Below, piece after piece: positions 1 to 64,000 of a stretch of DNA of 64,000 bases. The notes under the pieces were generated by a model, which saw only the letters and a list, made by a program, of their open reading frames with translations, made no database searches and was not told the DNA's origin. Position 1 is the stretch's first letter. Each line of letters begins with the position of its first letter. Both the position numbers and the translations under genes were made by a program. Location: contig AP024683.1 of NCBI GenBank assembly GCA_025999455.1, forward strand, positions 3,412,451 through 3,476,450. Direction: 5' to 3'. Source of the DNA: Geminicoccaceae bacterium. GTDB lineage: Bacteria; Pseudomonadota; Alphaproteobacteria; Geminicoccales; Geminicoccaceae.

Positions 1-506
1 ACGCAGAAGGTGCAGAACTTGTCGCAGCCTTCCTGCACGGTGAGATAGGCCGAGACCGGGCTCGGGCCCGAACGTTCGGGCAGATGGTCGAACTTGCTTT
101 CGACCGGGAAGTCGGTGGCGAGCGCCGTACCCTCGGCGCGGGCGCGCCGGGCCAAGAGTTCCGGGAGGCGGTGATAGGCTTGTGGGCCCACGACCAGGTC
201 GAGGAACGGCGCGCGCTCGAGCATCGCCTCGCCCTCGGCCTGGGCGACGCAACCGGCGACCGCGAGCAGCATGGTCTCGCCGCGCGCCGTGCGCTCCTCC
301 CGCAAGCGGCGCAGTCGGCCGAGCTCGGAATAGACCTTCTCGGCCGCCTTCTCGCGGATGTGGCAGGTGTTGAGGACGACGAGATCGGCCTCTTCGGGCG
401 ACTCGACGCGCGTCCAGCCGTGCGGCGCCAACGACTCCGCCATGCGGTCGGAGTCGTAGACGTTCATCTGGCAGCCGTAGGTTCGGATGAAGAGACGCTT
501 GCTCAC
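1..506 (-). CDS. miaB: tRNA-2-methylthio-N6-dimethylallyladenosine synthase (5' part, gene cut by window edge)
   Basis: Radical-SAM methylthiotransferase that adds the 2-methylthio group to isopentenyl-adenosine-37 of tRNAs. The visible N-terminal part begins [20 protein letters not shown], the typical MiaB opening with the first auxiliary-cluster Cys. It continues through NTCHIREKA and [10 protein letters not shown], giving the three Cys of the auxiliary 4Fe-4S site, and reaches the radical-SAM CxxxCxxC ([10 protein letters not shown]) exactly at the window edge. The start is GTG; the nearest upstream ATG is out of frame and soon stops. The rest of the SAM barrel and the TRAM domain lie outside the window. 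It is the last gene of the glnD-to-miaB core block. Confidence 0.95.
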
Positions 507-653
507 CGGCCGGCCGTTTCGGGCATCGGGCCTCGCCTTGGAGATGGGCCCCGATCGCCGAGGATCAACGGCCCCCTTGCGCTTTTATAGCCCCGAAAGC
601 CGGTCGCGCGAAGCCCGCCGGCCGACACCCGATGGCGCCGGCCGGCGTCCGCC

Positions 654-1085
654 TCAGGCGGCCGGCCGACGGCCGCGGGCTCGCGGCTTGGTGCCGAGGC
701 CGATCTTCTTGGCCAGCGTCGAGCGCTGCTCGGCGTAGGCCGGCGCCACCATCGGATAGTCGTCGGGCAAGCCCCAGCGCTTGCGGTACTCGTCCGGCGT
801 CATGTTGTATTTCGTCTTGAGGTGGCGCTTGAGCATCTTGAGCTTCTTGCCGTCCTCGAGACAGATGATGTAGTCGGGCATCACCGATTTCTTGATCGGC
901 ACGGCGGGCACGGGTTTCTCGGGAGCTTCCTTCTGCTCCTCGACACCTTGCGTCGCCAAGCTCGTGTACACGAGCTTGATGAGCTGCGGGATGTCGGCCA
1001 CCGCGACCGTGTTGTTGGAGAGGTGGGCGGACACGATCTCGGTGGTCATGGACAACAGCTCGTTCGGGCTTATCTTCTCGGTCAT
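654..1085 (-). CDS. mucR: MucR/Ros family zinc-finger-like transcriptional regulator
   Basis: DNA-binding regulator of the alphaproteobacterial Ros/MucR family, known for repressing exopolysaccharide, motility and virulence genes at AT-rich sites, often including its own promoter. The 143-residue length is typical. The C-terminal half carries the family core ICLEDGKKLKMLKRHL, then MTPDEYRKRWGLPDDYPMVA and RSTLAKKIGLG. The metal site reads C75-x2-D78-x9-H88-x3-K92, so Asp replaces the second Cys, as in MucR, and Lys replaces the second His. It is divergent from the TusA-like gene across 111 bases that hold a plausible promoter. The ATG was chosen because the protein then starts at the usual family position (MTEKISPNELL). 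Confidence 0.93.
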   Translation of the reverse strand: MTEKISPNELLSMTTEIVSAHLSNNTVAVADIPQLIKLVYTSLATQGVEEQKEAPEKPVPAVPIKKSVMPDYIICLEDGKKLKMLKRHLKTKYNMTPDEYRKRWGLPDDYPMVAPAYAEQRSTLAKKIGLGTKPRARGRRPAA

Positions 1086-1130
1086 TCCAGCGGATCCCCA
1101 CAAGCCGAGTAAACCGGCGGTCGCGTTCGC

Positions 1131-1158
1131 ACCATATTGGGGCCGCAGCAAACCGCAA
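1131..1158 (-). promoter_or_regulatory. putative sigma-70-type promoter for mucR
   Basis: On the minus strand TTGCGG and TATGGT are separated by 16 bases, about 45 bases upstream of the mucR ATG, in a locally AT-richer stretch shared with the divergent TusA-like gene. MucR proteins commonly autoregulate, so this region is also a candidate operator. This is pattern recognition only. Confidence 0.35.
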
Positions 1159-1196
1159 GGGCTTTTTTGACCTGCGCGCAAGAAGGTCGAAGAGAA

Positions 1197-1445
1197 GTGA
1201 GCGAGACGACGCACGAACTCGACATCACCGGCGAGGTTTGCCCGATGACCTTCGTCCGAACCAAACTTCGCCTGGAGCGGATGGCCGAAGGCGAGATCCT
1301 CCGCATAAGGCTGCGCAACGGCGAGCCCTTGGAGAACGTGCCGCGCGCGCTCGTGGATCACGGCCACGAGATCCTGCGGCTCGAAGCCGTCGACGAGCGG
1401 GTCTGGCTGCTCGAGGTCAGGAAGCGGGGCCGGCCGCCGCGTTGA
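1197..1445 (+). CDS. TusA-family sulfurtransferase-like protein
   Basis: Small protein (82 residues) of the TusA/SirA fold (COG0425), which carries sulfur as a persulfide on a conserved Cys. The motif GEVCPMTFVRTKLRLERM is the family active-site helix, with the Cys-Pro pair but Met where TusA has another residue. The sequence ends after the typical beta-strand (VWLLEVRKRG). The GTG start is preceded by an A/G-rich stretch, and an upstream ATG at 1137 would add an unconserved leader. The gene is divergent from mucR and convergent with rimI, whose 3' end it overlaps by 29 bases. The sulfur acceptor cannot be told from sequence. Confidence 0.82.
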   Translation: MSETTHELDITGEVCPMTFVRTKLRLERMAEGEILRIRLRNGEPLENVPRALVDHGHEILRLEAVDERVWLLEVRKRGRPPR

Positions 1446-1986
1446 GGGGCGCGCCCACGATCGCGGGCCCGCCGGAGGCGAAGACCCGATCGAGCTCGCA
1501 GCGCATGGTGTGGGCGCCGACCCGGCTGCCGTCGGCGCGCTGGTAATAATCGGGCCGGAGCCCCACGATCTCGAAGCCGTGAGCGGCGTAGAGCCGCTGC
1601 GCGGCCGTGTTGTCGACCGCGACCTCGAGGAACATCAAGCTCGCGCCGGCCTCGTACGACCGGGCCATGGCGGCGCGCAGGAGTGCCGCCCCGATGCGCC
1701 GTCCCCGCCAAGGCGGCGCCACACCGAGGGAGAGGAGCTCGGCCTCGTCGCGGGTGACCCGGCCGATCGCGAAACCCACGCCGCGCAACGCGTCGAACCC
1801 GCCGAGCCCGCCTTCGTAGACCCGAGCGATGAGCCCGAAGCCGCCGGGGAGCGCCAAGAGATGGGCGAGATCGGCACGGCTCCAGGGCTCGGCGAAGCAG
1901 CGCCGGTGCAGACGCGCGAGCCGACCCAGGTCGAACGGCCCCACGGGCTTGACGGCGATCGTGCCGGGGCGTCGCAGACCGAGCAT
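1417..1986 (-). CDS. rimI: GNAT acetyltransferase, RimI-like (ribosomal protein S18-alanine N-acetyltransferase)
   Basis: GNAT-fold N-acetyltransferase. The acetyl-CoA loop is visible as LGVAPPWRGRRIGAALLRAA, followed by LEVAVDNTAAQRLYAAHGFE and YYQRADGSRVGAHTMRCEL, the RimI signature order. RimI acetylates the N-terminal Ala of ribosomal protein S18, although orthologues can have other targets. The protein is 189 residues, slightly longer than E. coli RimI because of N- and C-terminal extensions. It starts one base after the tsaB stop, in the common tsaB-rimI pairing, so the genes are almost certainly co-transcribed. Its last 29 bases overlap the convergent TusA-like gene. Confidence 0.9.
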   Translation of the reverse strand: MLGLRRPGTIAVKPVGPFDLGRLARLHRRCFAEPWSRADLAHLLALPGGFGLIARVYEGGLGGFDALRGVGFAIGRVTRDEAELLSLGVAPPWRGRRIGAALLRAAMARSYEAGASLMFLEVAVDNTAAQRLYAAHGFEIVGLRPDYYQRADGSRVGAHTMRCELDRVFASGGPAIVGAPLNAAAGPAS

Positions 1987-1987
1987 C

Positions 1988-2644
1988 TCAGCCCGCGGTC
2001 ACGAGCGGCCGACCGGCCTCGGGCCGGGCGTCGGGCGGCCGCAGATAGAGCGGTCGGACCGCCGGGCCCGGCAGGGGCGGGACACCGCGCGCCGCCCGGG
2101 CCGCGGCCGCGCGGGCGAGCGAAGCCGCGTCGGTGCGGACCCGGCGCGCCGCCGGTCCGGCCCATTCGTCGAGGTCGACGAGGACGACGCGCTCGGCGCG
2201 CCGCGCACGCTCGATCGCCACCGCCGGCTCCAGAAGCTCGGGCGGGCCCACCGGCACCGCGCCGGCCTCGAACCGTTGGCCCACGAGCGTGCCGCGCCCG
2301 GCCGCAGCGAGGACGAGGAGCGGACCCGGTTCGGCCTCGCTCACCGTCTCGGCTGCCACCTCCAGGCTGCTCAACGGGTACACGCGAAGACCGGTGGCGA
2401 GGGCGAGTGCTCGCACGGCTGCGACCGCCGCCCGGCTCGCGGTGAAGCTGCCGGGTCCGGTCGCCACGGCCAAGGCCTCGAGATCGGCGAAGCAGAGCCC
2501 CGCCTCGCTCGAGGTCGCGGCCACGAGCGGCGCGAGCGCCTCGGCGCGCGCTCCCGGTCGCTCGCGCCGGACGAGCTCCGACGCTCCACCGAGCAAGGCG
2601 ACGTCGGGTCCCGCGGGACCCATGCGGAGCGCCAGGAGACGCAC
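1988..2644 (-). CDS. tsaB: tRNA threonylcarbamoyladenosine biosynthesis protein TsaB
   Basis: Non-catalytic partner of TsaD in the complex that installs t6A at position 37 of ANN-decoding tRNAs. The family hallmark ATGPGSFTASRAAVA and the C-terminal RPLYLRPPDA are present, and 218 residues is normal. The first strand is atypical: it reads MRLLALRMGPAGPDVALL where most TsaB proteins have an ILAIDTS motif. Position between the NifU-type gene and rimI is the standard alphaproteobacterial order. A truncated or inactive copy is unlikely because the rest of the fold is complete. Confidence 0.9.
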   Translation of the reverse strand: MRLLALRMGPAGPDVALLGGASELVRRERPGARAEALAPLVAATSSEAGLCFADLEALAVATGPGSFTASRAAVAAVRALALATGLRVYPLSSLEVAAETVSEAEPGPLLVLAAAGRGTLVGQRFEAGAVPVGPPELLEPAVAIERARRAERVVLVDLDEWAGPAARRVRTDAASLARAAAARAARGVPPLPGPAVRPLYLRPPDARPEAGRPLVTAG

Positions 2645-2655
2645 CTGCGGCCGGC

Positions 2656-3207
2656 TCAGCCGACGGCGCGGACTTCGATCACGTCCGGCACGTAATATCG
2701 GAGCAGGTTCTCGATGCCGGCCTTCAAGGTCATGGTCGAGGAGGGGCAGCCCGAGCAGGCCCCGCGCATCTGCAGGTAGACGACGCCGCGATCGAAGCCG
2801 CGGAAGACGATGTCGCCGCCGTCGCGCGCCACGGCTGGGCGCACCCGGGTCTCGATCAGCTCCTTGATCTGCGCCACGACGGGATCGTCCGAGCCGGTGT
2901 CCTCGACCTCGGCCTCGACCCCTTCGGCGAGCACCGGATCACCCGAGAGGTAATGCTCCATGATGGCGCCGAGCACGGCGGGCTTGAGCTCGTGCCACTC
3001 CACACCGTCGCGCTTCGTGACACTCACGAAGTCGGCGCCCAGATAGACCCCGCTCACGCCCTCGACCGCGAAGATGCGGCTCGCGAGCGGCGAGACACGC
3101 GCCGCCTCCGCATCGACGAACTCGGCCACCCCTTTTTCCAGGACGGGACGGCCGGGCAGGAACTTCAAGGTAGCGGGATTGGGCGTGGGCTCGGTCTGGA
3201 TGAACAT
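2656..3207 (-). CDS. NifU-family Fe-S cluster scaffold/carrier protein
   Basis: Two-domain protein of 183 residues. The N-terminal Nfu_N domain is recognisable from MFIQTEPTPNPATLKFLPG, and the C-terminal NifU domain carries C151-x2-C154 in GACSGCPSSTMTLK, which binds a 4Fe-4S cluster for transfer to target apoproteins. The ATG was chosen because the conserved Nfu_N opening starts exactly there. It sits between the DUF2333 gene and tsaB. MiaB, another Fe-S enzyme, lies at the end of the same block, which fits co-location of cluster supply and user, though that link is inference. Confidence 0.94.
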   Translation of the reverse strand: MFIQTEPTPNPATLKFLPGRPVLEKGVAEFVDAEAARVSPLASRIFAVEGVSGVYLGADFVSVTKRDGVEWHELKPAVLGAIMEHYLSGDPVLAEGVEAEVEDTGSDDPVVAQIKELIETRVRPAVARDGGDIVFRGFDRGVVYLQMRGACSGCPSSTMTLKAGIENLLRYYVPDVIEVRAVG

Positions 3208-3272
3208 GCGGGTCTCCCGGCTCGATCCCTCGACATGGCGCGACAGCGGCCGCCCCGCAAGACCGCGCCTCC

Positions 3273-4226
3273 CTACTTCTGCAGGACGTTTACCACTTCG
3301 TAGAGCTGGAAGCGGGCGAGCAACAAGAGATAGCCCTGGGCCAAGAGGTGGTTCGGCCAGAACTGGCCGTCGGGGGTGCCGTTCGCCACGACCCAGGGCT
3401 GCAGGGCCGCCGCCCGCGCGAGGCTCGCGAGCATCTGCTGCCAGACCCGGTCGAGGCCCCGGTCGCGCAACACGCTCTCCATGTCGCGGCCGAGCTCGCG
3501 CAACAGCACGTGGTAGGCGTAGAGCCGGCCCTTGTTGCCGTAGAAGAGATCGTCGGCGTCCCAATCGTACCAGGCGCCGCTTCCGGCCACCGCCTTCTCG
3601 TCGACCGCAGCCGCTGCCGCTCCGAGGTCGGCGGCGATCCGCTCGAGCGTCGCCATGAGATTGTCGGCACGCCGCTCGAAGGTCGCCTCGCCGCGCGCGA
3701 GCCGGGCGTTGTAGCGCTCGAGATCCTCGATCGCGCGGCGATACTGGCTCTCCGAGGAGGGTTGGACGGGTGTCGCCGACCATTCGAGGAACCAGACGTC
3801 GCCCGGGTAGACGAGCCGCCCCGCCGCCCCCTCGACGTCGGGATCGACCTGGCTCGTCCCGCGCACCCGTGAGAGGTGGTCGCGGAGCTCGACCGCGAAG
3901 CGGGCGACCGCGGCGACGATGCCCTGCTGGTAATTCGGCATGTTGTCGAGCAGCGCGGTCGGCTGGAACCAGGGATCGTTGGCGGTCCAGCGGTGCGTCT
4001 CGACCTCGCGGCGGACGAGGGCCGCCGCGGCCGCGACCGCCCGGCTCGCCGGTGGCCGCACCTCGATCGTCTCGCCGAAGGCCGGGTCGTCGTCGATCCG
4101 GTGGAACCAGAGCGCGCCCACGACGTAATAGAGGGCGGCGAGCCCGATGAGCAGCGCCGGGAGCAGGAGCCAAGCGAGCCGGCGACCGCGCGCGGCTCGC
4201 TCCGGGGCGGGCGCTTCGCTCGCCAC
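3273..4226 (-). CDS. DUF2333 family inner-membrane-anchored protein
   Basis: Protein of 317 residues with a single N-terminal membrane segment (about residues 18-40, LAWLLLPALLIGLAALYYVV) and a long, probably periplasmic, helical domain. Conserved-looking stretches include HRWTANDPWFQPTALLDNMP, NYQQGIV and WYDWDADDLFYGNKGRLYAY, the DUF2333 pattern I recognise from alpha- and gammaproteobacteria. No enzymatic motif is visible and the function is unknown. It follows trpS by 4 bases, so it should be on the same transcript. Confidence 0.82.
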   Translation of the reverse strand: MASEAPAPERAARGRRLAWLLLPALLIGLAALYYVVGALWFHRIDDDPAFGETIEVRPPASRAVAAAAALVRREVETHRWTANDPWFQPTALLDNMPNYQQGIVAAVARFAVELRDHLSRVRGTSQVDPDVEGAAGRLVYPGDVWFLEWSATPVQPSSESQYRRAIEDLERYNARLARGEATFERRADNLMATLERIAADLGAAAAAVDEKAVAGSGAWYDWDADDLFYGNKGRLYAYHVLLRELGRDMESVLRDRGLDRVWQQMLASLARAAALQPWVVANGTPDGQFWPNHLLAQGYLLLLARFQLYEVVNVLQK

Positions 4227-4230
4227 CCGC

Positions 4231-5226
4231 TCAGAGCCTCAAGAAGCCGACGCGGTCGTAGACCTCGGCGAGGATCGGCTCGGCGATCGCCCGGGCCCGG
4301 GCCGCCCCTTCGGCCAACACGTGGTCGATGTGCTGCGGGTTGGCGAGCAGTCCGCGCATCTCGGCGTTGATCGGCGCGAGCTTCTCGACACAGAGCTCGG
4401 CGAGCTTGGTCTTGAAGGTCGAGAAGAGCGTGGTGCGGAACTCCTCTTCGACCTCGGCCCGCGGCCGATCGGCCAAGGCGGCGTAGATCGTGAGAAGATT
4501 GGTCGCCTCGGGCCGGTTCTTCTCGTCGACCCAGATCCCCTCGATGCTGTCGGACTTGGCGCGGCGGATCTTGGTGGCGATGGTCTCGGCGTCGTCGGTG
4601 AGGTTGATGCGCGACTGGTCGGAGGGGTCCGACTTCGACATCTTCTTGGTGCCGTCGCGCAACGACATGACGCGCGTCGCCTCGCCCAGGATCATCGGCT
4701 CGGGCAAGGGGAAGAAGCCTTCGGCGAAGCGCCGGTTGAAGGAGGCGGCGATGTCGCGGGCGAGCTCGAGATGCTGTTTCTGGTCCTCGCCCACCGGCAC
4801 GTGGGTCGCCTTGTAGACCAGGATGTCGGCCGCCTGCAGGACCGGGTAGGCATAGAGCCCGACGGGGGCGTTCTCGCGGTCCTTGCCGGCCTTCTCCTTG
4901 AACTGCGTCATCCGGTTGAGCCAGCCGAGCGGGGTCACGCAGTTGAAGACCCAGGCGAGCTGGGCGTGCGCCGGCACGTGGCTCTGAACGAAGAGGATCG
5001 AGCGCTTCGGGTCGATCCCGCAGGCCAGGAGCGCGGCCGCGACCTCGCGGGTGTTGGCGCGCATCGCCTCGGCGTCGTGCACGGTCGTGAGCGCGTGCTG
5101 GTCGACGATGCAATAGATGCAATCGTAGCTGTCCTGCAGCCGCACCCAATGCCGGATGGCGCCCAGATAATTGCCGAGATGGATGCCGCTCGTGGGCTGG
5201 ATGCCGGAAAAGACGAGACCGCGCAT
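4231..5226 (-). CDS. trpS: tryptophanyl-tRNA synthetase
   Basis: Class I aminoacyl-tRNA synthetase charging tRNA-Trp, 331 residues. The HIGH-type motif appears as HLGN (16-19) in [17 protein letters not shown], and KMSKS is at 195-199 in [17 protein letters not shown]. The family stretches [14 protein letters not shown] and [18 protein letters not shown] are intact. The ATG is the only one placing the conserved opening at the N-terminus. It lies between murJ and the DUF2333 gene, the usual alphaproteobacterial position next to murJ. Confidence 0.98.
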
Positions 5227-5315
5227 GGCGTGAAGGATCCGAGCGATGGCAACCGGGAACGGCGATCGGCCGGCCGGCGGACGGGCCCCCTGAGCATCAC
5301 GCGGCCCGGAGCCTG

Positions 5316-6887
5316 TCAAGCCGCGCCCTCGCCTCCCGAGCCGGCGGGTGCGGCCGGCCGGCGGGCGAGCGCGGTCCGGATCTCGGCGAGGTCGGCCGCC
5401 CCGAAGAGGTGCACGGCGGCGAGATAAGCACCGGCCGCGAGGCCGATGACGAGCGCGAGCCCCGGGACCGTCGCGACCGCCGTCAGCCGCTCCGCGGCCG
5501 AGGCCAGGACGAGCGCGAGGGCGAGGTTCAAGGCGAGCAGGCGGAACGCCCGAGCGCGCAGCCGCGGGCTCGGCTCGAGGGCCCCGCGGCGGGCGAGGAG
5601 GAACGCCAAGAGGCCGGCGTTCAGCCAGCTCGCGGTCGAGGTCGCGAGCGCGATGCCGACATGGCCGAGGCTGCCGATCGTGGCGAGGATGACGGCCACG
5701 TTCGCGAGGAGGCAGAAGGCCGCGACCGCGACCGGGGTCTTGGTGTCCTCGCGCGCGAAGAAGCCGGTCGCCAAGACCTTGACGAGGACGTAGGCCGGCA
5801 ACCCCAGGGCGAACGCGGCGAGGGCCGCAGCCGTGGCCTCGGCCGCGGTCCGGTCGAAGGCGCCGCGTTCGAAGAGGACGAGGACGATCGGCTCTGCGAG
5901 CGTGGCGAGCCCCACGGCCGCGGGCAGGCTCGTGAGGAGCGCGAGCTCCAGCGCCCGGTCGAAATTGTGGCGCGCCGCCTCCTCGCGGCCGGCGCGGAGC
6001 TGGCGGGCCAAGAGGGGCAAGAGCGCGGTGCCGAGTGCCACGCCGATGAGCCCGAGCGGCAATTGCACGAGCCGATCGGCGTAGAACAGGTAGGAGACGG
6101 CGCCGGTCGGCAGGTGCGAGGCGAACCAGGTGTCGATCACGAGGTTGAGCTGGTAGACGCCGGCCCCGAGCGCGCCGGGCAGGACGAGCCGCCAGAGCCG
6201 GGCGAGCCGGGTCCGGTCGGCGGGGCCCGGCCAGCGCGGGCGGAGCGCCCATCCGGCCCGGGCGGCGACCAGGAGGAGTGCGCCGAGCTGCAGGAAGCCC
6301 GCGGCGAGGACACCCCAGGCGAGGGCGTGGGCGGCGCTCAAGCCGGTCGCCACGGCGAGTCCGAGAGCCGCCACGAGGGCGAGGTTCAAGAGGATCGGGG
6401 CGAAGGCCGCGGCGGCGAACCGGCCGATCCCGTTGAGCACGCCCGAGACGAGGGCGGCGAGCGAGATCAGCATGAGATAGGGGAAGGTGAGCCGCGAGAG
6501 CTCGACCGCGAGCTCGTAGCGCTCCGAGTCGGGCGCGAAGCCGGTCGCGAGCGCCCGCACGAGCCAGGGCATGGCGAGCTCGGCCGCGAGCACGACCGCG
6601 GCCAGCACCGCGATCATGAGGGTGAGCGCGTGGCTCGCGAAGGCCAGCGCCGGCGCCTTCCCTTCCTGCTCCAGGGTGCGGGCGAAGAGGGGGACGAAGC
6701 CGGCGTTGAAAGCACCCTCGGCGAACAGCCGACGCAGCATGTTGGCGAGCTTGAAGGCGACGAAGAAGGCGTCCGCCGCCGCCCCGGCGCCGAGCACCGC
6801 GGCGATCAGGAGATCGCGCACGAAGCCCAGGATGCGCGAGGCGAGCGTCCAGGAACCGACCGTGAAGGCGGCACGCACGAGGTTCAT
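5316..6887 (-). CDS. murJ: lipid II flippase MurJ
   Basis: Inner-membrane MOP-superfamily flippase (523 residues, about 14 membrane helices) that moves lipid II to the periplasmic face for peptidoglycan synthesis. Typical stretches are [38 protein letters not shown] and [11 protein letters not shown]. The charged residues of the central cavity (R in SRILGFVRD and RRLF) are present. The start ATG overlaps the stop of the BenE-like gene by 4 bases (ATGA), indicating translational coupling. The order murJ-trpS is conserved across many alphaproteobacteria. Confidence 0.97.
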
Positions 6888-8062
6888 GACGGCCGGGCTC
6901 CTTCCGGCAGGGGCCGCCGTCGGGCGAGCCGTTCGAGGCCGAGGACGAGGATCCCGGCCGAGAGCCCCCAGAAGGCCGGGCCGATGCCGAAGAGCACGAG
7001 ATCCGACGCGCTCGCCGCGAGCGTCACGACCGCGGCGAGCCGGTGGCGCTCCTCGCTCCAGGCGACGGCGAGGGCGCCGGCGAGCGGGCCGAGGAGCGCG
7101 GTCCCGGCCACCGTCGCCACGAGGACCGGCGGCAGCGCGGCCACGACGAGGGCGAGCGTGCCGGCGAAGGCGGCGAGCAGGAGCCACCAGAGCGCGTAGA
7201 CGACGCCCGCCCGCCACCGTTCGGCCGGGTCCGGATGGGCCTCGGGCCCGGTGCAGATCGCCGCGGTGATCGCCGCCAGGTTGGTGGCGTGCGCCCCGAA
7301 CGGTGCGCTGAGGAGCGAAGCGAGACCGCCGAGCGCCAGGAGCGAGCCCGTCGGCACGGGATAGCCCGCGGCTTTGAGCACGGCGAAGCCCGGGAGGTTC
7401 TGGCCGGCCATGGTGACGAGGAAGAGCGGCACGCCGAGGCCCAAGAGGACCGCCGGATCGAAACGCGGGTTCACCCAGACGAGCGGGGTGAGGCCGAACG
7501 AGCCGGGGAGCGCGCCGAGCGAGCCGAGCCCGGCCGCGAGCCCGAGCCCGCCCGCCAGGACCGCGAGCACCGCCCAGCTCGGGCTCGCGAGGCGCAGGAG
7601 GAAGAAGATAGCGAGGAGCGGCAGGACGAGGCTCGGCGCCTGGCCCGCGGCGTCGAACAGGCCGATCGCGAAGCGCAGGAGGATCCCGGCGAGCATCGCG
7701 GCGGCGACCGCGGGCGGGATCGCCTCGACGAGCCGGCCGAGCGGGCGGAACGCGGCCGTGGCGAGCAAGAGGAGCGCGCAGAGGAGGAAGGCGCCGACCG
7801 CACCTTCGAGGTCGGTGAGGCCGGGCGATGCCGCGATCAGCGCCGCGCCGGGCGTCGACCAGGCGGCCAGGACCGGGATCCGGTGGCGGAGCGAGCCCAC
7901 GAGGCTCACCCCGGCCTTGGCGATCGCAAGCGCCGCGACCCAGGACGCGGTCGCCTCGGGGCCGGCCCCCACGGCTTCGGCGGCCGCGACCACGAGCGCC
8001 ACCGTGCCGCCGAAGCCCACGAGGGTGGCGACGAGCGGGGCGAGCAGGAGCGAGGCGCGCAC
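6884..8062 (-). CDS. BenE-family benzoate/H+ symporter-like permease
   Basis: Very hydrophobic protein of 392 residues with about 11-12 membrane segments, resembling the BenE (benzoate transporter) branch of nucleobase/ascorbate-type carriers. Recognisable stretches are [48 protein letters not shown] and [20 protein letters not shown], the last being the family transport-core signature. No aromatic-degradation genes are nearby, so the substrate is not predictable and may not be benzoate. It is inserted between glnD and murJ, which are adjacent in many relatives, and is coupled to murJ by a 4-base overlap. Confidence 0.85.
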
Positions 8063-8078
8063 CGACCGACCGGACGTC

Positions 8079-10883
8079 TCAGGCCGCGGGGGCGGGACCG
8101 GCGAGGACCTCGAGCAAACGCCGCTCGACGCGGGCGAGCTTGCTCTTGGCGGTGAGCTTCATGCCGAACACGTCCTTGACGTAGAAGACGTCGACGACCC
8201 GCTCGCCGTAGGTTGCGATGTGCGCGCTCTGGATGACGACGCCGAGCTCCTTCAAGGCCTTGGCGAGATCGTAGAGCAGCCCCGGCCGGTCGCGGCCGTT
8301 GACTTCGATGACCGAGAAGGTGCGGCTCGCGGCGTTGTCGACGAGCACCCGGGGCTCGACCTCGAAGAGCCGCGTGCGGGTCGGCGGGCCGCGTCGGGCG
8401 AGCTCGCGCTCGAGCCACAAGGGATCGGCGAGGGCGCGTTCGATGTTTCGGCGGATCCGCTCGAGCCGCGGCGGATCGTCGATCGCCTGCGCGGTCTCGG
8501 CGTCCTGGAAGCCGAGCACGTCGAGCGCCATGCCGTCGCTCGTCGTGAAGATGTGGGCATCGACGATGCTCGCCCGGCTGACCGCGAGCGCCCCCGCGAT
8601 CTCGAGGAACAGGCCGGGATGGTCGGCCGTGTAGATCAACACCTCGGTACGCGCCCGGAAGGTGTCGACCCGGAAGTCGATCGTGAGCTTGGCACCGGCC
8701 CCGTCGGCGGCGCGGATCAGCTGCGCGTGGCGGAGCTGCTCCTCGAGCGGCAAGCCGAGCCAGTAGCGCGCCACGTGGCGTTCGAGATAGGCCTCGATCT
8801 CGGCAGCCGACCAGGGCTCCTCGGGCAGGGTGGCGAGCGCTTCGGCGAGCCGCTTGCGGGCGGCCTCGGCGCGGGCCGCCTGGCGGCCGGCGAAGTCGCC
8901 CGTCTGCATCGCCGCCGAGGCACCGTGGTAGAGGTCGCGCAGGAGCTGACCTTTCCAGCCGTTCCACACCCCGGGCCCGACCGCCCGGATGTCGGCCGCG
9001 GTCAAGACGAGGAGGAGCTTCAAGCGCTCGGGTGATTGGACCTTGGCGACGAAGTCCTGGACGGTCTTGGGGTCGTCGACGTCGCGCTTGAAGGCGGTGT
9101 CGCTCATCAAGAGGTGGTGGAGGACGAGCCAGCGCACCGTCTCGGTCGTCGCCTCGGCGAGGCCGAAGCGGCGGCACAGCCGTTCGGCGATCTCGGCACC
9201 GATCACGCTGTGGTCGCCACCCCGCCCCTTGCCCAGATCGTGGCAGAAGGTGGCGAGGTAGAGTTCCGTGCGCGACAAGAGCTTGGGCATGATCTCGGTG
9301 GCGATCGGCAGCTCCTCGCGGAGCTCGCCGCGCTCGATCTGCCCGAGCACGTCGATCGCCCGGATGGTGTGCTCGTCGACCGTGTAGACGTGGTAGAGGT
9401 TGCGCTGCATCTGCGCGACCACGCGGCCGAACTCGGGGACGAAGCGGCCGAGCACCCCGGCCTCGTTGAGCCGGGCGAGGGTCAGGGCCGCGTCCTTGCG
9501 GGCGAGCAGCATCTCGAGGAACAGCCGGTTGGCCGCCGGGTCGGCGCGCAAGGTGGCGTCGATCCGCCGCAGATTGGGCCCGATCGCGGTGAGCGCGTGG
9601 GGATGGACGTCGAGACCCCGCTCCTGCGCCAGGTGGAAGAGCTCGAGCATCGCGATCGGCCGGCGCTCGAACAGGTCCGGTTCGGCGATGTCGACGCGCG
9701 CCCCTTGGATCACGAAGCCGCCGATCCGCCGCCGGCCGAAGCCGAACCGGGGCAGGCGGAAGCGGGCGCGGCGCTGGTGCTGCTCCTCGAGGGCGGCGCA
9801 GACGATCCGGGTGAGCGCCCCCACCTCTTTGGCGACCAGGTAGTAGCGCTTCATGAAGCGCTCGACGGCGCGCGTCCGGCCGCGGTCCTTGAAGCCCATC
9901 CGCCGTGCGACCTCGGGCTGCAGCTCGAAGGTGAGCCGCTCCTCCGCCCGGCCGGTGATCCAGTGCAGATGACAGCGGACCGCCCAGAGGAAACGCCGCG
10001 AGCGGCGGAAGGTGGCGAAGTCGCGCGGTGTCAGCACGCCCTTGTCGACGAGTTCGGCCGCGTCCTGGACGCCGTAGAGGAACCGGCCGATCCAAACGAG
10101 CGTCTGGAGATCGCGCAGCCCGCCCTTGCCCTCTTTGACGTTGGGCTCGAGCAGGTAGCGGCTGTCGCCGGTCCGCCGGTGGCGAGCGTCGCGCTCGGCG
10201 AGCTTGGCCTCGATGAACTCGGCCTCGTGGCCCGATCGGACCTCGCGGTCGTAACGGCGGACCAGCTCGTCGAAGAGCGCGCGGTCGCCCCAGAGATGTC
10301 GGGCTTCGAGGAGCGCCGTGCGGACCGAGAGATCCTCGTTGGCGAGCTTGATCGATTCGGATGCCGTGCGCAGCGCGTTGCCGACCTTGAAGCCGAGGTC
10401 CCACAGCCGGTGCATCAGGAACTCGGTCATCTGCTCGACATAGGGCGCCGGCTTGTAGGGGTGCAGGAAGAGGAGGTCGACGTCGGAAAAGGGGGCGAGC
10501 TCGGCGCGGCCGTACCCACCCACTGCGATCACCGCCAAGCGCTCGCCGGTGGTCCGGTTGGCGCTGCCGAACAAACGGCGGTCGGCCCAATCCATGGCGG
10601 CGCGGACGAGCTCGTCGACGAGCTCGGCGAGCTCGCGGTGGACCTGCTCGGGCGCGCCGCCGGCCTCGAAGAAGGCGCGGATCGCCGCGCGACCCTCGGC
10701 GAGCCGGGCCGCGAGGATCCGATCGAGCTCCTCGACCGTGCGCGCCTCGCCGCCGAGCGGTGCGGCGAGCGGCGGGCGCACCGCCGGCGAAGCTGCGAGC
10801 ACCGTCGCCACGCTCAGGCCTCGCAGCCGGGCGCGATCGGGCGGTTCGCGCCAGCCGGTCGCACCGGGGCTCTCCTTGTCCAC
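8079..10883 (-). CDS. glnD: bifunctional uridylyltransferase/uridylyl-removing enzyme GlnD
   Basis: Nitrogen-status sensor that uridylylates and de-uridylylates PII proteins in response to glutamine. The 934 residues show all domains in order: nucleotidyltransferase (VGGYGRAELAPFSDVDLLFL, residues 121-140), the GlnD_UR_UTase helical part (NVKEGKGGLRDLQTL), the HD hydrolase (TFCHDLGKGRGGDHS), and two C-terminal ACT domains (YTADHPGLFLEIAGAL and NGRDRPGLLYDLAKAL). Key residues are intact. It heads the minus-strand block and is divergent from ccmD with only about 60 bases between the starts. No PII gene is in the window. Confidence 0.97.
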   Translation of the reverse strand: MDKESPGATGWREPPDRARLRGLSVATVLAASPAVRPPLAAPLGGEARTVEELDRILAARLAEGRAAIRAFFEAGGAPEQVHRELAELVDELVRAAMDWADRRLFGSANRTTGERLAVIAVGGYGRAELAPFSDVDLLFLHPYKPAPYVEQMTEFLMHRLWDLGFKVGNALRTASESIKLANEDLSVRTALLEARHLWGDRALFDELVRRYDREVRSGHEAEFIEAKLAERDARHRRTGDSRYLLEPNVKEGKGGLRDLQTLVWIGRFLYGVQDAAELVDKGVLTPRDFATFRRSRRFLWAVRCHLHWITGRAEERLTFELQPEVARRMGFKDRGRTRAVERFMKRYYLVAKEVGALTRIVCAALEEQHQRRARFRLPRFGFGRRRIGGFVIQGARVDIAEPDLFERRPIAMLELFHLAQERGLDVHPHALTAIGPNLRRIDATLRADPAANRLFLEMLLARKDAALTLARLNEAGVLGRFVPEFGRVVAQMQRNLYHVYTVDEHTIRAIDVLGQIERGELREELPIATEIMPKLLSRTELYLATFCHDLGKGRGGDHSVIGAEIAERLCRRFGLAEATTETVRWLVLHHLLMSDTAFKRDVDDPKTVQDFVAKVQSPERLKLLLVLTAADIRAVGPGVWNGWKGQLLRDLYHGASAAMQTGDFAGRQAARAEAARKRLAEALATLPEEPWSAAEIEAYLERHVARYWLGLPLEEQLRHAQLIRAADGAGAKLTIDFRVDTFRARTEVLIYTADHPGLFLEIAGALAVSRASIVDAHIFTTSDGMALDVLGFQDAETAQAIDDPPRLERIRRNIERALADPLWLERELARRGPPTRTRLFEVEPRVLVDNAASRTFSVIEVNGRDRPGLLYDLAKALKELGVVIQSAHIATYGERVVDVFYVKDVFGMKLTAKSKLARVERRLLEVLAGPAPAA

Positions 10884-10945
10884 CGCACCTCGGCTGCTAT
10901 CCTTTCCGGCAACGTGTTGTCGAAGCTCGGGTCGGAACGACGGCG

Positions 10946-11170
10946 GTGCGCGACTTCCTCGCCATGGGCGGCTACGGAGCCTATGTCTGGTCGGCCTACG
11001 GCATCACGCTCGCCGTCATGGTGGGGCTGTTCTGGCAGAGCTGGCAGCGGGCGCGCAAGCGTACGGCGGAGGCCGAGCGGCTGCGCGCCGAGCGACGCGC
11101 CGAGGCGCGCCGCCCGCCGCGGCCGATCGTGGCCGAACGGCGGCCGGCCAACCCGCCCGCCGAGCGCTGA
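10946..11170 (+). CDS. ccmD: heme exporter protein CcmD
   Basis: Small single-span membrane protein that releases holo-CcmE from the CcmABC complex during cytochrome c maturation. The sequence VRDFLAMGGYGAYVWSAYGI matches the usual CcmD opening, followed by one membrane helix and a basic tail (RARKRTAEAERLRAERRAEA). The GTG is preferred because the family normally begins a few residues before LAMGGYxAYVWxAYG; an ATG at 10964 is the alternative. At 74 residues it is a little long because of an Arg/Pro-rich C-terminus. It is the first gene of the ccmDEFGHI run; ccmA, ccmB and ccmC are absent from the window. Confidence 0.88.
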   Translation: MRDFLAMGGYGAYVWSAYGITLAVMVGLFWQSWQRARKRTAEAERLRAERRAEARRPPRPIVAERRPANPPAER

Positions 11171-11188
11171 GCGCGGAGGGGCCGGAAC

Positions 11189-11644
11189 ATGCGCTTGCGC
11201 AAGCGACAGCGGCTGCTGCTCGTGGTGCTCGTCCTGCTCCTCGGCGCCGGATCGGCCGCGTTGGTGCTGGCCGCTCTGGGCGAGAAGGTCTCGCTCTTCG
11301 TCTCGCCGAGCGATCTCGTGGCACGGCCGCTCGAGCCCGGCCGCAGCCTCCGGCTCGGCGGACTCGTCGAGCCGGGGAGCGTGGAGCGCGGGGCGGACGG
11401 CGAGGTGCGCTTTTCGATCACCGACGGTGCCCACAGCGTTCCCGTCGTCTATCGCGGTGTGCTGCCGGATCTGTTCCGCGAGGGCCAGGGGATCGTGACG
11501 CAAGGCCGCCTCGAAGCCGGTGGGGTGTTCCGGGCGAGCGAGGTGCTCGCCAAGCACGACGAGAACTACATGCCGAAGGAGGTCGCGGACGCGCTCAAGC
11601 GCTCGGGCCATTGGAAGGACGGTGCCGTGGAGGCGCAGCGGTGA
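11189..11644 (+). CDS. ccmE: cytochrome c maturation heme chaperone CcmE
   Basis: Periplasmic, membrane-anchored OB-fold protein that binds heme covalently and passes it to CcmF/H. It has an N-terminal signal anchor (RLRKRQRLLLVVLVLLLGAG) and the heme-attachment motif LAKHDENYMP with His123 and Tyr127. At 151 residues it is of normal size. The ATG follows a purine-rich SD (GGAGGGG). Its stop overlaps the ccmF GTG by 4 bases. Confidence 0.97.
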   Translation: MRLRKRQRLLLVVLVLLLGAGSAALVLAALGEKVSLFVSPSDLVARPLEPGRSLRLGGLVEPGSVERGADGEVRFSITDGAHSVPVVYRGVLPDLFREGQGIVTQGRLEAGGVFRASEVLAKHDENYMPKEVADALKRSGHWKDGAVEAQR

Positions 11645-13620
11645 TCGCCGAACTCGGGCATTTCGCGCTCGTCCTCGCCTTCGCGGTCGCGATCGTTCAA
11701 GGCACCCTCCCGCTCCTCGGTGCCGCCCGGCGCGACGCGGCCCTGGTCGCGGTCGCCCCACCCGCGGCGCTCGTCCAGCTCCTGCTGATCTCGATCGCCT
11801 TCGGCGCGCTCGTCCACCTCTACGTCGTCTCCGATTTCTCGGTCGCCAACGTCGCCGCCAATTCCCACCAGTCGAAGCCGCTCGTCTACCGGATCAGCGG
11901 TGTTTGGGGGAACCACGAAGGCTCGCTCCTGCTCTGGGTGTGGATCCTGGCGCTCTTCGGTTCCGCGGTCGCGGCGTTCGGCGGCAACCTCCCCGTCCTC
12001 TTCAAGTCCCGCGTGCTCGCGATCCAGGCCCTGATCGGGGTCGGTTTCCTCGCCTTCATGCTGTTCACCTCGAACCCGTTCGAGCGCCTCGATCCGGCGC
12101 CGCTCGAGGGCCGTGGCCTCAACCCGATCCTCCAAGATCCCGGCCTCGCGATGCACCCGCCCATGCTCTATCTGGGCTACGTGGGCTTCTCGACGACCTT
12201 TTCCTTCGCGATCGCCGGGCTGCTCGAGGGCCGCATCGATCCCTCTTGGGCGCGCTGGCTCCGACCCTGGACGCTCGCCGCTTGGACCGCGCTCACCCTC
12301 GGCATCGCGCTCGGCTCCTGGTGGGCCTATTACGAGCTCGGCTGGGGCGGCTTCTGGTTCTGGGACCCGGTCGAGAACGCCTCCTTCATGCCCTGGCTCG
12401 CGGGCACGGCCCTCCTCCATTCGGCGATCGTCGTCGAGAAGCGCGACACGCTCAAGAGCTGGACCATCCTGCTCGCGATCTTGACCTTCGCGCTCTCGCT
12501 CCTGGGCACCTTCCTCGTGCGCTCGGGCGTGCTCACCTCCGTCCACGCCTTCGCCTCCGACCCGGCCCGAGGTGTGTTCATCCTGGCATTGCTCGTCGTG
12601 GCCGTGGGCGGTGCGCTCGCCCTTTACGCCTGGCGCGCGCCCTCGCTCCAGGGTGGCGGGATGTTCGCGCCGGTCTCGCGCGAAGGCGCCCTCCTCCTCA
12701 ACAATCTCTTGTTGGCCTCCGCCACCGCGACGGTCCTGCTCGGCACGCTCTATCCCCTGGCGCTCGACGTGGTGGGCGGCCCCAAGATCTCGGTGGGCCC
12801 GCCCTACTTCAACGCGACCTTCGTGCCCTTGATGATCCCGCTCTTCCTCGCCCTGCCGATCGGGGCGGTGCTCGCTTGGAAGCGGGGGGAGCTCGGCGGC
12901 GCGCTGCAGCGGCTCTGGCTCGCCGCCGCGGCGACCCTCGGGGTGTCGATCGTTCTCCTGCTCGTGAGCGACCTCGCCCGCGGTCTCGCGATCCTGGGCT
13001 ACGGCTTGGGCCTCTGGCTGATCCTCGGCTCGCTCGCCGATCCGCTCGGCCGGGCAGCGCTGCCGGGCGGCGGGCTCGCCCGCTTCTGGCGCCGGCTCTG
13101 CGGTTTGCCGCGCGCTTCCTGGGCGATGGTCGTCGCCCATGTCGGGCTCGGCGTGCTCGTGATCGGCGTCACCGCGACCTCGACCGGGCAGAGCGAGCGC
13201 ATCCTCGCGATGAAGCCCGGCGAAGTGGCCGAGCTCGCCGGCTATTCGGTGCGCTTCGAAGGGGTGCGCGAGGTCCGCGGCCCGAACTGGATCGCCCAGC
13301 GCGGCACCTTCGCGGTGAGCCGGGACGGCGCGTTCGTGGCCGAGATCGCCTCCGACAAGCGCTTCTTCGTCGTCGAGCAGCGCCCCACGACCGAGGCCGG
13401 GATCCACACGACGCTGTGGCGCGATCTCTATTTCGTTCTGGGAGAGCCGGCGCCCGACGGCGCTTGGACCGTCCGGCTCTACCACAACCCGCTGGTCGTC
13501 TGGATCTGGGGCGGGGCGGTGCTCATGGCGCTGGGCGGGCTCCTGTCGCTCTCGGATCGGCGCTTCCGGGTGGGCGCGCCGCGCCCGGCGCGGGTGCCCG
13601 CGGCGGTTCCGGCCGAATGA
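11641..13620 (+). CDS. ccmF: cytochrome c heme lyase subunit CcmF
   Basis: Large polytopic heme-handling protein (659 residues, about 15 helices) that with CcmH reduces and attaches heme to apocytochrome c. The WWD-type domain is present as GWGGFWFWDPVENASFMPWL, with the preceding GVWGNHEGSLLLWVWIL and periplasmic His residues such as in ILQDPGLAMHPPMLY. The GTG start overlaps the ccmE stop. It is followed at once by ccmG, whose ATG overlaps the ccmF stop, so ccmE-F-G are translationally coupled. Confidence 0.97.
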   Translation: MIAELGHFALVLAFAVAIVQGTLPLLGAARRDAALVAVAPPAALVQLLLISIAFGALVHLYVVSDFSVANVAANSHQSKPLVYRISGVWGNHEGSLLLWVWILALFGSAVAAFGGNLPVLFKSRVLAIQALIGVGFLAFMLFTSNPFERLDPAPLEGRGLNPILQDPGLAMHPPMLYLGYVGFSTTFSFAIAGLLEGRIDPSWARWLRPWTLAAWTALTLGIALGSWWAYYELGWGGFWFWDPVENASFMPWLAGTALLHSAIVVEKRDTLKSWTILLAILTFALSLLGTFLVRSGVLTSVHAFASDPARGVFILALLVVAVGGALALYAWRAPSLQGGGMFAPVSREGALLLNNLLLASATATVLLGTLYPLALDVVGGPKISVGPPYFNATFVPLMIPLFLALPIGAVLAWKRGELGGALQRLWLAAAATLGVSIVLLLVSDLARGLAILGYGLGLWLILGSLADPLGRAALPGGGLARFWRRLCGLPRASWAMVVAHVGLGVLVIGVTATSTGQSERILAMKPGEVAELAGYSVRFEGVREVRGPNWIAQRGTFAVSRDGAFVAEIASDKRFFVVEQRPTTEAGIHTTLWRDLYFVLGEPAPDGAWTVRLYHNPLVVWIWGGAVLMALGGLLSLSDRRFRVGAPRPARVPAAVPAE

Positions 13621-14189
13621 GCGCCAGCCTCGAACAGCCGGCCGCGGCACGGCCGTCCCGGCGCGGCTGGCTCTTTCTCCTGCCGGTCCTGGCCTTCGCC
13701 GCGGTCGGTGTCGTGTTGGCTCTGGGGCTCGGGCGCGATCCGCAGACCCTGCCCTCGGTCCTGATCGACAAGCCGGCCCCGAGCTTCGCCCTGCCGCCGC
13801 TCCCCGGTCGCGACGAGCGCGGCTTCTCGAGCGCCGATCTCGGCGGCCGGCCGATGCTCGTCAACGTCTTCGCCTCCTGGTGTGTGCCCTGCCGGATCGA
13901 GCATCCGGTGCTCGACCAGCTCGCGCGGGAAGGCGTCACGATCCACGCCATCAATTACAAGGACGCGCCCGAAGACGCGCTCGCTTTCCTGCGCGCGCTG
14001 GGCGATCCGTTCACCCGGATCGGCGCGGATCGCCAGGGTCGAGCGGCGATCGACTGGGGTGTCTACGGCGTCCCGGAGACCTTCGTGATCGATCGCGACG
14101 GGCGGATCCGCTACCGCCACGTGGGGCCCTTGCAGCCACGCGACCTCGAGCAGACGATCCGCCCCCTGCTCGAAAAGCTCGCGCGATGA
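13617..14189 (+). CDS. ccmG: thiol:disulfide interchange protein CcmG/DsbE
   Basis: Membrane-anchored periplasmic thioredoxin that keeps the apocytochrome c CxxCH thiols (or CcmH) reduced. One N-terminal membrane helix (about 17-38) is followed by a thioredoxin fold with the active site WCVPC (C89, C92) and the cis-Pro region GVYGVPETFVID. At 190 residues it fits the DsbE family. Start and stop both overlap neighbours by 4 bases (ccmF and ccmH). Confidence 0.96.
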   Translation: MSASLEQPAAARPSRRGWLFLLPVLAFAAVGVVLALGLGRDPQTLPSVLIDKPAPSFALPPLPGRDERGFSSADLGGRPMLVNVFASWCVPCRIEHPVLDQLAREGVTIHAINYKDAPEDALAFLRALGDPFTRIGADRQGRAAIDWGVYGVPETFVIDRDGRIRYRHVGPLQPRDLEQTIRPLLEKLAR

Positions 14190-14674
14190 CCTCGCGGCCC
14201 CTGCTCGCCCTCCTCTTCGCGGGCATGCTCGCCATCGGCCCCGCTCGGGCGGCGACCTCGCCCGACGAGATCCTGCCCGACCCGGCCCTCGAGGCGCGCG
14301 CCCGGGCCCTCGGCAAGGAGCTCCGCTGCCTCGTCTGTCAGAACCAGTCGATCGACGATTCCGACGCGCCCTTGGCCAAGGACCTCAGGCGGATCGTGCG
14401 CGAGCGGCTTTTGGCCGGGGACAGCGACGCCGCGATCAAGCGCCACCTGGTCGAACGCTACGGCGACTTCGTCCTGCTCGAACCGCCCTTCAAGCCCGCC
14501 ACCTGGCTCCTTTGGATCGGGCCCTTCCTCGTACTCCTGGCGGGCGGCGGCCTCGCGCTCGCGTTCCTCCGCCGCCGGCCGGCGCTCCCGGCCGAGCCCG
14601 AAGAGCTCGACCCGGCCGAACGGCAGCGGCTCGAGGCCCTGCTCGCGAGCGACCCGCGCGACCGCCCGGCATGA
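14186..14674 (+). CDS. ccmH: cytochrome c maturation protein CcmH/CycL
   Basis: Membrane-anchored thiol oxidoreductase of the heme lyase complex. It has a cleavable signal (LLALLFAGMLAIGPARAA), the LRCLVCQNQSIDDSDAPLAKD motif with the redox pair LRCxxC, and a C-terminal membrane span (TWLLWIGPFLVLLAGGGLAL). At 162 residues it is the short CycL type, with the TPR part encoded separately by ccmI just downstream. Coupled by ATGA overlaps on both sides. Confidence 0.96.
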   Translation: MTSRPLLALLFAGMLAIGPARAATSPDEILPDPALEARARALGKELRCLVCQNQSIDDSDAPLAKDLRRIVRERLLAGDSDAAIKRHLVERYGDFVLLEPPFKPATWLLWIGPFLVLLAGGGLALAFLRRRPALPAEPEELDPAERQRLEALLASDPRDRPA

Positions 14675-16104
14675 CCACCCAGCTGCTCGTTTTCGGGCTC
14701 TTGACGCTCGTCGCGCTCGCCGCCCTGGCCTGGCCGCTCCTGCGCCGGCAGGGACGCGAGGCCGAGCGGCCCGAGCTCGCCGTCTACAAGGACCAGCTCG
14801 CCGAGCTCGAGCGCGACCTCGCCCGCGGCCTGATCGGCGCCGACGAAGCCGCCGCCGCCCGACGCGAGATCGAACGCCGGCTGTTGCGCGCCGCCTCGGC
14901 CTCGGGACCGGCGCTCGCCTCGACCCCGCTCGGCAAAGCCCTGGTCGCCGTCGCGCTTCTGCTCGTTCCGACGGTGGCCGGATTGACCTATGCACGGTTG
15001 GGCTCGCCGCACCTGCCGGACCAGCCGCTCGCCGCGCGCCCGACCCCGCCGCAGCAGGGCCCCGACATCCGCGAGATGGTCGCGAGGCTCGAGCAGCGGC
15101 TCGAGCGCGAGCCCGACTCCCTCGACGGCTGGCTCTTGCTCGCCCGCTCGAAGGCCGCGCTCGGCGATCCGCTCGGCGGGATCGTCGCGGCCCGCCGTGC
15201 GGTGGCGCTCGCCCCGAATTCGACCGCGGCGCTGATCGCCCTCGCCGAGCTCTTGACCCAGGCGGGCGGTGGGGTCGTGCCGGCCGAGGCCCGCGAGCTC
15301 TTCGAGGCGGTCCACGCGCGCGAGCCGAACGAGCCGCGGGCCGCCTATTATCTCGGGCTCGCGGCCGCGCAGAGCGGTGATCGCGAACGCGCGCTTTCGA
15401 CCTGGGAAGAGCTCTTGGCCCGAGCCTCCCCCGAGGTGCCGTGGCGCACCGCGGTCGAGGCTGCGATCCGCGAAGCGGCTCGTGCGGCCGGGATCGAGGT
15501 CGAGCCGATGCTCGCCCGGGCCCGCACGCGTGCGAGCGAGAACCGGACCGCCGCGGCGGCGACGGACGGGGCGGGCCGCGACGGTGGCGCGGCGCAGGCG
15601 CCGCCCCCCGACGTCGCGGAACGGGCCCGGGCGATCGCCGCGCTGCCGCCGGAAGAACGCGCCGCGGCGATCCGCGGCATGGTCGAAAGTCTCGCGGCAA
15701 GGCTGGAGGCCGAGGGTGGAGACGCCGAGGGCTGGGTCCGGCTCGGCCGCGCCCGCGTCGTCCTGGGCGACGTCGAGGCGGCGCGGGCGGCCTTCGCCCG
15801 GGCGCTCGCGCTCCGCCCCGAGGACCCGGCGATCCTCTCCGACTATGCCGGTACGCTCCTCGGCCCCGCCGACGGCGCGAACGGCCTACCGGAGGTCGGG
15901 CCGGAAGCGCGCGCGGCTTACGAGAAGCTCGCGATCCTCGCCCCGGACGATCCCGAGCCCTGGTGGTATCTCGGGATCGCCGCCTTGCAGTCCGGCCGCC
16001 CCGAGGAAGCGCGCCGGCATTGGCAGCGGGTCCTTTCGCTCCTGCCCGCCGAGCACCCCGACCGTTCGGCGATCGCCGCCAAGCTCCGCGAGGTGGGCGG
16101 GTAG
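14671..16104 (+). CDS. ccmI: c-type cytochrome biogenesis protein CcmI/CycH (TPR)
   Basis: Apocytochrome c chaperone of the heme ligation complex. The first part is the two-span CcmI-1 membrane domain (FGLLTLVALAALAWPLLRR, then VYKDQLAELERDLARGLIGA, then a second helix near residue 95). The rest is periplasmic with TPR-like repeats (for example DSLDGWLLLARSKAALGDP and AEGWVRLGRARVVLGDVEAA). At 477 residues it is full length. It is the last gene of the ccm operon and is convergent with moaE; a 50-base GC-rich gap separates them. Confidence 0.93.
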   Translation: MTTQLLVFGLLTLVALAALAWPLLRRQGREAERPELAVYKDQLAELERDLARGLIGADEAAAARREIERRLLRAASASGPALASTPLGKALVAVALLLVPTVAGLTYARLGSPHLPDQPLAARPTPPQQGPDIREMVARLEQRLEREPDSLDGWLLLARSKAALGDPLGGIVAARRAVALAPNSTAALIALAELLTQAGGGVVPAEARELFEAVHAREPNEPRAAYYLGLAAAQSGDRERALSTWEELLARASPEVPWRTAVEAAIREAARAAGIEVEPMLARARTRASENRTAAAATDGAGRDGGAAQAPPPDVAERARAIAALPPEERAAAIRGMVESLAARLEAEGGDAEGWVRLGRARVVLGDVEAARAAFARALALRPEDPAILSDYAGTLLGPADGANGLPEVGPEARAAYEKLAILAPDDPEPWWYLGIAALQSGRPEEARRHWQRVLSLLPAEHPDRSAIAAKLREVGG

Positions 16105-16154
16105 ACCCGGCGTCGCCACGCCGAGCCGCGCCGCCGGCGTCCCGACTGGGAACG

Positions 16155-16610
16155 TCAGCGCCGCTCCCAGCGCGCGGCGGCTTCGTCGTCGCTCGCTCGC
16201 GCCTCGACCCAGCGGGCGCCCGAGGACGTCTCCTCGAGCTTCCAGAAGGGCGCTTTGGTCTTGAGCCAGTCGATCAAAAAGGCGCAGGCCTCGAGCGCCG
16301 CCGCCCGGTGCGCGCTCGCGGTCGCGACGAGGACGATCGGCTCGCCGGGTAGCATCCGCCCGACCCGGTGGATGACGAGCACGTCGAGGAGCGGCCAGCG
16401 GGCCCGCGCCTCGGCCTCGATCCGGGCGAGCTGCCGCTCGGTCATCCCGGGGTAATGCTCGAGCGCCATGGCGAGGATGCGCTCGCCGCCGTGCTCGTCG
16501 CGGACCAGGCCCGTGAAGCTCGCGACCGCACCCACGTCGCTGCGGCCGCGCGCGAAGGTGGCGAGCTCGGCCGCCGGATCGAACGGTGCCTCGACGACGC
16601 GGACGGTCAT
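16155..16610 (-). CDS. moaE: molybdopterin synthase catalytic subunit MoaE
   Basis: Large subunit of molybdopterin synthase, which converts cyclic pyranopterin monophosphate to molybdopterin using sulfur from the MoaD thiocarboxylate. Typical stretches are GAVASFTGLVRDEHGGERI, LEHYPGMTERQLARIEAEA, IHRVGRMLPGEPIVLVATAS and the catalytic Lys region LKTKAPFWKLEE. Length (151) is normal. Overlaps the moaD stop by 4 bases. Confidence 0.97.
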   Translation of the reverse strand: MTVRVVEAPFDPAAELATFARGRSDVGAVASFTGLVRDEHGGERILAMALEHYPGMTERQLARIEAEARARWPLLDVLVIHRVGRMLPGEPIVLVATASAHRAAALEACAFLIDWLKTKAPFWKLEETSSGARWVEARASDDEAAARWERR

Positions 16611-16858
16611 CCGCCCGTGACCGGTGGGAAGAACGCCACCTCCCGGGCACCGGCGAGCGGCCGATCGTCGTCGGCGAACTCCTGGTCGACCGCGGCCCGG
16701 ACCACACCCTTGGCGGCGCAGGCTTCGGCGAAGCGCGGATGGCGGGTCCCGAGCCAGGCTTTGAGGCCACCCACGGTGGTGACCTCGGCCGGCAGGTCGA
16801 GCTCCTCTTCGGCCACGCCCACCCGCTGTTTGAGCCAGGCGAAGTAGCGGATGCGCAT
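16607..16858 (-). CDS. moaD: molybdopterin synthase sulfur carrier subunit MoaD
   Basis: Ubiquitin-like 83-residue sulfur carrier ending in the required Gly-Gly (FFPPVTGG), which becomes a thiocarboxylate and donates sulfur through MoaE. The opening MRIRYFAWLKQRVGVAEEEL is typical. It lies between pgsA and moaE in the common alphaproteobacterial order uvrC-pgsA-moaD-moaE. Confidence 0.96.
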   Translation of the reverse strand: MRIRYFAWLKQRVGVAEEELDLPAEVTTVGGLKAWLGTRHPRFAEACAAKGVVRAAVDQEFADDDRPLAGAREVAFFPPVTGG

Positions 16859-16874
16859 TGCGCGATCGTCCCGT

Positions 16875-17471
16875 TCAGCTCGTCGGGCTCACGCCGCGGG
16901 CCGTCTGGAGCCGGTTCGCCGCCCGCTCGGCCAGCATGTGCCCGACGCTCCTACGAAGATAATCCCAACCCGTGACGATCGTCAAGATCGCCGCCAGCCA
17001 CAGGCCCCAAAAGCCGATCTCCGGGACGAACAGCCAAGCGGGCCCGGAATCGCCCACGATGAGGAAGCCGAGGGCGGTCATCTGGACCGCGGTCTTCCAC
17101 TTGGCGAGCCGGCTCACCGGCAGGACGAGCCGTGCTTCGGCCAGATATTCGCGCAGGCCCGAGATCGTGATCTCGCGCATCAAGATGACGAGGGCGGGCA
17201 GGACCGGTGCCCGGTCGAAGGCCACGAGCATGAGCACGGTGGCGGCCACGAGGAGCTTGTCCGCGACCGGGTCGAGCCAGCGGCCGAAGCGCGAATGCTG
17301 GTCGAGATTGCGGGCGAGCCAGCCGTCCAGATAGTCGGTCGAGGCGGCGATCGTGTAGACCGCGCAGGCGAGCCAGCGGGCCCAAGCGCCGTCGACGAAG
17401 AAGAGGCCGACGAGCACCGGGATCAGCCCGATCCGCACGAGGGTCAAGAGATTGGGCGGGCTCGTCAGCAT
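16875..17471 (-). CDS. pgsA: CDP-diacylglycerol-glycerol-3-phosphate 3-phosphatidyltransferase
   Basis: Integral membrane enzyme making phosphatidylglycerol phosphate from CDP-diacylglycerol and glycerol-3-phosphate. The CDP-alcohol phosphatidyltransferase signature is complete: D47 YLDGWLAR, then RFGRWLDPVADK with D68 and D71. At 198 residues it has the expected length and five to six membrane segments. It follows uvrC by 16 bases. Confidence 0.95.
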   Translation of the reverse strand: MLTSPPNLLTLVRIGLIPVLVGLFFVDGAWARWLACAVYTIAASTDYLDGWLARNLDQHSRFGRWLDPVADKLLVAATVLMLVAFDRAPVLPALVILMREITISGLREYLAEARLVLPVSRLAKWKTAVQMTALGFLIVGDSGPAWLFVPEIGFWGLWLAAILTIVTGWDYLRRSVGHMLAERAANRLQTARGVSPTS

Positions 17472-17487
17472 GGCACGATCGCTTCAC

Positions 17488-19374
17488 TCAGCCGCTGTCG
17501 TGAAAATGATCGTAGATCGCCTTCGCGACAGCCTTGTTGATGCCGGGCACCCGCTCGAGGTCGAGAAGCCCGGCCTGCGCCACCGCGCGCGCCGAGCCGA
17601 AATGCTGCAGGAGCGCCCGCTTGCGCCGGGCGCCGATGCCGGGCACCGCGTCCAGCACCGAGCGGGTCACCTCCTTGGCTCGCCGCCCGCGATGGGTGGC
17701 CACGGCGAAACGGTGCGCCTCGTCACGCAAGCGTTGCAAGAAGTACAGGACGGGGTCCTTCGGGTCCAGCGTGAAAGGCTCGCGCCCGGCCACGAAGAAA
17801 CGCTCGCGGCCGGCATCGCGATCCGGGCCCTTGGCGATCGCCACGACCGGCAGGTCGCCGATCCCGAGCTCTTCGAGGACCGCCGTCGCGGCGGCGAGCT
17901 GACCGGCACCACCGTCGACCAGCACGAGATCGGGCCAGCCCGGGCCACTGCGCTCCGGATCCTCCTCGAGCAAGCGGCGGAAGCGCCGCTCGAGCACCTC
18001 CCGCATCATCGCGTAATCGTCGCCGGGGGCCCCCTCCCGCTTGATCTTGAAGGTCCGGTAAGCACGACGATCGAAGCCCTCCGGCCCGGCCACGATCATG
18101 GCGCCGATCGCGTGCGCGCCTTGGACGTGGCTGTTGTCGTAGACCTCGATCCGCCGCGGCGGCGCGTCCAGACCGAACCGCTCGGCGAGTTCCTCGAGCA
18201 GCTCGGCGCGGGTGCCGAGCTCGGCGAGCCGGCGGGCGAGCGCTTCTTGCGCGTTCTTGGCGGCGAGCTCGACGAGCCGCCGCTTGTCGCCGCGCTGCGG
18301 CACCTGGATCGCGATCTTGCGGCCGGCGCGCAGGCCCAGCGCTTCGGCCAGGAGCTCGGGCTCGGGCACCGGCCGGTCGAGCAGGACGAGCGCGGGCGGG
18401 CTGCGCTCGGCGTAGAACTGGGCGATGAAGGCCTGGAGGATTTCCTCCGGCTCGCTGCCCTTGGTGTGCGCCGGGAAATAGGCGCGGTTCCCGTAATTCC
18501 GGCCGTCCCGATAAAAGAACACCTGGATACAGGCCTGCGCCCCCTGGATCGCGAGGGCGATCACGTCGGCATCGGCGACGGCATCGGTGTTGATGCCCTG
18601 CCGGCTCTGGATGTGGGCGAGGGCCTTGAGCCGATCGCGGTAGATCGCGGCGGTTTCGAAGTCGAGCCGGTCGGCGGCCGCCGTCATCTCCACCTTGAGC
18701 CGCTCCTGGACGTCGTGGGAGCGGCCGGTCAGGAACTCGCGCACCTCTTCGACGAGCTTCGCATAGTCCTCGGGCGAGATCCGGCCCACGCAAGGTGCGG
18801 TGCAGCGCTTGATCTGGTAGAGCAGGCAGGGACGCGAGCGGCTCTCGAAGACCGTGTCCTTGCAGGACCGGAGGGGAAAGGCCCGCAACAGCGCGTTCAA
18901 GGTCTCGTTCACCGCGCCGGCCGAGGCGAACGGGCCGAAATATTCGCTGCCGGGCCGCTTCGCACCGCGATGCTTGTGCAGCCTCGGGAAGGCGTGGTCG
19001 CGGCGAAGTGCGATGTAGGGGAAGCTCTTGTCGTCCCGGAGGACGATGTTGAAGGCCGGCCGCCAGCGCTTGATGAGGTTGGCCTCGAGGAGGAGCGCTT
19101 CGACCTCGCTCGCCGTCGTGACGACCTCGAGGGCGCGGGTGAGCGCCACCATGCGCTGCAGACGGGCAGAGAGCTTGGCCGGCTGCGTGTAGGCCGCGAC
19201 CCGCTTCTTGAGCGAGGCGGCCTTGCCGACGTAGAGGAGCTGCCCCTTTTCGTCGAGCATCCGGTAGACACCGGGCTCGTTGGGCAGTGTGGCGAGCTGG
19301 CGGCGGATGAGCTCCGCGCCCCGCAGTTCCCCGTCGCCTTCGGCCGGTGCCGCGACCTCGAGACGTTCGGACAT
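17488..19374 (-). CDS. uvrC: excinuclease ABC subunit C
   Basis: Nucleotide excision repair endonuclease making both incisions around UvrAB-bound lesions. Visible domains are the N-terminal GIY-YIG nuclease (NEPGVYRMLDEKGQLLYVGK), the central Cys-rich part (RPCLLYQIKRCTAPCVGRI), a UVR motif, the RNase-H-like domain (IEVYDNSHVQG, PDLVLVDGGAGQL) and the C-terminal helix-hairpin-helix pair (VPGIGARRKRALLQHFG, VPGINKAVAKAIY). Length 628 is standard. The ATG at 19374 is preferred; an ATG at 19410 would add 12 unconserved residues. Confidence 0.97.
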   Translation of the reverse strand: MSERLEVAAPAEGDGELRGAELIRRQLATLPNEPGVYRMLDEKGQLLYVGKAASLKKRVAAYTQPAKLSARLQRMVALTRALEVVTTASEVEALLLEANLIKRWRPAFNIVLRDDKSFPYIALRRDHAFPRLHKHRGAKRPGSEYFGPFASAGAVNETLNALLRAFPLRSCKDTVFESRSRPCLLYQIKRCTAPCVGRISPEDYAKLVEEVREFLTGRSHDVQERLKVEMTAAADRLDFETAAIYRDRLKALAHIQSRQGINTDAVADADVIALAIQGAQACIQVFFYRDGRNYGNRAYFPAHTKGSEPEEILQAFIAQFYAERSPPALVLLDRPVPEPELLAEALGLRAGRKIAIQVPQRGDKRRLVELAAKNAQEALARRLAELGTRAELLEELAERFGLDAPPRRIEVYDNSHVQGAHAIGAMIVAGPEGFDRRAYRTFKIKREGAPGDDYAMMREVLERRFRRLLEEDPERSGPGWPDLVLVDGGAGQLAAATAVLEELGIGDLPVVAIAKGPDRDAGRERFFVAGREPFTLDPKDPVLYFLQRLRDEAHRFAVATHRGRRAKEVTRSVLDAVPGIGARRKRALLQHFGSARAVAQAGLLDLERVPGINKAVAKAIYDHFHDSG

Positions 19375-19410
19375 CGACCTCGTTGTGGGAAGCGAGCCGG
19401 TCGCGGTCAA

Positions 19411-19435
19411 GCGGGGGCGGCGGCACCGCCCCCGC
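19411..19435 (-). terminator. strong GC hairpin after the DUF305 gene
   Basis: A perfect 10-base inverted repeat (gcgggggcgg / ccgcccccgc) with a 5-base loop lies 8 bases past the DUF305 stop and about 35 bases before the uvrC start on the same strand. There is no T-run, so it is either a hairpin-only terminator or an mRNA 3' stabiliser. Confidence 0.5.
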
Positions 19436-19443
19436 CACCGCGG

Positions 19444-19950
19444 CTACTTGCCGAGCCGCTCGAGGATCGCCCGCATCTGGGCGATCTCGGCTTCCTGGGC
19501 CCGGATGATCTCCTCGGCGAGCTTTTTCACCTCCGGATCCTTGCCGAAGGCGAGGACCACTCGCGCCATGTCGATCGCCCCTTGATGGTGCGGGATCATG
19601 CCTTTGACGAAGTCGACGTCCGGATCACCCGTGTAGGTGATCGCCATGTCGCGGTGCATCCGCTCGTTCGCCGCCTTGAAGGCGGCCGTCGCCGGGGTGT
19701 CGGCACCCGTCCCTGCCGCCGGCCCGCCGTGCATGCCGTGCCCCTGCATCATCGGCATCTGCCCCTGCATCATGGGCATCTGGCCGTGCATGGGCATCTG
19801 ACCCTGCATCGTCGGCATTTGACCGTGGGGCATCATCGGCCCGTGGACACCCGGCTGGCCAGGCTGGCCGGCGGCTTGCGCCTGAACGACGGTCGGTAAG
19901 GCGGCGCACAGCGCGCCGAGGAGTGCTGCGATCCTGAGGTTCTTCGACAT
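19444..19950 (-). CDS. secreted DUF305 protein with Met/His-rich linker
   Basis: Exported protein of 168 residues: signal peptide (about 1-24, [15 protein letters not shown]), a Met/Gln/His-rich linker (about 37-76) and a C-terminal DUF305 ferritin-like domain with the signature [17 protein letters not shown] (His121-His122). DUF305 proteins are often found with copper-handling genes, and Met/His-rich segments bind Cu(I)/Cu(II) in other proteins, so periplasmic copper binding is a reasonable inference. It lies 68 bases downstream of a small Cys-rich secreted protein gene on the same strand, probably co-transcribed. Confidence 0.88.
19741..19821 (-). repeat. in-frame tandem repeat encoding four QMPxMQG-type units
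   Basis: Four 6-7-residue units ([27 protein letters not shown]) occupy residues 44-70 of the DUF305 protein. The 21-base DNA unit is nearly identical in the last two copies, which suggests recent expansion by slippage. The Met-rich units are candidate copper ligands. Confidence 0.8.
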
Positions 19951-20018
19951 CGATCGATCCTCGCTCGAGAAACCCACACGCGAGCGGCACCTGGCCGTCG
20001 CGACGACCCGGGCCGCGA

Positions 20019-20405
20019 TCAGCACGCGAGGACGGTCGGTGGTGGGCGCCAGGGGCCGTCGCCCGGCAGCCGCCCGCCGCGCCGCGCGACCGACGGACGG
20101 TCCGGCGCGGTTGCCGCGGGCGGCGCGACCGCCGCGACCTCCGCGAGCAGGAACGGACAGTGGGCGAGACAGCAGCTCGGCGCGCAGCAAGGGGCGATCG
20201 GCGCGACCGGCCCCGTCTCGGGCGCGGCCGTCAGCGAGGGTTCGACCGCCGCCGTGGCGGCCGGTGCGGTCGGCTCCGCTGCCGGCTCGCCCGTCACCGG
20301 CGCGGCCGCGTGCGGGCAGGGCGCGGCCACGGCCGGTCGTCCGGCGCTTCCGGCGAGAAGCGCCACGGCGAGAACGAGGAACGTCACGAGACGAGCGACG
20401 GCCAC
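20019..20405 (-). CDS. small secreted Cys-rich hypothetical protein
   Basis: Unrecognised 128-residue protein with a clear signal peptide ([20 protein letters not shown], cleavage near AVAA), a CPHA motif just after it, a low-complexity Ala/Pro/Thr linker, and a dense Cys cluster [17 protein letters not shown] around residues 72-87. It ends in [11 protein letters not shown]. The layout (export, Cys/His clusters, Pro-rich end, next to DUF305) resembles small proteins accompanying copper-resistance genes, but no family match can be claimed. The coding status is supported by the signal peptide and by position upstream of the DUF305 gene. Confidence 0.6.
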
Positions 20406-20604
20406 GTGCGCAACTTAATCGACCCACGCGGCGCCGTCACCGGCAGTGGCCCAGGACGCGAGAGACCGTTGGCACAGGTCCCCGGCGAGGCCCGCTCGAC
20501 CGGCGCCGCTGGCGATGCGGGGCGCTCCGCGCTAGCTTCCACAACTTGACCGTCGCCCGACTTGTGCGCGAATGACGAAGCGAATCCAACTTGGAGGTTG
20601 TGTT

Positions 20605-20982
20605 TTGCCCCACCGGGTCGCCTCGAAGCCGCGCTCGACCGAAACGACGTCGCACGATCTGGCGGCCGCGATCCGGCGGCTCGAGGACGATCTGGCCCTG
20701 GTCCGAGCCGAGCCGAAGCGGGCGCCGCGGACCGCCCGGCTGCTCGAAGAGGGTGTCGCCAAGATGGCCAAGAAGGTCGGCGAAGAGGCGGTCGAGCTCG
20801 CCCTCGACGCGGTCGCCGGCAAGCGCGAGGCGGTCATCGGCGAGACCGCCGACCTCCTCTACCACCTCGTCGTGCTCCTCGATGGGCTCGGCATCGGCTG
20901 GGACGAGGTGGCCGACGAGCTCGAGCAGCGCCGGGCCCGACTCGGCATCGCCGAGAAGCTGCCCAAGGTCGCGCTCGGGTAG
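20605..20982 (+). CDS. hisE: phosphoribosyl-ATP pyrophosphohydrolase
   Basis: Second step of histidine biosynthesis: hydrolysis of phosphoribosyl-ATP to phosphoribosyl-AMP and pyrophosphate. The MazG/HisE helical signature is present: EGVAKMAKKVGEEAVELALD, then VIGETADLLYHLVVLLDG, with the metal-binding acidic residues. A perfect GGAGG at 20593-20597 sits 7 bases before a TTG at 20605, so I place the start there; an in-frame ATG at 20572 would add 11 residues and lacks a comparable SD. The gene stands alone, away from other his genes. Confidence 0.9.
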   Translation: MPHRVASKPRSTETTSHDLAAAIRRLEDDLALVRAEPKRAPRTARLLEEGVAKMAKKVGEEAVELALDAVAGKREAVIGETADLLYHLVVLLDGLGIGWDEVADELEQRRARLGIAEKLPKVALG

Positions 20983-21003
20983 GCCGTCCGCGCGCCCCCG
21001 CCC

Positions 21004-21921
21004 TCACCCCGCGCCCGCCTGCAGGATCAAGAGGACGGCGAGCGCCACGAGGGCTTGGCCCACGAGCTCCTGGCCGCTCGGCCGCTCGCGGAAGAGCCGG
21101 CGCGAGACGAGGAGCGCCATCACCATCTCGACGAGGCCGAGCGTGCGCACCGAAGCGGCGGGTGCCAGCGAGAAGGCCGTGAACCAGCCGGCCGAGGCGA
21201 GGGCTCCCATCGTCCCGGCCCAGAGCGAGGTCCGCCAGGCCCGCAACACCGCCAGCACGACCGGCCGATCCCTCGAGGTGAGCCAAGCGAGGAGCACGAG
21301 GCTCTGGAGCGCCTGGGCCGCAAGGAGCGCCCAGGTGACGGCGAGGAACGAGCCCGGCCCCCCGGCTGCGAGGATCGAAGCGCGGTAGGCGACCGCGGCG
21401 GCGGCGAAGCCCGCCCCACTCGCGAGCCCCCGCCAAGCGACCGCCCGCGCCTCGGCGCCGAACAGCCGGGAAAGCCCGAGCCCCTTGGCCGAGAGGAGGA
21501 GGACGCCGAGGCTCGCCACGACCACCGCGGTCCAGCCGAGCGGGCCGAGCGCGTCGCCCAGGAGGAGCCAGCCCGCGAGCGCGATCAACAGGATCTCGGT
21601 CTTCGACCAAGCCACGCCGACCGCGAAGTTGCGCCGCTCCATGAGATCCAGGAGCAGGAAGGTCGCGAGGATCTGGGCGAGCGCGCCGAGCGGGAGCCAA
21701 AGGAGGAGTGTGGGCGCGAAAGGCTCGATCGGCGCCGGCGCCAGCGATGCCGCGGCGAGCAACAGACAGAAACTCGCGGGCAGGCCGTAGAGGAACCGGA
21801 CGAGCGTGGCGCCGACCCCGCCGAGCTCGGCTACGAGGCGGCGCTGGAGCGCGTTGCGCGCGGTCTGCGCCGCCGCCGCGGCGATCGTGGCCGGGATCCA
21901 TAGCCAGCCCGGCAGGATCAT
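21004..21921 (-). CDS. DMT-superfamily (EamA-type) transporter
   Basis: Polytopic membrane protein of 305 residues with about 10 helices arranged as two EamA-like halves; [20 protein letters not shown]-like and [19 protein letters not shown]-like stretches are typical of this superfamily (seen here as [20 protein letters not shown] and [18 protein letters not shown]). Substrate unknown; members export amino acids or metabolites. The ATG overlaps the lolD stop by 4 bases, so it is part of the proS-lolC-lolD transcript. Confidence 0.85.
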
Positions 21922-22613
21922 CGGTCCACGGGCTCGACCCGCCCCTCGACCAGCCGCCAGATCCGATCGGTCCGCCGCGCGAGCTCGGGATCGTGGGTCA
22001 CGATCAGCACCGCCGCCCCGGCCTCGCGCACGACCTCGAGGAGGAGGGCGAAGACTTCCTCGGCCGTGTGCGGATCGAGATTGCCGGTGGGCTCGTCGGC
22101 CAGGACGAGGCCGGGCCGGTTGGCGAGCGCGCGGGCGATCGCCACCCGCTGCTGCTCCCCGCCGGAGAGCCGGCCGGGCCGGTGATCGAGCCGCCCCTCG
22201 AGGCCGAGCCGGGCGAGGAGCTCGCGGCCGCGCGCTTCGGCCGCCTTCCATCCGACGCCGGCGAGGAGCTGCGGCAGGACGACGTTCTCGAGCGCGGTGA
22301 AGTCGGCCAACAGATTGTGGAACTGGTAGACGAAGCCGATCCGCGCCCGTCTGAGCCGCGTCCGCTCGCCGTCCGAGAGCCCGCTCGCCGCCCGCCCCTC
22401 GATCACGACCTCGCCGGCGGTGGGTCGCTCAAGCAGGCCCGCGATGTGGAGCAGCGTCGACTTGCCCGAGCCCGAAGGCCCCACGAGGGCGGCGAGCGTG
22501 CCGGCCTCGAGCGCGAGGTCGACACCTTTGAGGATCTCGAGTGTGACCGTGCCCTGAAGAAAGCTGCGGCGGATCCCGACGAGCCGGAGGACGGGCGGGG
22601 TGGTGCCGCTCAT
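21918..22613 (-). CDS. lolD: lipoprotein-releasing ABC transporter ATP-binding protein
   Basis: ATPase of the LolCDE complex, which extracts outer-membrane lipoproteins from the inner membrane. Walker [10 protein letters not shown] (45-53), the signature [16 protein letters not shown], Walker [13 protein letters not shown] and H-loop VTHD are intact. The LolD-type stretch [20 protein letters not shown] is also present. At 231 residues it is normal. Overlaps lolC/E by 4 bases. Confidence 0.95.
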
Positions 22614-23854
22614 TCGTAGCGGAGCGCTTCGACCGGATCGAGCCGGGCGGCCCGGAGTGCCGGGTAGATCGTCGCGAGGAAGGACAGGATCAGTCCCATC
22701 GCCACGACCCGCGCGGTGGCGCCGAACTCGACCCGCGCCGGGAGCTGCGAGAGGAAGCGGATCTCGGCCGCCCAGAGCTCGGCCCCGCTCAACGCCTCGA
22801 GCCCCTGGCGGATCGTGTCGATGTTGAGCGCGAAGGCGAGACCGAGGACGAGCCCTGCGAGCGTGCCGATCACGCCGAGCGAGGCGCCGGCCAGAACGAA
22901 GATCCGGACGATCGCCGCCCGGGTGGCGCCGATCGTGCGCAGGACCGCGATGTCGCGGCCCTTGGAGCGCACGAGCATGGTGAGACCCGTCACGATGTTG
23001 AAGGCGGCCACCAGGATGATCAACGTCAAGATCAAGAACATGACGTTGCGCTCGGTCTCGAGCGCCGCGAAGAAGTGGCGGTTGATCTGCTGCCAGTCGA
23101 CCAGCCGGCCCACCCCCCCGGTCGCGGCGATCAGGGCCGGTCGCAGGGCGCGGATCCGCTCCGGGTCTTCGACCATGATCTCGATCGCGTTCACCCGATC
23201 GCCGAGGTCGAGATAGGCTTGGGCGTCGGGCAGCGCGAGGAAGACGAAGCTCGAATCGTATTCGAACATCCCGACTTCGAAGATCGCCGCGACCTCGAAA
23301 CTCCGGATCCGCGGCACCGTGCCGAAGGGCGTGGCGGTGCCCTTGGGCGAGATCAGCGCGAGGCGCGAGCCGAGCTCGAGGCCCATGCGCTGGGCGAGCC
23401 GCGAGCCGACGGCGATCCTGCCGCCCGCTTCGAGCGCCGCGATCGAGCCCTCGCGCACGGCGCCCGCGAAGATCGCCCGCGCGGCGAGTTCCGAGGGACG
23501 CATGCCGCGGAGCACGACCCCGGCCGAGACCCCGTTGGCGGTCGCCATCGCTTGCCCCTCGGCGTAGGGCACGGCCTCGACGACGCCGGGCACCGCGCGC
23601 AGGCGGGCCGCGATCGCATCGAACTCGGCGAGGCCCTCGGGGCCGGCCACGACCGAGGCGTGGCCGTTGAACCCCAGCACCCGGCCGAGCAGCTCGTGGC
23701 GGAACCCGTTCATGACCGCGAGCACGACGATGAGCGTGCCGACCCCGAGGGCGATTCCGAGGAGGGCGAAGCCCGCGACGAGCGAGACGAAGCCCTCGCC
23801 CTTGCGCGGCCGCAGATAGCGGAACGCGACGAGACGTTCGGCCGGGTTGAGCAT
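22610..23854 (-). CDS. lolC: lipoprotein-releasing ABC transporter permease LolC/LolE family
   Basis: Membrane subunit of the Lol system: N-terminal helix (FVSLVAGFALLGIALGVGTL), the VMNGFRHELLGRVLGFNGH motif of LolC/E, a large periplasmic domain (about 50-270), and three C-terminal helices with TIGATRAAIVRIFVLAGA. The 414 residues match. A single LolC/E-type gene lies with lolD, as is usual in alphaproteobacteria, so it may form a LolF-like homodimer; that point is inference. It begins directly after the proS stop. Confidence 0.94.
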   Translation of the reverse strand: MLNPAERLVAFRYLRPRKGEGFVSLVAGFALLGIALGVGTLIVVLAVMNGFRHELLGRVLGFNGHASVVAGPEGLAEFDAIAARLRAVPGVVEAVPYAEGQAMATANGVSAGVVLRGMRPSELAARAIFAGAVREGSIAALEAGGRIAVGSRLAQRMGLELGSRLALISPKGTATPFGTVPRIRSFEVAAIFEVGMFEYDSSFVFLALPDAQAYLDLGDRVNAIEIMVEDPERIRALRPALIAATGGVGRLVDWQQINRHFFAALETERNVMFLILTLIILVAAFNIVTGLTMLVRSKGRDIAVLRTIGATRAAIVRIFVLAGASLGVIGTLAGLVLGLAFALNIDTIRQGLEALSGAELWAAEIRFLSQLPARVEFGATARVVAMGLILSFLATIYPALRAARLDPVEALRYE

Positions 23855-25144
23855 TCAGCTCGTGAGGCGATCGAGGAGGCTTTCCGGCGCGAGCTCGCTG
23901 CGCGCCCCGGAGCGGCGTTCCTTGAGCTCGACCTTGCCCTCCTTGACCCCACGCGGTCCGACGGTGACCTGGAAGGGCAGGCCGATCAGGTCCATCGTCG
24001 CGAACTTGACCCCGGCCCGCTCGTCCCGGTCGTCGTAGAGGACCTCGATCCCGGCCGCCTGGAGCCGCCGGTAGAGATCCTCGGCCATCGCCGCACAGGC
24101 GGAATCGTCCGGCCGCAGGTTCACGAGCCCGACCTCGAAGGGTGCGACCGGGCGGGGCCAGGTGATGCCGTGCTCGTCGTGGTAGGCCTCGATGATGGCG
24201 CCCACGAGCCGCGAGACACCGATCCCGTAAGAGCCCATCTCGACCTCGACCTCTCGGCCGTCGGGGCCGGTCACCGTCGCGCCCATGGGCTTCGAATATT
24301 TGGTCCCGAAATAGAAGATGTGGCCGACCTCGATGCCGCGCCCGGCCCTGAGCCGTTCGGCCGGCACCGGGCAGCGCGCCGGATCGTGCTTGTCGTCGGT
24401 CGCGGCATAGAGGCTCTTGAGCCGGTCGACGTCGAGATCGGCTGCGGAGAAGTCGATCTCCTCGAAGGCCCGGTCGTAATAGACGTGGCTTTCGCCGGTC
24501 TGGGCGAGGATCTGGAACTCGTGGCTCATGTTGCCGCCGATCGGACCCGATTCGGCCTGCATCGGGATGGCGGTGAGCCCCATCCGGGCGAAGGTGCGCA
24601 GATAGGCCACGAACATGGCGTCGTAGGAACGCCGCGCCCCCTCCGCGTCGAGATCGAAGCTGTAGGCGTCCTTCATGAGGAACTCGCGGCCGCGCATCAC
24701 ACCGAACCGCGGCCGGATCTCGTCGCGGAACTTCCACTGGATGTGGTAGAGGTTGAGCGGCAGCTGCCGGTAACTCTTGACGTGGCGGCGGAAGATGTCG
24801 GTGACGTTCTCTTCGTTCGTGGGACCGTAGAGCATCTTGCGCTCGTGCCGGTCGAGGATGCGCAGCATCTCCGGCCCGTAGGCGTCGTAGCGGCCGCTCT
24901 CGATCCAGAGATCGGCCGGCTGGATCGTCGGCATCAAGATCTCGATGGCGCCGGCGCGGTCCATCTCCTCGCGGACGATCTGCTCGATCTTCTTGAGCAC
25001 GCGGAAGCCGAGCGGCAGCCAATTGTAGATCCCGGCGGCGAGCTGCTGGATCATGCCGGCCCGCAGCATGAGCCGGTGCGAGACGATCTCGGCTTCGGCC
25101 GGGGCTTCTTTGAGAACGGGCAGGAAATAGCGGGACAGGCGCAT
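23855..25144 (-). CDS. proS: prolyl-tRNA synthetase (short type without editing insert)
   Basis: Class II synthetase charging tRNA-Pro, 429 residues. It begins [20 protein letters not shown] and shows motif 2 in [21 protein letters not shown] and motif 3 in [14 protein letters not shown]. The anticodon-binding domain follows ([20 protein letters not shown]). The YbaK-like editing insertion found in E. coli ProS is missing, which is the normal alphaproteobacterial form. It heads the block proS-lolC-lolD-DMT transporter on the minus strand. Confidence 0.97.
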
Positions 25145-25311
25145 GGCTCGCTGGCTCGCGGTCGACGGCCGGCGCACTCTAGTGGCCGCCCCCCGGGGTC
25201 GCAACCGATGCCCGGTCCGACCGGCCGCCGACCTCCGCGTCGCGGGCGCGAAGTCGGTGTCCGGCAGGTGCAGGCCTTCGGCGACGGCCCGCGCACATGC
25301 ATCACGGCCCC

Positions 25312-25340
25312 TTGTCGCCGAGCCGTCACGGCCCTAGCTT
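25312..25340 (+). promoter_or_regulatory. putative promoter of the thiamine salvage operon
   Basis: TTGTCG (25312-25317) and TAGCTT (25335-25340) are separated by exactly 17 bases. The predicted transcription start, about 7 bases on, falls at the first base of the riboswitch P1 stem, which supports this promoter over others in the 200-base gap. Sigma-70-like; strength cannot be judged. Confidence 0.55.
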
Positions 25341-25347
25341 CCTGGCG

Positions 25348-25453
25348 TCTCAACGGGGTGTCCCGCCGGGGCGGCGGCTGCGGTGGGGCTGAGAGGCGCG
25401 TGAGCGCAACCCGTCGAACCTGATCCGGGTCATGCCGGCGAAGGGATTTGAGA
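25348..25453 (+). promoter_or_regulatory. TPP riboswitch (THI element)
   Basis: All conserved THI segments occur in order: GGGGTG, GCTGAGAGG, ACCCG, GAACCTGATCCGG, CATGCCGGCGAAGGGA. The closing P1 helix is tctcaa (25348-25353) with ttgaga (25448-25453). Thiamine pyrophosphate binding should lower expression of the downstream thi operon. The conserved AAGGGA (25441-25446) doubles as the Shine-Dalgarno, and the A of the thiM-thiE ATG (25453) is the last base of P1. There is therefore no room for a separate expression platform, and ligand binding probably hides the ribosome site directly. Confidence 0.95.
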
Positions 25454-26943
25454 TGCCCGCCTCGAGTTCGTCCGACCCCTCTTCTCCATCTCCGGATCCC
25501 GGCGAGCGCGCGCCCGTGGCGTCGCGCGCCCTGGCGTTCCTGCGCGATCACGCGCACCTGTTGCGCCGCGAGCCGCCGGTTCGGGTGCACATGCTCACGA
25601 GCCCGGCGGCGGTCGCCCGCAGCGCCGACATCCTGCTCGCCTGTGGCGCCTCGCCGAGTGCCACGGCCGACCCCGAGACGGTGGCGAGCTTCGTCGAGGC
25701 GGCGGGCGCCCTCCTCGTCAATCTCGGCATGCTCGAGCCCGCACGCGAAGCGGCGATCGGCCATGCCGTGGCGGCCGCCCGTCGTCTCGGCCGGCCCTGG
25801 GTGCTCGACCCGGTCAAGATCGGCCTCTCGCCGGCGCGCCGCGAGCTCGCCGAACGCCTCCTCGGCGCCGGCCCCACGGTCCTCAAGGTGAACGCCGCCG
25901 AGCTCGCCGTACTGGCCGACGGGGAGGGCGCGGAGGCGGTCCGCCGTCTCGCCCGTCGCCTGGGCTGCGTGGTCGCCGCGACCGGTGCGGTCGATCTCGT
26001 GAGCGACGGGAAGCGGCTCATCGAGATCCGAGGGGGTAGCCCGCTCCTCGGGCGGATCACCGCCACGGGCTGCGCGCTCGGGGCCCTCGTGGCGGCCTTC
26101 CTCGCCGCGGGCGAGCCGCCGCTCGAGGCCGCGCTGCTCGCCTGTGCCGCGATGGCCGTGGCCGGCGAACGGGCGGCCCGCCAGGCGCGCGGGCCCGGGA
26201 GCCTCGCCGCGGCGCTCGTCGACGAGCTCGCCGCTCTGGGCCCGACCGACCTTCTGCACGACGCCCGGGTCGTCGAGCGGCCGCGGGTCGATCTCCGGGT
26301 CTACGGCATCCTGGATCCGAGCCGCACCGGCGGCCGGCCGCTTCCCGAGCTCGCCCGTGCCGCCGTCCGCGGCGGCGCCACCCTCCTCCAGCTCCGCATG
26401 AAGGGCACCGAGACCCGCGCCATGGTCGAAGCCGCCCGCGCGGTCCGGGCCGCCGTCGCCGGGACGGGTGTGCCGCTCCTCGTGAACGATCGGGTCGACG
26501 TGGCGCTCGCGGCCGGCGCCGAGGGCGTGCATCTCGGCAAGGACGATCTCGATCCCGCCTTCGCCCGCAGCCTCCTCGGCCCCGAGGCGATCCTCGGCGT
26601 CACGATCCATCACGCGCTCGAGGCCCGCGCGATCCCGCCCGATGTCGCGACCTATGCCGGGCTCGGGCCGATCTTCCCGACCGCCTCCAAGGATCCGGGT
26701 GACCCGCCGCTCGGGCCCGAGGGGCTCGCCCGGCTGATCCGCGAGGTCCGTGCCGTGCATCCGGGCCTGCCGGTCTGCGGCATCGCCGGGATCGACGCCG
26801 GCAACGCCGCCTCGGTGATCGAGGCCGGCGCGGACGGTGTGGCGGTGATCTCCGAACTCTTCCTGGCCGACGACGTCGAGGCCGCGGCCCGACGGCTGCG
26901 CGCCGTGGTGGATTCGGCCCTCGCGCGGAGGAACGCAACGTGA
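25453..26943 (+). CDS. thiM-thiE: fused hydroxyethylthiazole kinase / thiamine phosphate synthase
   Basis: Bifunctional salvage enzyme of 496 residues. The N-terminal half (about 35-265) is ThiM, phosphorylating hydroxyethylthiazole: [44 protein letters not shown], and the ATGC catalytic loop at 204-207. The C-terminal half (about 280-490) is ThiE, joining thiazole phosphate and [13 protein letters not shown] (311-318), [19 protein letters not shown] (344-362) and [11 protein letters not shown] (403-413). ThiM has HMLTS where most have HNITN, a small divergence. The ATG at 25453 fits the SD inside the riboswitch; an upstream ATG at 25432 lies within the aptamer. The stop overlaps the thiD GTG by 4 bases. 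Confidence 0.93.
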
Positions 26944-27758
26944 CGCCGATCGCGCTCACCATCGCGGGCTCGGATTCCGGCGGCGGTGCCGGCATCCAGG
27001 CCGATCTCAAGACGTTCTCGGCCCTCGGCGTCTACGGCTGTTCGGTGATCACCGCGCTCACCGCCCAGAACACCTTGGGCGTGCAAGGCGTCTTCGCGGT
27101 CGATCCGGCCTTCGTCCGCCGCCAGATCGACTCGGTCTTCGAGGACATCCGAATCGATGCCGTGAAGATCGGCATGCTCGGCACCGCGCCGGTCATCGAG
27201 GCGGTGGCCGAGGCGCTACGCCATTGGCGGCCGTCTGTCGTCGTGCTCGACCCCGTGATGGTCGCCAAAGGCGGCGACCGGCTGCTCGAGGAGACGGCGG
27301 TCCGGGCGCTGCGCGAGCGGCTCCTCCCGCTCGCCACGCTGATCACGCCCAACTTGCCGGAGGCCGCCGCCCTCCTGGGCGAGCCCGTGGCCCGGGAACG
27401 GCGGGAGATGCCCGCCCTCGGCGCCCGGCTGCAGGGGCTCGGCGTGGCGAACGTGCTCGTCAAGGGCGGCCATCTCGAGGGACCCGACTGCCCGGACCTC
27501 CTGCTCCACGGCGGCGAGCTCGTCTGGCTCGAGGGCCGCAAGGTCCCGACCCGTCACACCCACGGTACGGGCTGCTCGCTCGCCTCGGCGATCGCCGCCT
27601 TCGCCGCGCGCGGCTATCCGCTCCCGGCCGCCTGCGCAGAAGCCAAGCGCTGGCTCGAAGGGGCGCTCGCCGCGGCCGATCGGCTCGGCGTCGGCCGCGG
27701 GATCGGCCCGGTCCACCATTTCTGGCAGCTCTGGCCGGCTCCGGAGAAACGCCCGTGA
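26940..27758 (+). CDS. thiD: hydroxymethylpyrimidine kinase / phosphomethylpyrimidine kinase
   Basis: Phosphorylates HMP and HMP-phosphate to HMP-PP, the pyrimidine substrate of ThiE. Ribokinase-like fold of 272 residues with [20 protein letters not shown] at the N-terminus, [40 protein letters not shown] and the anion-hole motif [17 protein letters not shown] start, coupled by GTGA overlaps to thiM-thiE upstream and to the TRAP-type protein downstream. Confidence 0.96.
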
Positions 27759-28834
27759 CGACCTCCACCCGCCGCACATTGATGGCAGCGGCGGCGGCCG
27801 CGCCCTTGGCCGCCCCCGCGATCCTCCGCGCCGACACCCCGCGGACCTGGCGCATGGTGACCTCCTGGCCGCGCGGCCTGCCCGGCCCGGGAACCAACGC
27901 CCAGCGCGTCGCCGATCGGATCGAGCGCCTCTCCGGTGGCCGGATCCGCGTCCAGCTCCACGCCGCGGGCGAGCTCGTCCCCGCACTCCAGGTGTTCGAC
28001 GCGGTGGCGGGCGGGCTCGCCGAGCTCGGCCACACCGCCTCGCTCTACTGGGTCGGCAAGGCACCGGCCGCGGCCTTCTTCACGACCGTGCCCTTCGGCC
28101 TCACGCCGAGCGAGCACGTCGTCTGGATCGAGCAGGGCGGGGGCCAGGCGCTCTGGGACGAGCTCTACGCGCCCTTCGGCCTCAAGGCCTTCATGGCCGG
28201 GAATTCCGGCTTCAACATGGGCGGCTGGTTCCGCAACCCGATCCGCGGCCCGGCCGATCTCCGCGGCCTCAAGATCCGCGCCGTCGGTCTTTCGGGCGAC
28301 GTCTTCCGCCAGCTCGGCGCCACGCCCGTGGCGCTCGCCATCCCCGACATCTTCCCCGCGCTCCAGAGCGGCACGGTCGACGCGGTCGAGATGCTCGGGC
28401 CGGCTTCCGACCGCGCCCAGGGCCTGCACCAGGTCGCGCGGCACTATTACTATCCGGGCTTCACCAAGCCCAACGGCACGGCCGAATTGCTCGTCGCCCG
28501 CAAGGCCTTCGAGGCCCTGCCCACCGATCTGCAGGCGGTCGTCCAGGCGGCCTGCGAAGCGGAAACACAGTCCACGCTCGCCGATTACGAGAACCGCAAC
28601 GCCGAAGCACTCGCCCGGCTGGTCCAGGAGCACGGTGTCCAGGTCGAGCCTTGGCCGCACGAGATCGTCGAGCAGGCACGCGAGGTGAGTCGGGCCATCC
28701 TCGCCGAACTGGCGGCCAAGGGCCCGCTCGAGCGGCGGATCGCCGACTCCTACGAGGCCGCTCGTCGTCGGCTGGCGCCCTGGTCGCAGGTCGGCGCCGC
28801 CGCTTATCTGAGCGCGCGCGGGCGCGTCGGCTGA
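27755..28834 (+). CDS. TRAP-type (DctP/TakP-like) periplasmic solute-binding protein, orphan
   Basis: Secreted binding protein of 359 residues with a Tat- or Sec-like leader (STRRTLMAAAAAAPLAAPAI). The DctP family core is clear: GGRIRVQLHAAGELVPALQVFDAV, MGGWFRNPIRGPADLRGLKI, RAVGLSGDVFRQLGATPVA and PALQSGTVDAVEMLGPASD. This looks most like TakP, the 2-oxo-acid binding member. No DctQ or DctM membrane genes follow. It is translationally coupled to thiD (GTGA) and precedes tenA by 12 bases, so it is inside the TPP-controlled operon. The ligand is unknown; a carboxylated thiamine breakdown product or a 2-oxo acid are guesses. Confidence 0.88.
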   Translation: MTTSTRRTLMAAAAAAPLAAPAILRADTPRTWRMVTSWPRGLPGPGTNAQRVADRIERLSGGRIRVQLHAAGELVPALQVFDAVAGGLAELGHTASLYWVGKAPAAAFFTTVPFGLTPSEHVVWIEQGGGQALWDELYAPFGLKAFMAGNSGFNMGGWFRNPIRGPADLRGLKIRAVGLSGDVFRQLGATPVALAIPDIFPALQSGTVDAVEMLGPASDRAQGLHQVARHYYYPGFTKPNGTAELLVARKAFEALPTDLQAVVQAACEAETQSTLADYENRNAEALARLVQEHGVQVEPWPHEIVEQAREVSRAILAELAAKGPLERRIADSYEAARRRLAPWSQVGAAAYLSARGRVG

Positions 28835-28846
28835 GGAGCCCGGACG

Positions 28847-29557
28847 GTGACGAAGCTGCACCATCTCGTGGCACCCGAGACGACCGTCGGCCGACTGATC
28901 GCGGCCGATCCCGAGGGGTGGCGGGCCTATACCGAGCACGCCTTCGTGGCCGGGCTGCAGAACGGCACGCTGCCGCTCGCAGCGTTCCGCGCCTACCTCG
29001 TCCAGGATTACAAGTTCTTGATCCACTTCGCCCGGGCCTGGGCGCTCGCGGCCGCCAAGGCGGAGGATCCGGTCGAGATCCGCGCCTGTGCCACGACCGT
29101 CCACGCGCTGATCGACGAAGAGCTCAAGCTCCACGTCGCCTTCTGCGCGGGCTTCGGGCTCGACGAGAAGGCGATCCTCGCCGCCCCCGAACATCCGGCC
29201 ACGACCGCCTACACGAGCTTCGTGCTCGAGCGCGGTCTCTCGGGCGATCTCCTCGACATCCTGGTCGCCCTCGCCCCCTGCGTGGTGGGCTACGGCGAGA
29301 TCGGCGCCCGCCTCGCGGCCGACCCCGCGACCCGGCTCGAGGGCAATCCCTACCGCGCCTGGATCGAGACCTACGCCGGCGATGCGTATGCCGCCGTGGC
29401 GCGCGCCGCTTCGGCCCAGCTCGACCGGGTTGCGGCTGCTCGGATCGGCGAGCCGCTCGAACGGAGCCCGCGCTGGCCGGGGCTGGTCGCGACCTTCGCG
29501 CGGGCGACCGCCCTCGAGGTCGATTTCTGGCAGATGGGGCTCGATGCGGCCGGCTGA
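28847..29557 (+). CDS. tenA: TenA family thiaminase II-like aminopyrimidine aminohydrolase
   Basis: Converts degraded thiamine pyrimidines (aminomethyl-HMP) to HMP in salvage. The TenA fold of 236 residues retains the catalytic set by alignment to the Bacillus enzyme: Asp54 in VQDYKFLIHFARAW, Cys145 and Tyr149 in APCVVGYGEIG, and Glu223 in EVDFWQMG. The GTG start lies 12 bases after the upstream stop. The 3' end overlaps the ABC ATPase gene by 14 bases. Together with the following ABC genes it matches the ThiXYZ-TenA salvage layout. Confidence 0.94.
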   Translation: MTKLHHLVAPETTVGRLIAADPEGWRAYTEHAFVAGLQNGTLPLAAFRAYLVQDYKFLIHFARAWALAAAKAEDPVEIRACATTVHALIDEELKLHVAFCAGFGLDEKAILAAPEHPATTAYTSFVLERGLSGDLLDILVALAPCVVGYGEIGARLAADPATRLEGNPYRAWIETYAGDAYAAVARAASAQLDRVAAARIGEPLERSPRWPGLVATFARATALEVDFWQMGLDAAG

Positions 29558-30311
29558 GCCCGCGCCTGCGGTTCGCGTCGAGGTCGAGCGGCTGGCCTTG
29601 GAAGGCCGGACGCTCATGGAAGGCCTCGTCCTCGACCTCCCGGCCGGCCGCACGACCTGCCTCTTGGGGCCCTCCGGGGTCGGCAAGAGCACACTTCTGC
29701 GGCTCACCGCGGGCCTCTTGCCGGGAGCGGTCCGGAGTGCCTCGGACGGGCTGCCGCTCGACGGGCGGATCGCCTGGATGGCGCAATCCGATCTCCTGCT
29801 CCCCTGGCTCACCGTCGAGGACAATCTGCTCCTGGGCTTCCGGCTCAGGGGGGCGCGCGGCGGCGAGTTCGCCCGCGCCCGCGAGCGGGCCGGCGAGCTC
29901 CTCGCCCGGGTGGGGCTCGCCGAGCGGGCCCACGCCCTGCCGCACCAGCTCTCGGGCGGCATGCGACAGCGTGCGGCCCTCGCCCGCACGCTCGTCGAGG
30001 ATCGGCCGATCGTGCTCATGGACGAGCCCTTCTCGGCCCTCGACGCGATCACCCGCCACCGGTTGCAGGACCTCGCGGCCGAGCTCCTCGGCGGCCGCAC
30101 CGTGCTGCTCGTGACCCACAGCCCGCTCGAGGCCTTGCGCCTCGGCCACGAGGTGCGGGTGCTGGACGGCGCCCCGGCTCGGCTCGGCCCGCCGCTGCGG
30201 CCGCCCGGGAGCCCGCCGCGGACCGCCGATCCGGCGCTCCTCGCCCTCGAAGCCCGTCTCCTCGAAGAGCTCGCGGGCGCGCCTCGACCGACGCTCGAGG
30301 CCGCTGCTTGA
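29544..30311 (+). CDS. thiZ: ABC transporter ATP-binding protein, ThiZ-like
   Basis: NitT/TauT-type ATPase of 255 residues: Walker A GPSGVGKST (42-50), Q-loop AWMAQSDLLLPWLTV, signature LSGGM (136-140) with RQRAALARTL, Walker B IVLMDEPFSALD and H-loop VTHSP. Its place after tenA and before a permease and an NMT1-like binding protein identifies it as the energising subunit of an HMP-precursor importer. The symbol follows context and is less certain than the ATPase call. Confidence 0.9.
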   Translation: MRPAEPAPAVRVEVERLALEGRTLMEGLVLDLPAGRTTCLLGPSGVGKSTLLRLTAGLLPGAVRSASDGLPLDGRIAWMAQSDLLLPWLTVEDNLLLGFRLRGARGGEFARARERAGELLARVGLAERAHALPHQLSGGMRQRAALARTLVEDRPIVLMDEPFSALDAITRHRLQDLAAELLGGRTVLLVTHSPLEALRLGHEVRVLDGAPARLGPPLRPPGSPPRTADPALLALEARLLEELAGAPRPTLEAAA

Positions 30312-31066
30312 AGATGACGCGCCTCCGCCCGATCCTGATCGCCCTGGGCCTTTTGGCGGCCTGGCAGACGCTCACCTGGGCGACCGGTGTCCCGCCCTAC
30401 ATCCTGCCCGACCCGCTCCGGGTCGCCCGCGCGCTCTGGGGCCGGTTCGACCTGATCGCCGCCCATGCCGCCACGACCGCGCTCGAAATCCTCCTGGGCC
30501 TCGTCCTCGGCACGCTTCTGGGTGCCACGAGCGCGCTCCTCCTCGCCGCCTCGAAGCGCGCCCGCGACTGGGTCCTTCCGGTCCTCGTCGTGAGCCAGGC
30601 CCTGCCGGTCTTCGCGCTCGCGCCCCTGCTCGTCCTCTGGCTCGGCTACGGGCTTCCCTCCAAGGTCGCGATGGCCGTCCTCATCATCTACTTCCCGGTG
30701 ACCGCGGCCTTTTTCGACGGCTTGCGCCGCACGCCCGAAGGCTGGCTCGAGCTCGCCCGGGTCATGGACGCGCGCCCGGCCGCGATCCTCTGGCGCATCC
30801 GCGTCCCGGCGGCGCTGCCGGCCTTCGCCTCGGGCCTGCGCGTCGCCGCCGCGGTGGCACCGATCGGTGCCGTCGTCGGCGAATGGGTCGGGAGCTCCTC
30901 GGGTCTCGGCTACCTCATGCTCCACGCCAACGCCCGGATGCAGACGGACCTCCTGTTCGCGAGCCTCTTCGTCCTTTGCCTCATGGCGCTCCTGCTCTGG
31001 TACGCGGTCGACCGGCTCTTGCGCCGGCTCGTCGCCTGGCCGAGCGAACCCCTCCACCCCGCCTGA
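30308..31066 (+). CDS. thiX: ABC transporter permease, ThiX-like
   Basis: Six-helix permease (252 residues) of the NitT/TauT/ThiX group. The EAA-type cytoplasmic loop is [20 protein letters not shown], followed by [20 protein letters not shown] and [24 protein letters not shown] at 30308 overlaps the preceding stop (TTGA), as in the other junctions of this operon; an ATG two codons later (30314) is an equally possible start. Confidence 0.91.
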
Positions 31067-31083
31067 AGTCGGATCGGAGATCG

Positions 31084-32028
31084 ATGATCGCGCGGATCGC
31101 TCTCGCCCTAGCCTTGCTCGTCTCGGCCGCGGCTCCCTCCGCCGCGGCGGATCGGCTGACCGTGCTCCTCGACTGGTTCGTCAACCCCGACCACGGACCG
31201 CTCGTGATCGCCCGCGAGAAGGGCTTCTTCCGCGAGGTCGGGCTCGAGGTCGAACTCGTCGCCCCGGCCGATCCGAACGATCCGCCCAAGCTCGTGGCCG
31301 CCGGCCGAGCCGACGTCGCGATCGGCTACCAGCCGCAGCTCCACCTCCAGGTCCACGAGGGCCTGCCGCTCGTGCGCTTCGGCACGCTCGTCGCCACACC
31401 GCTCAACAGCCTCGTCTTCCTGCGCGACGGCCCGGTCCGCACGCTCGCGGATCTGAAGGGCAAGCGGGTCGGCTTCTCGGTCGGCGGCTTCGAAGAGGCC
31501 TTGCTGGGTGCCATGCTCGAGCGGGCCGGCTTGCGGCTTTCGGACGTCCGGCTCGTCAACGTCAATTTCGCCCTCTCGGCCTCGCTCCTCTCCGGCCAGG
31601 TCGACGCGGTGATCGGCGCCTTCCGCAATTTCGAGCTCAACCAGCTCGACCTCGAGGGCCGGCCGGGCCGCGCCTTCTTCCCCGAAGAGGAGGGGGTGCC
31701 GCCCTACGACGAGCTGATCTACCTCGCCCACCGCGACCGGCTCGACCGGCCCGAACTCGTCCGTTTCCTCGAGGCGGTCGAGCGGGCGACCTTCTGGATC
31801 TTGAACCACCCCGAGGAGGCCTGGACGGTCTTCTCCGGCACCGCCAAGGAGCTCCGGGACGAGCTGAACCGCCGGGCTTGGGCCGCCACGCTTCCGCGCT
31901 TCGCCCACGCCCCGGCCGCCCTCGACGTCGGCCGCTACGCCCGCTTCGCCGCCTTTCTCCACGGCCGCGGCCTGATCGGCCCGCCGCCGCCGGTTTCCAC
32001 TTACGCCGTCCAGCTCGCCGCCCGCTGA
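31084..32028 (+). CDS. thiY: ABC transporter substrate-binding protein, ThiY/NMT1-like
   Basis: Periplasmic binding protein (314 residues) with a signal peptide ([20 protein letters not shown]) and the NMT1/THI5-like fold. The opening [19 protein letters not shown] matches the ligand-binding strand of ThiY proteins that bind formylaminopyrimidine or HMP. Other family stretches are [16 protein letters not shown] and [16 protein letters not shown]. As last gene of the riboswitch-controlled operon it should deliver pyrimidine precursors to TenA and ThiD. Confidence 0.9.
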
Positions 32029-32082
32029 GCTCCCGGCCGGCGCCGGCGCGAACCGATCGGCGGGCCGCCACGTATCGCAGAC

Positions 32083-33624
32083 GTGCGGCCCGTCTCGATC
32101 GTCTGGTTCAAGCGCGACCTCCGGGTGGTCGATCACGCCCCGCTCGCCGAAGCGGCGCGGGTCGGGCCGGTCCTGCCCCTCTATCTGGTCGAGCCCGGGC
32201 TCTGGGCCGAACCCGACGCCTCGGGCCGGCAGTGGGCCTTCCTGCGCGAGAGCCTCGTCGAGCTGCGCGCGGCCCTCGCCGAGCTCGGCGCGCCGCTCGT
32301 CGTGCGGGTGGGCGAGGCCGTCGAGGTCTTCGAGAGCCTCCGCGAGCGCGTGCCGATCGGAGGGCTCTGGGCGCACGAGGAGACCGGCAACGGCTGGACC
32401 TTCGCGCGCGACCGGCGGGTCCGGGCCTGGGCGCGCGCGCACGGCATCCCCTTCCGCGAGCTGCGGCAGAGCGGGGTGATCCGCAGGCTGCGCACGCGCG
32501 CGGGCTGGAGCCGGAAGTGGGACGCCTTCATGCGCCGGCCGATCGTGCCGGCCCCGGCGCGCCTCGAGCCCGTTCCCGGGATCGACCCGGGCCCGATCCC
32601 CGACCGGCCGCCGGGTCTGGCGGACGATCCCTGCCCCGGGCGCCAGCGAGGCGGGCGCGCGGCCGGCCGCGAGCTCCTCGAAAGCTTCCTGGCCGATCGC
32701 TGCCTGCCCTATCAGCGGGCGATGTCGGCGCCGGAGGCGGGGGCGGTGCACTGCTCGCGGCTCTCGCCGCACCTCGCCTTCGGCACGCTCTCGATCCGCG
32801 AGGTGCTGCAGGCGGCCGAGGCCGAGCTCCGCACCCTCGACGGGCGGCGCGAGCCCGAGGCGCGGCGCAAGGCGGGGGCGCTCCGCTCGTTCATCGGCCG
32901 GCTGCACTGGCGCTGCCACTTCGTGCAGAAGCTCGAGGACGAGCCGGACATCGAGTTCCGCCCCTTCCACCCGATGTTCGAGGGGCTGCGCGGCAGCGAC
33001 CCGCAGCGGCTCGAGGCCTGGGCCCGGGGGCGGACGGGCTGGCCCTTTGTCGACGCCTGCCTGCGCTCGCTCGCCGCCACCGGTTGGCTCAATTTCCGCG
33101 CCCGCGCCATGCTCGTGGCGGTGGCCTGCTACCAGCTCTGGCAGGATTGGCGCGCGCCGGCGCTGCAGCTCGCCCGCTGGTTCACGGACTTCGAGCCCGG
33201 CATCCACTGGCCGCAGGTGCAGATGCAGGCGGGCACCACGGGCATCAACACCTTGCGCACCTACGATCCGGTCAAGCAGGGCTTCGACCACGACCCGGAG
33301 GGACGGTTCGTCGCGCGCTGGGTGCCGGAACTGGCGCGGCTGCCGATGCCCTTCCGCCTGCGGCCCTGGACCGCGCCGTCGCTCGTCCTCGCCGATGCCG
33401 GGGTCGAGCTCGGCCGCGACTATCCGCTGCCGCTCGTCGACGCCAAGGCGGCCGCCGCGGAGGCGCGGGCGAGGATCACGGCCGTGCGCCGGCGGCCGGG
33501 CTTCGCCGAGCTCGCCGACGCGATCCAGGAGCGGCACGGCTCGCGCAAGGCCGGGGTGCCGCGGCCGGACCGACGCGGAAAGCCCACGCCCCGCGCCTCG
33601 GGCCAGCTCCGGCTCGACCTCTGA
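32083..33624 (+). CDS. cryptochrome/deoxyribodipyrimidine photolyase family protein
   Basis: Flavoprotein of 513 residues with the N-terminal photolyase domain ([20 protein letters not shown]) and C-terminal FAD-binding domain ([40 protein letters not shown], and HWPQVQMQ). It resembles a photolyase/cryptochrome group common in proteobacteria, in which repair and signalling members cannot be told apart by eye. GTG start 54 bases after thiY. It is followed by a DUF2256 gene, a frequent partner of photolyases. Confidence 0.9.
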
Positions 33625-33632
33625 GGGGACCC

Positions 33633-33926
33633 GTGCACCGGAAGCCGCATCTGCCCACCAAGACCTGCCCCGCCTGCGGCCGGCCCTTCACTTGGCGCAA
33701 GCGCTGGGCGCGGGTGTGGGACGCGGTCGTCTGGTGCTCGGAGCGATGCCGACGCAGGGGCTGCCGGGCCGCTCGACCCGAGGCGACTGCTCGACCCCTG
33801 GCAGCTGCTCAACCGATGAGCAGCCCGCCCAATCCGGCGGCAGCGACCGCCCCACCGCCGAGCCGCGGCAGGAGCGGCAGGGCACAGCGGCGCGCGGCGA
33901 GCCCGAGCCCGACACCGGCGAGGTGA
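33633..33926 (+). CDS. DUF2256 zinc-ribbon-like small protein
   Basis: The first 45 residues are a classic DUF2256: [20 protein letters not shown], then [17 protein letters not shown], with two Cys pairs likely binding zinc. It starts (GTG) 8 bases after the photolyase stop, a recurrent pairing in bacteria. The usual protein is only 50-60 residues; here the frame stays open to 97 residues with a low-complexity Ala/Pro/Ser/Arg tail whose last 118 bases overlap the convergent HupE gene. The tail is probably a lost stop and not a domain. Confidence 0.85.
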
Positions 33927-34390
33927 AGGAGGATCGAAGCCGCGACGAAGCCCGTGGCGTAGAGCGCCGGGGCCGCGGTCGCGGGGAGTTCGGTGCCGTG
34001 GGCGTGGCCGTGGACGAGGCCGAAGAGCGCCACGAGCGCGAGGCCGGCCGGCAGCGGCAGCTGCACGGCGAGCGCGATCAGGAGCCCCACGACCACGAGC
34101 GAGGCCAGGATCCCGGTCTCGACCGCGACGAGCCCGACCCCGGCCATGCCGAGGACCGCGCCGAGGAGCAGCCCGCCCACGAACCCGGCAGGGGCCGCCC
34201 AGATCGCCCGGCCACCGAGCTGCGCGGCCCACACCCCGACCGCGAGCATGGCCAAGAGATGGTCCCAGCCGCCGAGCGGGTGGAGGAAGCCCTCGGCGAG
34301 GCCGGCGCCGCCGGCACCGAAGGTGTGCGCCTCGGCCGGGGCGGCGATCGCGAGGAGCGACAGGGCGAGAAGCGGCAGGAGACGGGTCAA
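33809..34390 (-). CDS. HupE/UreJ family nickel or cobalt permease
   Basis: Membrane protein of 193 residues with a cleavable leader ([18 protein letters not shown]) and about six further helices. The family motif [20 protein letters not shown] and the His-containing [11 protein letters not shown] are present and probably form the metal path. No ATG exists near the signal peptide; a TTG at 34390 with GGAGGA 7 bases upstream is the convincing start. No hydrogenase, urease or cobalamin genes adjoin it, so the metal is uncertain. Its 3' end overlaps the DUF2256 frame on the other strand. Confidence 0.87.
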
Positions 34391-34562
34391 GGGACGGTCC
34401 TCCGGATCGGGTCGGGCCTCGTTCGATTGCCACGGGCCGGCGGCGTCGCGCCAGAGGCAAGGGCGCGGGCCGCCCGCCGCGCTGGCGAGCAAGCTTCGTG
34501 CCCGAGCCTTGTGCCAACGCCTCGCGCGCCGAGCGATCGAGCCGGTGCGCGGCCGTGGGCGG
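34391..34562. other. intergenic region between protease and HupE genes
   Basis: About 170 bases of GC-rich sequence upstream of the HupE start. It presumably holds the HupE promoter, but I see no convincing -10/-35 pair and no cobalamin or nickel riboswitch motifs. Confidence 0.5.
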
Positions 34563-35297
34563 TCAACGCCAGAGATCGGCCGGAAGCGTCCGCCGCACCG
34601 GCACGGCGACGCCGATCCGCCGCCCCTCGTAGAGGATGCTGCCGAGATGGACCGCGACGACGTTCCAGCCGGTCGCAGCGGGGACGAGGAGCGGCGCGCC
34701 GGACAGGCCCTGGTGCGCGACGCAGCCGTGGAGCAGGAGGCCCGCGGGGCCGTTCGGTTCGATCGGGCAGGGCTCGAGGCGGACCGGCAGATGGGGCCGG
34801 TCCTGCGCGTAGCCGAGGAGCTGGGCGGCCCGGCCCGCATCCGGCCGTCCCCCCGGCCAACCCACGGCCAGCGGCTGCAACAGGTCGAGGTCGAGGAGGG
34901 CCCGCTCCAGCCGGAGCACGGCCCAATCGGCTTCGAGCCGCGTGGGCAGGCCGCGTGCGTCGAAGGCGAGATCGGGGGCGAGACGAAAGCTCGCGGCACG
35001 GGCGTGGGCGACGTAACGGCCGCGCCGCCAGCCGGCCACGAAATGGACCTCGTCGGGATCGTAGAGCCGGCCTCGGCGCGGATGGCGCAGGCAATGCGCG
35101 GCGGTCAGCACCTCGGACGGGCCGACGAGCGTGCCCGTACAGAAGCCGTGCGGGACGTTGACCCGGCCGATCGCGTTCCAGACGAAAGCGGGCTCGACCG
35201 GCTCGGGGGCGGCGAACGCCGGGGAGCCGCCGAGAAGACCGACCGTGAGGAGGAACGCGGCGACGGCACTGCGCGCGGAAGGCTTGCCGCTGGGCAT
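34563..35297 (-). CDS. secreted trypsin-like (S1) serine protease
   Basis: Exported protein of 244 residues: signal peptide (ARSAVAAFLLTVGLLGGSPA), then a chymotrypsin fold with the triad visible as His68 (VLTAAHC), Asp124 (EADWAVLRL) and Ser199 (HQGLSGAPLL). The serine loop is GLSGAP and not the usual GDSGGP, as in several bacterial V8- or glutamyl-endopeptidase-like relatives. The pair CxxxC around GFCTG and TAAHC supports a disulfide. An ATG at 35312 is an alternative start adding five residues. The gene is divergent from the glutathione S-transferase. Confidence 0.88.
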   Translation of the reverse strand: MPSGKPSARSAVAAFLLTVGLLGGSPAFAAPEPVEPAFVWNAIGRVNVPHGFCTGTLVGPSEVLTAAHCLRHPRRGRLYDPDEVHFVAGWRRGRYVAHARAASFRLAPDLAFDARGLPTRLEADWAVLRLERALLDLDLLQPLAVGWPGGRPDAGRAAQLLGYAQDRPHLPVRLEPCPIEPNGPAGLLLHGCVAHQGLSGAPLLVPAATGWNVVAVHLGSILYEGRRIGVAVPVRRTLPADLWR

Positions 35298-35369
35298 GGC
35301 GGGGCGCAGCATGCGGGCACCGGCGGCGGGCGGCAAGCGACGGGTCGGCCGCGGGCGGGGAGTGGCGTT

Positions 35370-36578
35370 TTGGGTTGGACGATCTGGTGGTCGAAGGGGA
35401 CCGGGGCGTGGGCGCCCCAGCTCTGCCTCGAGGAGGCGGGCGTGGCCTACGAGCGGGTCGAGGTCGACACCCGCGCCGGCACGCAGAACACCCCGGGCTA
35501 CCGCGCGCTCAATCCCCTGGGCCAGGTTCCAGCGCTCGGTCTGCCGGACGGCACGGTGATCACCGAGAGCGCCGCCATGGTCCTCCACATCGCCGACTGT
35601 TTCCCGCGCGCCGGCCTCCTCCCGGAGCCGGGCACGGCGGCGCGGGCGGTGGCGCTGCGCTGGCTCCTGTTCGGCGCGACCCAGCTCTACCCGGCGGCCC
35701 TGCGCTATTGGTACGCCTCCCGTTACACGAACGACCCGGCCGGGGTGCCGGGCGTTCAAGCGGCGGCCCTGGCCGAGCTCGACCGGGATTTCGCGGTCCT
35801 CGACCAGGCGCTCGATCCCGGGCCTTGGATCCTCGGCGAGCGGTTCTGCGCGGTCGACTACTACCTCTTCATGCTCGGCCTCTGGCATCCGGCGCGCAAA
35901 GCGATCCTCGACCGCCATCCGCGGCTCGGCCGGCTCATGCGCGCGGTGCGGCGGCGACCGGTCGTCGAGCGGCTCTGGCCGCAGCATTACCCGATCGAGG
36001 GGGCCATCCCTGGTCGACCTGGACCGGCTCGAGCGCTACCTGATCGGCGCGGCGCGGGCCCGCCGCACCGTCACCTATGGCGAGCTCTTGCGGGCCTTCG
36101 GCCGCCGCCCGGCACCCCGCAACGTGGCGGCGCTCTGCCGCGACCTCGGCCGCCTGGAGGTGCTGCTGCGTCGGCGCGGCGTGCCCGATCTGGCCTGCCT
36201 CGTGGTCCGAGCGGCCGACGGCCTGCCCGGGGTCGGCTGGTTCGCGAGCGAGCGCCGGACCGGCGCCTTCGACGGCCCTCTCGACGGCCCCGACGCGCTC
36301 GCGCACCTGCGCGCCTGCCAGGCGCGCGCCTTCGCCTGGGCCGCGTCGATGCGGGCTGCCTCAGCCGGGGCCGAATCGGTCGTTGCGCTCGGGCAGCGGC
36401 CGGGCGAGCAGGCCGTGCGGGCGGAGGAGGAGGACGAGGGCCAGGACCGCGAAGGTCGCGACGTCGCGCCAGGTGCCGCCCAGGACCGCGGTCCAGCCGG
36501 TCTCGAGCGCGCCGATCAGAAGACCGCCGAGCGCCGCACCGTGCACCGAGCCGAGCCCGCCCAGGATCGCCGCCGTGA
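35370..36578 (+). CDS. glutathione S-transferase family protein with unconfirmed 3' end
   Basis: The first ~210 residues are a complete GST: N-terminal thioredoxin-like domain (TGAWAPQLCLEEAGVAYERV, ALNPLGQVPALGLPDGTVIT, ESAAMVLHIAD) and an all-helical C-terminal domain (LGERFCAVDYYLFMLGLWHP). The start is a TTG with GGGGAG 7 bases upstream. At the point where GSTs normally end (about 36000) the frame meets no stop and stays open to 36578, giving an Arg/Pro-rich tail that is only the shifted reading of the next domain. A run of five G at 35999-36003 is a likely indel site. The biological end is therefore unclear. Confidence 0.75.
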   Translation: MGWTIWWSKGTGAWAPQLCLEEAGVAYERVEVDTRAGTQNTPGYRALNPLGQVPALGLPDGTVITESAAMVLHIADCFPRAGLLPEPGTAARAVALRWLLFGATQLYPAALRYWYASRYTNDPAGVPGVQAAALAELDRDFAVLDQALDPGPWILGERFCAVDYYLFMLGLWHPARKAILDRHPRLGRLMRAVRRRPVVERLWPQHYPIEGAIPGRPGPARALPDRRGAGPPHRHLWRALAGLRPPPGTPQRGGALPRPRPPGGAAASARRARSGLPRGPSGRRPARGRLVRERAPDRRLRRPSRRPRRARAPARLPGARLRLGRVDAGCLSRGRIGRCARAAAGRAGRAGGGGGRGPGPRRSRRRARCRPGPRSSRSRARRSEDRRAPHRAPSRARPGSPP

Positions 36579-36720
36579 GCCCCTTGAGGCCGAGCAGGAA
36601 GCCCGCCTCCGGCCCGAGCGTGCCGAACGCCAGGAGGAGGATCGTGCCGGCGACGCCGGCCGCGGCACCGGCGAGGGCGAGGCAGTGGACGCGCAGCCGG
36701 TCGGGATCGACGCCCGATAG
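36010..36720 (+). CDS. unrecognised domain ORF overlapping the GST 3' end (start and end uncertain)
   Basis: In the +1 frame after the GST, 36010-36360 encodes a protein-like sequence: LVDLDRLERYLIGAARARRT, VTYGELLRAFGRRPAPRNVA, CLVVRAADGLPGVGWFASER. This composition and amphipathic pattern do not look like a shadow reading; I do not recognise the family with confidence. No ATG or GTG is near the beginning (CTG at 36010, TTG at 36088), and the frame then runs on antisense to the permease until 36720. It may be a separate small gene or a domain fused to the GST and split by a frameshift. Confidence 0.45.
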   Translation: MVDLDRLERYLIGAARARRTVTYGELLRAFGRRPAPRNVAALCRDLGRLEVLLRRRGVPDLACLVVRAADGLPGVGWFASERRTGAFDGPLDGPDALAHLRACQARAFAWAASMRAASAGAESVVALGQRPGEQAVRAEEEDEGQDREGRDVAPGAAQDRGPAGLERADQKTAERRTVHRAEPAQDRRREPLEAEQEARLRPERAERQEEDRAGDAGRGTGEGEAVDAQPVGIDAR

Positions 36721-37674
36721 CGCCACCATGCCCGGATCGTCGGCGGCGGCGCGCAGCGCCCGGCCGAGCGCGGTGCGCGCGAGGAGGTGGTGGATCGCCG
36801 CCCAGGTGAAGAGCGCGCCCAGCACGATCGCCACCTGGCGGCGGCTCGCGATCACCTCGAAGCCCTCGACCTCGAGGCGCCAGGCGGGCTCGGCCAGGAG
36901 CGGCGGCAGCCAGCGCTCGCGCGCGCCGGTGGCGAGGCGGAGCCCTTCGCGAAGGACGAGCGAGAATCCGAGCGTGGCGACCAGCGGGGCGAGGCCGGGG
37001 ACGGTCCAGATCCGGCGCGCCGCACCGCTGCCGCTCCACCCCGAGGCGAGGGCCGCAGTCGAGGCGGCGAGGAACGCCGCGAGCGGGACGGCGAGCGCGA
37101 GCGGCAAACCGAGCGTGCCCGAGAGGCCGACCACGGCCACGAGCGCCGCCGCCGCGGCCAGCCCGGCCAGATCCCCCATGGCCAGATGCAGCCGGCCGGT
37201 CAGCGACCAGACCAGCGTGAAGGCCAGGGCGAGGAGCGTGTAGGCGGCGGCCACGGCGGCACCGTTGATCGCCTGCTGGAGGAGCAGGGCCGCGGGCGGC
37301 GGGCGTGCGGCCGGCGCCGCGGCGGGCCGGAGCGCCGGGCGGTCGAGCAGGACCGTCTCCAAAAGGACCAGCGCCGCGCCGCCGAGCGGCTCGCCATCGG
37401 GCAGCCGGACGGCCACGAGGCGGGGCGGATCGAGCGGTCCTCGGGGCGGGGCGAAGCCGCAGCGGAGCGTGCGCTCGGCCGGATCCGGGCCGGCCGTCCG
37501 CCAGCGCAACAAGACCTCGAGCTCGCCGTGCTCGGCGCGGACCGCGGCCGCGGCCGGCGGCTGCGCCTCGACCCGCGCCAGCACCGCCCGGCAGAGGCGC
37601 TCGCGCGGCCCCTCGACCGCGGCACAGCCGGCCAGCAGCAGGGCCGCCGCGAGCCCGGCCCGTTTCCCGACGAT
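36361..37674 (-). CDS. branched-chain amino acid ABC permease (LivH type) with lipoprotein-like N-terminal domain
   Basis: The last ~290 residues are a LivH permease: QQAINGAAVAAAYTLLALAF, LHLAMGDLAGLAAAAALVAV, ADDPGMVALSGVDPDRLRVH and LTAAILGGLGSVHGAALGGL. Before it lies a ~130-residue extracytoplasmic domain that starts with a lipobox-like leader (AGLAAALLLAGCAAVEG), a layout I recall from other alphaproteobacterial liv permeases. No ATG, GTG or TTG precedes the leader in frame; the coordinate given is an ATC codon 14 bases after a GGGAGGA. A GTG near 37584 would remove the leader. No LivM, LivG, LivF or LivK partner adjoins it. Confidence 0.7.
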   Translation of the reverse strand: MVGKRAGLAAALLLAGCAAVEGPRERLCRAVLARVEAQPPAAAAVRAEHGELEVLLRWRTAGPDPAERTLRCGFAPPRGPLDPPRLVAVRLPDGEPLGGAALVLLETVLLDRPALRPAAAPAARPPPAALLLQQAINGAAVAAAYTLLALAFTLVWSLTGRLHLAMGDLAGLAAAAALVAVVGLSGTLGLPLALAVPLAAFLAASTAALASGWSGSGAARRIWTVPGLAPLVATLGFSLVLREGLRLATGARERWLPPLLAEPAWRLEVEGFEVIASRRQVAIVLGALFTWAAIHHLLARTALGRALRAAADDPGMVALSGVDPDRLRVHCLALAGAAAGVAGTILLLAFGTLGPEAGFLLGLKGLTAAILGGLGSVHGAALGGLLIGALETGWTAVLGGTWRDVATFAVLALVLLLRPHGLLARPLPERNDRFGPG

Positions 37675-37747
37675 CGCGGCTCTGGCGGTCCTCCCGGACG
37701 CTCTGATAGCGTACCCGGTCGGGGGACGAGGGTCCGGGAGGTGCGAG

Positions 37748-38401
37748 GTGGGGAGCCGATTCGGGTCGTCGGCCGGGCTCGCGGGACACCTCACGCGGCT
37801 GCTCGGCCTCGTCGCGCTGATCTGGGCGGGATCCCCCGCTTCGGCACGGGCCGCGCCTCTCCTCACGGCAGGTCTCGAATTCAGTGACGAGGAAGGTGGC
37901 GTGGTGCTGCACGAGGCCTTCGGCAGCGGCACGCCCGAGGATCCGATCACCCTCGTCGAGGACATCACCGAGGACGGGCCGGCGGTCGTGACCGTGCGCG
38001 GCATGCGCACCTCGTTCGGCAACCGCGCCGCCCCCGGCCACGGTGTGGGCTTCGTGCTCGTGAAGATCGTCCGCAACCTCACGAGCCGACCTTGGCACAG
38101 TTTCGAGATGGAGGTGCGGGAACGGCGCGGCCAGCCCTCGACCTTCGAGGACGGGATCTCGTTCGGCCAGGCGATGGGCGGGGAACGGGTGTTCGGCTCG
38201 GACCGGTTCACCGAGCTCCGGCAGACCGACGAGCCGCTCGATGCCGTCGTCTTCAGCGGTGCCACGATCCTCCCGGGTGAGACCGTCACGGTCCGGGTCG
38301 TGGTGACCGATTTCTCCCCGAACTGGCAATTCTACATCCTGCAGCGACGCGACGCCCCGCTCGCCGGGCTCGAGGTCGAAGGCGGAGCCTCGCTGCGTTG
38401 A
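37748..38401 (+). CDS. secreted conserved hypothetical protein
   Basis: Exported protein of 217 residues with a signal peptide (LTRLLGLVALIWAGSPASARA). The mature part is beta-rich: LEFSDEEGGVVLHEAFGSGT, EDPITLVEDI, GHGVGFVLVKIVRNLTSRPW, FEMEVRERRGQPSTFEDGI, WQFYILQRRDAPLAG. It looks like a conserved alphaproteobacterial periplasmic protein that I have no function for. GTG start with GGGAGG 6 bases upstream. Its stop overlaps the TTG of the Crp/Fnr gene, suggesting co-expression. Confidence 0.8.
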   Translation: MGSRFGSSAGLAGHLTRLLGLVALIWAGSPASARAAPLLTAGLEFSDEEGGVVLHEAFGSGTPEDPITLVEDITEDGPAVVTVRGMRTSFGNRAAPGHGVGFVLVKIVRNLTSRPWHSFEMEVRERRGQPSTFEDGISFGQAMGGERVFGSDRFTELRQTDEPLDAVVFSGATILPGETVTVRVVVTDFSPNWQFYILQRRDAPLAGLEVEGGASLR

Positions 38402-39186
38402 GCCCGGCGTCGAACCCGGCCGAGCGGCTGTTCGCCGCCTACCCCGAGCTCGCCGCCCTCGAGCCCGAAGCTCGCGACCGGCTCCTCGGCGAGGCCCTGC
38501 CGGTCCGTTTCGCACCGGGCAAGACCCTCTTCCGCCCGGGCTCGGCCTGCGAGGGTCATCTCCTCGTCCTCGAGGGCTCGCTTCGGGTCTCGCTCCTCGG
38601 CGAGGGCGGCCACGAGATCCTGCTCTACCGGGTGGGCCCGGGCGAGAGCTGCGTCCTCACCACGACCTGCCTCTTGGGCCGGCGCCCCTACCCCGCGGAG
38701 GGCGTCGTCGAAACCGAGCTCGTGGGCTCGCTCGTTCCGACCCCGACCGCCGAGGCGTTGCTCGATCTCTCGCCCGCCTTCCGCCGCTTCGCCCTGGGCC
38801 AGATCGCCGATCGGCTGGCCGAGCTTCTGGCCCTCGTGAGCGAGGTCGCCTTCCGGCGGATGGACGCGCGGCTCGCCGCCTGGCTCGTCGAGCGTGCGGC
38901 TCGTTGCGGCCCCCGCCTCGAGACGACCCACGACGCGATCGCCAAGGAGCTCGGCACCGCCCGCGAAGTCGTGAGCCGGCTCTTGAAGGAGTTCGAGCGG
39001 CGCGGCCATCTGCGGCTCGGCCGTGGCACGATCCTCCTCGCCCCCGACGCGGCAGCCGCGTTCGCTCGGCTCGCAGGACGCGATGTCGCGGGGCTCGGTG
39101 ACGAAATCACTGACGTCCGCCTTCGGATCGCTTACATGCGACGTCGGGCTCGTTCCGAGCCCGAAGAACGGAGGGAAGGACGATGA
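38398..39186 (+). CDS. Crp/Fnr family transcriptional regulator
   Basis: Regulator with an N-terminal cyclic-nucleotide-type sensor (GKTLFRPGSACEGHLLVLEG, ILLYRVGPGESCVLTTTCLL) and a C-terminal winged helix (THDAIAKELGTAREVVSRLL, KEFERRGHLRLGRGTILL). Cys51, Cys85 and Cys91 in the sensor are candidates for redox or sulfur sensing, and no FNR-type N-terminal Cys cluster is seen. The start is a TTG overlapping the upstream stop. After the DNA-binding domain an unusual ~45-residue Arg/Glu-rich tail continues to within 4 bases of the DUF2892 ATG. Pairing with DUF2892 is common in alphaproteobacteria. Confidence 0.88.
   Translation: MSPASNPAERLFAAYPELAALEPEARDRLLGEALPVRFAPGKTLFRPGSACEGHLLVLEGSLRVSLLGEGGHEILLYRVGPGESCVLTTTCLLGRRPYPAEGVVETELVGSLVPTPTAEALLDLSPAFRRFALGQIADRLAELLALVSEVAFRRMDARLAAWLVERAARCGPRLETTHDAIAKELGTAREVVSRLLKEFERRGHLRLGRGTILLAPDAAAAFARLAGRDVAGLGDEITDVRLRIAYMRRRARSEPEERREGR
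39144..39164 (+). promoter_or_regulatory. perfect 9-base inverted repeat before the DUF2892 start
   Basis: tcgggctcg-ttc-cgagcccga lies inside the 3' tail of the Crp/Fnr gene, ending 7 bases before the GGAGGGAAGGA ribosome site of the DUF2892 gene. It could be an mRNA hairpin tuning DUF2892 translation, a processing site, or an operator; sequence alone does not decide. Confidence 0.45.
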
Positions 39187-39377
39187 CCGCCAATGTCGGG
39201 ACCGTCGATCGGGTGATCCGGGGCCTCGTGGGCCTGTTCTTGATCGCCATGGTGTTCGTGGGACCGCAGTCGGCGTGGGGCTGGATCGGGGTGATCCCGC
39301 TCGTGACCGCGATCCTGGGCTACTGCCCGGCCTATTCGCTCCTCGGCTTCTCGACCTGCCCGGCCAAGAAAGCCTGA
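39183..39377 (+). CDS. DUF2892 (YgaP-like) inner-membrane protein
   Basis: 64-residue protein with two membrane helices. It starts TVDRVIRGLVGLFLIA and ends LGYCPAYSLLGFSTCPAKKA, with Cys48 and Cys59, the pattern of the YgaP membrane domain family. In YgaP this domain is fused to a rhodanese, so a link to sulfide or sulfane-sulfur handling is plausible but indirect. ATGA overlap with the Crp/Fnr gene and a strong SD indicate coupled expression. Confidence 0.92.
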   Translation: MTANVGTVDRVIRGLVGLFLIAMVFVGPQSAWGWIGVIPLVTAILGYCPAYSLLGFSTCPAKKA

Positions 39378-39466
39378 GCGGCCCGGGCGCGCCCGCGCAG
39401 CCGCTTCCGGTCGCCCCCCGAGGGTGCTAGCTGCCTGCCCCGCGGGCGCGAGCGGGAGCGGCGGGC

Positions 39467-40849
39467 ATGGACGGGAAACGGGCGAGCGGGGCCGCGCCGG
39501 CGCGCGCGACGTGCGGCACGGTCGCGGCGGCCCTGCTCGCCGGCCTTCTCGGTTGGATCGGCGGGCCGAGCGAGGGGGCACGCGCCGCACCCGCGGTCCG
39601 CGCCGAGCTCGTGGTCGAGGGGCTCACGGCACCGGTCGATCTCTTGGAGCCGCCGGACGGCAGCGGCCGGCGCTTGATCGTCGAGCAGACCGGCCTCGTC
39701 CACGTCCTGACCCGCGACGGCCGGCTCCTCGAACCGCCGTTCCTCGACCTGCGCGGACGGATCGTCCCGCTCGTCCAGGGTTTCGACGAGCGCGGCCTCT
39801 TGGGGCTCGCGCTGCACCCGGACTTCGCCCGCAACGGCCGGCTGTTCGCCACCTACACCGCCCCCCTGCGGCCCGGCGCGCCCGCGGGTTGGAACCACAC
39901 CCGCCGCGTCGTCGAGTTCACGCTCCGCAGCGACGACCCGAACCGCGTCGACCCGGCCTCGGAACGCACGATCCTCGAGCTCGACTGGCCGAGCCGCAAG
40001 CACATGGGCGGCGGCCTCGTCTTCGGCCCCGACGGCTTCCTCTACGTGGGGCTCGGCGACGGCGGCGGCGTCCACGGCGTCGGACCCGAGGTCCTCCACG
40101 ACGCCTTCGAGGTGCCGGAACGGCTCGCGCATTGGGACGGGCTCGCCCAGGACACGCAATCGCTCTACGGCAGCATTCTCCGGATCGACGTCGACGAGGG
40201 CCTGCCGGGCTACGCGATCCCGCCGCTCAACCCGTTCCGCGCCGGCGGCGGGCGGCCGGAGATCTGGGCCTGGGGCTTCCGCAACCCCTACCGGCTGTCC
40301 TTCGACGGCGACGACCTCCTCGTCTCCGCACCCGGCGAGACCTTCTGGGAGGCGATCTATCTGGTCGACCGGCCCGGCAATTACGGTTGGGCGATCAAGG
40401 AGGGCAGCCACTGCTTCGACCGGCTCCGGCCGGCCACCCCGCCGCCCTCCTGCCCGGCCCGCGGCGCGTTCGGCGAGCCGTTGCGCGATCCGATCGTCGA
40501 ATACGCCAACCGCAGCGTCGAACGGCACGGCAAGGCGCTCGGGATCGAAGGTGTGGGCACCGCGGTGGTGGGCGGCCACGTCTATCGAGGTCGGGCGATC
40601 CCCGAGCTCCTCGGCCGGCTCGTGTTCGCCGATTGGAGCCGCGAGTTCGCGCGTGCCTCGGGCCAGGTCTTCCTCGCGAGCCCGCCCACGAGCTGGGGCG
40701 GGCCTTGGACGGTCGAGCGCTTGCTCGAGCTCGACGGGCGGATGCTCGGGATCGGTCGCGACGCCGCGGGCGAGCTCTATCTCTTGACCAACCGCGAGCT
40801 CGGCCCGTTCGGACGGACCGGCAGGGTCTTCAAGCTGGTTCCGGGCTGA
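39467..40849 (+). CDS. PQQ-dependent sugar dehydrogenase (glucose/sorbosone dehydrogenase family)
   Basis: Exported beta-propeller oxidoreductase of 460 residues. After a signal peptide (TVAAALLAGLLGWIGGPSEG) it shows the GSDH pattern: VVEGLTAPVDLLEPPDGSGR, GLLGLALHPDFARNGRLFA, SRKHMGGGLVFGPDGFLYVG, SILRIDVDEG, AWGFRNPYRLSFD and GNYGWAIKEG. The His and Arg of the propeller top match PQQ-binding members such as YliI, although cofactor use is inferred. No pqq genes are in the window. Transcribed towards the SDR gene 29 bases on. Confidence 0.9.
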   Translation: MDGKRASGAAPARATCGTVAAALLAGLLGWIGGPSEGARAAPAVRAELVVEGLTAPVDLLEPPDGSGRRLIVEQTGLVHVLTRDGRLLEPPFLDLRGRIVPLVQGFDERGLLGLALHPDFARNGRLFATYTAPLRPGAPAGWNHTRRVVEFTLRSDDPNRVDPASERTILELDWPSRKHMGGGLVFGPDGFLYVGLGDGGGVHGVGPEVLHDAFEVPERLAHWDGLAQDTQSLYGSILRIDVDEGLPGYAIPPLNPFRAGGGRPEIWAWGFRNPYRLSFDGDDLLVSAPGETFWEAIYLVDRPGNYGWAIKEGSHCFDRLRPATPPPSCPARGAFGEPLRDPIVEYANRSVERHGKALGIEGVGTAVVGGHVYRGRAIPELLGRLVFADWSREFARASGQVFLASPPTSWGGPWTVERLLELDGRMLGIGRDAAGELYLLTNRELGPFGRTGRVFKLVPG

Positions 40850-40878
40850 GGCCGGGCACCGGGCACGAGGAGGGCGCG

Positions 40879-41652
40879 ATGCGCTTCACCGGCAAATGCG
40901 TGATCGTGACGGGCGGGGCCTCGGGGATCGGGCTCGCCTGCGTGGAAGCCTTCGCCGCGGAAGGGGCGTCCGTCGTCATCGGCGACGTCGATCCGGCGCG
41001 TGGCGAGGCGGCCGCGGTCCGGCTCGGGGCCGAGGGTCGCTCGGTCCGCTTCGTGAGCTGCGACGTGGCGAAGGCGTCGGACGCCGAGGCCCTGGTCCGC
41101 GCCGCCCTCGATTGGACCGGCCGGCTCGACGTGCTCGTCAACAATGCCGGGATCCTCGCCGCGGGCGACATCTTGACCCTCGAGGAGGAGGCCTTCGACC
41201 GGGTCCTCGGCGTGAATCTCAAAGGTGCCTTCCTCGTGGGCCGCGCGGCGGCGCGGGTCATGGTCGAACGGGGCGGCGGGGCGATCGTCAACATGGGGAG
41301 CGTGAACGGGATCCTCGCGATTCCCAACCAGCTCGCCTACGTCGTGAGCAAGGGCGGGCTGCACCAATTGACCCGGGCCATGGCGCTCGCCCTCGCCGAC
41401 AAGGGTGTGCGGGTCAACGCGATCGGGCCCGGCTCGATCGCCACCGACCTGCTGCGCCAGGTGATGACCGACGAGGCGGCGCGCAAGCGGATCCTCTCCC
41501 GCACGCCCATGGGGCGGCTCGGCGAGCCGGCCGAGGTGGCGCGCCTCGCCCTCTTCCTCGCGAGCGAGGAGGCGAGCTATATCACCGGGCAGATCGTCTA
41601 CATCGACGGCGGTCGGCTGCCGCTCAACTACACCGTGCCGGTGCCCGACTGA
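40879..41652 (+). CDS. short-chain dehydrogenase/reductase (SDR)
   Basis: Classical SDR of 257 residues: NAD(P) motif TGGASGIG (11-18), NNAG (88-91), catalytic Ser141 and Y154-x3-K158 (YVVSK), and the C-terminal ITGQIVYIDGG. An Asp at the end of the second strand (IGDVD) favours NAD over NADP. Substrate unknown; proximity to the sugar dehydrogenase suggests a polyol or sugar-derived alcohol, but that is only contextual. Confidence 0.93.
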   Translation: MRFTGKCVIVTGGASGIGLACVEAFAAEGASVVIGDVDPARGEAAAVRLGAEGRSVRFVSCDVAKASDAEALVRAALDWTGRLDVLVNNAGILAAGDILTLEEEAFDRVLGVNLKGAFLVGRAAARVMVERGGGAIVNMGSVNGILAIPNQLAYVVSKGGLHQLTRAMALALADKGVRVNAIGPGSIATDLLRQVMTDEAARKRILSRTPMGRLGEPAEVARLALFLASEEASYITGQIVYIDGGRLPLNYTVPVPD

Positions 41653-41722
41653 GGCTCGTCACCGCGGTGCGCCCGAGGGTCGCCCCGCGGCGGCGGCCGA
41701 TCGTCGTCTGGAGGAGTGCGCG

Positions 41723-42307
41723 ATGGATCGTCCCTTGATGCCCAAGGCCACGGCGGTGTGGCTGGTCGAGAACACTTCGTTGACCTTCGACCAAATCGCC
41801 GAGTTCACGGGCCTCCATCCGCTCGAGGTCAAGGGGATCGCCGACGGCGAGGTGCTCGTGGGCGTGCGCGGGCTCGATCCCGTGGTGAGCGGAACCCTCA
41901 CCCGGGAAGAGATCGCGCGTTGCGAGAAGGACCCCAAGGCGCGGCTGCAGATGGCGAAGTCGGTGGCGGCGACGATCAAGCCGACCAAGCGCAAGACGGC
42001 GCGCTACACGCCCCTCTCCAAGCGCCAGGACAGGCCGGATGCGATCGCCTGGTTGTTGCGCCATCATCCCGAGCTCGGCGACGCGCAGATCTGCAAGCTG
42101 TTGGGCACGACCAAGGCGACCGTCCAGGCGGTGCGCGACCGCACGCATTGGAAGAGCCAGGACATCCGCCCGCGCGATCCCGTGCTCTTGGGTCTGTGCA
42201 CCCAGAGCGAGCTCGACGAGGCGATCGCCCGCGCGCGTGCCGAGCAGAACATGCCGCCCGCACCGCGCAAGGTGCCGCTCGAGCAGCTCGGCGAACTGGC
42301 GGAGTGA
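41723..42307 (+). CDS. trcR: cell cycle transcriptional regulator TrcR (DUF1013)
   Basis: Protein of 194 residues, near-invariant in alphaproteobacteria, beginning LMPKATAVWLVENTSLTFDQ and IAEFTGLHPLEVKGIADGEV, with a second HTH-like stretch AIAWLLRHHPELGDAQICKL followed by LGTTKATVQAVRDRTHWKSQ. TrcR is described as a conserved alphaproteobacterial cell-cycle regulator acting with RNA polymerase. ATG preceded by TGGAGGAG. Its conservation gives strong support for the taxonomic call. Confidence 0.94.
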   Translation: MDRPLMPKATAVWLVENTSLTFDQIAEFTGLHPLEVKGIADGEVLVGVRGLDPVVSGTLTREEIARCEKDPKARLQMAKSVAATIKPTKRKTARYTPLSKRQDRPDAIAWLLRHHPELGDAQICKLLGTTKATVQAVRDRTHWKSQDIRPRDPVLLGLCTQSELDEAIARARAEQNMPPAPRKVPLEQLGELAE

Positions 42308-42340
42308 AACGAGGCCGCCGAGACCGGGTGGCGACGCGGT

Positions 42341-42853
42341 TCAAGCGCCCGTGTCGCCGCCCGCGTCGCGGCTGCGGCCGAACCAGAAGCGATCGGAGAG
42401 GAGCCGGCGATCGTCCTCGATCAGCCGGGCGATGCGGCGGAGCGCGCCGGCGGCGAAGCTCGGCAAGGTCCCCGGCCGGATCAGGACCAAGAGGCCACCC
42501 GTGGTCCCGACCGTCGACTCGCCGATTCCGATCCGGGGACGGGTTCCGCGATCCGTGGGGTTGCCGCCGTCGAAGGTGATCCAAGGTCCTCGGTCGGCCA
42601 CGGGATCGGCGTCGCGCGGCTCGCGGCGGGCGGCGACGAGGCCACTCGACAGGGCGCGTTTGCGCTCGCGCGGCAAAAGGTTGAACATCTGCCGGGCGCG
42701 TCGGAGGTCGGCGAGCGCGCCGCTCTTGAGCGCGCGCCGGATGGCGTGGAGGAGCAGGCTGTCGGGACCGAGCTCGCGTTCGGCTACGGGCAACAGGCCC
42801 GCGAGGAAGTTCCGCAGGCCGGCGGCCTCGCCGGGATAGCGTTCGCGTTGCAT
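42341..42853 (-). CDS. conserved hypothetical protein
   Basis: Unrecognised 170-residue cytoplasmic protein. The N-terminal half is helical and well formed (FLAGLLPVAERELGPDSLLL, RALKSGALADLRRARQMFNL, LPRERKRAL), suggesting a small helical bundle. The C-terminal half (ITFDGGNPTDRG, VGTTGGLLVLIRPGTLPSF, RIARLIEDDRRLLSDRFWF) is different in character. No catalytic motif or signal peptide. Convergent with trcR. Coding is supported by amino-acid composition and by its place alone between trcR and the amidohydrolase gene. Confidence 0.65.
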   Translation of the reverse strand: MQRERYPGEAAGLRNFLAGLLPVAERELGPDSLLLHAIRRALKSGALADLRRARQMFNLLPRERKRALSSGLVAARREPRDADPVADRGPWITFDGGNPTDRGTRPRIGIGESTVGTTGGLLVLIRPGTLPSFAAGALRRIARLIEDDRRLLSDRFWFGRSRDAGGDTGA

Positions 42854-42995
42854 CGGCTCACCCAGGCGCCTCGTCCCGTCGGCGCTCGATCTTAAAGAAT
42901 CGTTACGCTCCGGCAACGGTTCGGCGACAGCGCCCTGCATCCCCCGGGACGCAGCCCGTGTGCCGTCCGAGCCGGTGCCTCGGGGCCTCCGCCCC

Positions 42996-44168
42996 TCACC
43001 GGCGGGGCAGGAGATGTTCGACGAGCCGGACCCAATAGCTCGCGCCGAGCGGCAGGACCTCGTCGTTGAAGTCGTAGGTGGGGCTGTGGCAGACGCGCCC
43101 CTCCTCGCCACCCCCCTGCCCCATCCAGACGTAGGAGCCGGGTCGGCGCTCGAGCATGAAGGCGAAATCCTCCGCCCCCATGCAGGGCGGATGATCGGCG
43201 TCGACGTTCCGGGCACCCACGAGGTCGCCGGCCACCGCCGCGGACAAGCTCGTCTCCTCGGGGCTGTTGACGGTCGCGGGATAGCCCCGTTCGTAGGCGA
43301 GCCGGCCGGTCATCCGGTAGGCGGCGGCGATTCCCTGGACGATCTCACCCATCCGCCGCTCGATCGCATCCTGGGTCTCGCGGCGGTAGGTCCGAACGGT
43401 GCCCCAGAGCTCGGCTCGATCGGGGACGACGTTGTAGGCGTCCCCGGCGGCGATCCGCGTGACCGAGACGACCGCCTGATCGAGCGGGTCGGTCTCGCGC
43501 GAGACGAGGATCTGGAGCGCCTGCACGCAGGCCGCGGCGGCGACCACCGGGTCGCGACCCTGGTGCGGCATGGCGCCGTGGCAGCCGGCCCCTTCGAAGG
43601 TGATCGTGAAACGGTCGGCCGCCGCCATGGCGGGGCCCGTGCGCATGGCGAACCGGCCCGGCGGCAGATCGGGCCAATTGTGCAGGCCGAACACGCGCTC
43701 CATCGGGAAGCGCTCGAACAGCCCCTCCTCGATCATGGCGCGCGCCCCGGCGAACCCCTCCTCGGCCGGCTGGAAAATGACGTGGACGGTGCCGGCGAAG
43801 GCACGGGTCTCGGCCAGATGGCGGGCGGCACCCAAGAGCATGACGGTGTGGCCGTCGTGGCCACAGGCGTGCATCTTGCCCGGGACTTTCGAGGCCCAGG
43901 GCTTGCCGGTGCGCTCTTGGATCGGCAGCGCGTCCATGTCGGCCCGGAGCCCGATCGACGGGCCCGGTCCCTGTCCCCGGATGACCCCCACGACCCCGGT
44001 CTTGGCGATGCCCTCGTGGACCTCGTCGACCCCGAACTCGCGCAGCTTCTGGGCCACGAAGCGGGCGGTCTCGACTTCTTCAAAGGCGAGCTCGGGATGC
44101 TCGTGGAGATGCCGCCGCCACGCCGTCATCTCGGCGTGGAACTCGGCGATCCGGTTGACGATTGGCAA
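42996..44168 (-). CDS. M20 family amidohydrolase (hippurate hydrolase-like)
   Basis: Metal-dependent N-acyl amino acid amidohydrolase of 390 residues. Opening RRHLHEHPELAFEEVETARF, metal site MHACGHDGHTVMLLGAARHL (Cys102, His104), FQPAEEGFAGARAMIEEGLF with the catalytic Glu pair, and a dimerisation domain GAGCHGAMPHQGRDPV. TTG start with AGGAGG 6 bases upstream. It lies just downstream of livK on the same strand, so a role in trimming acylated amino acids next to amino acid uptake is possible. Confidence 0.94.
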   Translation of the reverse strand: MPIVNRIAEFHAEMTAWRRHLHEHPELAFEEVETARFVAQKLREFGVDEVHEGIAKTGVVGVIRGQGPGPSIGLRADMDALPIQERTGKPWASKVPGKMHACGHDGHTVMLLGAARHLAETRAFAGTVHVIFQPAEEGFAGARAMIEEGLFERFPMERVFGLHNWPDLPPGRFAMRTGPAMAAADRFTITFEGAGCHGAMPHQGRDPVVAAAACVQALQILVSRETDPLDQAVVSVTRIAAGDAYNVVPDRAELWGTVRTYRRETQDAIERRMGEIVQGIAAAYRMTGRLAYERGYPATVNSPEETSLSAAVAGDLVGARNVDADHPPCMGAEDFAFMLERRPGSYVWMGQGGGEEGRVCHSPTYDFNDEVLPLGASYWVRLVEHLLPRR

Positions 44169-44290
44169 CGAGCGCCTCCTCCCCCTGGTCGCCGGAACCC
44201 GCGCCGCGTGGCGGGCCCGGCGCCGTCCCTGATCTCGACCGATCGAGCGGGCCGGCCGGCGCCTGTCCGCCCCGGCCGGCCCCTTGGCCC

Positions 44291-45394
44291 TCAGCCCTTG
44301 ATCTCGGCGTACTGGCCGTTGCTCCAACGGTACATGACGTATTCGGGGTTCTTGATGTCACCCTTCTCGTCGAAGGCGAGCGGGCCGATCACCGTGTTGT
44401 AGGTCCCCTCGCGGAGGACCTTGATGAGCTTGTCGAGGTCGAGCGACTTGGCCCGCTCCGCCGCCTCGGCGAAGACCTGGAAGGCGGCGTAGGTGTAGAG
44501 CGTGTAGCCCTCGGGGTCGTAGCCCTGGGCCTTGAACTTGGCGACCACGTCCTTGGCCGCGGGGTTGGCGCGCGGGTCGGGGGCGAAGGTCATGAGCGTG
44601 CCCTCGCCCGTCGGGCCGGTGATCTGCCAATATTGCTGATCGACCAGCGCGTCGCCCGACATGATCTGGGCGTTGAAGCCCTGCTCCCGCGACTGGCGGG
44701 TGATGAGGCCGGCCTCGGTGTGGTAGCCACCGATGTAGACGAGGTCGACGCCCGCCCCCTTCATCTTGGTGATCAGGGCGGAGAAGTCCTTGTCGCCCTG
44801 ATTGTAGGCCTCGTACATGACCTCGTTGACGCCGCGCTTGTTGAGCTGCTTCTTGAACTCGTCGGCGAGGCCCTTGCCGTAGGCGGACTTGTCGTGGAGG
44901 ATCGCGATCTTGCTGCCGATCTTCTTGTCGACGACGTAATTGGCGGCGTAGATGCCCTGGACGTCGTCGCGCCCGCAGGTGCGGAAGACGTTCTTGTAGC
45001 CCTGCTCGGTGAGCTTGGGGTTGGTCGAGGCCGGGGTCATCTGCAGGATCCCCTCCTCGTTGTAGATCTTGGAAGCGGGGATCGAGCTGCCGGAGCAGAA
45101 ATGCCCGGCCATGAACTTGATCTTCTTGTTGACCATCTGGTTGGCGACCGCCACGGCCTGCTTCGGGTCGCAGGCGTCGTCGCCGATCTCGAGGACGAGC
45201 TTCTGACCGAGCACGCCGCCCTTGGCGTTGATGTCGGCGATCGCCATCTCGGCGCCGCGCTTCATCTGCTCGCCGAAGCTCGCATATTGGCCGGTCATCG
45301 GCCCGGCCGTGGCGACGATGATGTCGGCCCGGGCGGCACCGGCGAGCGCGATCGCCGCGACGGTGCCGAGCAGAAGCGAAGACAGACGGGTCAT
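44291..45394 (-). CDS. livK: branched-chain amino acid ABC transporter substrate-binding protein
   Basis: Periplasmic binding protein of 367 residues with a signal peptide (LLLGTVAAIALAGAARA) and the LivK/LivJ fold: ATAGPMTGQYASFGEQMKRG, GHFCSGSSIPASKIYNEEGI, QMTPASTNPKLTEQG, FRTCGRDDVQG (Cys pair typical of LivK), AILHDKSAYGKGLADEFK and YIGGYHTEAGLITRQSREQG. It is downstream of the membrane and ATPase genes with a 104-base gap that contains a small hairpin, so it may also have its own promoter. Confidence 0.94.
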   Translation of the reverse strand: MTRLSSLLLGTVAAIALAGAARADIIVATAGPMTGQYASFGEQMKRGAEMAIADINAKGGVLGQKLVLEIGDDACDPKQAVAVANQMVNKKIKFMAGHFCSGSSIPASKIYNEEGILQMTPASTNPKLTEQGYKNVFRTCGRDDVQGIYAANYVVDKKIGSKIAILHDKSAYGKGLADEFKKQLNKRGVNEVMYEAYNQGDKDFSALITKMKGAGVDLVYIGGYHTEAGLITRQSREQGFNAQIMSGDALVDQQYWQITGPTGEGTLMTFAPDPRANPAAKDVVAKFKAQGYDPEGYTLYTYAAFQVFAEAAERAKSLDLDKLIKVLREGTYNTVIGPLAFDEKGDIKNPEYVMYRWSNGQYAEIKG

Positions 45395-45447
45395 GAGCCC
45401 CTCCTGGTTGGGATGCGCAACCCTTCGCAGTCCCGCCGACGCATGGC

Positions 45448-45464
45448 AGGCTTGCGCGAAGCCT
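45448..45464 (-). terminator. small hairpin between the DUF6867 gene and livK
   Basis: aggctt-gcgcg-aagcct forms a perfect 6-base stem in the gap between DUF6867 and livK. There is no T-run. It may attenuate read-through from the liv permease genes or protect mRNA ends, allowing livK to be expressed at a different level. Confidence 0.35.
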
Positions 45465-45498
45465 AGTGTTCGACGAGCCCTTGGCAAGGCCGGGGCCG

Positions 45499-45867
45499 TC
45501 AGCCGCCCGACCGCCCGTCGCCCTCGATCTCGACGTAGGCGAAGGGCGAGACCCGCCGGTAGCGCCACGGATATTGGCGGACCATGCGGGCGACCAACGT
45601 CACGCGATAAGCGAGGAGGGCGATGCCGGTCAGGACCAGATAGGCGACGACGAAGCCCGGAAGCGAGAGCAGTGGCCCGTCGAACAGCGCGAAGGTCAAG
45701 AAGCGGGCGGCGAGCGCGAGGCCGAGGCAGGCCCAGAGGACTTGCCCGATCGGCCGCCAGGTGAGGGCGATCGCCCGCCCGGTGAGCCACGCCGCCCCAC
45801 CCACGAGGACGACCGTCAGGCCGATGAACACCGGGACCGGGCCGCCCAGGAGGGTCTCGAGTTCCAT
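45499..45867 (-). CDS. DUF6867 family membrane protein of the liv operon
   Basis: 122-residue membrane protein with three predicted helices (VFIGLTVVLVGGAAWLTGRA, VLWACLGLALAARFLTFALF, LPGFVVAYLVLTGIALLAYR) and a C-terminal QYPWRYRRVSPFAYVE motif. I recognise it as the small DUF6867 protein found after livF in alphaproteobacterial liv operons. Function unknown; likely an accessory to the transporter. Starts 8 bases after livF. Confidence 0.82.
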   Translation of the reverse strand: MELETLLGGPVPVFIGLTVVLVGGAAWLTGRAIALTWRPIGQVLWACLGLALAARFLTFALFDGPLLSLPGFVVAYLVLTGIALLAYRVTLVARMVRQYPWRYRRVSPFAYVEIEGDGRSGG

Positions 45868-45875
45868 GGCCCCTC

Positions 45876-46585
45876 TCAATGCCCGCCTTCGAGATAGGCG
45901 GCGCGGATCTCCGGGTCGGCCAGGAGCTCCCGGCCGGTCCCCTGCATGACGACCCGGCCGCTCGCGAGCACGTAGCCGCGATGCGCGATCTTGAGGGCTT
46001 GGTAGGCGTTCTGCTCGACGAGCAGGATCGGCAGCCCGCGCTCGCGGTTGAGCGCCACGATCGCCTCGAAGATCTGCCGGACCAGGATCGGCGCGATGCC
46101 GAGCGAGGGCTCGTCCAGAAGCAGGAGGCGCGGCCGGGCCATGAGCGCCCGACCGATGCAGAGCATCTGCTGCTCGCCGCCCGAGAGGGTCCCACCCCGT
46201 TGGTTCTGCCGCTCGCGCAGGCGCGGGAAGAGCGCGAAGACCCTCTCGACGTCCTCCTCGAAATGGGCCCCGCCGGTCGGCACCGCCCCCATCATGAGGT
46301 TCTCGAGCACCGTCATGCGTGGGAAGATCCGCCGGCCTTCGGGTGCCTGGGCGATGCCGAGTCGGACGATGTCGTAGGTCGGCAGATCCGTGATGTCGCG
46401 CCCGTCGAAGCGGATCCGGCCCGAGGCGGCGCGCGGATTGCCGCAGATCGTCATGAGGAGGGTGGATTTACCGGCGCCGTTCGCGCCGATGATCGTGACG
46501 ATCTCGCCCGCCCGCACCCGGATCGAGACGCCCTTCAAGGCCTCGATGGCGCCGTAGCGGGCGACGACGTCCTCGACCTCGAGCA

Positions 46586-46586
<1 letters not shown>
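45876..46586 (-). CDS. livF: branched-chain amino acid ABC transporter ATP-binding protein LivF
   Basis: ATPase of 236 residues: RYGAIEALKGVSIRVRAGEI, Walker A GANGAGKST, Q-loop IAQAPEGRRIFPRMTVLENL (LivF-type), signature LSGGEQQMLCIGRALM and Walker B LLLLDEPSLGIAP. Its ATG shares one base with the livG stop (TGATG), so the two are coupled. Confidence 0.95.
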
Positions 46587-48729
<2,143 letters not shown>

Positions 48730-48733
48730 GGGG

Positions 48734-49648
48734 TCAAACCTTCTCGATCTCGGGCCGGCCGAGGATCCCGGTCGGCAGGAAGATGAGCACGAGGACGAGG
48801 ATCGTGAAGGCGGCCACGTCCTTGTACTCGATCGAGAAGTAGCCGGACCAGAAAGCCTCGGCGAGGCCCAGGACGAGCCCGCCCAACATCGCCCCGGGGA
48901 TCGAGCCGATGCCGCCGAGCACCGCCGCGGTGAAGGCCTTCACCCCGGCCAAGAAGCCGATGAAGAAGTCGATGACCCCGTAATAAAGCGTCGCCATGAG
49001 CCCGGCCACGGCGGCGAGGGCGGCCCCGATCACGAAGGTCGTCGAGATCGTGCGGTCGACGTCGACCCCGCAGAGGGCGGCCATCTTGAGATCCTGCTCG
49101 CAGGCCCGCTGGGCGCGACCGAGCGGCGTCTTGGTGATGACCCAGGTGAACCCGGCCATCAGCACGAGCGTCAGCACGATGATCAGGATCTGGATCCAGG
49201 AGATCGTGACGGTGAAGCCGGTCGGGTCGGTGAAGACGAAGCCGCCGGTGACGACGGGCTGCAGCGGCTTGATCTTCGCACCTTGCGCGACCTGCACGTA
49301 GGTCTGGAGGAAGATCGACATGCCGATCGCGGAGATGAGTGGCGCCAAGCGGAACGAGCCGCGGAGCGGACGGTAGGCGATCCGCTCGACCGTCCAGCCG
49401 TAGAGCGAGGTCACGAGGATCGCCACGATCAACACGAGCAGGAGCGCGAGCGGTGCCCAGGAGATCCCGAGCATGCCCAGAAGCGTGAAGACGATGATCG
49501 AGACGAACGCCCCGATCATGTAGATTTCGCCGTGGGCGAAATTGATCATCCCGATGATCCCGTAGACCATCGAGTAGCCGATCGCGATCAGCCCGTAGAC
49601 CATGCCGAGCGCGACGCCGTTGATCAGCTGCTGGAGGAAGTAGGCCAT
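48734..49648 (-). CDS. livH: branched-chain amino acid ABC transporter permease LivH
   Basis: Permease of 304 residues starting MAYFLQQLINGVALGMVYGL, with IGMINFAHGEIYMIGAF, AYRPLRGSFRLAPLISAIG, REQDLKMAALCGVD-type loop (seen as ACEQDLKMAALCGVDVDRT) and KAFTAAVLGGIGSIPGAMLG. It is the first gene of the operon livH-livM-livG-livF-DUF6867-livK. An upstream in-frame ATG at 49666 would add six residues; the given start matches the family N-terminus. Confidence 0.95.
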   Translation of the reverse strand: MAYFLQQLINGVALGMVYGLIAIGYSMVYGIIGMINFAHGEIYMIGAFVSIIVFTLLGMLGISWAPLALLLVLIVAILVTSLYGWTVERIAYRPLRGSFRLAPLISAIGMSIFLQTYVQVAQGAKIKPLQPVVTGGFVFTDPTGFTVTISWIQILIIVLTLVLMAGFTWVITKTPLGRAQRACEQDLKMAALCGVDVDRTISTTFVIGAALAAVAGLMATLYYGVIDFFIGFLAGVKAFTAAVLGGIGSIPGAMLGGLVLGLAEAFWSGYFSIEYKDVAAFTILVLVLIFLPTGILGRPEIEKV

Positions 49649-49715
49649 CGCCCCCTGCGCATGCAAAGATAGGGCCAGCTGCGGCGCCCCGCCCCGCTCG
49701 CGACCCTCGACGCCT

Positions 49716-49733
49716 CCCCGGCGGTCGCCGGGG
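49716..49733 (-). terminator. GC hairpin between the secreted hypothetical and livH
   Basis: ccccggc-ggtc-gccgggg is a perfect 7-base stem with a 4-base loop in the 154-base gap downstream of the secreted hypothetical gene and upstream of livH. It lacks a clear T-run on the minus strand, so termination is only a possibility. Confidence 0.35.
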
Positions 49734-49802
49734 CTTTAGGGCAGACCGGTACATCGCGCAACCGAGGTTTCGCGCGGATGCATGGCTCCCGGGCCACGGG
49801 CC

Positions 49803-50408
49803 TCAGAGCCCGGCGAGCGCGCGGGCTTGCTTGAGGTCCCAGCGATTGGCGAGGTCGACCAGGGGCTCCGGCCCGGCGAGATCGGAGCCCTGCAAGAGGA
49901 TCGTGGCTTTGCCGCCGAGGTCGAGGACGAGCTGGGCCTCTTTGGTCTTCGGATCGTAGGTGGTCGTCGCCGTCTCGCGCTGGATGCGCACCCGCTTGGC
50001 GTTCGGCTGCATCGCCAGCATCTGCGGGTTCGCGAACATCTGGGCGAGGCCCTGCAACATGCCGCCGCCCGTCGAGAGTTGGGCCTCGATCCGCCCCGGT
50101 CCGTTCACCTGCCGATAGGTGCGCGAGATCTGCGTCCCGCCGAGGAACGGAACGGCCCCCCTTTTGTCACCCTCCTCGACCGTCCAGCCCTCGGCCGGTG
50201 GCGGGAAGGTCGCCCGGAACGCCTCGGCGAAGCGGCCGCGCAGGGCTTGGAGGACGAATTCGAGCTCGCCGACCGCGCCGGCGAGATCGCCCTCTTCGTA
50301 GAGCTTCTTCGCCGTGTCGAGCTGGTCGGTGATCTCGTCGCCGCGGGCCGCGCCCGGTACCGCGAGGAGCAAGGCGAGCGTAGCGAGCGTCGGAGCGAAG
50401 GCGCGCAC
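49803..50408 (-). CDS. secreted hypothetical protein
   Basis: Exported protein of 201 residues with a signal peptide (LATLALLLAVPGAARGDEI). A short helical, TPR-like start (TDQLDTAKKLYEEGDLAGAV, GELEFVLQALRGRF) is followed by a beta-rich region (SRTYRQVNGPGRIEAQLSTG, TATTTYDPKTKEAQLVLDLG). I do not recognise the family. GTG start. It sits between livH and the DppB-like gene, all on the minus strand, with separate spacing on both sides. Confidence 0.72.
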   Translation of the reverse strand: MRAFAPTLATLALLLAVPGAARGDEITDQLDTAKKLYEEGDLAGAVGELEFVLQALRGRFAEAFRATFPPPAEGWTVEEGDKRGAVPFLGGTQISRTYRQVNGPGRIEAQLSTGGGMLQGLAQMFANPQMLAMQPNAKRVRIQRETATTTYDPKTKEAQLVLDLGGKATILLQGSDLAGPEPLVDLANRWDLKQARALAGL

Positions 50409-50491
50409 GCGCGGATCTCCCGGGGCTGGGGTCGACCTCTCCGGAGCGACAGTCCGGCCGCGCGGTTCGACCTGTCAAGCCTGCCCACGGC

Positions 50492-51472
50492 TCAATGGCC
50501 GCCGCTCACCTGAACGCGCAGCCGCGGGTCGACAGCGAAATAGAGCAGGTCGACCACGAGGTTGATCGTCACGAAGAAGAATGCGACCAGGACGAGATAG
50601 GCGGCCATGATCGGGATGTCGGCGAACTGCACCGCCTGGATGAAGAGGGCCCCCATCCCCGGCCATTGGAACACGGTCTCGGTGATGATCGAAAAGGCGA
50701 TGAGCGAGCCGATCTGCAGCCCGGTGATCGTGATCACCGGTACGAGCGTGTTCTTCAAGGCGTGCCCGAAATGGATGGCGCGGTCGGTGAGCCCCCGGGC
50801 ACGGGCGAACTTGATGTAGTCGGTGCGGAGCACCTCGAGCATTTCGGCACGGACGAGGCGCATGACGAGCGTGAGCTGGTAGAACGCCAAGGTGACGGCG
50901 GGCAGAACGATCGCCTTCAAGCCGGAGGCGGTGAGCAGCCCCGTCGTCCAGAAGCCGATCCGCACGGTCTCGCCGCGCCCGAACGAAGGCAGCCAGCCGA
51001 GCGTCACGGCGAAGAGGTAGATGAGGCCGATGCCGATCACGAAGGTCGGCAAGGACACGCCCAAGAGTGAGACGGTCATGAAGAGCCGGGCGAGCCAGCC
51101 GTCCCGGTGGATGCCCGTGTAGACGCCGAGCGGGATGCCGACGAGGAGGGCCAGGAGTGCCGAGACGAAGACGAGCTCGAGCGTGGCCGGCAGCCGCTCG
51201 GCCAGGAGCTGGGCCACGGGCCGCTGCAAGCGGTAGGAGATGCCGAACTCGCCCCGGATCGCGTTGCCGACGAAGCGGGCGAATTGGACGACGAACGGGT
51301 CGTCGAGACCGAGCCGTTCGCGCAGCGCCTGGCGATCGGCCTGGCTCGCCTCCTGGCCCACCATGTTGTTGACCGGATCGCCCACGAAATTGAACAGGAG
51401 GAAGCTCACGAGCGCCACGGCCAGCATCACCGCGAAGGCTTGGCCGAGACGCTGGAGGACGTAGGCGAGCAT
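50492..51472 (-). CDS. DppB/OppB-type ABC transporter permease, orphan
   Basis: Peptide/nickel-type permease of 326 residues with six helices: MLAYVLQRLGQAFAVMLAVA, LGLDDPFVVQFARFVGNAIR, EFGISYRLQRPVAQLLAERL, and the EAA loop RTDYIKFARARGLTDRAIHF. C-terminal ETVFQWPGMGALFIQAVQFA and YFAVDPRLRV are typical. The second permease, ATPases and binding protein that normally adjoin it are all missing; its neighbours are a Uma2 gene and a secreted hypothetical. It may work with subunits encoded elsewhere or be a relic. Confidence 0.9.
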   Translation of the reverse strand: MLAYVLQRLGQAFAVMLAVALVSFLLFNFVGDPVNNMVGQEASQADRQALRERLGLDDPFVVQFARFVGNAIRGEFGISYRLQRPVAQLLAERLPATLELVFVSALLALLVGIPLGVYTGIHRDGWLARLFMTVSLLGVSLPTFVIGIGLIYLFAVTLGWLPSFGRGETVRIGFWTTGLLTASGLKAIVLPAVTLAFYQLTLVMRLVRAEMLEVLRTDYIKFARARGLTDRAIHFGHALKNTLVPVITITGLQIGSLIAFSIITETVFQWPGMGALFIQAVQFADIPIMAAYLVLVAFFFVTINLVVDLLYFAVDPRLRVQVSGGH

Positions 51473-51478
51473 CGTCCC

Positions 51479-52087
51479 TCAGGCGCTCGCGCCCGGCGCC
51501 GGATCCTGCCACTCGGGCTCGACGCCCGCCGCCGCCGGAACGTCGCGGTAGAGCTCGGCCATCGGCAAGCTGATCCCGAGCGCGTCCAGAGGAATGCCGG
51601 CGTCGCGGCCCTCGAAGCGCGTGTAGATCCAGCCCCGTTCGCCGCGGCTGAAAAGTTCCGCCACGGGCTCGTCCTGACCCAACAACAAATAATAGCGCAG
51701 GCTCCCGAGTTGCTGGTAGTTGCGCCATTTCACACCACGATCGTCTCCTTCGCTCGCCGGCGAGAGGACTTCGACGACGAGCACGGGCTCGGGCGAAAAG
51801 GTACCGTCCGGGCGACGGCAACTCACGCTCACGTCGGGCAGGTAGAAGTTGCGTCTGCCGATCCGCACGCCACGGTCCGGCCCGTGCGGCCGGCAAGGCG
51901 AGCCCTCGAGCCGCTTGCCGAGAGCGAGGATCGTGTTCACAGTGACGAAATCGTGCCCGTCGGAGGCGCCGGCCATCATGACGAGCCGGCCTTCGACGAA
52001 CTGCCAGCGCTCTCCCCGGCCCTCGGCCCAGGCGAGGAAATCCTCGACGTCGCGCAAAACGGGCGTCGCGGCGGTCGCTTCGGCCAT
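51479..52087 (-). CDS. Uma2 family (PD-(D/E)XK nuclease fold) protein
   Basis: Protein of 202 residues of the Uma2/DUF820 family, best known for large expansions in cyanobacteria. Visible core: ERWQFVEGRLVMMAGASDGH, FYLPDVSVSC with the catalytic Asp, PVLVVEVLSPASEGDDRGVK with the Glu and downstream Lys, then WRNYQQLGSLRYYLLLGQDE. The nuclease residues are intact, yet no cellular role is established for the family. It sits between the enolase-superfamily gene and the dppB-like gene, an atypical context. Confidence 0.88.
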   Translation of the reverse strand: MAEATAATPVLRDVEDFLAWAEGRGERWQFVEGRLVMMAGASDGHDFVTVNTILALGKRLEGSPCRPHGPDRGVRIGRRNFYLPDVSVSCRRPDGTFSPEPVLVVEVLSPASEGDDRGVKWRNYQQLGSLRYYLLLGQDEPVAELFSRGERGWIYTRFEGRDAGIPLDALGISLPMAELYRDVPAAAGVEPEWQDPAPGASA

Positions 52088-52155
52088 GGCACTCCTTCCG
52101 TGCCGGGATCCTAGCCTCGCCGGTCGCGGGCGGCCAGCCGACCGCGGCGACGGCG

Positions 52156-53352
52156 TCAGTCGAGCGCGAAGACGTGATGCTTGACCCGGTTCCGGGTGAT
52201 GAACTCCCAATCGTAGACGACGCCGAGCCCCGGCCCGTCCGGCACCGGCACGCAGCCGTCGGCTGGCAGATCCTCGGGCTGATCGCTGTAGCCGCAGGCG
52301 TAGACCGGCGGCACCGCGTTGCGCATGCCGGGGCCGATCAAGGCCATTTCGTAGAGGTGCGTGTTGCGGGTCGCGGCCATGACGTGGCGGTGCGCCGGCC
52401 CGCAGGCGTGGTATTGGACGTCGAGGCCGAAGGCTTCGCAGAGATGGGCGAGGCGCATCGCGCCCGTGATGCCCATGTCGTACTCCGGGTCGGCGTGGAT
52501 CATGTCGCAGCCGCCGCCCACTAGGAACGCGGCCTTGGCCTCGATCCCGCGGACGTGCTCGGAGACCAGGAGCGGCGTGGAAAGGCGCTCCCGGAGCCGC
52601 TTGTGCGCCTCGATCGAGATCGAACCGTCGCGCAGCGGGTCCTCGTACCAGAAACAGCCGACCTCGTCGCAGACCCGGCCGAGGGCGAGCGCGTCCATCC
52701 AGGTGCGGATCTCGCAAGCGGGGTCGAGCATGAGGCGGAAGCCGTCGCCGACCGCCCGCCGCACGGCCCGGAGCGTGGCACTCTCGCGGGCGAGATCACC
52801 GTCGTGCCAGCCGTGGATCTTGAAGCCGTGGAAGCCCCGGTCGCGGCACCAGCGGGCGTAATCCGCGAAGGCTTCGGGGCCGTCGAGCCCGCCGCCCGCT
52901 TCCTGGCCGTGATAGGTGCTCGCGTAGGTGGGTAGCCGATCGCGGAAGGCGCCCAGAAGACGCGCCACCGAACAGCCGAGGCGTTTGCCGGCGAGGTCCC
53001 AGAGCGCGATGTCGAGCGGCCCGTGGCCCATGTGGTCGTAGGCGCGGAGCTCGCGCTTGAGATCGTCGAAGATCCGCTCGCGTCGGTCGGGGTCGCGGCC
53101 CAGGAGATGCGGGGCGAGCATGAGGGCCTGGCCGAGCGCGGCGGGCGTGCCGACCCAGTGCGTGACGTATTCGCCGCGCGCTCCGTCGGCCGTGTCGATC
53201 GTCACGGCCCAGCGGGTGAGCGCGAGCTTGCCGCCCTTGCGGTACTCGATGTTGCCGACCCCGGGGGCACCGTGTCCGGGGAGGCCCAGATCCTCGATCT
53301 CGAAGCGGAAGACGTGGAGTTCGACCCGCTCGATCCGCGTCCGTCCCGCCAT
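52156..53352 (-). CDS. mandelate racemase/muconate lactonizing (enolase superfamily) enzyme
   Basis: Enolase-superfamily enzyme of 398 residues. The N-terminal capping domain is followed by a TIM barrel with Lys178-x-His180 (GFKIHGW), metal ligands Asp210 (MLDPACEI), Glu237 (WYEDPL) and Glu265 (LVSEHVRG), and His315 (DVQYHACGPAHRHV). The Lys and His acid/base residues point to a sugar-acid dehydratase or racemase; the substrate cannot be assigned. It is upstream of the Uma2 and dppB-like genes on one strand. Confidence 0.9.
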   Translation of the reverse strand: MAGRTRIERVELHVFRFEIEDLGLPGHGAPGVGNIEYRKGGKLALTRWAVTIDTADGARGEYVTHWVGTPAALGQALMLAPHLLGRDPDRRERIFDDLKRELRAYDHMGHGPLDIALWDLAGKRLGCSVARLLGAFRDRLPTYASTYHGQEAGGGLDGPEAFADYARWCRDRGFHGFKIHGWHDGDLARESATLRAVRRAVGDGFRLMLDPACEIRTWMDALALGRVCDEVGCFWYEDPLRDGSISIEAHKRLRERLSTPLLVSEHVRGIEAKAAFLVGGGCDMIHADPEYDMGITGAMRLAHLCEAFGLDVQYHACGPAHRHVMAATRNTHLYEMALIGPGMRNAVPPVYACGYSDQPEDLPADGCVPVPDGPGLGVVYDWEFITRNRVKHHVFALD

Positions 53353-53732
53353 GGCCGCCTCCCCTTCGACGTCGTTCGAGCCCCTCGGTCTATGGCGGCC
53401 GCGGCGCGCCGGAACAATCGCGTGCGCGGCATCGCCCCGTTGCCGCGGGCCGGATCGAAGGGGGAGACTTCGTTCGCCGCGTCCGGGGCCGGTGGGTCGG
53501 AGGGAAAGCGCAACCCGGTGCGCGAAGCCCTGCGCGGGCCGCCCCTCCGCGGAGCCGGCTCGTTCCGCTCAACCCTTTGCTTCTTCAAAGAGAAGTCCGA
53601 GAGGTCGACCGAGAGGCGAAACCGGGCGACGGACGGCTTCGCCCTCCGCTCGATAGGGCCCGACCGGCGCGTCGGTTAAATTTCCCTCGCCAGCGGCAAG
53701 ATCCCGCGGGCTGCGCGCGAGCGGAGGAGGCG
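53353..53732. other. 380-base intergenic region
   Basis: Divergent gap between the enolase-superfamily gene and the secreted coiled-coil gene. It holds a short A/T-richer segment near 53685-53695 (ggttaaatttccc) that could contribute to a promoter for the plus-strand gene, and a GGAGGAGG ribosome site just before its ATG. I see no RNA gene, riboswitch or credible ORF. Confidence 0.5.
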
Positions 53733-54956
53733 ATGCCCGTCACCCGTCCCTCGAAGCTGGTCGTTCTCGTCTCGGTCCTCACCGTCCTCGTCGGCGGCAC
53801 GGCCCGGGCCGGAACCGAGCTCGATGCAGAGATCGCCCAACGGCGCATCGAGCTCGCCGCGCTCGAGCGGAGCGTGGCGCAGCTGCGCGAGCTCGTGGCC
53901 GCCGCCTCGCGCGGTGACCTCCTGTTGCGCGACGACCGCCTCGGGCTCGTCCACCCGCTGCCGCGCGCCACCCTCGCCGAGCGGGCGGCGACCGCCGCTG
54001 CCCTGCCCGCCGCGGTTCGCCCGCTCGCCCGCCCGATCCTGCCGCCCGGCACGACGCCCACCGCCCTCGTCGAGGCCCTCGCCGCCGAGACCCGAGCGCT
54101 CGTCGACCGCGAGCTCGTGCCCCAGATCGGCGCCCTCGAACGGGCCCGCGCCGGCACGGTCGAACGGATCGCCTGGCTCGAGGAGGAGATCCGACGCCGC
54201 GCCGAAGAGGCGCGGCTCGCCGCCGAACGGGCGCGCCAGGCGGCCGAAGAGCGGGCCCGGATCGAGGCCGAACGCCAGCGCGTCGAGGCCGAGCGCGCCC
54301 GGCTCGAAGCGGAGCGTCGGCGGGTCGAAGCCGAAGAGCGGCGGCTCGCCGAAGAGCAGGCCCGCATCGAGGCCGAGCTCGCCCGCGCGCGCCCGCCCGA
54401 ACGGCCGCCGGCCGCGGCCGCGCTGCCCGCCGCCGCCCCCGTCACGCAGCCGGTCCGCCGCGCCTTCGAGCGGGTGGAGACGGTGCACGAGACCCGGAGC
54501 GTGCGCCTCGAGCCGGCCGGCGGCCCGGCCCAGCAGATCAGCGTCGGCCGCACGCCCGAGGGCTTCGTCCTCTTCAACCTCTGGCTCGACCGGGACCGCC
54601 GGATCGGCAGTTTCGTGTGCAGTTGGGCGGTGCGCGGGCTCGACGATCCCCTGCCGCTCGGCCGCGAGACGACCGTGGCGCTCGCCGGCAGCTGCACGAG
54701 CGAAGCGGGGCCGCCGCTGCCCGTGGCTTCGGTCCTTCGCCTCGAGGTCGAGGGGCTCGAGCTCGTGACGGATCGCCGGCGCGGACCGGCCGAGCTCTGG
54801 ACCGGCACCCGCGACGGCACGGTCCGGCTCGAGAGCACGGGGAGCTTCGTGTTGCGGACGCCCAAGACCGCCAGGCCCGGCGACGAACTCCGGCTGCGGA
54901 TCGTCCAGCCGGGCTGCTGCACACCGCTCGAGGTGATCTGGCGCTATCCCGGCTGA
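53733..54956 (+). CDS. secreted coiled-coil protein of unknown function
   Basis: Exported protein of 407 residues: signal peptide (KLVVLVSVLTVLVGGTARAG), a first helical segment (IAQRRIELAALERSVAQLRE), then a long charged coiled coil (about 145-225) built of EAERxRxEAE-type repeats, a Pro/Ala hinge, and a C-terminal beta-rich domain (GFVLFNLWLDRDRRIGSFVC, TVALAGSCTSEAGPPLPVAS) ending in QPGCCTPLEVIWRYPG. Four Cys in the last domain could form disulfides. The layout suggests a periplasmic spacer or envelope-spanning protein. Family not recognised. Strong GGAGGAGG before the ATG. Confidence 0.75.
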   Translation: MPVTRPSKLVVLVSVLTVLVGGTARAGTELDAEIAQRRIELAALERSVAQLRELVAAASRGDLLLRDDRLGLVHPLPRATLAERAATAAALPAAVRPLARPILPPGTTPTALVEALAAETRALVDRELVPQIGALERARAGTVERIAWLEEEIRRRAEEARLAAERARQAAEERARIEAERQRVEAERARLEAERRRVEAEERRLAEEQARIEAELARARPPERPPAAAALPAAAPVTQPVRRAFERVETVHETRSVRLEPAGGPAQQISVGRTPEGFVLFNLWLDRDRRIGSFVCSWAVRGLDDPLPLGRETTVALAGSCTSEAGPPLPVASVLRLEVEGLELVTDRRRGPAELWTGTRDGTVRLESTGSFVLRTPKTARPGDELRLRIVQPGCCTPLEVIWRYPG

Positions 54957-54998
54957 GCCCTCCCGCGAGCGAACGCCAAGGCGCGCGGATCCCCGCTC

Positions 54999-55451
54999 TC
55001 AGCCGTCGAGCGGGACTTCGTGATAGTCGAGGGCCCATTCGCGCATGAAGCGGACCCGGGTCGGGCGGATCCGGTAGACCACGAGCTCCGGGTTGTCGGG
55101 CGTGCCGAGATAAGCGCGCAGGAGCGGGTTCGTGCGCCAGATCTCGTCGAGCAGGGCACGGTCGGTGACCGGCTCGGCGAGCCCCGTGATCCGCACCTGG
55201 TCGTGGTCGGGCGAGAGGTAGCAGAGCTCGCAGCGCGGGTTGCGCTCGAGCTCGATGGTCTTGTGGTAACGGCGCAGGTTGGCGACGTAGACGACGAAGC
55301 CGTCGGTCTTGACCGGGCTCACCGGTCGCACGCGCGGTTGCTCGCCGTCGACGGTGGCGAGGCGCGGGAAGCGGTCGGCGGCGATCACCGCCCGGGCGAG
55401 GTCGGGCAGGCGTGCTGGATCGACCGGCTCGGGGGTCGGGCGTTTGCTCAT
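54999..55451 (-). CDS. pyridoxamine 5'-phosphate oxidase-like FMN-binding protein
   Basis: Split-barrel flavoprotein of 150 residues: FPRLATVDGEQPRVRPVSPV, YVANLRRYHKTIELERNPRC, ELCYLSPDHDQVRITGLAEP and VYRIRPTRVRFMREWALDYH. The pattern fits the general stress protein 26/PNPOx-like group, which binds FMN, F420 or heme; which one is unknown. ATGA overlap with the DedA/TVP38 gene upstream. Confidence 0.86.
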   Translation of the reverse strand: MSKRPTPEPVDPARLPDLARAVIAADRFPRLATVDGEQPRVRPVSPVKTDGFVVYVANLRRYHKTIELERNPRCELCYLSPDHDQVRITGLAEPVTDRALLDEIWRTNPLLRAYLGTPDNPELVVYRIRPTRVRFMREWALDYHEVPLDG

Positions 55452-56143
55452 GGTGCAGGCTCGCTCGGCTCGGTCGGGCGGGCGTTGCCGACGCCCACCG
55501 GCAGGGGGGTCCGCGCGGCGCGCAGCGCGAGCGGGCGGACCAGGATCCAGATCAGGGGCGGCAGGAGAGCGCTCGCCACGAGCGCGAGCCCCGGTCGTTC
55601 GAGGCCGAAGGCGCCCAGCGCAGCGAAGGCGGTCGCCATCGGCAACGACCCGGCGGCGAGTGCCGCGAGGAAGGTCGGCAGATGCATGCGGGCGAGCCCG
55701 GCCATGCAGGCCACGACCTCGGGGAAGACCGGCAGCCAGCGCGACAAGAGGACGAGCCACGCCCCCACCCGGGCGAAGAGCCGCTCCCCCTCGGCGAGCC
55801 CCTCCTCCCCGAGGATCGCCCGCGCGGCGCGCGGCCCGGCGGCGCGGCAGAGCAGATAGCCGGTGAGACCGGCGAGCATCGAACCCGCGGCCCCCAAGAG
55901 CCCGCCCAGGACGGCACCGTGGACGAAGCCGAGCGCGCTCATGACCGCGGTCGCCGGGATCGGCAGCAGCAGATCCGACCAGAGGAGCCCCATCGCGACG
56001 AGCGTGGCCGCGGCACCTTGCGCCTGGAGCCGAGCGGCGAGTGCGCTCGGATCGAGGGCCGCCTCGAGCGCCTCGCCCCAGATCAGGAACGGCACGAGGA
56101 CGAGGATCGCGAGGCTCAGGAAGACGAGGGCGAGACGACGCAT
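55448..56143 (-). CDS. TVP38/DedA family membrane protein
   Basis: Membrane protein of 231 residues with about six helices. The SNARE-associated/VTT domain shows LLPIPATAVMSALGFVHGAV, LGGLLGAAGSMLAGLTGYLL and RVGAWLVLLSRWLPVFPEVV. DedA and TVP38 proteins act as scramblases or transporters of lipid carriers; the exact substrate is not predictable. Divergent from cnoX and coupled to the pyridoxamine-oxidase-like gene. Confidence 0.88.
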   Translation of the reverse strand: MRRLALVFLSLAILVLVPFLIWGEALEAALDPSALAARLQAQGAAATLVAMGLLWSDLLLPIPATAVMSALGFVHGAVLGGLLGAAGSMLAGLTGYLLCRAAGPRAARAILGEEGLAEGERLFARVGAWLVLLSRWLPVFPEVVACMAGLARMHLPTFLAALAAGSLPMATAFAALGAFGLERPGLALVASALLPPLIWILVRPLALRAARTPLPVGVGNARPTEPSEPAP

Positions 56144-56438
56144 CGAGGCTCGAGAGCTCCTCGGCCGTCGCGGCGCCGCGGGCTCGGCACCACCGCGGAC
56201 AGCGGACGGGCCCGCGGGATCCGCCACGGCCGACTCTCTCTTGGACCCGGACGAGGTCGCCCGGCAAGGGTCGAGCCGGGCTTGTAACCGACGCCTTCGG
56301 CGCTCACATTACGCGCGGCTTTCGGGACCCGCAGCACTCGGGACCCACGGCAGCCCTGCCGAACGCGCCGCGGGTCCGAGACGGTTCGGGCGCCGCGCGG
56401 CGGGGAACGGCAGCCGCCCACGGACGAGGATCGCGAGC
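56144..56438. other. divergent intergenic region upstream of cnoX
   Basis: 295 bases between the DedA/TVP38 start and cnoX. A TTGTAA at 56282 with ACATTA 18 bases later is a weak candidate promoter for cnoX, which would leave a 5' leader of about 120 bases. No riboswitch or ORF is convincing. Confidence 0.4.
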
Positions 56439-57359
56439 ATGCAGTTCTTCAGCGGCGCGGCCGCCAAAGCGAAGGCCGCCACGGACGCCGATCCGATCAT
56501 CAAGGACGGCTCGCTCGAGACGTTCGCCAAGGACGTCATCCAGGCGTCCTTGACCACGCCGGTCCTCGTCGACTTCTGGGCGCCCTGGTGCGGTCCCTGC
56601 AAGCAGCTCGGGCCGGTCCTCGAAAAGGTCGTCCGCGCGGCGGGCGGCAAGGTCAAGCTCGTCAAGATCAACATCGACGAGAACCCCGAACTCGCCCAGC
56701 AATTGCGGGTCCAATCGGTCCCCACGGTCTACGCCTTCCTCGGCGGCCAGCCGGTCACGGGCTTCGTGGGCGCGCAGCCCGAGAGCCAGATCAAGGCGCT
56801 GATCGAAAAGCTCGTGGGCGAGCCTCTGGGCGCCGACGTCGCAGCCGATCTCGAGGCGGCACGCGCGGCGCTCGAGCGCGGCGAAGCCAAAACCGCCGCG
56901 GCGATCTACAACGCCATCCTGCGCGCCGACCCCGAGAACCCCGAGGCGATCGGCGGGCTCGCCCGCTGCCTCCTGGCCACCGGCCAGCGCGAGGACGCCA
57001 AGCGGCTCCTCGACAAGGCGCCGAAATCGCAGGCCAACCATCCGGCGATCACCGGCGCACAGGCCGCCCTGCAGCTCGCCGAGGAGGCGGGCGAGATCGG
57101 CGATCCGGCCACGCTCGAAGCCCGCCTCGCGGCCGACCCGGACGATCACGAGGCCCGCTACCGGCTCGCGACCGCCCTCTTCCTGCGCGGCAAGCTCGAG
57201 CCCGCGATGGAGCATCTCTGCCGGATCGTGAAGAAGGATCGGGCCTGGAAGGACGACGCGGCGCGCAAGCAGCTCATCCGCTTCTTCGACGCGCTCGGGC
57301 CCAAGCACCCGGCCACGCTCAAGGGACGGCGGATGCTGTCGAGCGTACTGTTCTCCTGA
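56439..57359 (+). CDS. cnoX: thioredoxin/TPR co-chaperone CnoX (YbbN)
   Basis: Chaperedoxin of 306 residues: thioredoxin domain (about 20-125) with the active site WAPWCGPCKQLGPV (Cys51, Cys54), then a TPR-like domain with AALERGEAKTAAAIYNAILR and ARCLLATGQREDAKRLLDKA. It protects substrates from oxidation and hands them to GroEL or DnaK. It keeps both Cys, as in Caulobacter, unlike E. coli YbbN. Followed at once by the Lon N-domain gene, a frequent alphaproteobacterial pairing. Confidence 0.94.
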   Translation: MQFFSGAAAKAKAATDADPIIKDGSLETFAKDVIQASLTTPVLVDFWAPWCGPCKQLGPVLEKVVRAAGGKVKLVKINIDENPELAQQLRVQSVPTVYAFLGGQPVTGFVGAQPESQIKALIEKLVGEPLGADVAADLEAARAALERGEAKTAAAIYNAILRADPENPEAIGGLARCLLATGQREDAKRLLDKAPKSQANHPAITGAQAALQLAEEAGEIGDPATLEARLAADPDDHEARYRLATALFLRGKLEPAMEHLCRIVKKDRAWKDDAARKQLIRFFDALGPKHPATLKGRRMLSSVLFS

Positions 57360-57367
57360 ACGCGCCG

Positions 57368-58018
57368 ATGCGCTCCGCCGCGCAGAGTGTCCCCACGCGG
57401 TTCCCGATCTTCCCCCTCGAGGGGGCGCTCCTCCTGCCCGGCGGCAACCTGCCGCTCAACATCTTCGAGCCGCGCTACCTCGCCATGGTGCGTGACGCCA
57501 TGCGCACGCACCGGGTCATCGGCATGATCCAGCCGACCGAGCCCGAGCAGCCGGGCCGGCGGCGGGGGATCTACCGCACGGGGTGTTTGGGCGGCATCAC
57601 GCGCTTCGCCGAGACCGACGACGGCCGCTTCCTCATCACCCTCACCGGGCTCTGCCGCTTCGACGTGGTCGAGGAGCTCACGGTCACCACACCCTACCGC
57701 CAGGTCGTCGCCGATTTCGAGCGCTGGCGCGGCGATCTCGCGCCGGCCGATCCTCCCGAGGATTTGCGGCCCCGTTTGCTCGACGCGACCTGCGCTTATT
57801 TCCGACGCCGCGGGATAGAAACCGACTGGGAGGCCGTGAGCGGGGCGCCGCTCGCCGCGCTCGTGACCTCGCTCGCGATGCTCTGCCCCTTCGCGCCGAC
57901 CGAGAAGCAGGCGCTGCTCGAGGCCTCGAGCCTCGAGGACCAGGCGGAGCTCTTGATCACGCTCATGGACATGGACGTGCGGGCGGACCTGGCGAGTGCA
58001 CCGCTGGTCCGCCACTGA
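57368..58018 (+). CDS. Lon protease N-terminal (LON substrate-binding) domain protein
   Basis: Stand-alone LON domain of 216 residues without the ATPase or protease parts: [60 protein letters not shown] and [16 protein letters not shown], then a helical C-terminus. It may present or bind unfolded substrates. It starts 8 bases after cnoX, so the two are co-expressed, and it is followed 10 bases on by the Trm112-like gene. Confidence 0.9.
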
Positions 58019-58028
58019 GGGAGGGAGG

Positions 58029-58253
58029 ATGGCCGAACGCGAGGGCGAAGTCGGAGTCGATCCGCGGCTCTTGGAGCTCCTCGTCTGCCCGCTCACCAAG
58101 GGTCCGCTCCGCTGGGACCGGGCCAAGAACGAGCTCGTCTCCGAACAGGCCGGGCTCGCCTACCCGATCCGCGACGGCATCCCGATCATGCTGGTCGAGG
58201 AAGCGCGACCGCTCGGCGAAGGCGAGGCCGTGCCCGAGGAACTCCGCCGGTGA
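58029..58253 (+). CDS. Trm112 family (DUF343/YcaR-like) protein
   Basis: 74-residue protein with the Trm112 core [40 protein letters not shown] and LVEEARPL. Trm112 proteins activate methyltransferases in eukaryotes and archaea; bacterial ones are small zinc-ribbon-like proteins, here with only one Cys, of unclear role. GGGAGG SD 3 bases before the ATG region and a GTGA overlap with the DUF971 gene. Confidence 0.92.
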
Positions 58254-58621
58254 ACCCGCGCGAGAACGAGCCCTGGCCGCTCGAGATCCGCGTCAAGCGA
58301 GCCGAGCGCTGTCTCGAGATCGATTTCGACGACGGTCGGACCTTCACCCTGCCGGCCGAACTCCTGCGGGTCGAGAGCCCCTCGGCCGAGGTCCAAGGCC
58401 ACACGCCGTCGCAGAAGGTCGTCGTCGCCGGCAAGCGCAACGTCGCGATCCGCGACCTCGAGCCGGTCGGTAACTACGCCGTGCGGATCGTGTTCGACGA
58501 CGGTCACGATACCGGGATCTATTCCTGGTCCTATCTCTACATGCTCGGTCGCGATCGCGAGCGGATTTGGCAGGCCTATCTGGACGCACTCGCCGCCCGC
58601 GGCCTGTCGCGCGACCGCTGA
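58250..58621 (+). CDS. DUF971 family protein (gamma-butyrobetaine hydroxylase N-domain-like)
   Basis: 123-residue protein with the DUF971 pattern: [80 protein letters not shown]. Stand-alone members are linked by genomic context to Fe-S metabolism in other bacteria, but no activity is established here. GTG start coupled to the Trm112 gene. Confidence 0.92.
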
Positions 58622-58645
58622 AATGCCGGGCCGGGCCGGGCGGTC

Positions 58646-59800
58646 GTGACGATCCGGATCCTGCACACGGCCGATTGGCACCTGGGCGCCCCCTTCACCT
58701 GGATTTCGGGTGACGCCGGGGCGGTTCTCCGTGAGCGGCGGATCGAGGTGATCCGCGAGATCGCAGCGCTCGCGCGGGCGCGGCAGGTCGACGCCGTCCT
58801 GGTCGCGGGCGACGTGTTCGACGGCCAGCACGTCGCCGACGCGCTGCTCGACCGCACCCTCGAGATCCTCGCGAGCTGGGACGGGCTCTGGATCCTGCTC
58901 CCCGGCAACCACGATCCGGCGCGCGCCGAGAGCGTGTGGACCCGTCTCGTTCGGCGCGGGCCGCCGCCCTCGGTCCGGATCGCCCTCGACCGCGCGCCGA
59001 TCCCGATCGCCGAGGGCCGCGCGGTCGTCCTGCCGGCTCCGCTCGCCGACCGGCGCTCGCCGGACGACCCGACCGCGTGGCTGGACGAGGCCCCGAGCCC
59101 AACCGGAGCGCTGCGGATCGGCCTCGCCCACGGGGCGGTCGAAGGCCTCGTCGCGACCGCGCAACGCGTCGCCAACCCGATCGCCCGCGACCGCGCGGCG
59201 CGCGCCGGTCTCGCTTACTTCGCCCTCGGCGATCGCCACGGCACGCTCGAGGTGGCCGCGCGGACCTGGTACGCGGGCACCCCCGAACCGGACGAGTTCC
59301 GCTACCGCGAGGCGGGGAACGTCCTCCTCGTCGAGCTCGACGGCCCCACGGCAGCACCCAGGGTCGAGGCGATCCCGACCGGCCGGTTCCACTGGGTCGA
59401 ACGGCGGCTCGAGCTCGCGCCCCGGACCCCCGCCGAGCTCGCCGCACGGATCGAGGCCCTGCGGGACGAGCTGCCGGCGGCACCGGAGCGCTGCGTCCTG
59501 CGGCTCGCGCTCGACGGCGCGGTGGATCTCGCGGGGCGAGCCGCGATCGACGAGGCGCTCGCTCGGCTCGCCGCCGCGGTCCGTCACCTCGTCCCTCTCG
59601 ACGAGCTCGTGCTCCAGCCGGCCGAGCTCGAGCTCGCCGCCCTGGAGGATGGCGGCCCGATCGGCGTCTGCGCCCGCGCGTTGCACGAGCGCACGCGGCG
59701 GGCGCCGAGCGAGGAGGAGCGGGCCGTCGCGGAGCTCGCGCTTCGGTTCCTCTGGCAGGAACGGAACCGCCTCGCGCGCGGTGAAGGAGCGGGCGGGTGA
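58646..59800 (+). CDS. SbcD-like metallophosphoesterase (DNA repair exonuclease)
   Basis: Mre11/SbcD-type phosphoesterase of 384 residues: metal-binding motifs IRILHTADWHLGAPF (Asp10, His12), VLVAGDVFDGQHVADA, LLPGNHDPAR, and GLAHGAVEG and ALGDRHGTLE in the C-terminal part. It probably forms a complex with the ATPase encoded by the next, overlapping gene. GTG start. Its C-terminal third lacks recognisable SbcD capping motifs, closer to YhaO. Confidence 0.9.
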   Translation: MTIRILHTADWHLGAPFTWISGDAGAVLRERRIEVIREIAALARARQVDAVLVAGDVFDGQHVADALLDRTLEILASWDGLWILLPGNHDPARAESVWTRLVRRGPPPSVRIALDRAPIPIAEGRAVVLPAPLADRRSPDDPTAWLDEAPSPTGALRIGLAHGAVEGLVATAQRVANPIARDRAARAGLAYFALGDRHGTLEVAARTWYAGTPEPDEFRYREAGNVLLVELDGPTAAPRVEAIPTGRFHWVERRLELAPRTPAELAARIEALRDELPAAPERCVLRLALDGAVDLAGRAAIDEALARLAAAVRHLVPLDELVLQPAELELAALEDGGPIGVCARALHERTRRAPSEEERAVAELALRFLWQERNRLARGEGAGG

Positions 59801-62496
59801 GGCTCGTCGCGCTCGAGATCCGCGACTTCCGCAAGCTCGCCGGGCTCTGGCGGATCGGCCCCTTCGACCGCGGCCTCACGCTGATCGGCGGCGACAACGA
59901 AGAGGGCAAGTCGACCGTCCTCCTCGCGCTGAAATCCGCGCTGTTCGAGGCGTGGTCGGTGGGCGGGCGGATCCGCGAGGCGATGACGGCCCACGGCGGC
60001 GGCACGCCCCGCGTCGCCGTCACCTTCGAGCTCGGCGGCACGCGCTACGAGCTCGCCAAAGAGTTCGGCCGCGACTGCACGCTCCGCGGGCCGGGCGGGC
60101 CGCTCCGGGGCGATGCCGCCGAGGCCGAACTCCAGCGCCTCCTGCGCTTCGAGCCGCGCCGCGGCCGCGCCGAACGGCGCGCCGAACATCAGGGGCTTTC
60201 GGCACTCTTCTGGGTCGATCAGGGCACGAGCTTCCTTCCCGAAACCACGGCCGCCGCGATCGCGGCCCAGCGCGACCGGCTCGGGGCGCTTCTGCGCCGG
60301 GAGATCGGCATGGTCGCGGCCGGCCCGCTGCTCGCCGCACTGCGCGCGCGGATCGAACAGCAATACGCGCAGTTCTGGACCGAGAAAGGCCAGGAGAAGC
60401 GGAGCGGCGAGCTCGCCGCGCTGCGCAGCCGGATCGCCGAGCGGGAAAGCCTCGTGGCGACGCTCCGTGCGGCACGGGCCCGCTACGACGAGGCGGTCGA
60501 GAAGCTCGAGCGGGCACGCGCCGAGCGAGCCCGCGCCGAGGCACCGGAGCGGTTGGAGCAGGCGCGCGAGCGGCTGCGCATCGCCACGGAAAGGCTCGCC
60601 CGGATCGAGCGGCTGGAGGCCGACCGCGCCCTCGCCCGCAAGACCGTCGAGGCCGAGGCGGCCGAGCTGCGAAGGCTCGAGGAAGAGCTGCGCGCTCGCG
60701 CCGAGCTCCGCGAAAAGCTCGCCCGCGACGAGGCGGCGCTGCGCGCGCTCGAGGCCGAGGCCCGAGACCTCGACCATCGGGTTCGCGAGATCGAGGAGCG
60801 GCTCGCCGCCCTCGACGCCGAGCAGACCCGGCTCGCCGAAGCGGCCGTGGCGGCCCGCAAAAGGCTCGCCCTCGCGCAGGCCGCGCGCGAGCTTCTCGAG
60901 CGCCAGCAGGAAACCGGACGGCTCCGCCGGCTCGCCGACGAGGCCGAGGAGAAAGCCGAGGCGATCGCCCGCCTGGAGGCCGAACGTTCCGCCACGCCAC
61001 CGATCGACGAAGCGCGGCTGCGGCGCTTGAAAGACCTCGCCGGCGAAGTGGACCGGCTCGAAGCCGGGCTTCTGGCTCAGGCGACCCGGATCGAGCTCTT
61101 CCCCGACCCGGGGCGCAGCGCCCGCACGGCCGAGGGTTCGCCGATCGACCCGGCCCGCCCGCTCGACCTCACGGCACCCACCGAGCTCGTGCTCGAGGGC
61201 TTCGGCCGGATCCGCGTCTCGCCCGGGGGCGATCTCGCGGGCCGCCGGCGCGCCCTCGCCCAGGCCCGCGACCATCTGGCGGCGGCCCTCGCCGAGCTCG
61301 GCCTCGGCGATCTCGCCGCGGCCGAGCGCGCCCTCGCCCGCCGCCGCGAGCTCGACGTGCGGCTCGCCGGCGAACGCAAGGCCCTCGAGGGTTTGCTGCG
61401 CGGCGCGGGCGTGCTCGACCTCGAGAGCCTCCGCAGTCGGCTCCGGGTCGAGCAGCGGCGCCTCGAAACCGGACGGCAGAGCCTCGGCGAGGACGCCGAG
61501 CCGGCGCAGCTCGCGGGAGCCTCGGACGCGGCGGCGCGAGCCGTCGAGGAGAGCGAGGGCGCGCTCGCCAAGGTCCGGGCCGAGGCCGAGGCGGCTGGTC
61601 GCAGCGCTGCGGCCGAGCGCGAACGACTCGCCGGGATCGAGGGTCGCCGGCGCGAGCTCCTGCGCGCCGTCGACAGCGCCCGCAACGAGCAGCTCGCGGC
61701 CGAAGCGCGCCTTTCCGAGGCGGATCTCGAGGCCGCTCGGCGGGCCGCGGCGGAGCGGCACCGCGAGGCGCTCGCCCGGGTCGCGGCGATCGACGGCGAG
61801 CTCGCCCGGCTCGACGGCGAGGACGTGCGGCTGCGCAAGACGCTCGCCGAGCGCGAGCTCGCCGCGCTCGAGGACGAGGTCCGGCGCTGCCGCCGCGAGG
61901 TCGACCGGCTCGAGGGTGAGGTGCGCGGGCTCGGCGTGGAAGCGTGCGACAGCCGGCTCGACGATCTGGAACGCGCGCTCGGCCAGCACCGGGCCGAGGC
62001 CGCGGCGCTCGAGCGTGAAGCCCGCGCCTGGAAGCTCCTGCGCGAGTGCTTGGCGGAGGCCGAGCGGGCCGGAGCGGAACGGCTCGTCGAGCCCGTGACC
62101 CGCCGCCTCGAGCCCTATCTCCGCCGTCTCCTGCCCGAGGCGGAGCCGTTGATCGACGCCGAGAGGCTCGTTCCGGTGGGCCTGCGCCGCAGCGACGTCG
62201 TGGAACCGCTCGAGGAGCTGAGTGTCGGCACGCGTGAGCAGCTCGCCGTGCTCGTCCGGCTCGCGCTCGGCGAGCTCCTCCTCGAGCGCGAGGGCGAAGC
62301 GCCCTGCCTCATCCTCGACGACGCGCTCGTCTTCGCCGACGAGGACCGTTTCGCGCGGATGAAGGCGATCCTCGCCAAGGCCGCGGAGCGGCAACAGATC
62401 GTCGTTCTCACCTGCCGGCCGCGCGATTGGCTCGGCCTGCCCGGCACCCGTCTCCGCCTCGAAGATTGCCGCGCGAGCGCTCCGGCGCGCGGTTGA
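59797..62496 (+). CDS. SbcC/YhaN-like AAA ATPase
   Basis: Rad50-type ATPase of 899 residues. N-terminal Walker A region LTLIGGDNEEGKSTVLLAL (31-40 core), a long coiled coil of Arg/Glu/Ala heptads (about 195-780), and C-terminal LSVGTREQLAVLVRLALGEL signature followed by LILDDALVFADEDRFARMKA Walker B and VVLTCRP. No CxxC zinc hook is visible in the coiled-coil centre, which favours the YhaN over the SbcC type. GTG start overlapping the nuclease stop by 4 bases. Confidence 0.9.
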   Translation: MRLVALEIRDFRKLAGLWRIGPFDRGLTLIGGDNEEGKSTVLLALKSALFEAWSVGGRIREAMTAHGGGTPRVAVTFELGGTRYELAKEFGRDCTLRGPGGPLRGDAAEAELQRLLRFEPRRGRAERRAEHQGLSALFWVDQGTSFLPETTAAAIAAQRDRLGALLRREIGMVAAGPLLAALRARIEQQYAQFWTEKGQEKRSGELAALRSRIAERESLVATLRAARARYDEAVEKLERARAERARAEAPERLEQARERLRIATERLARIERLEADRALARKTVEAEAAELRRLEEELRARAELREKLARDEAALRALEAEARDLDHRVREIEERLAALDAEQTRLAEAAVAARKRLALAQAARELLERQQETGRLRRLADEAEEKAEAIARLEAERSATPPIDEARLRRLKDLAGEVDRLEAGLLAQATRIELFPDPGRSARTAEGSPIDPARPLDLTAPTELVLEGFGRIRVSPGGDLAGRRRALAQARDHLAAALAELGLGDLAAAERALARRRELDVRLAGERKALEGLLRGAGVLDLESLRSRLRVEQRRLETGRQSLGEDAEPAQLAGASDAAARAVEESEGALAKVRAEAEAAGRSAAAERERLAGIEGRRRELLRAVDSARNEQLAAEARLSEADLEAARRAAAERHREALARVAAIDGELARLDGEDVRLRKTLAERELAALEDEVRRCRREVDRLEGEVRGLGVEACDSRLDDLERALGQHRAEAAALEREARAWKLLRECLAEAERAGAERLVEPVTRRLEPYLRRLLPEAEPLIDAERLVPVGLRRSDVVEPLEELSVGTREQLAVLVRLALGELLLEREGEAPCLILDDALVFADEDRFARMKAILAKAAERQQIVVLTCRPRDWLGLPGTRLRLEDCRASAPARG

Positions 62497-62505
62497 AACC
62501 GCGGG

Positions 62506-63258
62506 TCAGCGGGAAGGCGGAAGGCTCGCCGGCGCGGGCGCGCCACCGTCGAGCGGCTCGCCGACCGGGCCCAGCACGGCGAGGCTCGTCGAACGGAACT
62601 CGCGCCGCCACGAGACGAGCACGACCCACACCGTCGCGATCATGAAGAGGAGCGGGTGGACGAACCAAGCGAGGCCGGCGAGCCCGAAATAATAAGCTCG
62701 CATCGCCTTGTTGAAATGGTCGGCCGCGCGCGTCGCCATGCGCGCCGCCCGCTCGACGAACCGGGCGGCTGCGGGGGTGGCCGCTTCGGCCGGTGGCGGT
62801 GCCGCCCCGATCAGGATCGCCACGTAATTGAACTGCCGGAGCGTCCAGGTGAACTTGAAGAACGCGTAGACGAAAACGAGGACGAGCAGAAGGACCTTGG
62901 CGTCGAACACCCGGGGTGCGCTCGGCGCAGCGAGCGGCAGGTCGGAGAGGATCGCGAGCGCCTGATCGCGGGCGCCGAGCACCGCCGCGAGCCCGCCGAT
63001 CAGGATGATCGAAGAGCTCGCGAAGAAGGCGATGTTCTGGACCAGCACCTGGACGACCTGCAGATCGGTGATCCGGTTGTCACGGGCGAGCATCTGCCGC
63101 ATCCAGGCGACCCGGTATTCGTGCATGCGCGCCATGAGACTGGGCCGGCCGGGCCCGTCGGCCCAGCGCGCGTAACCGACCCAGGCGAGCAGGAAGACGA
63201 GCGGTGCGGCGGCGTCGAGCAGCGGCACGGCGAGCCGGCTCTCGAGCTCGGCGAGCAT
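62506..63258 (-). CDS. DUF599 family membrane protein
   Basis: Protein of 250 residues with about four membrane helices (DAAAPLVFLLAWVGYARWAD, FFASSSIILIGGLAAVLGA, FDAKVLLLVLVFVYAFFKFT, LLFMIATVWVVLVSWRREF). The DUF599 stretches NRITDLQVVQVLVQNIAFFA, TWTLRQFNYVAILIG and HFNKAMRAYYFGLAGLAWFV are clear. Function unknown. Divergent from the glutamine-amidotransferase-like gene and convergent with the SbcC-like gene, with only 9 bases between stops. Confidence 0.88.
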   Translation of the reverse strand: MLAELESRLAVPLLDAAAPLVFLLAWVGYARWADGPGRPSLMARMHEYRVAWMRQMLARDNRITDLQVVQVLVQNIAFFASSSIILIGGLAAVLGARDQALAILSDLPLAAPSAPRVFDAKVLLLVLVFVYAFFKFTWTLRQFNYVAILIGAAPPPAEAATPAAARFVERAARMATRAADHFNKAMRAYYFGLAGLAWFVHPLLFMIATVWVVLVSWRREFRSTSLAVLGPVGEPLDGGAPAPASLPPSR

Positions 63259-63308
63259 CTCCCCCTCTCCTTGCAGCGACCCCGGGCGATCGCTACCTCT
63301 GCGCGGCC

Positions 63309-64000
63309 ATGCGCACGAGTCCCCGTCCCGCGATCGGCGTCACGCTCGACAGCGAGCCCCCGGGTGGCTACGCGAAGCAGCCCTGGTACGCGCTCCGCGA
63401 GAATTATTGCGACGTGCTCGCCGAGGCGGGCGGTCTGCCACTCGCCTTGCCGCACGAACCGGATCTCGTCGAGGACTATCTCGCCCGGCTCGACGGGCTC
63501 GTCATCACGGGCGGCGCGTTCGACATCGACCCGGCGCTCTACGGGGCGACCGAACGCCACGCCACCGTTCGCCTCAAGGAGCGGCGCACCCGCTTCGAAT
63601 GGGCGATCACCGAACGCGCCCTCGCCCTCGACCTACCGATCCTCGGCATCTGCGGCGGCCAGCAGCTCTTGAACGTCGTCCTGGGTGGGCGGCTCATCCA
63701 GCACATCCCGGATTCCGTGCCCGATGCCCTGCCACACGAGCAGCCGAACCCGCGGACCGAGCCGGGCCACGAGGTCCTGGTCGAGCCCGGCACGCTCCTG
63801 CACCGTCTCACCCGGGCCGAGCGGCTGCTCGTCAACAGCGCCCATCACCAGGCCGCCGAGACCGTGGGGCCGGGGGTCGTCGTGAGCGGACGCGCGCCCG
63901 ACGGGGTGATCGAGGCGATCGAAGACCCTCGGCGCCGCTTCTGTCTGGGCGTGCAATGGCATCCCGAATACCGGATCGACGCGGGCGACACGGCGATCCT
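63309..64000 (+). CDS. class I glutamine amidotransferase-like (gamma-glutamyl-GABA hydrolase, PuuD-type), 3' end outside window
   Basis: Peptidase C26-like protein; 230 residues are visible and the gene runs off the right edge. It shows IGVTLDSEPPGGYAKQPWYA, LVITGGAFDIDPALYG, the nucleophile Cys115 in ILGICGGQQLLNVVLGG, and VQWHPEY with His218 and Glu220 completing the triad. PuuD-type enzymes hydrolyse gamma-glutamyl-GABA in putrescine breakdown; no other puu gene is in view, so the substrate is inferred from family only. Confidence 0.9.
   Translation, partial: MRTSPRPAIGVTLDSEPPGGYAKQPWYALRENYCDVLAEAGGLPLALPHEPDLVEDYLARLDGLVITGGAFDIDPALYGATERHATVRLKERRTRFEWAITERALALDLPILGICGGQQLLNVVLGGRLIQHIPDSVPDALPHEQPNPRTEPGHEVLVEPGTLLHRLTRAERLLVNSAHHQAAETVGPGVVVSGRAPDGVIEAIEDPRRRFCLGVQWHPEYRIDAGDTAI

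Follow-up and report, generated by a model that had tools for sequence, protein, structure and literature searches.

The glutathione S-transferase (GST) reading frame that runs on without a stop, and the protein-like domain that begins in the next frame, are supported by our comparisons as two overlapping genes and not a fusion. The first gene encodes a cytosolic GST started at TTG 35370, whose intact form, as carried by two congeners, has its TGA stop 34 nt into the second gene (gene 2). In the window, the whole stretch of 64,000 nt that was analyzed, the GST frame would leave the ancestral frame at 35997-36003, miss this TGA and continue to 36578. Gene 2 would stand alone, belong to an unnamed alphaproteobacterial family and be translated from CTG 36010, with the preceding purine run presumably serving as its Shine-Dalgarno site and its translation probably coupled to that of the GST. 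For its product we predict a small protein that binds DNA and is folded like the C-terminal domain of O6-alkylguanine alkyltransferase, but without the catalytic cysteine motif. Taken as a whole, this account of an overlapping GST and a CTG-started alkyltransferase-fold gene, with an indel in the GST and no fusion, is one that we hold with good confidence. The window is part of a one-contig genome of 3.76 Mb, and the assembly is 99.69% complete. The features discussed below are as follows.

35357..35362, plus strand: GGGGAG, the Shine-Dalgarno-like site of the GST, with the TTG 7 nt downstream (from the sequence)
35370..36009, plus strand: GST coding region, start TTG 35370, conserved as far as the purine run (Pfam, congener identity, dN/dS)
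35997..36003, plus strand: purine run GAGGGGG, also the Shine-Dalgarno-like site of gene 2, one base shorter than in both congeners (congener alignments)
36010..36043, plus strand: overlap of the two genes in both congeners (GST TGA position in loci L040 and L041)
36010..36345, plus strand: gene 2, conserved part of 112 amino acids, probable start CTG 36010-36012 (relatives' start, alignment, model, dN/dS)
36346..36720, plus strand: gene 2 frame continuing past its conserved part, unconserved and, from 36361, antisense to the permease (codon scan, ORFs)
36361..37584, minus strand: convergent branched-chain amino-acid permease gene (PF02653, E 9e-31); 37584 is the limit of the stretch searched, and the start is not fixed

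The ORF listing bore out the frames given in the preliminary description of this DNA. The GST frame remains open through the five-G run at 35999-36003 and, counting from TTG 35370, first meets a stop at TGA 36576-36578. A second coding frame does begin at 36010 (translation LVDLDRLERYLIGAARARRTVTYGELL...) with neither ATG nor GTG, as had been described, and TTG is missing as well. This second frame is open from 35560 to 36720, and the first ATG, GTG or TTG after its upstream stop is TTG 36088. A codon-usage scan trained on long ORFs within the window showed the coding signal leaving the GST frame for the second frame near 36000; from 36360 on the signal was highest on the minus strand. Both frames are under selection. 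Comparison of three same-genus species gave dN/dS ratios of 0.10-0.14 for the GST frame (35382-35990, all three pairs) and 0.15-0.40 for the second frame from 36010, while each region's two remaining frames had ratios above 1.

The product of the first gene is a GST, with both the N-terminal and the C-terminal domain: GST_N_2 (E 1.7e-12), GST_N, GST_N_3, GST_C_3 and GST_C all scored over the Pfam cut-offs. The start region is shared with congeners: at the window's positions G005 carries GGAGG and TTG, and G004 GGAGG with ATG/GTG. Identity of the GST is 90% to the G004 copy and 86% to the G005 copy, each of which lies directly before gene 2; no other match to the GST exceeded 40% identity.

The congeners also show where the GST should end. 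In G004 and G005 it closes with ...HYPIEGGHPWSTWTGSSGS followed by TGA, and the end of this stop lies 34 nt beyond the first base of the gene 2 CTG. The window retains the matching TGA at 36041-36043, out of its GST frame; in the ORF listing it closes an ORF of the third frame, which ends at 36043. The window GST lacks its stop because one indel in 35997-36003 shifts the frame past that TGA. The preliminary description had proposed a one-base indel, and the alignments support it: at 35997-36003 the window is one base shorter than both congeners, with a single isolated gap against each. Across the window, genic or otherwise, we counted 37 net frame-changing indel clusters relative to three congeners, nearly all of them multi-gap. 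Six were single gaps (36001, 37873, 39145 and 45498 against G004; 35997 and 44173 against G005), and only the pair 36001/35997 represents the same event in both congeners.

GST selection is as strong as between the congeners, and the base change is therefore either recent or an artefact. We lean towards a sequencing or assembly error as its cause; a recent real mutation is a serious, if somewhat less probable, option. Were the difference real, the strain could make a GST with a 190-residue run-on tail, and we regard this as possible though rather doubtful. The one-contig, nearly complete assembly speaks for it, as does the finding that 36001/35997 is the sole isolated event common to two congeners, so that the window is not littered with errors. 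Set against this, a run of five G is a usual place for sequencing indels, the GST shows no relaxation of selection, and the tail would overlap both gene 2 and the permease gene.

An indel hiding a fusion of the GST with a further domain, the first of three readings offered in the preliminary description, was not borne out. What the indel hides is the GST's own stop, and in both congeners the GST runs into gene 2 in a different frame from that of gene 2. No GST-gene 2 fusion was found in the family loci compared, where a GST match adjoins gene 2 only in the two congeners. Homologues had been suggested as a place to look for a fused GST-domain protein; they yielded none, and the compared loci outside the two congeners gave no hit to this GST beside gene 2. 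A fused product might still be made by programmed ribosomal frameshifting on the purine run, since gene 2 lies after a G run, in an overlapping frame and without a canonical start, and the congeners would require a -1 shift. We consider this highly improbable. The slippery run is not conserved, reading GAGGGGG in the window, GAGGGAGG in G004 and GAAGGGGG in the third species; the frame relation in the window differs from that in the congeners; and gene 2 is free-standing, with no adjoining GST of this kind, in the other loci compared and in G002. The combination of a conserved slippery sequence and a conserved frame relation that marks a programmed -1 frameshift was thus absent from the three species. 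Of the three original readings, two genes with unusual signals is the best supported, in that the genes share sequence at their junction and CTG is the probable start of the second. The third, a real frameshift in the strain, is the real mutation weighed above against a sequencing error. The preliminary description had named, as what would tell against it, relatives with two separate genes having clear stop and start codons; the relatives do have two genes and a clear GST stop, but the start codon would be CTG.

We compared start codons in 20 loci whose N-termini could be aligned, 16 outside the genus and 4 within. The count omits loci L023, L024 and L042, whose N-termini do not align with the window's; L004, L005, L026 and L027 duplicate L040 and L041. 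Outside the genus, the codon aligned with CTG 36010 is ATG in 6/16, GTG in 5/16 and TTG in 2/16. The other 3/16 are L009, with CTG and a TTG two codons before; L021, with GCG and an ATG one codon before; and L022, with GTC. Within the genus the position is CTG in all four loci (window, G002, G004 and G005). GAGGGGG, GAGGGAGG or GAAGGGGG stands 6 nt before the CTG in the three genus loci that have the GST, while no Shine-Dalgarno-like run precedes it in G002, which lacks the GST at that place. Both marks of a CUG-initiated gene, register with relatives' starts and a Shine-Dalgarno-like site, are therefore found, the site only in the three GST-bearing loci. The second frame, described earlier as having no ATG or GTG at its beginning, is thus not devoid of a start signal: a CTG occupies the relatives' start codon and a Shine-Dalgarno-like run lies 6 nt upstream of it.

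These alignments suggest that gene 2 likely starts at CTG 36010. The start is likely and not proved, because two congeners offer alternatives: G002 has a GTG 60 nt upstream of the CTG and no Shine-Dalgarno-like run, and G004 has in-frame TTG codons at -36 and +9 relative to the CTG. In G005 the nearest upstream in-frame ATG, GTG or TTG lies 414 nt away. PMC5622118 reports a switch to CUG for 2 of 61,358 ancestral AUG starts, and for 1 of 5,080 GUG starts; with switches so rare there, a conserved CTG start would be unusual. In vitro, according to PMC11497404, neither of the fMet-tRNA variants tested initiates efficiently on CUG.

The overlap itself looks to be under double constraint, judging from the alignments. 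Among 53-column stretches in 35382-36345, three-species identity is highest at the junction (48/53, starts 35980-35984), against a mean of 38.8. Base 36019 differs silently in both frames, giving CTG or TTG (Leu) in gene 2 and ACC or ACT (Thr) in the congener GST frame.

The same comparisons bear on whether gene 2 is decaying in the genus, its start lost and its frame only a relic. Such decay would fit the non-canonical start in all four genus members that have the gene, the run-on C-terminus in the window, and the lack of a gene 2 match in G001 and G003. It is nevertheless improbable in our judgment, as dN/dS between species is 0.15-0.40, variable columns fall mostly at codon position 3 (61, vs 25 and 29 at the other positions), the window, G004 and G005 have no internal stop or frame break, and the Shine-Dalgarno-like run is kept in the three GST-bearing loci.

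The downstream end of gene 2 has a different history from the end of the GST. In blastn the congener DNA ceases to match at 36343 and 36348, and the match resumes at ~37850-37866; where the window has ~1.5 kb, from 36343 to 37866, G004 has 187 bp and G005 about 319 bp. The gene 2 frame stops after 161 codons in G004 and 163 in G005. The permease segment is absent at the corresponding place in both congeners, and its best relative among 21 genomes searched has 38% identity. Because this segment, absent in the congeners, follows the conserved part of gene 2, the missing stop of gene 2 is an event separate from the indel. The earlier claim that neither frame has a stop near its expected end is accordingly true of both frames, but the two absences have separate causes: an indel and a downstream segment that the congeners lack at this place. 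The permease gene (36361 to ~37600, minus strand) seems to carry a lipoprotein-like N-terminal extension.

Matches to gene 2 were present in 21/60 genomes in the relatives search and in 20/31 genomes in the family search. In L008, L011 and further loci gene 2 is free-standing, with genes for a conserved protein of secreted type and a regulator of the Crp/FNR type after it. Loci L012 and L013 have gene 2 divergent to a protease resembling the window gene at 34563, and in G002 it adjoins the same protease gene with no GST between. The window's protease-like gene (34563-35358, minus strand) has no Pfam match; we take its TAAHC and GLSGAPL to be trypsin-type motifs. On the simplest account gene 2 is the older gene, the GST arrived in front of it in part of the genus, and an overlap of their ends followed; alternatively, G002 may have lost the GST.

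Several other family members were observed in passing. Four matches lie in a row within 1.6 kb in G228 (C1:964827-966404, minus strand; L153 and L154) and are tandem paralogues in one alphaproteobacterial genome. A 123-codon relative on a Sphingomonas daechungensis plasmid (NZ_CP060781.1, L044 3977-4348) is labelled 'ribose-phosphate pyrophosphokinase', although neither its size nor its fold supports that name. A contig from a viral collection (IMGVR_UViG_2551306370_000001, L043 3001-3168) has a weak relative, with 40% identity over residues 12-71. Overall, phage records contained no gene 2 match, plasmid records one, and viral contigs this one weak relative.

The profile search proposed in the preliminary description for the gene 2 domain gave no Pfam or NCBIfam match over a cut-off. 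Below the Pfam cut-offs, the hits were PF23161 (E 0.045) and PF01035 (E 0.07), and a PHROGs search returned nothing convincing. HTH_RNase_II was dropped as a candidate, being seen in 2/21 members at E 0.045 at best, and an oxysterol-binding protein found by PDB sequence search (best E 0.42) was taken as chance. A structural model built from four sequences is confident (mean pLDDT 90.9). In Foldseek searches with this model, O6-alkylguanine-DNA alkyltransferases (AGT) and alkyltransferase-like (ATL) proteins ranked first, none significantly (E 0.69 or worse). VIA-align placed the AGT/ATL family in 25/26 rows with Z >= 2 (best Z 6.3), with the tool's warning of a possible common arrangement; its top ten rows aligned 82-90 residues at rmsd 3.4-5.3.

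Profile comparison gave a similar picture. We used an alignment (A5) of 27 gene 2 family members, which leaves out most of the later-found loci. Aligned by hhalign to 23 alkyltransferase domains, it gave a probability of 53-57%, and the local score of 28.6 exceeded all 300 column shuffles (maximum 24.3). A MarR control scored 19.6, also above its own shuffles (maximum 17.7), and hhalign run with the global flag gave no excess over shuffles. In AGT/ATL proteins we take the base-flipping tyrosine to be Y114 in the human protein and Y25 in Atl1, and the arginine finger to be R128 and R39, respectively. The tyrosine of TYGEL (Y23) is invariant in 27/27 members and hhalign aligns it to the invariant tyrosine of the 23 AGT domains. 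Arginine at window position 37, where a finger was sought, occurs in just 4/27 members (counted by eye). ATL proteins have the PCHR motif with the cysteine replaced, usually by tryptophan, and P[W/A]HR was found in 0/27 members. PMC10779285 describes the base-flipping tyrosine on which Y23 falls and gives PCHR, with its nucleophilic cysteine, as the active-site motif of AGT. PCHR was likewise found in 0/27 members, and the window site reads ACLVV. From the model and these alignments we read the gene 2 product as a putative distant AGT relative that may bind DNA but would be unable to carry out the known alkyl-transfer reaction. A separate alkyltransferase domain of the ordinary kind is encoded in the same genome at C1:1004205.

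A CTG start and a one-base indel in the preceding gene together hide a selected protein from gene callers that rely on ATG, GTG and TTG. If the CTG is used, the genus offers a natural case of a rare start retained across species. Neither Pfam nor NCBIfam gave a match to the family in these searches, and one public relative bears the unsupported enzyme name mentioned above. As to function, a conserved weak CTG start inside the 3' end of the GST might keep a non-catalytic alkyltransferase-fold protein low and GST-coupled, joining electrophile detoxification to the reading of DNA alkylation; we offer this as speculation, more likely wrong than right by a wide measure.

Each part of the locus can be set beside a known system. 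Like the cytosolic, GstA-like GSTs, the first gene product has both GST domains, but it matches NF007831 (E 1.6e-26) below NCBI's cut-off and is not GstA by that measure. The gene 2 product resembles the AGT C-terminal domain and ATL proteins in its predicted fold, at a sub-threshold level, and has the TYGEL tyrosine; like ATL it would be a single small domain; it differs in a long second helix and a C-terminal helix, and in having neither PCHR nor PWHR. As in short same-strand overlaps with translational coupling, the first gene has its stop within the second and the second has its Shine-Dalgarno-like site within the first, whereas here the second gene would start with CTG and, in the window, the frame of the first is broken. 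As in bacterial genes that start with CUG, the gene 2 CTG is in register with relatives' canonical starts and has good Shine-Dalgarno spacing; in contrast to the very rare switches reported in PMC5622118, this CTG is kept in four species of one genus.
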